Shown: piece after piece, positions 1-25,733 of the stretch
Layout: each line of letters starts with the position of its first letter
Position numbering within the stretch: the stretch's first letter is position 1
IMG/VR virus record: IMGVR_UViG_3300046008_000427
Coordinates: 1 to 25,733 of that record
Strand: one strand, 5' to 3'
From: a virus
Length of the DNA stretch: 25,733 nucleotides
The notes under the pieces: model-generated
What the model saw: the letters and a program-made list of their open reading frames with translations, nothing else
What the model was told of the DNA's origin: nothing
Databases searched by the model: none
Position numbers and translations under genes: made by a program

Positions 1-177
1 TCGCTAGTATCAGGTGTAATTGTTCCAGATTATACCACCGTGTTTAAAACACACTCAGAATGTCAAGTTATTGCATCACAGTTGTACACGAAAAAGAAAC
101 CTGTTGCTTGTTTCACCAGTGACGCTAAATTTAAACATAAAAAGAAGGTACGAAAAAATGTTGCTATGGCAAGATGA
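1..177 (+). CDS. Partial hypothetical protein, C-terminal 58 residues (5' end off the window)
   Basis: Frame 1 is open from the first base to the TGA at 175-177. It encodes 58 residues that read like a genuine basic C-terminus, with a Lys/Arg-rich tail (KFKHKKKVRKN). No ATG lies near the left edge in this frame, so the start is outside the window. The last 20 bases overlap the start of the next small gene (158) in another reading frame, the same compact style seen for the following genes. I do not recognise a family. The basic tail would suit nucleic-acid binding, but this is only an inference. An alternative open frame from position 20 covers the same bases; it runs straight into the downstream peptide and has no ribosome-binding site. 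Confidence 0.55.
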   Translation, partial: SLVSGVIVPDYTTVFKTHSECQVIASQLYTKKKPVACFTSDAKFKHKKKVRKNVAMAR

Positions 178-271
178 AATGATTACAATACTCACTCAGG
201 GTATATCACTAGCTTTAACTTTGTGGTTACTAATTTTAATTTTTGATGATGATAGAGGTGGTCACGCATGA
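158..271 (+). CDS. Small single-pass membrane peptide (37 aa)
   Basis: The ATG at 158 is preceded by GAAGG at 144-148, a good ribosome-binding site at normal spacing. The 37-residue product has a short N-terminal segment and then a strongly hydrophobic helix (about residues 9-28, ILTQGISLALTLWLLILIF). It ends with the charged tail DDDRGGHA. The stop overlaps the ATG of the next gene (ATG 268-270, TGA 269-271), so the two are probably translationally coupled. A longer open frame reaches back to position 20, but that part has no ribosome-binding site and overlaps the partial gene at the left edge. The function is unknown; small early membrane peptides of phages often modify the host envelope or act in lysis control, but nothing here decides between these. 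Confidence 0.6.
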   Translation: MLLWQDEMITILTQGISLALTLWLLILIFDDDRGGHA

Positions 272-621
272 GTGCGATTGAAGATAGTGTATGTAATGAA
301 TTTGAGCAGTTGAATATCGATTTACCTTTAAAACAAGCTATTGTATTAAATGTAAAATCACGAGCTAGAGCAGGTGAAGCAAAGTATGGTGTCACATTAG
401 AACGTACCGATTTGTCTGAATTAGAGTGGTGTGTTCACTTGCAAGAAGAATTGTTAGATGCGTTGAATTATGCAACTCGAATTCAAGCAATTAGCGATGA
501 ACATAAAGAAGAACAGTTGTTTGGTGAGATGAAATCATATTTACTCTACTTTGCAGTGCAAATGCAAAAAATAATTGAACTTGAAAAGTTTTACCAAGAT
601 GAAAATGATTTGCACGCATAA
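268..621 (+). CDS. MazG-like / nucleotide pyrophosphohydrolase-like phage protein
   Basis: The product has 117 residues and the start at 268 has a clear AGAGGTGG ribosome-binding site. Residues about 30-70 carry a pattern I associate with phage MazG-like all-alpha NTP pyrophosphohydrolases: a Lys-Tyr-Gly segment, then LERTDLSELEW, then HLQEELLDALNYATR. The clustered acidic residues EE-x-x-D in that last helix would bind Mg2+ in this family. The rest is predicted helical. If the assignment is right, it would hydrolyse a (d)NTP to the monophosphate and pyrophosphate in the cytoplasm, shaping nucleotide pools during infection, which would fit its place among early genes. The family call rests on the motif pattern only. 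It overlaps the genes on both sides by a few bases. Confidence 0.55.
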   Translation: MSAIEDSVCNEFEQLNIDLPLKQAIVLNVKSRARAGEAKYGVTLERTDLSELEWCVHLQEELLDALNYATRIQAISDEHKEEQLFGEMKSYLLYFAVQMQKIIELEKFYQDENDLHA

Positions 622-760
622 GTGCGAGTTAAGCAGTAGATGTAAGAAGTCGGTAGCGAATTGGAACGGTGTACAAGCCAGATACAGTTCGCTATTTTTA
701 TTAAATAAAAATGAACGGTGTAATAATTATGAACCAATTGAACCAAGATTTGTTAAATGA
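599..760 (+). CDS. Small Cys-rich protein (51-53 aa)
   Basis: Two in-frame ATGs (599 and 605) are possible; neither has a strong ribosome-binding site, and I list the longer form. The protein begins with a Cys cluster (CTHKCELSSRCKKS), followed by a basic-aromatic stretch (QARYSSLFLL) and a last Cys in RCNNYEP. Four Cys and one His could bind a metal ion. Short phage proteins with a C-x3-C-x5-C opening and a terminal Cys-Asn-Tyr motif are common, but their function is unknown to me. It overlaps the MazG-like gene by 23 bases and the next gene by about 30 bases, which is unusual but matches the packing of this early cluster. The Cys spacing and ending speak for a real gene; the weak start speaks against. 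Confidence 0.5.
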   Translation: MKMICTHKCELSSRCKKSVANWNGVQARYSSLFLLNKNERCNNYEPIEPRFVK

Positions 761-1058
761 AGTAGTAAAACGTGTAATGTTTGAAGTAATGATGAATAAT
801 CAAGCTGAAGATGCTGTTGAAGTTGAAGTTGAAGAAGATGAATGGTGTCCAGAGTGCGATTATATTTCAGCGCTCGAAGAAGAAATTGATGAATTGAGAA
901 GTGAAAACTCAGATTTGAAAGAAGAACTTGCTGAACGTACCATTGCTGATTTATTTGAGGAAAACGAGTTTCTTTTAGACGAATTACAACGTCTTAAAGC
1001 AGAACATAACGATATGATTGATAGCATCATCGGATTGTTATACGACGATAAAATGTAG
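729..1058 (+). CDS. Acidic coiled-coil protein with CPEC motif
   Basis: The product from ATG 729 has 109 residues; an upstream in-frame ATG at 711 would add six. I prefer 729 because a weak GGTG lies 9 bases upstream, while 711 is preceded only by A/T. The protein is very acidic (AEDAVEVEVEEDEW), then has a CPEC pair around residues 43-46. It is followed by a long heptad-like helix rich in Glu, Leu and Lys (residues about 50-100), a likely dimeric coiled coil. A single CPEC could be half of an intermolecular zinc site. Such acidic small early phage proteins sometimes act as DNA mimics or host-protein inhibitors, but that is speculation. No family is recognised. The gene is followed by the promoter/inverted repeat at 1060-1099. 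Confidence 0.65.
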   Translation: MNQLNQDLLNEVVKRVMFEVMMNNQAEDAVEVEVEEDEWCPECDYISALEEEIDELRSENSDLKEELAERTIADLFEENEFLLDELQRLKAEHNDMIDSIIGLLYDDKM

Positions 1059-1059
1059 A

Positions 1060-1088
1060 TAGACAAAGCCTGTCAAGTGTGATATACT
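1060..1088 (+). promoter_or_regulatory. Sigma70-type promoter upstream of the first lysozyme
   Basis: TAGACA (1060-1065) and TATACT (1083-1088) are separated by 17 bases, and each matches five of six consensus bases. Transcription would start near 1095 and read the lysozyme at 1126, probably continuing into the cassette to 3558. The -10 box sits in the centre of a perfect inverted repeat, which suggests repressor control. Confidence 0.55.
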
Positions 1089-1099
1089 ACTTGACAGGC
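1068..1099. repeat. Perfect 11-bp inverted repeat around the -10 box (operator or terminator)
   Basis: The arms GCCTGTCAAGT (1068-1078) and ACTTGACAGGC (1089-1099) are exact reverse complements around a 10-base spacer containing TATACT. As DNA this looks like an operator overlapping a promoter. As RNA it would be an 11-bp hairpin with flanking AAAG and CACTTT, so weak termination of the upstream genes is the alternative. Confidence 0.7.
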
Positions 1100-1125
1100 A
1101 CTTTAAATAGATGGAGATATGAACA

Positions 1126-1590
1126 ATGCCAGTTAATAGTCAGCAAATAACTAAATTAGAAGAACACGAAGGATATAAGAGTAAAGTTTATAAATGTACC
1201 GCAGGATTTGATACGATAGGAATCGGGTATAATATAAACAAAAATCCGTTAAAATTATCACCTTTAGAAATTAAATCGTTTTATGATGTGGGGGTGACTC
1301 ACGAAAAAGCGGTTTTACACGCAAAATTAGTTTGTAATCAAATTGAAGACGGTTTGCAAAAGAACTTAATATGGTTTGATAAATTAGACACAAACACCAA
1401 ATTCGTTTTAATCAATATGGGTTATCAAATGGGATTAGGAGGTGTGTTAGGATTTACAACCACATTAAGTTTAATTGAGCAAGGCAAGTATAACGAAGCC
1501 TCTTTACAGATGTTAAAATCAAAGTGGGCTAAACAAACTCCCAATAGAGCTAAAGATGTTGCTAGAATCTTACGCACAGGGAAGTTATAA
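1126..1590 (+). CDS. GH24 lysozyme (endolysin), T4-E-like, E-C-T catalytic set
   Basis: The 154-residue product hydrolyses the beta-1,4 glycosidic bond between MurNAc and GlcNAc in peptidoglycan. The catalytic region has Glu15 in EEHEGYKSK, Cys24 in VYKCTAG and Thr30 in FDTIGIGYN, i.e. E-x8-C-x5-T. Cys replaces the Asp20 of T4 lysozyme, a known variant in other phage lysozymes. The C-terminal segment SKWAKQTPNRAKDVARILRT closely resembles the end of T4 lysozyme. There is no signal peptide or SAR domain, so a holin would be needed. The start has GGAG at a good distance. Leucine codons are mostly TTA, like the polymerase and unlike the cassette that follows after 14 bases. A second lysozyme of identical length lies at 7279-7743. 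GH24 assignment is secure; the division of labour is unknown. Confidence 0.92.
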   Translation: MPVNSQQITKLEEHEGYKSKVYKCTAGFDTIGIGYNINKNPLKLSPLEIKSFYDVGVTHEKAVLHAKLVCNQIEDGLQKNLIWFDKLDTNTKFVLINMGYQMGLGGVLGFTTTLSLIEQGKYNEASLQMLKSKWAKQTPNRAKDVARILRTGKL

Positions 1591-1604
1591 ATACATGATT
1601 AACA

Positions 1605-2033
1605 ATGGCGAGTAGACATATCCATCCCCCTTTAACTGATGATGTTATAGAAAGACACCAGTTTTACGCTAAGGTAAGCTGTGAGTTGGAAGAAACCAAC
1701 ATTGATATTGATGGGTTGGGTAGAAAAACATCAGCTATATTCACAAGGTTAGACGGTGTAAATGATACCGTTAATACTTACTCGACACGAGGGAACACTA
1801 TCCTAGCTTGTATTTCAGCCCTGTGGTTGATGTTAGGTAGCGGTCTTACGATGTACGTTAATTCAATTATTGAACAAGCAAAACATACAGTAGCTACTGT
1901 GCATGAGCTTGAAACAAAAATTGCGGCAATAGAAACCCTTAACACTGCCAATGCTCCAGCCATTGAGAGCATTGAGAAGATTAAAAGGAACCTTGCGACA
2001 CTTCAAAAAGAACTTGACGAGAAACATCAATGA
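1605..2033 (+). CDS. Single-pass inner-membrane protein with flanking coiled coils
   Basis: The product has 142 residues: a hydrophilic N-terminal region (1-60) containing a helical stretch, one transmembrane helix at about 65-87 (ILACISALWLMLGSGLTMY), and a C-terminal coiled-coil arm (about 88-141). There is no cleavable signal. The topology recalls XhlA-like phage membrane proteins (helical arm plus one membrane span), but the long second arm after the membrane span is not typical. No ribosome-binding site is obvious at ATG 1605. The stop overlaps the next gene's start as ATGA at 2030-2033, so it is coupled to the PstS-like gene. It could be a holin, part of an envelope-spanning complex, or a sensor-like partner of the periplasmic protein. 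Leucine codons are spread over CTT, TTG and TTA, as in the next two genes. No family assigned. Confidence 0.75.
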   Translation: MASRHIHPPLTDDVIERHQFYAKVSCELEETNIDIDGLGRKTSAIFTRLDGVNDTVNTYSTRGNTILACISALWLMLGSGLTMYVNSIIEQAKHTVATVHELETKIAAIETLNTANAPAIESIEKIKRNLATLQKELDEKHQ

Positions 2034-2455
2034 AAAAATTTATCTTGTTTTTAATGCTTGTCATTACCTCACCGATGAAAGCAGATACTGTTCCCATCAC
2101 AAGTTCTGAATTTGCTGTCGCAACGATTTCCAGATTTGAGCTAAGACGGTTGTACTTTATGAAAGACCGTTGGGCAGAAGGAGTTGGGATGGTGACACTG
2201 TTTCAAAGACCCATGCACAGTGACGCTCACTTACGGTTCATAAGAGAAACACTTGAACTAACCCCAGCAACTTATTACAAAGAGCTTGCTCTTGCGGTAA
2301 ATGCAGGTAAAGGGGCTACAATTACAGTTGTTGGTTCTGATGAAGATATGATTGAGAAAGTGACTGCGAAAGATAATGCTATCGGGTATTTGGATGCGGA
2401 CACTTTAATCATCACACTGGACAAATCAACAAAGCTCTTGAAGGTGACAGACTGA
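2030..2455 (+). CDS. Periplasmic PstS-like (PBP superfamily) single-domain protein
   Basis: The 141-residue product begins with a signal peptide (MKKFILFLMLVITSP, cleavage probably after Ala18). The mature part resembles the small phosphate-binding-protein-like family found in marine gammaproteobacteria. It has the segment ISRFELRRLYFMKDRWAEG (the family has a similar R-x-[IL]-[FY] lead followed by a 'W-x-[DE]-G' turn). Later it has YYKELALAVNAGKG, then ITVVGSDEDMIEKV, ending with NAIGYLDAD, equivalent to the 'GAIGY' strand of PstS proteins. Full PstS proteins have about 320 residues, so this is a half-size form and whether it binds phosphate is uncertain. The start overlaps the previous stop (ATGA) and the stop overlaps the next start by one base (TGATG). 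Location should be the periplasm. Unusual for a phage outside cyanophages. Confidence 0.75.
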   Translation: MKKFILFLMLVITSPMKADTVPITSSEFAVATISRFELRRLYFMKDRWAEGVGMVTLFQRPMHSDAHLRFIRETLELTPATYYKELALAVNAGKGATITVVGSDEDMIEKVTAKDNAIGYLDADTLIITLDKSTKLLKVTD

Positions 2456-3558
2456 TGAAAAAGACATTGGCTGTTTTGCTTTTGACATTTAGCTGTCACT
2501 CTTTTGCTGCAAAGGATGATTTAAGAGCAGCCGTATCGGGGTTCGTTTCTGCAACGATGTTTAGTGATTCTGACTTCTATGAACATTCCGCCAGGGGGGC
2601 TGTCAATCTTGACGTAAGTAAAGGTTCTTACCTGTTCCATGCTCAGATGGCATCATCCACAGAGTTTCCAACAGAAACACTGATAAGTCGATTAACTTTT
2701 GAAAAGGTTTTTGGGATTTCTGAAGGGAATGAAATGTCAATCATTGTAGGTAGGTTTCCACGCCTGTATTCGTTCTACAATGCAATCACAGATAATGTGG
2801 GTACATCTGGTTTGGCAATGTTACCCTTGTCACAATACAAGAGAAGAACCGTTGCAGACAGTAGGATGATTTCAGGTGATGGCATCATGTTGAATTACAG
2901 ATTCCACCATGATGATTATTCGATTGAATTTACAGCAGACGTTAGTCAGGCTTCAAAGATAAATAATTGCATGATTCATATGGAGTTCTATAACAAACCT
3001 TGTGGATATGCGTATGGCTTCGTATCAGATAACCCAAATTATGACTTCGGCTTAACGTATGAAGACAAAACATTAAAGGTTCTGTTAGCTGTAATTGAGA
3101 TCGACATCAAAGCGTACATCACAGACAGAAAAGACCCAGTCGCACTTGCGACATACACAGTAGGGAATAGATGGCAACACAAGCATTATAAGTTTGGGTT
3201 CATCAAACAGGTTGATGATTGGTGGGTTCAAGCAGAGGGAACGTACCGAAACATTTTGATGGCTGGAGTTGGTAAAAAGTTCGTGCCATACAACCAGCAA
3301 ATTGGTGGGGACTTTGTGGTTGGGTATCACGTCAATAATGACATCTCGGCGTACGCGGGATATTCACTAAGCCGTTCTGCAATCGGAGACGGTAAATTTA
3401 ACCTAGATGACCACTATGTAGGTGCAACTTATGCAAATGGAGATGGTTTTACATATTCTTTAGAGTATCATATTGGTAGAGGTAGAGACTGGAATCGATA
3501 CCTGTCTCCAGATGACAACTGGTCATCAGCAGTTTTTTCAATCAGTAAGCAGTTTTAA
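2455..3558 (+). CDS. Outer-membrane beta-barrel protein (porin-like)
   Basis: The 367-residue product has a signal peptide (residues 1-18 or 19, ending HSFAA). It is followed by alternating amphipathic strands with many aromatic girdle residues (for example FVVGYHVNNDISAYAGYSL and YVGATYANGDGFTYSLEYHI). It ends in ...AVFSISKQF; a C-terminal Phe is the usual BAM recognition residue of outer-membrane barrels. A conserved-looking block VGRFPRLYSFYNAITDN (about 98-114) recalls host porin-like proteins that sit beside small PstS-like genes. Cys172 and Cys183 could form a disulfide in one loop. It is the last gene of the coupled trio and is followed by a terminator. Leucine codons (TTG, TTA, CTG, CTT, CTA) differ from the TTA-rich phage genes, suggesting capture from a bacterium. 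Possible roles are receptor masking, solute uptake or lysis; none is shown by sequence. Confidence 0.8.
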   Translation: MKKTLAVLLLTFSCHSFAAKDDLRAAVSGFVSATMFSDSDFYEHSARGAVNLDVSKGSYLFHAQMASSTEFPTETLISRLTFEKVFGISEGNEMSIIVGRFPRLYSFYNAITDNVGTSGLAMLPLSQYKRRTVADSRMISGDGIMLNYRFHHDDYSIEFTADVSQASKINNCMIHMEFYNKPCGYAYGFVSDNPNYDFGLTYEDKTLKVLLAVIEIDIKAYITDRKDPVALATYTVGNRWQHKHYKFGFIKQVDDWWVQAEGTYRNILMAGVGKKFVPYNQQIGGDFVVGYHVNNDISAYAGYSLSRSAIGDGKFNLDDHYVGATYANGDGFTYSLEYHIGRGRDWNRYLSPDDNWSSAVFSISKQF

Positions 3559-3581
3559 GAATTTAATTTATAGTTGTCAAC

Positions 3582-3616
3582 AAACCTAGTTATCGGTTAA
3601 GATGGCTAGGTTTTTT
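3582..3616 (+). terminator. Rho-independent terminator after the barrel gene
   Basis: AAACCTAG (3582-3589) pairs with CTAGGTTT (3606-3613). The stem extends inward by TTATC/GATGG (two G-U pairs in RNA), giving about 13 bp around the loop GGTTAA, followed by TTTTTT (3611-3616). It lies 23 bases after the barrel stop and closes the 1605-3558 cassette. A weak promoter-like pair (TTGTCA 3574, TAAGAT 3598, 18-base spacer) overlaps it and could serve the polymerase. Confidence 0.8.
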
Positions 3617-3635
3617 ATTGTCTAGGAGTTTTACA

Positions 3636-5783
3636 ATGGCTAAATATATTTCAAGCATCGACTTAGCGAGTTACGCGAACATACCACATGAAGAAGTAAT
3701 AGATATGTTGGATTCGGAAGAATCTTTTGTATCACGCATATCGCAGGAAGAATATGAATCACTTAAAGATAACTTCACAGAATCAGCACAGGTTAGTATC
3801 GACAATTACTTCGGTGTGACTAAGCAAGTTGCGTTACAGTTTGATTTATTGGGTGGTTTAAGTGAAGTTAAATCTAAAAAGAAAGGTAAGACACAACCGC
3901 CTGAGCGAGTGTGGGAGAATGACGATTATTTACCTAATTTAGAAGAATCGTTGAATTATAAGTATAAGTTTTTTGACGATTTATCGCAGCCACTGTCGGA
4001 GGAATTGATATTTGACATCGAGGTATATGGTAACTACTTCTTAATCATGTTCTTAGGATTTCGCAGTGGGCGATGCTGGTATTTTGAAAAAACTGATACA
4101 CAAGAACTTGATGTTCAAGGTATCAGATGGTTCATTGATAATCATACGTTGATTTCGTTTAATGGGATTAAATTCGATTTACCTTTGTTAGCGGTAGCAT
4201 TGAACAACGCAAGGTTTGAGGATTTGTGGAATGTAACAGAATTATTGATTAACGATGAAAATAACTTACGTCCGTATCAAATTCTTAAACAGTACAAAGT
4301 GAAGCAGTTAGATTGTGACCACATTGACTTAATTGAAGTTGCTCCATTGAAAGGTTCGTTAAAGTTATACGGCGCGAGATTACACACACCTAACTTGCAG
4401 GACTTACCTTTTAAACCAGGTATTAACTTGAACGATAATCAGATAGCTATTGTTCGTAGATATTGTCTAAATGACGTTGAAACGACTGCTTATTTGTATG
4501 CAAAGTTAATTCCACAGGTTGAGTTGCGTAAAGGGGTCACACGTCAGTTTGGAATAGACGTTAGAAGTAAAAGTGACCCACAGGTCGCTGAGGCAATTAT
4601 TAAAGTGGAGGTTGAATCTGTTGAAAAAAGAAAAATATATCCTCCTAAAGACATTGCAATAGACCATGTAACCTACGATGTTCCATCATTTATATCGTTT
4701 AACACCTATGAAATACAAACAGTGCTAGAAGCAATTAAAACTGAAAAATTTAAATTGTATGATGGTGTGATTGACGCGGGTTGTCTGGAAGGTAGCATTG
4801 TTAATATAGATAACTGTAAAATCCGTTGCGGTATTGGTGGTTTGCACAGTAGTGAAAAATCTGTGAGTGTTTATGAAGATGCAGAGTATATGATTATGGA
4901 CGCTGATGTAACCAGCTATTACCCTAGCATTATTATAAATCAAGGGTTGTCACCAGATATTCTAGGTAGAACATTTCTAAAAGTGTACAAAGGAGCTAGG
5001 GAAAAAAGGGTTATTGCAAAACGTAACGGCGATAAAGCTACCGATGCGATGTATAAGACACTTTTAAACGGAAGTTTTGGGAAATTCGGTTCAAAATACT
5101 CGCTATTGTTTGCACCTAAATTACTTATTCAAGTTACGGTAACAGGACAATTATCGCTGTTAATGTTAGCAGAATGCTTATCGAAAGAAGGTGTTGAAAT
5201 AACCTCTGTAAATACTGACGGAGCTACTTTGCGTTTCTTACGCAGGAATGAAGATTCTGTAAAATCTATTATTTCACAATGGGAGCGTGATACTGGATTT
5301 GGGATGGAGTATGCGTACTATAAGTCTACTCACAGTAGAGATGTTAATAATTACTACGCAATCAAGACTGACGGTAAAATAAAACGTAAAGGAGCTTATG
5401 GTGAAGAAACATTAAGTAAGAATCCACAGAATATGGTTTGTTCAGATGCTGTTGCAAAGTATCTTTTAGACGGAACACCAGTTGACGAATACATCGAATC
5501 GTGCAAAGATATACGCAAGTTTCTAACAGTCCGTAATGTTACAGGTGGTGCAGTTAAAGATGGGAATTATCTAGGTAAAACCGTTAGGTTTTATCACAGT
5601 TTATCAACACACACAGCATTACAATACGCGAAGTCTGGTAATCTAGTTCCGACTAGCGATAATTGTAGACCTTTAATGAGACTACCTAAAGTATTTCCAG
5701 TAGATGTAGATTATCAATGGTATGTGGATGAAGCAGTTTCTATTTTAAAAGACGTAGGAGTGAAATATAATTTGACACAATAG
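3636..5783 (+). CDS. Family B DNA polymerase with 3'-5' exonuclease
   Basis: The 715-residue product replicates phage DNA. Exonuclease motifs: Exo I FDIE (Asp127, Glu129), Exo II SFNGIKFDLP (Asn176, Asp181), Exo III YCLND (Tyr276, Asp280). Polymerase motifs: A is DADVTSYYPSI (Asp424), B is KTLLNGSFGKFG (Lys474, Gly482), C is SVNTDGATL (Asp528). Motif C has NTDG rather than the usual D-T-D, a variant I know from other phage polymerases. Only about 50 residues separate motifs A and B, leaving no room for the TPR1 insertion of protein-primed polymerases, so priming by RNA/DNA is more likely. The start at ATG 3636 has AGGAG at 3624-3628; an upstream in-frame TTG at 3618 is less likely. The first 120 residues match nothing I know. 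A promoter for the next gene overlaps the stop codon. Confidence 0.93.
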   Translation: MAKYISSIDLASYANIPHEEVIDMLDSEESFVSRISQEEYESLKDNFTESAQVSIDNYFGVTKQVALQFDLLGGLSEVKSKKKGKTQPPERVWENDDYLPNLEESLNYKYKFFDDLSQPLSEELIFDIEVYGNYFLIMFLGFRSGRCWYFEKTDTQELDVQGIRWFIDNHTLISFNGIKFDLPLLAVALNNARFEDLWNVTELLINDENNLRPYQILKQYKVKQLDCDHIDLIEVAPLKGSLKLYGARLHTPNLQDLPFKPGINLNDNQIAIVRRYCLNDVETTAYLYAKLIPQVELRKGVTRQFGIDVRSKSDPQVAEAIIKVEVESVEKRKIYPPKDIAIDHVTYDVPSFISFNTYEIQTVLEAIKTEKFKLYDGVIDAGCLEGSIVNIDNCKIRCGIGGLHSSEKSVSVYEDAEYMIMDADVTSYYPSIIINQGLSPDILGRTFLKVYKGAREKRVIAKRNGDKATDAMYKTLLNGSFGKFGSKYSLLFAPKLLIQVTVTGQLSLLMLAECLSKEGVEITSVNTDGATLRFLRRNEDSVKSIISQWERDTGFGMEYAYYKSTHSRDVNNYYAIKTDGKIKRKGAYGEETLSKNPQNMVCSDAVAKYLLDGTPVDEYIESCKDIRKFLTVRNVTGGAVKDGNYLGKTVRFYHSLSTHTALQYAKSGNLVPTSDNCRPLMRLPKVFPVDVDYQWYVDEAVSILKDVGVKYNLTQ

Positions 5784-5801
5784 TTCCAATTCTGGTATAT
5801 T
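5772..5801 (+). promoter_or_regulatory. Strong sigma70-type promoter for the antirepressor
   Basis: TTGACA (5772-5777, perfect) and TATATT (5796-5801) have an 18-base spacer. The -35 box lies in the last codons of the polymerase gene. Transcription should start near 5808, leaving a leader of about 120 bases before ATG 5931. Confidence 0.75.
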
Positions 5802-5807
5802 TGCTAT

Positions 5808-5914
5808 GCCAAAAAGATTTTAAACTTATAACCCCTTTATACTACATCTAAATTTATTTACATGATAATTTTAGAATCTTTTGGCGAAGATGTAGTATTG
5901 AGGGGTTTTCTATT
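5808..5914 (+). promoter_or_regulatory. Structured mRNA leader with interleaved stems (candidate attenuator)
   Basis: Two pairs of complementary arms interleave. A1 (5808-5822, GCCAAAAAGATTTTA) pairs with A2 (5872-5885, TAGAATCTTTTGGC) with one bulged A and one G-U. B1 (5830-5848) pairs with B2 (5889-5907) over 19 positions with one mismatch and one G-U. The base of the B stem is AACCCC/GGGGTT, followed by TTTTCTATT, so B1:B2 has the shape of an intrinsic terminator with a 40-base loop that contains A2. The order A1-B1-A2-B2 means the two helices cannot both form fully; they are alternatives or a partial pseudoknot. The leader starts at the predicted transcription start. The sequence shows the pairing; a regulatory switch is my inference. 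Confidence 0.5.
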
Positions 5915-5930
5915 GTTCGGAGATTTAAAA

Positions 5931-6647
5931 ATGACAAATTTAATAAACATCACATTAAGTTATTTAGACGAATCGTATATTCAAAGCGTTTCAGCACGAG
6001 AGTTATATTTAGGCTTAGGCTTGATGAATAATAAATGGGCTAGATGGAGTAAGACAAACATCAGCGATAATGAATTCTTTACACAAGGTATTGATTTCGT
6101 TGAACTCCCCTCTGAGGGGAGTGGTAATGTAACAAAAGATTTTGCAGTATCATTACGATTTGCACAACACATTGCAATGATGGCTAAGACAGATAAAGCG
6201 CATCACTATAGAGATTATTTCATTGAATGTGAAAAACAACTGAAGGAATCACGAGAACAATCAAATCAAAAATATATTCACCGTCAAATTGCTAGAGAAG
6301 AAGCGTATCCAATGTTGGACGCATACGATGATTGTGCTGAAGAAAACAATGTACCTGTAGGTAACTTTGACCATTCGTCTGAATTTGATATGCTAAACTC
6401 AATCGTCTTAGGTCTGACCGCACAAGGTTACAAGTATCAAAATAAGATTCCATTGCATGAATCATCTATCCGTGATTATCTAAGTCCTTTACAACTTGAA
6501 GCAATTGCATTCTTACAAAATGCAAACACATTGATGTTAAATGAAGGTGAAATTGATAGACCCGTGCGTAAAGACAGATTACAGAAGTTATTTGATAAAA
6601 AGTTCGCAACACGATTTGAACGAGAATTATTAAGATTACAATTTTAA
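5931..6647 (+). CDS. Phage antirepressor, AntA/AntB family
   Basis: The 238-residue product begins with an AntA domain (about 15-105). Features are VSARELYLGLGLMNNKWARW, EFFTQGIDFVELP, the helix FAVSLRFAQHIAMMAKTDKA and HYRDYFIECEKQLKE, the family's standard ending. Such proteins bind and inactivate phage repressors, favouring lytic growth. The C-terminal part (about 110-238) is not a KilA-C domain that I recognise. The start at ATG 5931 has CGGAG at 5918-5922; an upstream in-frame ATG at 5862 lies inside the leader hairpin and lacks a ribosome-binding site. The gene has its own promoter and structured leader. An 8-bp-arm GC-rich palindrome lies inside at 6105-6121. No integrase or repressor is visible in the window, so a temperate lifestyle is suggested but not proven. 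Confidence 0.85.
   Translation: MTNLINITLSYLDESYIQSVSARELYLGLGLMNNKWARWSKTNISDNEFFTQGIDFVELPSEGSGNVTKDFAVSLRFAQHIAMMAKTDKAHHYRDYFIECEKQLKESREQSNQKYIHRQIAREEAYPMLDAYDDCAEENNVPVGNFDHSSEFDMLNSIVLGLTAQGYKYQNKIPLHESSIRDYLSPLQLEAIAFLQNANTLMLNEGEIDRPVRKDRLQKLFDKKFATRFERELLRLQF
6105..6121. repeat. GC-rich perfect palindrome inside the antirepressor gene
   Basis: CTCCCCTC (6105-6112), a central T, and GAGGGGAG (6114-6121) form an exact 8-bp-arm palindrome encoding part of ELPSEGSG. It stands out in very AT-rich surroundings and would form a stable RNA hairpin within the coding region. Confidence 0.7.
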
Positions 6648-6692
6648 TAACAAGAAGCTCGCCTAAAAAAGCGAAGTTATAAATCAACATCT

Positions 6693-6717
6693 TACGTTCA
6701 TCATTATGATGAACGTA
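6693..6717. repeat. 25-base palindrome upstream of the 119-residue gene (operator-like)
   Basis: TACGTTCATCAT (6693-6704), a central T, and ATGATGAACGTA (6706-6717) are perfectly symmetrical. A TATGAT box (6705-6710) lies at its centre, and the ribosome-binding site of the next gene (AAGG, 6724) follows. There is no U-tract, so an operator or an mRNA hairpin is more likely than a terminator. Confidence 0.7.
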
Positions 6718-6735
6718 GAATTTAAGGAAATGTAT

Positions 6736-7095
6736 ATGAAACTAACATTATCAAAACCTGACAGACGAAGCGTATTTAGCGGATTAACATCTGGATTACT
6801 GCAAGAGTATTTAAACTGCTTTGATGTATTCTGTTATGTTGAAAACTATGATAAATTAAATGGTGCATATAATAGTTGTCACAATATGTACAATTTCTAT
6901 GCACTTACTACATTTGGAATAGGTTCTGGTAATAGAACTGCTCAAGAATCACATGATTTGCTCCGTGCGAAGTTATTAGAATTTGCAGAAATAAATAACT
7001 GGAGAATTGATTGTGATAACTATCCACATTATCCTCACGGTTGTAATAAAAATCAATGTGCTGTTCACATGATAATTAGATTAAGTGAAATTTAA
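6736..7095 (+). CDS. Hypothetical phage protein (119 aa)
   Basis: Start ATG 6736 is chosen because AAGGA (6724-6728) lies at normal spacing; upstream in-frame ATGs at 6706 and 6730 fall inside the palindrome or too close to that site. The product opens with MKLTLSKPDRRSVFSGLTSG, is soluble, and contains several aromatic residues (FDVFCYVENYDKLN, MYNFYALTTFGIG) and five or six Cys. It ends with a His/Cys-rich part (YPHYPHGCNKNQCAVHMI), which could bind a metal. I recognise no family. Its place after the antirepressor and before the lysis-like pair does not reveal a role. Leucine and arginine codons are phage-like. Confidence 0.65.
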   Translation: MKLTLSKPDRRSVFSGLTSGLLQEYLNCFDVFCYVENYDKLNGAYNSCHNMYNFYALTTFGIGSGNRTAQESHDLLRAKLLEFAEINNWRIDCDNYPHYPHGCNKNQCAVHMIIRLSEI

Positions 7096-7139
7096 GAAAC
7101 ATCTGCTAAACTACCCTTTCATTAACAACAAGAGAATTT

Positions 7140-7265
7140 ATGAAATATCCAGATTATTTGTTTGAAGGTCGCTGTGTTACCACTACTTTCGATAGACAAC
7201 TTACGTTCATGCAATGTGTAGGCGTTGTATTATTCACGACACTCGTATTAGTATTGTTCGTATAA
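7140..7265 (+). CDS. Small membrane protein, holin candidate (41 aa)
   Basis: The ATG at 7140 is preceded by AAGAGA. The 41-residue product has a hydrophilic N-terminus (MKYPDYLFEGRCVTTTFDRQ) and one C-terminal hydrophobic helix (about 23-41, FMQCVGVVLFTTLVLVLFV) that runs to the last residue. It ends 13 bases before the second lysozyme, the usual position of a holin. It has only one membrane span and an unusual order for a holin, so a pinholin, antiholin or unrelated peptide remain possible. No second holin-like gene is visible beside this lysozyme on the same strand. Confidence 0.6.
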   Translation: MKYPDYLFEGRCVTTTFDRQLTFMQCVGVVLFTTLVLVLFV

Positions 7266-7278
7266 AAGGAGAATCATT

Positions 7279-7743
7279 ATGATTTCAGCTACACTACTCG
7301 CACTATGCGTAAATGGTGTCACATTGCACGAAGGGTTCAGACACAATGTCTATAAAGACCGCAATGGTTGGTCGATTGGTCACGGTTATTCGCTAACACA
7401 AAATCCACTCCACCTAGATAAGAAAATTATATCTAAATTTAAACGAGAAGGTATCTCTGAGGTACGTTCTAAGAAATTGGTAGCTACCCTATGTGGTAAT
7501 GCACAACTCGCCTTAGAATCGAAATTTGAGTGGTACAATCGCATTCCTACCCAACACAAGTATGTGATGTTAGATATGACCTATAATTTAGGTATCGGTG
7601 GACTTGAGAAGTTCGATAAGACTTTATTCTACATTCGTAGACACAAAAGCGTACTCGCGTCTAAAGAGATGTTAGATTCAAAATGGTCACATCAAGTGAG
7701 GGGACGTAGCATACAGCTCGCCGAAATTGTGAAGAAAGCGTGA
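7279..7743 (+). CDS. Second GH24 lysozyme, diverged, E-D-S catalytic set
   Basis: This 154-residue protein aligns with the first lysozyme over most of its length (HEGF-x-x-x-VYK, then IG-x-GY, NP-L-L, GIGGLEKF, SKW) but is clearly diverged. Its active-site residues are Glu18 (HEGFRHNVYKD), Asp27 and Ser32 (RNGWSIGHGYS); one residue is missing between Asp and the position of the catalytic Thr, which is Ser here. Whether this changes activity or mechanism (hydrolase versus transglycosylase-like) cannot be told from sequence. The start has AAAGGAG at good spacing and sits 13 bases after the small membrane peptide, suggesting the main lysis pair. There is no signal peptide; the short hydrophobic start ISATLLALCV is too short for a SAR domain. 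It ends at the central bidirectional terminator. Confidence 0.88.
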   Translation: MISATLLALCVNGVTLHEGFRHNVYKDRNGWSIGHGYSLTQNPLHLDKKIISKFKREGISEVRSKKLVATLCGNAQLALESKFEWYNRIPTQHKYVMLDMTYNLGIGGLEKFDKTLFYIRRHKSVLASKEMLDSKWSHQVRGRSIQLAEIVKKA

Positions 7744-7744
7744 T

Positions 7745-7775
7745 AAAAAAGGGAGCTTAAAGCTCCCTTTTTTTA
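7745..7775. terminator. Bidirectional terminator between the converging operons
   Basis: AAAAAA, then GGGAGCTT (7751-7758), one A, AAGCTCCC (7760-7767), then TTTTTTT (7768-7774). The perfect 8-bp stem with A- and T-tracts on the two sides works on both strands. It separates the rightward genes from the leftward tail operon; the stop codons of both flanking genes lie within a few bases of it. Confidence 0.95.
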
Positions 7776-8078
7776 TTTGAACAATGAGATAATTCTAATT
7801 ATCGGAATTAACACAACACACCCAATTACAGCCACAATACTCGTCACAATTAAATTATCGGAATCATCAAAATCATTCTCATCGAGATATGTGCGTAAGC
7901 AATGATTAGTTTCGATTGGCTCAAACGTGAAATCAATCAATTGTTCAAGCCAAACCCATTTTGAATCCTTAGATGATTTAAGACCTACCTTACCCGATAT
8001 AGTGACATCAGGATTCCCGCCAATTAGCGTGTTCGCTAACTGGTCAAGGCTTACGAGAAGATTATACACCCAGCTCAT
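7773..8078 (-). CDS. Small phage membrane protein with LDQL-GGNPD motif
   Basis: The 101-residue product is the last gene of the leftward operon and overlaps the preceding gene by 17 bases. Its N-terminal half (WVYNLLVSLDQLANTLIGG, then NPDVTISGKVG, and later TNHCLRTYLDEN) matches a small family I remember from many Gram-negative phages, with a pattern L-D-Q-L-x-N-x-L-x-G-G-x-P-D followed later by a His-Cys pair. The function of that family is unknown to me. A C-terminal transmembrane helix (about 77-98, IVTSIVAVIGCVVLIPIIRII) is an addition in this copy and suggests inner-membrane location. Its position next to the lysis end of the map would suit a lysis accessory protein, but the operon is otherwise structural. 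Confidence 0.7.
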   Translation of the reverse strand: MSWVYNLLVSLDQLANTLIGGNPDVTISGKVGLKSSKDSKWVWLEQLIDFTFEPIETNHCLRTYLDENDFDDSDNLIVTSIVAVIGCVVLIPIIRIISLFK

Positions 8079-8607
8079 TCATCAACTCTGGTACGGTGTG
8101 AGGGCAAACTCCGACAACTGAAAAGTCGGTATCGCTTACTGCTGATGCTTTGCGTGCGTAGTATTCAGACCAGATAGACTTAATCCAGTTTTGAACGGCT
8201 GTTGCTTTGGGTAATTGCTGAATCACACCTAACGTAATCAAGCCTACTGCGCTACCTGAAATAGCTTGTTGTTCGTACTTTGTAGCCGCTTGCCATAACG
8301 CTTCGATACGTTGCGCTTCTTTAGCTGCTTCGTCTTGAACTTTTCGTTCTTGTGCGGCTGTTAAGACATCGCCTGTTAAAGCAGTGATAACCCACTGTTG
8401 TTCGTAATGCCCTTTATCTGTGAGTACAGGCGTAGTTTGCGAGATTGTTTCGCTGTACTGGTCATAAGCAGGTTGTGGCGTGTCAAATACTAAAGCGTAG
8501 CCGTCAGGCACAGGGAAAGGCTGCGGATAAGATGTATTGGGGTTCTCTGAACGGATTTGTGATTCAGTTGTGAGTTGTTGTGTTGTTAAGTTTATGTATT
8601 GTGTCAT
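8062..8607 (-). CDS. Tail-fibre assembly-like protein
   Basis: The 181-residue product follows the 641-residue beta protein after 9 bases and has AAGGAAT before its ATG. Its N-terminal part (about 25-85) has PFPVPDGYALVFDTPQPAYD and TDKGHYEQQWVITALTGD, the pattern of phage proteins encoded next to tail fibres (a short 'P-x-P-x-G-Y' section, then a beta segment and a helical arm). The middle (85-125) is a helix rich in Ala, Glu and Gln (AAQERKVQDEAAKEAQRIEA), and the end contains an amphipathic region. It may help fibre trimerisation or attachment or be a structural part of the tip. The assignment is by context and pattern. Confidence 0.55.
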   Translation of the reverse strand: MTQYINLTTQQLTTESQIRSENPNTSYPQPFPVPDGYALVFDTPQPAYDQYSETISQTTPVLTDKGHYEQQWVITALTGDVLTAAQERKVQDEAAKEAQRIEALWQAATKYEQQAISGSAVGLITLGVIQQLPKATAVQNWIKSIWSEYYARKASAVSDTDFSVVGVCPHTVPELMNELGV

Positions 8608-8616
8608 GGTTATTCC

Positions 8617-10542
8617 TTATGCGAAGGCAAGGTAGATGTAGCTAACGCCGTTAGTGTTGATATTACAGGTTGTTTCGGTATTCACAATTATCCCAGTTGA
8701 GGCTGGATCAACGGCATCTGCTGATGTTACTTCTGCTGCTGTTGAGTTAAGTTGTAAGCCGTAATCTGTACCACTTACAATCCCGCGTGTTGAATCATAA
8801 ACCCACCACGAGCCAGTAGTTGACGTAGATTTGCACATAAAAAACCGCGCACCCGTTGTAAATCCACAATCAATAGTCTGACTTGAACCGTTGCCTGTGT
8901 AACTCCCTACTTTGCTGATGCCAGATTTTGTAGCAAAAAGATATGCAACGTATGTGGAACCGTTATAATTTACTGTGGAATCAGAACCAACAGTAAAAAC
9001 AGAACTTGATGGACTTGTGTTATTCCACATAGTTGACGAAGTAATAGGCGCGTAGTTCAAATGTAGCTGCAACACCTTAGTATTGCCTAGAGCTTCGCTG
9101 TACACGCGCCATTCAAAAGCAGTTGAACGCATCTTCACAATCATCAACTCAGGCGCAACACCTAAACCATGTGCAACTGTCGTAGCTGAACCTGTACCTG
9201 TATAACAAACGATGTCAAATACTCCTACTGCTCTTTTGAAGAAGTAGTTGATGTAGGTAGTAGTGTTATGATTCCAGTACCCATCAGATGCGTCAGGGTT
9301 ATACGAAACTCCATCCATATTAAATGCTGTAACCGCGCTGCCCGTTGTAACTTCAGCTATGTTTAAGTTAGCCGCCAGAGTAGCTGTCACACCTCTTAAT
9401 TTGTCCGTAAAGGCAGTGTTTGGACTCCATGTAGCCGCCCTATCGCGCGACATTAACAAATCAGGCGCAAACCCAACCCCAGTAACCGTAGCTGCTGCAC
9501 CTGTACCAGTTCTAGCAATCGCATTATAAACCTGTGTACCCGTTGTAGGTGGTTTGTTTGAACGTCTGATTGCGAGGTAGATGTAGGTGGAGTTAGCATA
9601 TAACCCACCTGAAGATTGCTTAAACCCTGTAGATGTTGGGTCAAGTGGGTTTGAATATGAAGATGTATCTTCAGCCGCCGAACTGTTTGCCTTTAGTAGA
9701 GGGTCTGAATTACTAACCGTAAATCCTCGCATAGAATCTAGTATCAGCCAATCACCGTCAAGGCTAGAATTAGAGCGTTTCATCATCAAATACTGTGGTT
9801 CCCACCCCAAATTCACAGTCGCATTACCGCTGCCATCAGTCGTGAATGAACCGCACTGAATGATTCCATCCGTACTTGTATCATGCGCGAAAAGGTAGGC
9901 AACGTAGGTTTGACCTGAGCCATTGACTGCTGAGTTTGAACCAACAGTGAAATTGGACATAGTGGGATTGGTATTATTCCATGCAGCTGAGTCTGAAACC
10001 TCCTCTTGTGATAAGTTCAACGTAAGTCTTTTAGTTGCCCCTCTTGATATGTGATATACATCCCAGTTGTCAACCGCACTCGTGCATTTAACAATCACCA
10101 TCCCAGGCGCAACACCTAGATTATGCGCTATCTGTCTACCAGCTACACCATTCCCCGTATAAGTCACCACATCGAAGAATTTTGGGCTTTTCTTAAATGT
10201 CCAGCTGACGTAGTTAGAATTTAATGAGTTAATGTTAAATCCAGCTCCACTAGAACCAAAACTGTACCCATCGGAGTTAAAACTGTTGATTGTATTAGAT
10301 GCTGTTGCCTGTGAATAAGCAGCGTCAGAGGTTAAAACTTTATCTCCGCCTCTAATGGTATCTACTAATACATGGTCTTGCGACAATGTCCTACTCTTAA
10401 TCCAAACCAACCCACCCTTACCAGCTAAGTCAATCCCATTAGTGATAGTCTGTGTGGAGCCGTTACCTGTGTAGGTATGTGAGGCGAAAACCGAATCCGA
10501 ATAAAGAGGTTCATCCGAACCGCATACTTTTAACATACTCAT
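8617..10542 (-). CDS. Six-repeat beta-rich tail surface/fibre protein
   Basis: The 641-residue product is built of about six tandem repeats of roughly 95-105 residues. Most begin with a pattern like Y-T-G-N-G-x3-T-x5-G-x-x-P-x-x-M-x-x-K and end with a Y-[IV]-x-Y-x-F strand; examples of the opening are VVTYTGNG, CGSFTTDGSGN, IARTGTG, IVCYTGTG and VGSYTGNG. Repeats two and five are closest and share WNNT, F-TVGS-S and YVAYLFA. It resembles the DUF7483-type repeat domain seen in fibre or appendage proteins of marine phages. It probably lies on the outside of the tail tip and binds receptor or glycan. The start overlaps the end of the homing endonuclease gene as ATGA (10539-10542), with AAGGAT upstream. 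It ends in the strand SYIYLAFA. Confidence 0.75.
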   Translation of the reverse strand: MSMLKVCGSDEPLYSDSVFASHTYTGNGSTQTITNGIDLAGKGGLVWIKSRTLSQDHVLVDTIRGGDKVLTSDAAYSQATASNTINSFNSDGYSFGSSGAGFNINSLNSNYVSWTFKKSPKFFDVVTYTGNGVAGRQIAHNLGVAPGMVIVKCTSAVDNWDVYHISRGATKRLTLNLSQEEVSDSAAWNNTNPTMSNFTVGSNSAVNGSGQTYVAYLFAHDTSTDGIIQCGSFTTDGSGNATVNLGWEPQYLMMKRSNSSLDGDWLILDSMRGFTVSNSDPLLKANSSAAEDTSSYSNPLDPTSTGFKQSSGGLYANSTYIYLAIRRSNKPPTTGTQVYNAIARTGTGAAATVTGVGFAPDLLMSRDRAATWSPNTAFTDKLRGVTATLAANLNIAEVTTGSAVTAFNMDGVSYNPDASDGYWNHNTTTYINYFFKRAVGVFDIVCYTGTGSATTVAHGLGVAPELMIVKMRSTAFEWRVYSEALGNTKVLQLHLNYAPITSSTMWNNTSPSSSVFTVGSDSTVNYNGSTYVAYLFATKSGISKVGSYTGNGSSQTIDCGFTTGARFFMCKSTSTTGSWWVYDSTRGIVSGTDYGLQLNSTAAEVTSADAVDPASTGIIVNTETTCNINTNGVSYIYLAFA

Positions 10543-10545
10543 AAA
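10537..10545. repeat. 9-base direct repeat flanking the homing endonuclease gene, copy 1
   Basis: ACTCATAAA on the + strand (TTTATGAGT on the coding strand) recurs exactly at 11424-11432. Both copies contain the stop/start overlap of a gene junction, so the endonuclease gene is bounded by identical junction sequence. Confidence 0.75.
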
Positions 10546-11429
10546 ATATCCTTTTTAAATTTACAAGCATCAAAATGATACCTTTTCATATTTGAACCAC
10601 CACCCTCTTTTCCACAATGAGGACAAGACACTATTTCATATTTAAATGGTTTAATTTCGTTGGTATTTGGGTTTGACTTACAGTTATTGAAGTGAAATTT
10701 ATTTGCTACGTTTTTTGGAATCAACATTTTACAGTGAGGGCATTCTATTCTAGGCTTTGCAACTCCTTTTGTTGCTTCACTTCGTTTTTTATTTGATTCA
10801 ATTGATTGTTGTTTACCTTTATGTGGGCTAGGTCTACCCTTTAATGATGCACTTATCTTCTGCCTTACTTCTTCAGTCGGTCTGTAGCTAGAATCTAACC
10901 TAGCTTTAGCAATTGCCAATCTACCCGCTTCAGATTTAGGTTTTCTCATAGCTTGTTTATGTTCTTCGCTGATTACTTTACCTTTTTGTGAAATGGACTG
11001 CTTTAGCTTAGTAGCATCCGTATGTTTCCTACCCCACCATACAGCTAATTTTCCTCTCTTTCCGTAATTAGGGTTATTTTCCCCAGATAAATCTCTAGTC
11101 AACCCACTTAATCCTTCGCCACCGTCTGTTAAATTAGTCAAGATACCAGTTTTAGTATCTTTTCTACCCAACATATCAATCATAAACATTTCTAATTCAA
11201 ACGCAATTTCTTCAGTTAAGTTGGTGTCTATAAATTTAACTGCAACTTCATAACCTGCTTCAATTATTTTTCTAATCGTATTTAATTTATGATTGTTCTG
11301 ATTGTGCGTAGGTTTTCTATAAATTTCAACTGAATGGTGATACGCCCTATTCCCCTTCCCTTTACCTATATAAAAAGGCAAGCCAGTAATCGGATTTTCA
11401 AGCGCATAAACATAAAACTCACCACTCAT
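10539..11429 (-). CDS. GIY-YIG homing endonuclease with NUMOD3-like and zinc-finger-like repeats
   Basis: The 296-residue product starts with a GIY-YIG nuclease domain (about 1-100): YVYALENP replaces GIY, followed by PFYIGKGKGNRAYHH (Tyr20, Gly22, Arg28) and EEIAFELEMFMI with Glu78 as likely metal ligand. Residues about 110-215 carry NUMOD3-type DNA-binding segments (SGENNPNYGKRG, SISQKGKVISEEHKQAM and KISASLKGRPSPHKGK). The C-terminus has two similar CPHC-x-HF-x-C modules (IECPHCKML...FHFNNC and VSCPHCGKE...YHFDAC), probably zinc fingers. It nicks or cuts DNA to spread its own gene. Its start overlaps the stop of the 143-residue gene (ATGA) and its stop overlaps the next start (ATGA), so it is perfectly spliced into the tail operon. 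Confidence 0.92.
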   Translation of the reverse strand: MSGEFYVYALENPITGLPFYIGKGKGNRAYHHSVEIYRKPTHNQNNHKLNTIRKIIEAGYEVAVKFIDTNLTEEIAFELEMFMIDMLGRKDTKTGILTNLTDGGEGLSGLTRDLSGENNPNYGKRGKLAVWWGRKHTDATKLKQSISQKGKVISEEHKQAMRKPKSEAGRLAIAKARLDSSYRPTEEVRQKISASLKGRPSPHKGKQQSIESNKKRSEATKGVAKPRIECPHCKMLIPKNVANKFHFNNCKSNPNTNEIKPFKYEIVSCPHCGKEGGGSNMKRYHFDACKFKKDIL

Positions 11430-11432
11430 AAA
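11424..11432. repeat. 9-base direct repeat flanking the homing endonuclease gene, copy 2
   Basis: ACTCATAAA on the + strand, identical to 10537-10545. On the coding strand it is TTTATGAGT and contains the stop of the 143-residue gene and the start of the endonuclease gene. Confidence 0.75.
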
Positions 11433-11857
11433 TTCTGACCTGCTTTAAACGCCATCCACTCAGTACCACCAGAATGTCCGTAAAACACAAACGTATCTTT
11501 TTTCCCATTCGTACTCGTCAAACTAGGTGCAGTACCGCTTGCCCACTTAACACCCACGCCTTGAAACGTCCAAGTCACAGTTCTCGCAGTACCATCAGCA
11601 GTGAGTTCAATAGCAAACTCAGCATAAGTACCAGTGGTAGGAATGTTAGTTACGGTAAATGAAGTGATGTTAGCATTCAGCGATACAGCAAAAACATTAG
11701 CTGTAGACAAGTCTAACGTCACAACACCTGTTGAGATAGTTGGCGCTGTTTTGGTGAGTTTAAGACCTGTTAAAGTCTTATTTGTTAAGGTTTCAGTCCC
11801 AGTTAATGTAGGTGACGTAGATGGACTAAAGTCAGCTAATTGTCTTGCTTGTGTCAT
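11426..11857 (-). CDS. Small tail-fibre / fibre-tip-like protein (143 aa)
   Basis: The product is rich in Thr, Ser, Val and Gly. It opens with SPSTSPTLTGTETLTNKTLT, a linker pattern ('L-T-G-x-E-T-L-T-N-K-T-L') frequent in phage fibre and hyaluronidase-like proteins. It then has a beta-strand domain with TVTWTFQGVGVKWASGTAP and TFVFYGHSGGTEWMAF, typical of C-terminal fibre domains of siphoviruses. An AAGGAGG ribosome-binding site precedes ATG 11857. In other phages this unit is often fused to a longer fibre; here it is a separate gene, perhaps as a second subunit of the tip. The stop overlaps the start of the homing endonuclease gene. Confidence 0.7.
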   Translation of the reverse strand: MTQARQLADFSPSTSPTLTGTETLTNKTLTGLKLTKTAPTISTGVVTLDLSTANVFAVSLNANITSFTVTNIPTTGTYAEFAIELTADGTARTVTWTFQGVGVKWASGTAPSLTSTNGKKDTFVFYGHSGGTEWMAFKAGQNL

Positions 11858-11869
11858 GTTAGAACCTCC

Positions 11870-12268
11870 TTAAAGTAATTTTGCAGCATCAAAGAATGAA
11901 TCCATATCGCTTTCACTCATGTTAAGTAACACAGAAAGCTGTGCTACTAATGGATGTTCACGTCTGACTTCAGTAGCATATTCCCACTCAATTTGTGCTG
12001 CTTGTGATAATGAAGATAATGCAACATTAACATCATCTAGCAAGTTACGATTCAAGAGTTCTAAGCGTGCTTGGCGCATGGAGATACTTTCAGTTTTAGG
12101 TTTTTCCTGTTGAATCACAGGTAATTCAACTGTATCAGCATCAACAATTTCACCTTTGCCAACCACACTAAATTGCATTTCAACATTATCACACAAATAT
12201 CTATCGTCTAATTCTTCGATAGATTTAAATGCACCATAAACGATACCGTTAATAACTAATGCTTTCAT
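11870..12268 (-). CDS. Fibre-associated phage protein (132 aa)
   Basis: I choose ATG 12268 because it overlaps the previous stop as ATGA and has GGAG eight bases upstream; a GTG at 12277 is in frame but has poor spacing. The N-terminus (MKALVINGIVYGAFKSIEEL) is a small beta domain. The C-terminal half is a helical module, SMRQARLELLNRNLLDDV, then IEWEYATEVRREHPLVAQL, ending DSFFDAAKLL. This module is common in proteins encoded beside tail fibres in siphophages and prophages, where the pattern 'M-R-Q-A-R-L-x-L' and 'I-E-W-E-Y-A-T-x-V' is well conserved. The function is unknown; a chaperone or structural adaptor for the fibre is likely by context. Confidence 0.7.
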   Translation of the reverse strand: MKALVINGIVYGAFKSIEELDDRYLCDNVEMQFSVVGKGEIVDADTVELPVIQQEKPKTESISMRQARLELLNRNLLDDVNVALSSLSQAAQIEWEYATEVRREHPLVAQLSVLLNMSESDMDSFFDAAKLL

Positions 12269-14973
12269 GCTATGCACTCCAATTTTGTAAGGCTTAATGA
12301 TGCACTAGAACCAATCCATCTTTCTGAATCAGATTTACCGCGTGCTAAATTAGTACCAGTTGTTGATATTTTCTTAACGTCAACTTTAACTTTGCCATCA
12401 ATTAAAAACATTTCTAATGGGTTTTGTGAATATGCTCCGACTGGCAATGATGTTGAAAATTTACTTCCTGTGAGCAATGATACTGGTTTTTCAAAAATAC
12501 TATTACTCCCCCCTCCACCAAAAACAACAGCATTCGTTGATGTTAAACCACAATCATTCAATCTATTTGTTAAAACTGGGGACGTGCCACTACAATCTAT
12601 TTTAAAAAAACCAATTGTATTTGATGCGGATGATTCAGAAATAAAAACACTATTACCGTCAACGTATAAACAAAACTTAGTAACTCCCACGCCCGAAACA
12701 GATATTGGAGTACCTGCTGTAGCCGCACCAGATACATCAGTTACGATATTTACATTATTAGTACCATCACTTCTAACTAATAAAATCTTATTAGAACCTA
12801 CAACAATGGCATCGGTTATGTTGCCAGAATTATTAAATGCTGTAGCCCAACTAATAGATGTTGTCGTACCTGAAAGCGATATTATTCCAACTTGCGCTCC
12901 GTTTATATTATCAAAGAAGGTACATACCCATCTAGTACCTAATTTGGTCAATTTCTGACCAGGAAAAGCTGTAATTAAATTACCTGCTGTTGTTGTGCCT
13001 GTACCTGCCGTTATAGTTATTCCGCTTACACCATAGTAATTTGTATAAAAATTAGAAGATGTGTATGAAACTGCAATAACACCTGTACCATTGGCTTCCT
13101 GAATAAAACCACCGCCTTCGTTACCAGCTAGGTTTGTAGCCGCGCCGATTGTAACTGTCGTACCACTAATTGTTAATGCTCTAATTTGACACGCTGGAGT
13201 TGCAACGTGATAAGAAGTAACAAAACTTGAACCCACTGCAATTATTGCGCCTGCTGCTGGAAAACCATTACTAAATCCAGAGGATAGTGTAGCTGTTGCA
13301 GCAGTATTCACAGTTATAGATGTGTCCGAAAGCGTTAATGTTACTGCTTCAAATGCTGTAGATGAACTAGCACAAGACACAACCAAAATCTGATTTGCAC
13401 CAGATAATACACATCTATTGTTATTATTTGTATTTACAGCTCGAATAACAGTAAGTGAGCCAAATGTATTGGTTGTTTTGTTGTAGGCAATTCCACAAGG
13501 GTGACCAGATGAATTGGTGCATAATATAAATTCTCTATCTGCATCAATCGCAATAATTTGATTGATAGCACTAAAAGTAGGTACTACTGTAGAAGTAGCC
13601 GAAATACCATACAGCTCACTATTTTCAATCGTCCACACGCCAGCGGCAGTTGTTTTATCGGATAGCGACACATTACTAACGGTATTGCCAAAAATAAACC
13701 CTAGCAATAATCCATTACTATTTAAAACACGAACATGATATGGGCTTTTGTTATCGATAATATGAAGCACGCCACCTAAATCACAGGTTGTTGCATCGGG
13801 TAACTTTACCCATTCTCCGTGTTTTGTAGGTGTGATTCTAAGTAATGTTTTTGTTGAAGTTAATGTTGTTGCGGTTGTTGCGGTTACGATGTTTGAAATT
13901 CCAGTTGGAATAGAAATATCACCACTACCGATAATAGAAACTGAATTCACAGTTTTGATATTCGTACCTGAAACTAACGTAGCCTGTTTAGCAGCAAGCA
14001 ACGTATCGGTCTGACCAACGGTATATGTATTCGCTACGTTAAACGCACCATACGCCACAATATCAACGCTAGAGCCTACTGTAGCACCAGTTGATAAAAC
14101 GACTGTTGTACCATTGGTTGCAGTGAAATCAGTCCCTACAACAAGTTTTACACCGTTTAAATATACATCGACAAAACCGATGTCATAAGTAGCGTTAAAG
14201 GTTGTTTGTGAAGCGGTTGCTGTGTAGAGGTAGCGTTGTGAGGTGCCGTTGACAGCACTACCAGTTGCTTTCCACAATGAACCTGTCCATACGCGCATTT
14301 CATTGGCGGTTGTGTCGAAATACATTGCCCCTACGAGTAGGGTATTTCCGTCATTATCTACAGATGGTGTAGTTGCTTTATTTCCTAAATATCTATCATC
14401 AAACTGGTCATAAATTGAAGATACTGAACTTAAAACACCCGATACTGAAGCAGCACTAGCAGCTGCGTTTACCGCGTATTGCTTTGCTGAATAACCTTGT
14501 CCTGTAACTACTTCTACAGTGTTTAGAGTCGCCCAATCTTTCGCAGAACCTGTTGCCACAGTGCCACTTGCATGACGTTTAGACGATTCAACTGTTGTAC
14601 CGATAGCATATTCTTTAGCAGAGTAGTCAACTGTATCGACCATTGCATTAACGGTTGTAGCCCATTCTTTAGATGCGCCTTTGTTTAATGTTGAAGTTAC
14701 GCCAGTTCCGCCAATTGACCATGCCTTAGATGAGTAATCTGTACCATCCACAATGCCTGTCGTTAAAGATGCCCAATCGGCAGCTGTTTGCGTATTAGTA
14801 TCTAAATAAGACACCGTATAATCAGCGACTGCAACTAAATCCTTTACCACAGGGATCATTCGGTCAACATGACCACCGCCGTCTAAACCTGTTAGCGGGT
14901 CTGAATCGTCAGTATAAGTGTGTTGAGTACCGTCATACGACATTGATGAAGGCACGACCACTGTAATTGTCAT
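12265..14973 (-). CDS. Large tail-fibre protein (902 aa)
   Basis: The N-terminal region (about 1-60, DDSDPLTGLDGGGHVDRMIP) is the probable tail attachment part. It is followed by three repeats of about 40 residues at roughly 64-88, 101-125 and 144-168, each with an A-x-[ED]-W-A opening and ending Y-S-[SA]-K-x-[WY]-[AS]. A helical Ala/Ser segment (168-190) and DDRYLG follow, then YFDTTANEMRVWTGSLW and a fibre domain with VDVYLNGVKLVVGTDFTATN and VDIVAYGAFNVANTY, a module I know from many tail fibres. The last 500 residues are beta-rich with repeats resembling propeller blades (for example SSFVTSYHVATPACQIRALT) and probably bind the receptor. The start overlaps the previous stop as ATGA and has AGAGGA upstream. 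A 228-codon open frame on the other strand (12272-12958) is a shadow. Confidence 0.85.
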   Translation of the reverse strand: MTITVVVPSSMSYDGTQHTYTDDSDPLTGLDGGGHVDRMIPVVKDLVAVADYTVSYLDTNTQTAADWASLTTGIVDGTDYSSKAWSIGGTGVTSTLNKGASKEWATTVNAMVDTVDYSAKEYAIGTTVESSKRHASGTVATGSAKDWATLNTVEVVTGQGYSAKQYAVNAAASAASVSGVLSSVSSIYDQFDDRYLGNKATTPSVDNDGNTLLVGAMYFDTTANEMRVWTGSLWKATGSAVNGTSQRYLYTATASQTTFNATYDIGFVDVYLNGVKLVVGTDFTATNGTTVVLSTGATVGSSVDIVAYGAFNVANTYTVGQTDTLLAAKQATLVSGTNIKTVNSVSIIGSGDISIPTGISNIVTATTATTLTSTKTLLRITPTKHGEWVKLPDATTCDLGGVLHIIDNKSPYHVRVLNSNGLLLGFIFGNTVSNVSLSDKTTAAGVWTIENSELYGISATSTVVPTFSAINQIIAIDADREFILCTNSSGHPCGIAYNKTTNTFGSLTVIRAVNTNNNNRCVLSGANQILVVSCASSSTAFEAVTLTLSDTSITVNTAATATLSSGFSNGFPAAGAIIAVGSSFVTSYHVATPACQIRALTISGTTVTIGAATNLAGNEGGGFIQEANGTGVIAVSYTSSNFYTNYYGVSGITITAGTGTTTAGNLITAFPGQKLTKLGTRWVCTFFDNINGAQVGIISLSGTTTSISWATAFNNSGNITDAIVVGSNKILLVRSDGTNNVNIVTDVSGAATAGTPISVSGVGVTKFCLYVDGNSVFISESSASNTIGFFKIDCSGTSPVLTNRLNDCGLTSTNAVVFGGGGSNSIFEKPVSLLTGSKFSTSLPVGAYSQNPLEMFLIDGKVKVDVKKISTTGTNLARGKSDSERWIGSSASLSLTKLECIA

Positions 14974-16184
14974 AGAATTTCCTCTAAATTTATTGATGCT
15001 GAATACAAACCGACATTAGGTTGTTGTATAGGGTTTAAGTCTACATAACGACCAATGAATGATTGTAATAACTGATAAGTGTCTATTTTTTCTACAGAAT
15101 AAGTATAGAGAACTTCTCTACTTATTCCTTGTTGTAATTGTGATAATAAAATGCTACCAAAGGCTTCATCTTTGTCTAAATAATTCCATTGAATTGATGC
15201 AGTTCTAGCGCGAGATTTCTCATGGAAGAACTTTTGACCTGAATCGGATTGTTGAAATTCAGTATTGTCTTTCACACCGTGTGTGATGCTACCGTACTCA
15301 GGATTGATTCGAGCTTCTAAGTAACCACCCATGAATACTCGTCCTATTTCAATATACGGAAAATAATTAGGATTATTTGAACCGTCTGAATAAGTTGGTT
15401 GTTCTAACGAATCGTCAATATCGACATGTAAGTGTGTACCTAAGACTTGTTGTTGTGTTCCAGCAGATAAGAACGAAATATGTACTTTGGTAACAAGTTC
15501 CATGATTTCTAATTCAACAGTACCTCGCCAGAAATTACGACTACGCCAAGTTAGTTGTTCTGAATTAGTTGGATAAATACGTTGCCAACAGTCCAACCAT
15601 GTTGGTTGATTTTGAATAGAAACACCTTTAGTTGCACCAACACCTAAATCATACACAATCCATGTATCTAATGTCGCTACACCTAAATCTTCATTCGAGA
15701 TAAGCGTTAGTGTGAAAGCACCTGTTGTTAAATTATGAGAACTACATACACCTTGAAGGTATTTATTATAAAAAGGGTGATTTCTATTGTTAGAAACAGC
15801 GTACATTCGTAATGTTCTACCGTTTAAACTTGTTGTTTTTAAATTACTCGCAGTTACTGTAACAGTTGTTAAACCACCTGTTGTAGCAATACTTTGATAT
15901 ACATAATCAATAGGCGGTTCATTAAATACTGTAAAACGTAGCTTCGCAGATGTACTTAGATTGTGATTTACTAATGCTATCGCGTTTAAATTGCGATAAG
16001 GTAACGCAGAAAGTGATATTCCAAAGCTAGTGCGTTTTGTCGAACTTGTTGTTCGCGCTGTTTCAGGTAATACGTCAGTTAAAATGTTTGTAAGCGGAAG
16101 CGCAGTATTCCAATCTGCTGATTTATAGTGCAGTTGTTTTTGTTCTAATAATCGATTAGGATGCGCTATTGCTACGTTAGACAT
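14970..16184 (-). CDS. Tail protein of unknown fold (404 aa), fibre-anchor candidate
   Basis: The product begins MSNVAIAHPNRLLEQKQLHY, followed by ADWNTALPLTNILTDVLPE. This opening (ligand-like 'N-P-L' and 'D-W-x-x-x-L-P-L-x-N-L') is seen in tail proteins encoded between the tape measure or hub and the fibres of many siphophages. It is mostly beta-strand with no membrane segment, and has a jelly-roll-like composition in the first 250 residues. The second half contains EIGRVFMGGYLEARINPEYG and later FGSILLSQLQQG. It is the first gene after the internal promoter at 16213-16242 and has AAGGTG before its ATG. It is probably a structural part linking hub and fibres; family not identified. Confidence 0.6.
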   Translation of the reverse strand: MSNVAIAHPNRLLEQKQLHYKSADWNTALPLTNILTDVLPETARTTSSTKRTSFGISLSALPYRNLNAIALVNHNLSTSAKLRFTVFNEPPIDYVYQSIATTGGLTTVTVTASNLKTTSLNGRTLRMYAVSNNRNHPFYNKYLQGVCSSHNLTTGAFTLTLISNEDLGVATLDTWIVYDLGVGATKGVSIQNQPTWLDCWQRIYPTNSEQLTWRSRNFWRGTVELEIMELVTKVHISFLSAGTQQQVLGTHLHVDIDDSLEQPTYSDGSNNPNYFPYIEIGRVFMGGYLEARINPEYGSITHGVKDNTEFQQSDSGQKFFHEKSRARTASIQWNYLDKDEAFGSILLSQLQQGISREVLYTYSVEKIDTYQLLQSFIGRYVDLNPIQQPNVGLYSASINLEEIL

Positions 16185-16212
16185 TTTTCACCTTGTGTTA
16201 TTTATTCGTACA

Positions 16213-16242
16213 TTTATATCACATTTTGCGTGTATTTGTCAA
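16213..16242 (-). promoter_or_regulatory. Sigma70-type promoter inside the tail operon
   Basis: On the minus strand TTGACA (16242-16237, perfect) and TATAAA (16218-16213) have an 18-base spacer. They lie in the only sizeable gap (16185-16249) of the tail operon. It would give extra transcripts for the 404-residue protein, the fibres and the homing endonuclease. Confidence 0.7.
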
Positions 16243-16249
16243 GAGTTAT

Positions 16250-18109
16250 TTACACTTTGTAACCTATCAAACGCATCGTTACTGTGCGTTGCTGTACGTC
16301 TGTTTCAAAACTAACCAATCTCATTTTCACACCAGCATCGTATCCAAATCTAGGATAAAACAATTCTATCGTCATACCTAGCTTCAGCAACGGTAATTCC
16401 GAAAATACATATGTTAAATCAATCACATCGCAGCGTTTTTTGAAGAAGTTTAACATTCTTGTCGCTACTGTTTGTGCATTCGCTTGATTAACGAGTAGAC
16501 TTTGGAATTCTAACCTCGTTGATTGTGGATGACGTTTCTTAGTAACTGTCAAGTCCGCTTGTTCTTCAACTAAATAATCTTTAGCTACTAACGCTTTACG
16601 AGATTGGGTAGTCGCGCCTAACACATCTGTTTGTACTGTGTAAATCTTACCGTAACGTACTAACACAGAATAATAAGGTAGTCCGTTTTCGCCCACACCT
16701 GTAGCAGAACGTGTAATTGATGTTCCTATTGTGCGATACGGATGTAGAGTTAAATCTGGTGTATTAGAAGGTTCTTCATATAGCTTCGCGTTAATCTGAT
16801 TGATGTTATAAATCAATTGATTGTCACTATCACCAAACCACCAATACGCCGCACATGACCGACAAATTTCATCTAATGTGTCACGGATGGTTCTATCTTC
16901 GTTAAGATATAAACCGATTAAACCGACAGCATTGAGTGTGGTAATAGCTGTTGAGTTCACAGTGATAGGAAACGTATCGGTAAATACAACCGCATCATCA
17001 TGTGCGTTGCAAGTAATTACTCCAAGCGTGACTTCTGCAAACGGATACTGAGTATCATCTTTAGGCGTGATTCTAATTTTACCTTGAAAACTGCGCCATT
17101 TACCTTTAGCGGGAGCAATCGTATTAAAATCACTTAATGTAGAATACTCACCTTCATTTACGAGTTTTACACCTGTATCAAACACATCGATAATTTTAAT
17201 AGTCGTAGACGCTGATAATTGATATTTGTGTGTAGGATTATCTAAGATAACTGGAATCTCACCGAAAATATCTCTAGGTGTTGAAAACGTAATCGTTGAA
17301 CAAATTTTATTAAACACATCACCTGCTAATCCTGCTACCGTAGCAGAGCCTACTGAAACTCTATCTGTACAGTCACAGGTTAGTTGTTGAACTGTCATCG
17401 TACCTAAACGAATATATCCTTGAAATCTATCGTACACATTAGCAGCTGGAGCATTAGCTAGTAAATCCGCAAGAGTTGCTCGCGTCACACCCAGTGTCAT
17501 TTGAACGCCTTTGTCATAAACGGCTTCAATCACACAGGTGTTTAAATCACTTGCTTGATAAATACCTGATGTAGCAAAACACAGTACAGGTGTTATATTA
17601 GTTACTTGTCCGTAGACGCGAGGTTTGACGTTTCCTTTAATATCAGTCGCTAAACCTTCAACTCCGCCTGTACCTTGATAACGCTCTTGCACAAGGGGTA
17701 AATCAAGCGATTCTGACAACGATTTTAATGTGAGCTGTAAGTCGTTACCTTGTTGATAAAAGCGTGTCACAATGCCTTTAAACCATGTAGAAACGACACC
17801 ATTTGTGTCAATTAACTGTAAAGTAACTTCTCGACCATCGAATGCGTAATCAAGTAAATAATTCAATTTGCCATCGATATTATTTAAGATAATTTCACCT
17901 ACAGACTTGGATTGCATCACACGAAGCAATCCACCATCATTACCAGTCACATTGATTCTGGCTGGCTGTCGCATCCTAGAATCATAATACTGACCTGTGG
18001 TAGAATCTTTATACCCTTTATCTGAAAAGAATAATGTGGTAGGGTTATCCGCACTATCCAGTGCGGAAATAATCGCCACCCAATCACCTTGAACCTGTGT
18101 TCTAGCCAT
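16250..18109 (-). CDS. Tail hub-like protein (619 aa)
   Basis: The gene follows the tape measure with an 8-base overlap (ATGGCTAG) and has AAGGAAG before its ATG. The N-terminal region has GEIILNNIDGKLNYLLDYAF then DGREVTLQLID, and after about residue 145 GVEGLATDIKGNVKPRVYG followed by QVTNITPVLCF. I know this pattern ('D-G-x-L-D-x-L-x-D-Y-x-F-D-G-R', then 'G-L-A-T-D-x-K-G-x-x-K-P-x-x-Y-G') from tail proteins that occupy the hub position behind the tape measure in many prophages of proteobacteria. It has no membrane segment. The C-terminal part (about 480-619) contains RLEFQSLLVNQANAQTVATR and LSLLK-type strands typical of baseplate hub domains. It should form the distal tail ring at the tube's end. 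The exact fold is inferred. Confidence 0.7.
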   Translation of the reverse strand: MARTQVQGDWVAIISALDSADNPTTLFFSDKGYKDSTTGQYYDSRMRQPARINVTGNDGGLLRVMQSKSVGEIILNNIDGKLNYLLDYAFDGREVTLQLIDTNGVVSTWFKGIVTRFYQQGNDLQLTLKSLSESLDLPLVQERYQGTGGVEGLATDIKGNVKPRVYGQVTNITPVLCFATSGIYQASDLNTCVIEAVYDKGVQMTLGVTRATLADLLANAPAANVYDRFQGYIRLGTMTVQQLTCDCTDRVSVGSATVAGLAGDVFNKICSTITFSTPRDIFGEIPVILDNPTHKYQLSASTTIKIIDVFDTGVKLVNEGEYSTLSDFNTIAPAKGKWRSFQGKIRITPKDDTQYPFAEVTLGVITCNAHDDAVVFTDTFPITVNSTAITTLNAVGLIGLYLNEDRTIRDTLDEICRSCAAYWWFGDSDNQLIYNINQINAKLYEEPSNTPDLTLHPYRTIGTSITRSATGVGENGLPYYSVLVRYGKIYTVQTDVLGATTQSRKALVAKDYLVEEQADLTVTKKRHPQSTRLEFQSLLVNQANAQTVATRMLNFFKKRCDVIDLTYVFSELPLLKLGMTIELFYPRFGYDAGVKMRLVSFETDVQQRTVTMRLIGYKV

Positions 18110-21100
18110 ACGCTACTTCCTTATTTGTTTGTTTGATTGAACGTAGTGAATCTGTTTGTTGTTGATTTTCTTCAATGATAGCAGAATACCCAGCTTGATG
18201 TACTTGGTTTTGTGCAACAAGTAGATTTACTATTTTAGTCAAATTAGCATTTTGTGCTTTAAGTTCTGCTAGTTCTTCTTCGCTATTAGCGTTTGAATCA
18301 TTAGCAGCATATACACCTAACTTACCATTCACATTGGTTAGCGGCATAATCGCTTCACTACCTGCTTCTCCCATCAAACCCATATTGAAGAAAGTTGGTT
18401 TGTCTACAATACCGTTTGTGAACGCTCCTCCATTTGCGAAAGGTCTAGGTAGATTTTCTGGAAGCATATCGGGACGCATATCGTAGTACGCATTAAGAGC
18501 ATCAATATCTGTAAATGAGTTTTTAAAATCAACAAGTTGTTTATATTTCGCGTAATAATCATCTCTTATTTGCTTTGCGCTTGCCGCATCAACTGCCGCT
18601 TGCATTGCAGCGGTATCAGTAAGGTCTCCTGAGTATCCTCCGACATTAGTTGCTTCTGCTTCAAGATAACTATTCCCGTAAGTATAATCAACGCTTGGTG
18701 GTGTGACAACTTTAGCAAGTTTATCTGACTCAGCTTGAGCAGCTGCTAATGTTGCAGCCGCTTGTGCGTTGGCAGCTGTAACCTGATTAGCGGCTTCAGA
18801 TAATACAGCGTTGATTGCTGTATTTAAAAGATTTAATCCTACTTTAAAATCAGTAACTTCTGGAAGTGTAACTAAATCTGAAACACCTTTAAAGTAAGCA
18901 TCGAACTTACCTTTTAGATATTTAATTACGTCTGTAATATCCGCGTTTTTACTGGCTTCAGCTATTGTATCACTAATACCTGCTACATAATCATAACTAC
19001 CGTCATATAAGTAGCCTACAATTTTAACCTTTTCAGCAGATGTCATTTCTTCATTACTTAATGCTAATGCAGCGGTACTAATGAATCCAATCGCGCCTAC
19101 TTTAGTCAAGTTATCAATCGCCATTTCTTTAGTAGAAGCAGTATCGACTTCGTATCCTGCAACTTGCATTGCAATTTGGAAATAACGCCCCATTGCAACA
19201 CCTAAGATACCACCTGATTCGCTGTTGTAAATAGCTTCACGCAACCCTGATTCATCAAAGGTAGAATCTTTAATCACTTGTGAAATTTTGCCGTAAGTAT
19301 CTATAGCAGTGTTTGAAATTTCTTCCATTTTTAAAGAAATGTCAGCTGATGGTAACGACCAATCATTCACAATTTTTAAGATACTTTCAAAGTAACCTAA
19401 TGCGTAAGCAGTTCCTCTATTTTTCCAAGCGGTAGCAAATGAAATTTCAGACCAAGATTTAGCAACCGCTTCAAAACCTTGAATTACTCGTTGTGCTTCA
19501 GGTAACGTAAGGCTCACATTATTCAATACTTTTGATAGTGTAGTCATCGCTGAAGGGAATAACGCGCTGAAATTCTTATCGTTAATTTGTGATGTCATTG
19601 TAGTCAATAACGATACAAATGATGTTACACCAGCAGATAAAGCAGCTTGATTATCTAAAGTAGGTAATCCTTCAAACATAGCGACCAAATTACCCATTGC
19701 TTTGGTAGCAGTGGTTAATGAACCTAATTGTGCGTATTTTTCAATGTCAGTCGCTGTGCTACCTATTATCGATGTGCCTGTATTCAACGATTGTTGTGCA
19801 ATACGAAGGGTAGCTTCTCTAACAGTAGAATCAGCTTTAATCACATTAGTTAAACCTGTCAACACCGTCATTAACTGCTCATCTTTCACTTGACGTAATA
19901 AGAATTGTTCGTTAGTCAAACCTTCTGTTTTATCAGAGTAACTCAATTTTAATTGGTCAATAACATCTTTCATAGGTAAATATAATGAATTACCAGACGC
20001 TACACCTACTGAAGCAAGAATATCGTTAGTTTCTTTATTCACATCTAAAAGCGAAGTTAATCTATCTAACATCATTTCTTGCACATCTAGTTGTTCTGGT
20101 ATATCAGCTACAGATTGCACAACCGATTCAATTAAATCAATACCTTCTTTTGATGCACCGTAGTAATTCTTAATTGCGGCAATATATGTATCCGCTGCAC
20201 CTGTGATGTTAGCTAATTCTTTACGTTTTTCATCTACAGTTAAGAATGGGTTTTCAGCAGCAGATAGCTTTTTATTGAATAAGTTAGCAGACACATCCAA
20301 CTGTGATTTTGTAGAACCTAACTGTGTTGCACGCAAATTGTTTACCCAATCTTTAATTGTTTGACCAAATGTTTTTAGGTAATTCGATGCTTCTTGAAGT
20401 TTAGCTGCGTTTAAACCCGACACAAGTAAATCAATCAATTCTTTTGCTTTAACAGGGTCAGCCGCTTTCCACTTATCGTTAATCGCTTTAACTTCTTGTT
20501 GGTACTGAATAGCTGCTTTTTGTGAATCACTCGCTAACGCCAAGTTACGTTTTAGAATGGCTGCTTCTTTGTCCTGTAAGAAACTCGCTTTTTCATTAGT
20601 TTCAAAAAGTTCTTTTTTACGAGCAATTTCATCTTCAGTTTGTTTAATACCTACATTAGCTATATCTGCTTTATGTTTCATCATTCTACGTTCAGCTTCT
20701 GTAGTTAATTCACCGTCTATAATCAGTGATTCAACAGTTAATTTTTGTTTAGCAATTGTTTGCGCTTCGGTTGCTGCATCAGCCATTGCATATTCCATTA
20801 TCTTAACTGCCATTGTTGTAATAACAGTGCCTTCACCCAACGCTTTCAATCTGTCAGTTAATGATTTAATTTCAGCATCAAACATTTCAATTTCTTTAAT
20901 ATCACTTGTTTTAGCTTTGGCTTCTTCAGTTGTTTTAATTTGATATTGAATTACCTCTGTTCCAATTTTAGGCAAGTCTTGAATATACTTAGATGCGTCT
21001 TTACCGATGAACTTTTCGTAATTACCTATGTTTTTAACAAAATCATCATACTGCGTAACAGTCTGTGGCGTTAGCGCAAAGTTAGTAGATGTTCTGATAT

Positions 21101-24100
21101 TTTCAGTAGTATTAAACGCGCTAAAGTCAAATTTCTTAGTTGTAGAATCATAAACCCCCATCTCTTTCTTGATTTGATATTGGCGTTGTTCTTCTAACGT
21201 AGAATTTGTTTTCAAGATGTTCATTTCGGCTGATAAAACTGTGTTTCTGTTTTCTAAGATAGCTTGATATGATTGAGTGATGGCTAAAATAGAAGCCTGA
21301 GCGTCAGCTTGGTCATTTACTATTTGTTCTAACGGTTTTATAGCAGCCGCTAGTTCTTTAGGTGTTTCAATACCTGTACCTGTCAATTCACCTTTAGCTG
21401 ACGCTATTACTTCATCACGGGTTTTTAAAACATCTCTAACTGCTGCAAAATTATCGTGATTTATATCAGCCCATTTGTTAATCCATGCTTGCCAATTAGC
21501 TGGAACATCACTCCATTTTTGTTTTTCTACATCTTTCGGACTACCGATTGCCTTTTTCCATTCCGCTGCTGTTGCACCTGAGCCTGATATAGCGTCTGCT
21601 ATTGTACCAGACACGCTAGATGGATTAGCAAGCTCACCTACAGGTTTGCTTAGTTTTGTCACGCTTCCTAAATCGATAGACGCTTGAGATAATTTTTTAG
21701 TTTCAATCTCTAGCATTTTTTGTAGGTCATCTCCTTTCACATTACCTGCATCAATTGTCCCCATAGACGCAGCAGGATTGCGTGCATTAAACTGTGCAAT
21801 TACAGAATTGATATTTGTAAAAGAATCGCCTAATTTATCACCAGCAGAGGTTGTGATGTCATAAAACGCAGTTAAGGCAGTTGCTAAGTTTTTAACACCG
21901 TCTTTAGCATTACCAGTAGAATCCCACAATTCAGACATTGCATTTGAGAATTCAATTGCACCCATAGGTGAGTCTTTGAACACATCTTTGACTTTAATAC
22001 CTAATCGTTCCAAACCTCCGAAAGCTACAGCTACCCCTCGTTCCAAGCGACCTACAGTTTCTAGCATACCTTCACCGAGTTTTTGGAATCTACCTAATAG
22101 GTTTCCAAAAACAGTATTAGCGATACGGTCTAAATAAGCGTTAATTTGGTCTTTTAAGAAATCACCTGTTGTACCTGATTTCTTAGAATCTAATGTATCC
22201 CATTTAACAGCAGGAGTCTTAATGGTGGTTAATCTATCACCTAAAATTTCTTCAAGACGTAAGTCTTTACCAAGTCCCCAAATTGTTTTAGCTGTTGCTT
22301 TTAGAACTTGATTAAATGCGCCTGAAAACTCAGACGATAAACTACCGTAGTTTTCAACGTAAGATGTTTTAGTACCTAGAATACCTTTCTTTTCAATCTT
22401 ATCTTTAGCAAAAGTTTTACCAGTAACAGTGATTTCTTCAATTGAATCCATGACTAATGTAGCTGAATTCAACATAATTCCTTCAGCTACGCGAGTTACA
22501 GTAGCTTTTGCACCAGCAAAACCCATCAATCCACCTAATAATCCACCGCCGATAGCTCCGAATAAACCACCAGTTAATGCTCCTGTAACCGCCCCCATTA
22601 CCGCGCCAGCGACAGCTCCGATAATTTTATCACCTAGCATATTCACATCAGGTACAGCGATGTCAACCATGTTCGTAAAATTACCTGTAGACTTAGCTAC
22701 TGCCGCTACAAAATCATCAATCGAATTAGCGAGTTCTTTAAAGTTTTTACCCATACTGCGTAATTCAGGATATTCTTTATAGTGAATATCATTTAATGCT
22801 TTAACCACATTGTCTACTGATTGTGATACAGCATTAGGTGAACCTAAAACAGTGCCGTTCGCTAATGTGGCAGGAGTAAAGTTATCTTTACCTTTAGATG
22901 AATAAAGCATTGAACTAATCATAAAAGCGGCAGATGTTCCCATCTGAATAAGACCACCTTTAGTATCACCAGCTTTAAGGTCTTTCATACCTTGCTGCAT
23001 CATCTGTGATGACATTTGAGCAAACATATCTCTTGATACTTCAGCTAACGCATCACCAAACGACTTACCTTCTTTCACAATTTTATTAGTGAATGACGAG
23101 AATGCGTCCGATAATAAATTCATCACATTGTCTAGCTTCTGTGCGCTAGAATCAAGACTCATTATTTCTTTTTCAGCTTTAGCTATCTTATCGTACTTAT
23201 CTTTGTCTACTACTTTACCGTCTTTATCGGTAGCTAAAGCTGCTCTAGCTGTTTGTTCGATTTTTAAATCTAATTCTGATTTTCCACCAAATAGATTTCC
23301 AAAAGGTGATACGCTTGATTTACCAGAACGAAGTCTATCTTCTAGTTTCATCATTTCAGCGTTAGATTGCTTTTGTGCTTCGGTAGCTTGTCTGTTGTAA
23401 CCTGTAGCTAACTTTTGTGAATTAGTAATAGCTTCTTGTAGAGCAACTTCTTCTGTTTTTAAACCTAGTAATTTTTCAATTTCAGCTTTTTGTTCCTCAG
23501 TAGACAACGTACCTGATTTAATTAAGGCTTCAACAGCTATAATATCATCTGTTACCCCACCTAAAATGCCGCGCATTTGTGACCAAGCGTCAGACTGTTC
23601 TTTTATTTTTTCATCTAACTGTGAGATTGCACCTAAGCCCATTTTGTTAATTAGGTCTGCTGATTCTGTCAACTCATCACGATTGTTTTTTAGGCTATTA
23701 AAAAATGAGGTAGTTTCGTTTTCGGCTTTGAATTTACGCTCTTCTTTACCTAAAAGTTCAGTCGCTTGTTTCTTACGCATTTCAAGTAACGACTGTTCAT
23801 TCGCAATCTGTTTCTCAACTTCACGATTCTGACGTGTAAGGCGGTCAGTTTGAACTTCCAATGATTTAATTTTAGCAATATCACCATCATCGTAGGCTTT
23901 AACTAAATCAGCTCTAGTTTTAATTAGATTATTGATAACTTGTTCTTTTTCAATAACTAAAGCAGATTGTTTTTCTTGTGTTTCACCACCGATTCGACCC
24001 ATCACATTAGTCATGTAATTTTTAGTTTCATCAGGAGCTTTTTGTTTCCAATCTGCACCAGCAGCTCTCACATTACCTGAACCCCAGTTATAACCTGCTA

Positions 24101-25733
24101 GAGCTTTAGCAACATCACCGTGATACATTTTCAACAAATCTGACATCATTTTTGCCGCGCCACGAACAGATTGTTCAGGGTCAAAAGCATCAGAAATACC
24201 GTACGCTTTAGCCGTATCAGGTATAAATTGCATTAAGCCTGCTGCTTTAGATTTCTTATTATAAGCTCTAGGGTCGCCAGTACCACCTGTTTCTTGATGT
24301 GCGATAGACGCTAATAAAGCAGGAGAAACACCATATTGTTCACCGTATTTTTCAAACAAAGGTGAGAACTTTTGTACTTGTGGTGAAACTTTAACTTTAA
24401 GTTCTAAAGTTTTTTCTTGCTTACGCAATTCTTCTTGCATACGCTCTATAGCGTCATCAACCGCAGATATTTTACCTTCTTTACCTTTGCGTAGATTTTC
24501 TAGTTCTAACTTAGCAGATTTAGCTTCTTTCTGAGCTTGTTCACCTTTAAGTGCGCCCATTAACTCAGGTCTAAATTCTTTATAAGGGTCAATACCCATA
24601 TCAGAATATGATTTTAACAATTCATCTACGTCTTTGAATTTTTGACGTTGTCCTTCTTTTGTGCTAGTAACAATATCTTGTAATCTAGCATCAACAGCTT
24701 GAATGTACTTTAATTCTAATTCATCTTCTATTTTAGAAAGTTCGTTTCTACGACTTATAACTTTAGCTTCTTTTGCCATACCGTCACGAAGCATTTTTAA
24801 CGTATCACGATTAGCTGAAAGTTGTTGCTCGTATAAATCAGCCGCTTCTTTACCTTCAGGAGTTGATGTATCAAACCCTACATTTGCTGGGTTTAAACTA
24901 GGTGTTAAAGCGTTTATCGTTTGTGTATTATAAGATGGTCTGGTTAGTAACGAATCGTTATAAGCAGGTTTTGTTTTGAGTGAATCCATAGACAAACCTG
25001 TTTTTAATCCAAGATTATTTACTAACGCTATATCTTCACTTGTTTGATATTTTCTAAAGTTACGTTCATTTGCTCTGCGCTGCGCTTCTTCTACAATAGA
25101 ATTTCCGTTAGGTTTGGCACTATCGATAGGATTGCCTCGCATATCTCTATCACGGAAGTCAGGTGTTATGTTATCAATAAACTCTTTTAAACCACTAAAT
25201 AAATCTTTTACTTTATTTATGTTAGCTGTAAGTCTTTCAACAGCAACATCAAACACATCGCCCCATGTTGCTAAACCATCATCACTTACTTTGATTTCAT
25301 CTTTTAATAATGTGAAACCAGTAGCTAATGACGCAACTAACGCGATAAGAGCTGTAATTGGATTCACAGCAACTAAGAACACAGTACCTGCAATTAGACC
25401 ATAGCTAACTAAACCAGCTGCTAATGCCGCTACAGTTCCAATCACAATGTTTAAGTTATCACCCATCAACTTCATAGCTTGATAAAACTTATCAGAGCCT
25501 TCAGAGCTTTGATTCATAATACCAATCCATTTTGTGAATGAATTTTCCATGTACTGAAACGCTTGTGCAAATGTTTTATGTGTTTTAGCGAAGGTTTCAT
25601 TGATTTCGTTAGCAGATAATAACATTGCTTCCATCCACACTTTAGACATCACATTACCTGCGTACATTTCATTACGAAGTTGTGAAATAGTCCAAGCGTG
25701 TGTTTCTTCTGCTTTGATTGCATCTAATGTTGC
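18102..25733 (-). CDS. Tape-measure protein with SLT lytic transglycosylase domain (5' end off the window)
   Basis: The frame is open to the right edge: the 22 codons before the Met at 25667 (ATLDAIKAEETHAWTISQ...) are coding-like, so at least 2,543 residues are present. Features, numbered from that Met: a hydrophobic segment at about 75-130; coiled coils; an SLT lytic transglycosylase domain at about 420-540 (SPALLASIAHQETGG with catalytic Glu459, AAGLMQFIPDTAKAYGI, ALAGYNWGSGNV); a Gly/Ala-rich hydrophobic stretch near 1010-1070 (AVMGAVTGALTGGLFGAIGG); and long helical regions. The C-terminus has FANGGAFTNGIVDKPTFF and MGLMGEAGSEAIMPL, typical of siphovirus tape measures. It sets tail length and digests peptidoglycan during entry. 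The stop TAG overlaps the start of the hub gene. Its size is large; a rise of about 1.5 A per residue would mean a tail well above 300 nm if all of it is helical. Confidence 0.93.
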   Translation of the reverse strand, partial: ATLDAIKAEETHAWTISQLRNEMYAGNVMSKVWMEAMLLSANEINETFAKTHKTFAQAFQYMENSFTKWIGIMNQSSEGSDKFYQAMKLMGDNLNIVIGTVAALAAGLVSYGLIAGTVFLVAVNPITALIALVASLATGFTLLKDEIKVSDDGLATWGDVFDVAVERLTANINKVKDLFSGLKEFIDNITPDFRDRDMRGNPIDSAKPNGNSIVEEAQRRANERNFRKYQTSEDIALVNNLGLKTGLSMDSLKTKPAYNDSLLTRPSYNTQTINALTPSLNPANVGFDTSTPEGKEAADLYEQQLSANRDTLKMLRDGMAKEAKVISRRNELSKIEDELELKYIQAVDARLQDIVTSTKEGQRQKFKDVDELLKSYSDMGIDPYKEFRPELMGALKGEQAQKEAKSAKLELENLRKGKEGKISAVDDAIERMQEELRKQEKTLELKVKVSPQVQKFSPLFEKYGEQYGVSPALLASIAHQETGGTGDPRAYNKKSKAAGLMQFIPDTAKAYGISDAFDPEQSVRGAAKMMSDLLKMYHGDVAKALAGYNWGSGNVRAAGADWKQKAPDETKNYMTNVMGRIGGETQEKQSALVIEKEQVINNLIKTRADLVKAYDDGDIAKIKSLEVQTDRLTRQNREVEKQIANEQSLLEMRKKQATELLGKEERKFKAENETTSFFNSLKNNRDELTESADLINKMGLGAISQLDEKIKEQSDAWSQMRGILGGVTDDIIAVEALIKSGTLSTEEQKAEIEKLLGLKTEEVALQEAITNSQKLATGYNRQATEAQKQSNAEMMKLEDRLRSGKSSVSPFGNLFGGKSELDLKIEQTARAALATDKDGKVVDKDKYDKIAKAEKEIMSLDSSAQKLDNVMNLLSDAFSSFTNKIVKEGKSFGDALAEVSRDMFAQMSSQMMQQGMKDLKAGDTKGGLIQMGTSAAFMISSMLYSSKGKDNFTPATLANGTVLGSPNAVSQSVDNVVKALNDIHYKEYPELRSMGKNFKELANSIDDFVAAVAKSTGNFTNMVDIAVPDVNMLGDKIIGAVAGAVMGAVTGALTGGLFGAIGGGLLGGLMGFAGAKATVTRVAEGIMLNSATLVMDSIEEITVTGKTFAKDKIEKKGILGTKTSYVENYGSLSSEFSGAFNQVLKATAKTIWGLGKDLRLEEILGDRLTTIKTPAVKWDTLDSKKSGTTGDFLKDQINAYLDRIANTVFGNLLGRFQKLGEGMLETVGRLERGVAVAFGGLERLGIKVKDVFKDSPMGAIEFSNAMSELWDSTGNAKDGVKNLATALTAFYDITTSAGDKLGDSFTNINSVIAQFNARNPAASMGTIDAGNVKGDDLQKMLEIETKKLSQASIDLGSVTKLSKPVGELANPSSVSGTIADAISGSGATAAEWKKAIGSPKDVEKQKWSDVPANWQAWINKWADINHDNFAAVRDVLKTRDEVIASAKGELTGTGIETPKELAAAIKPLEQIVNDQADAQASILAITQSYQAILENRNTVLSAEMNILKTNSTLEEQRQYQIKKEMGVYDSTTKKFDFSAFNTTENIRTSTNFALTPQTVTQYDDFVKNIGNYEKFIGKDASKYIQDLPKIGTEVIQYQIKTTEEAKAKTSDIKEIEMFDAEIKSLTDRLKALGEGTVITTMAVKIMEYAMADAATEAQTIAKQKLTVESLIIDGELTTEAERRMMKHKADIANVGIKQTEDEIARKKELFETNEKASFLQDKEAAILKRNLALASDSQKAAIQYQQEVKAINDKWKAADPVKAKELIDLLVSGLNAAKLQEASNYLKTFGQTIKDWVNNLRATQLGSTKSQLDVSANLFNKKLSAAENPFLTVDEKRKELANITGAADTYIAAIKNYYGASKEGIDLIESVVQSVADIPEQLDVQEMMLDRLTSLLDVNKETNDILASVGVASGNSLYLPMKDVIDQLKLSYSDKTEGLTNEQFLLRQVKDEQLMTVLTGLTNVIKADSTVREATLRIAQQSLNTGTSIIGSTATDIEKYAQLGSLTTATKAMGNLVAMFEGLPTLDNQAALSAGVTSFVSLLTTMTSQINDKNFSALFPSAMTTLSKVLNNVSLTLPEAQRVIQGFEAVAKSWSEISFATAWKNRGTAYALGYFESILKIVNDWSLPSADISLKMEEISNTAIDTYGKISQVIKDSTFDESGLREAIYNSESGGILGVAMGRYFQIAMQVAGYEVDTASTKEMAIDNLTKVGAIGFISTAALALSNEEMTSAEKVKIVGYLYDGSYDYVAGISDTIAEASKNADITDVIKYLKGKFDAYFKGVSDLVTLPEVTDFKVGLNLLNTAINAVLSEAANQVTAANAQAAATLAAAQAESDKLAKVVTPPSVDYTYGNSYLEAEATNVGGYSGDLTDTAAMQAAVDAASAKQIRDDYYAKYKQLVDFKNSFTDIDALNAYYDMRPDMLPENLPRPFANGGAFTNGIVDKPTFFNMGLMGEAGSEAIMPLTNVNGKLGVYAANDSNANSEEELAELKAQNANLTKIVNLLVAQNQVHQAGYSAIIEENQQQTDSLRSIKQTNKEVAYG

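Follow-up and report, generated by a model that had tools for sequence, protein, structure and literature searches.

What are three overlapping genes, with products predicted for the inner membrane, the periplasm and the outer membrane, doing behind the endolysin gene of a tailed phage? The window, by which we mean the whole stretch of DNA analysed here, is one whole IMG/VR contig of 25,733 bases from such a phage, and its polymerase is closest (43–46%) to those of Providencia, Pseudomonas, Alteromonas and Escherichia phages of about 55–61 kb. A preliminary description of this DNA took the trio for a captured bacterial cassette, or moron. We tentatively propose instead that the trio is a phage-borne relative of an envelope sensory module of Proteobacteria, through which an outside signal would control lysis from the slot beside the endolysin. 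We favour this reading while holding it to be somewhat short of probable.

A three-gene set predicted to span the envelope

The unit extends from a promoter-hairpin before the endolysin gene to a terminator before the polymerase gene (Table 1). The three ORFs are present as first described, and so are their overlaps, ATGA (2030–2033) and TGATG (2453–2457), both of which are kept in the relative L002. The good terminator reported for the set is confirmed as a 13-bp hairpin with a T run at 3582–3613 (z = −5.1; no shuffle folds as well).

Table 1 Features of the endolysin–trio unit and of the segment in which it is exchanged.
Feature	Position in window	Strand	Basis or remark
Composite promoter and hairpin before the endolysin	1060–1099	+	TAGACA-17-TATACT, −10 hexamer in the loop of a 12-bp hairpin
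Endolysin (phage lysozyme), gene 1 of the unit	1126–1590	+	Pfam Phage_lysozyme, E = 1.1e-7
Segment exchanged, window versus contig L005	1381–4028		Flanks identical; L005 has an XhlA-type gene there
Protein 1, predicted single-pass inner-membrane protein	1605–2033	+	Hydropathy and charge
Protein 2, predicted exported, single PstS-type lobe	2030–2455	+	HMM and profile matches
Protein 3, predicted exported porin-like outer-membrane barrel	2455–3558	+	Signal-like start, F end, porin-family matches
Terminator of the unit	3574–3613	+	Overlapped by promoter-like TTGTCA-18-TAAGAT ahead of the polymerase gene

Protein 1 has an N-terminal part of about 62 aa, one hydrophobic segment at about residues 65–83, and a helical, coil-like C-terminal tail of about 56 aa, which is predicted to be periplasmic from hydropathy and charge only. 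Proteins 2 (141 aa) and 3 (367 aa) carry signal-peptide-like N-termini, as read by eye, and protein 3 ends in F, as outer-membrane barrels do. These features support the view that the genes form a co-expressed set spanning the envelope, with the localisation of all three products predicted from their sequences. Searches of the trio against Pfam, NCBIfam and PADLOC returned nothing meaningful, protein 1 matched no known holin or antiholin in Pfam or PHROG, and AlphaFold models of proteins 2 and 3 (pLDDT 36 and 29, built from two sequences each) were too poor for fold comparison.

One way to read such a set is as a spanin-like aid, in which protein 1 and the barrel, with the PstS-like protein as the bridge, would join the two membranes and help disrupt the outer one. 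The position after the endolysin, the span of the set and a very weak resemblance of protein 1 to Rz (phrog_739, E = 0.12) are consistent with this, but known outer-membrane spanin subunits do not look like a 367-aa barrel, protein 3 shows no lipobox, and the periplasmic tail of protein 1 is short. Compared with the Rz/Rz1 spanins, the trio shows neither convincingly Rz-like sequence nor an outer-membrane lipoprotein partner, and we regard a spanin-like role as highly improbable, the least credible of the readings weighed here.

A second phage-lysozyme gene with a hydrophobic start lies about 6 kb downstream, at 7279–7743, and is kept in the related contigs L002, L006 and L007. Comparison of L006 with L007 also shows, by eye, a ribonucleotide-reductase-like ORF in L006 (511–3279) that seems to be split by an intein-like insert relative to its counterpart in L007 (2184–4019).

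A second copy of the trio and its codon use

The trio is found in only one further phage contig, IMGVR_UViG_3300046005_001038 (79.8 kb; L002/G001), where the order and overlaps are those of the window and proteins 1, 2 and 3 are 66, 79 and 88% identical, respectively. Two scans of genome contigs yielded no relative; tblastn searches at E 0.01 were likewise empty, both for each trio protein against phages and for proteins 2 and 3 against plasmids. A bacterial homologue of protein 1 was not found in the searches made.

Between the two copies, synonymous change is saturated, with dN values of 0.24, 0.15 and 0.07 for proteins 1, 2 and 3; the endolysin, by comparison, has 0.32 and the polymerase 0.42. 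Because third positions are saturated while the barrel keeps its high identity, these are real genes, and the trio is under strong purifying selection. The low dN of the barrel marks it as better conserved than the neighbouring genes, above all at residues 102–141, where 1 of 40 amino acids differs despite 22 third-position differences.

The case for capture had been made from leucine codons, and these do differ, TTA accounting for 13 of 54 leucine codons in the trio versus 313 of 610 in the other genes of the window (Fisher p = 1e-4). The difference is not unique to the trio, as leucine codon use is similar in the second lysozyme gene and in the gene at 8617–10542. The trio of L002 has phage-like codons (TTA 29 of 52, versus 80 of 153 in its neighbours; p = 0.75), and on these counts we reject recent capture by codon use. 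The phage-like codons of L002, together with the synonymous saturation between the copies, leave a recently captured bacterial cassette unsupported and indicate that the trio has long been resident in phages. The window trio probably came by recombination from another phage of differing codon habits, and direct capture from a bacterium is not needed.

Proteins 2 and 3 resemble a bacterial gene pair

Bacterial relatives were reached only via plasmid and chromid records, after the search threshold had been loosened. The first match, in Halomonas sp. PA16-9 (E = 0.04), belongs to a PstS-like gene that is followed by a porin-like gene and then by a dCache-PAS-GGDEF-EAL gene. A further 15 records came up when the Halomonas protein served as query, and we examined 12 of these, from Pseudoalteromonas, Alteromonas, Caballeronia, Pseudomonas, Massilia, Ideonella and a member of the Comamonadaceae. 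A porin-like gene adjoins the PstS-like gene, on either side, in 12 of the 13 proteobacterial loci (L019 is the exception), and an MCP or GGDEF/EAL gene lies at most two genes away in 10 of them (not in L013, L015 and L016); the loci were sampled for convenience from plasmid records and include close relatives, so that these counts are not frequencies. The members of the bacterial pair are annotated 'phosphate ABC transporter substrate-binding protein' and 'porin', and a functional study of a PstS-lobe and porin pair was not found in the open-licence papers searched. On two large Alteromonas plasmids (L015 and L016), the pair stands beside a type IV CRISPR (csf) locus, with no MCP or GGDEF neighbour.

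An HMM of the 13 PstS-like proteins matches protein 2 at E = 1.2e-11 and its L002 homologue at E = 2.6e-10, whereas the next-best of 208 phage ORFs reaches only E = 0.97 and shuffled sequences score far lower. A profile of the bacterial family together with protein 2 matches 4q8r, 4gd5, 4exl and 1twy over the second lobe (E = 1.8e-9 to 3e-8), and the bacterial members alone match solved phosphate-binding proteins at E = 2e-7. The claim that protein 2 is a single-domain PstS-like protein is borne out: it aligns to the second lobe of PstS, the alignment covers this one lobe only, and the other is absent. These matches argue strongly for an ancestry of protein 2 in the bacterial PstS-like family.

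For the barrel the matches are fainter: one direct comparison with the Halomonas porin gives E = 2e-4, and a porin HMM gives E = 0.003, with protein 3 the best of 208 phage ORFs. In the shuffle control, 0 of 1932 sequences score as high as the window barrel and 4 of 1973 exceed the L002 barrel. Alignment of the barrel to the bacterial porins with hhalign gives E = 0.0018 at low probability, and a structure search with the barrel family gave no match. A Sulfitobacter match to the barrel (E = 0.8) was judged to be due to chance. Kinship of the barrel with the bacterial porins is likely because its gene is adjacent to a PstS-like gene, and we assign protein 3 an ancestry in the bacterial porin family with moderate confidence. 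The relation of both genes to bacterial genes, as first suggested, is thus supported by a pair that is adjacent in bacteria too.

The bacterial pair therefore consists of two adjacent genes of the same kinds as those for proteins 2 and 3, but it is only about 20% identical to the phage pair. It also differs in its company: the inner-membrane partner in the phage is short and coil-tailed rather than an MCP or GGDEF/EAL protein, neither of these domains being found in protein 1 or recognised in the surrounding window genes with Pfam and PHROG, and the phage set forms part of a lysis unit. The trio resembles a captured outer membrane–periplasm sensory pair to which a phage-specific inner-membrane protein has been joined.

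The kinship of proteins 2 and 3 with PstS and porins raises the uptake of phosphate or another solute, which the barrel would admit and the PstS-like protein would bind for the infected cell. The related contig L005 also has a PhoH-like gene, as read by eye. However, protein 2 has just one of the two lobes between which phosphate is enclosed, and no permease or ATPase gene adjoins the PstS-like gene. The S-G-T stretch of phosphate ligands (R135-A-D-G-S-G-T in E. coli PstS) is absent from both the bacterial family and protein 2, where by our own reading R-P-M-H-S-D-A stands nearby, the alignment being loose at this point. We therefore consider uptake very unlikely.

The chemoreceptor and c-di-GMP genes beside the bacterial pair suggest another possibility, namely that the phage PstS-like protein and barrel compete with a host pair and so quiet its chemoreceptor or c-di-GMP protein during infection. 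Protein 2 does keep the family pattern. Against such interference with host signalling, the phage and bacterial pairs share only about 20% identity, and protein 1 would have no clear part; we judge it quite improbable.

The pair in an unrelated jumbo phage

Phage NCTB (LT598654), a jumbo phage of 257.9 kb, carries a PstS-like and barrel pair in the same order as the trio and with an ATGA overlap, but it is unrelated to the window phage and its pair has no neighbouring inner-membrane gene. The NCTB barrel clearly belongs to the bacterial porin family (hhalign E = 5.5e-27; Porin_4 at E = 2e-5 just misses the cut-off) and is much nearer to the bacterial barrels than the trio barrel is. Phages have therefore probably acquired the pair on at least two occasions. 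Two scans of viral contigs, one using the bacterial family and the other the NCTB barrel, yielded no relatives.

An Acb1-like anti-CBASS gene (E = 4e-11) lies directly before the NCTB pair (L025 4520–6619). Because the pair stands beside this gene and not beside lysis genes, lysis control is no general role of the pair.

The same phage-conflict neighbourhood counts towards the main alternative to lysis control, superinfection exclusion. Here the barrel would alter the surface of the infected cell or compete with the phage receptor, with help from proteins 1 and 2, and competing phages would adsorb or enter less. Phage porins can alter receptor use, as with Lc of PA-2. Phage-borne porins near lysis genes are also exemplified by NmpC of prophage DLP12, whose gene adjoins essD-rrrD-rzpD, and phage P7 provides another in its own nmpC gene (PMC6906374). 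NmpC of DLP12, however, is a lone porin, encoded on the opposite strand and, in the annotated stretch, without a PstS-like or inner-membrane partner. Exclusion moreover leaves the PstS lobe, the inner-membrane protein and the replacement of the gene after the endolysin unexplained, and we hold it to be unlikely, if still a serious contender.

The trio and an XhlA-type gene alternate in one slot

Contig L005 equals the window over positions 1–1380 and from 4029 almost to the end (two mismatches, in the last bases), and in place of the trio it has a single gene of 147 aa, whose product contains a coiled coil and, at the C-terminal end, a weak membrane segment. We call this gene XhlA-type as a name for its layout only, the slot gene of the relatives matching Pfam XhlA at best at E = 0.005, which misses the cut-off. 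An XhlA-type gene also lies directly after the endolysin gene, or next but one, in L006/L028, L007, L026, L030/L031 and L033.

A profile of the XhlA-type gene finds exactly one copy in each of six distinct trio-less records and none in the window or in the 79.8-kb trio contig; the profile was built from these six sequences, which makes their own matches inevitable, and what carries information is its failure to match either trio record. A profile of protein 1, in turn, matches only these two among the phage records compared. The window is a fragment, so that absence there is weak evidence, and the 79.8-kb contig may likewise be incomplete. With this caution, since the XhlA-type gene is missing from both trio contigs, it and the trio are alternative occupants of a single lysis-side slot. 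The L005 comparison and the profiles favour replacement of a resident gene of the lysis unit, and a moron added to the genome, which is not the best picture of the trio, is rejected. The preliminary description stands in its genes, overlaps, set predicted to span the envelope and bacterial relation, but a recent bacterial capture or an added moron is not supported.

Both hairpins of the unit (1060–1099 and 3574–3613) are intergenic and hold a −10 hexamer in the loop, with a −35-like hexamer about 17 bases before it. Hairpins of the same type lie upstream of the endolysin gene in L002, L006, L007, L026, L030 and L033, where the −10 hexamer and loop are the same and the arms are wholly different yet complementary. 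They resemble PeSLs, composite promoter–terminator motifs of T4-like phages that are reported to mediate gene shuffling, in work cited in PMC4503421. By analogy, the hairpins may help the exchange of modules such as the content of the trio slot.

A putative route from the cell surface to lysis

We favour lysis control because the set replaces a membrane gene by the endolysin and because proteins 1 and 2 are predicted to share the order of parts of T4 T and RI. A signal relay is suggested by the bacterial layout of an outer-membrane barrel, a periplasmic lobe and an inner-membrane receptor, which we infer from gene neighbourhood; in the phage version, protein 1 would replace the bacterial receptor. 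To the gene set, its overlaps and selection, the ancestry of proteins 2 and 3 and the replacement of the XhlA-type gene, all of which are computed, the proposal adds a localisation, contacts and a lysis role for the trio, which we infer. An event outside the cell or in its envelope would elicit a response from the outer-membrane barrel and the periplasmic PstS-like protein, possible inputs being a solute, surface stress or the adsorption of a second phage. The PstS-like protein would then act on the periplasmic tail of protein 1, which would take the place that the XhlA-type membrane protein has in the relatives and decide whether and when the endolysin passes. That this amounts to a phage lysis controller with its own outer-membrane receptor, in which a barrel signal passes through the PstS lobe to protein 1 and so gates the endolysin, seems to us possible but leaning towards unlikely.

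A periplasmic antiholin allows phages to adjust lysis in response to superinfection. The T4 holin T consists of a small N-terminal part in the cytoplasm, a single membrane helix and a periplasmic domain; the T4 antiholin RI is exported and, on superinfection, inhibits lysis (PMC11413866). The trio, by its predicted topology, would likewise pair a single-pass inner-membrane protein having a periplasmic C-terminal part with an exported partner, but Pfam and PHROG revealed no sequence similarity to T or RI, the T4 system lacks an outer-membrane component, and RI is no PstS lobe. A tripartite signalling layout of outer membrane, periplasm and inner membrane is also seen in YfiBNR of Pseudomonas aeruginosa, in which, by contrast, YfiB is a lipoprotein and YfiN a diguanylate cyclase; we claim no homology with it.

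Counting against lysis control, the part of the XhlA-type gene in lysis is itself putative, and another, unrecognised holin may exist. A tiny protein with a single predicted membrane segment, ending in DRGGH or DRGGY, is encoded at 160–271 of the window and 5105–5221 of L006, where its gene overlaps the next, and it could be a candidate for such a holin.

In keeping with the preliminary description, which knew of none, no phage system with this trio was found in the open-licence papers searched. None with its own outer-membrane input was found in them, and we know of no such system. Regardless of any role in lysis, two unrelated phages carry a pair that lies by chemoreceptor or c-di-GMP genes in Proteobacteria. 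If the trio works as proposed, it would exemplify a virus that reads conditions outside its host cell ahead of lysis, and the phage would time lysis by what is outside the cell.
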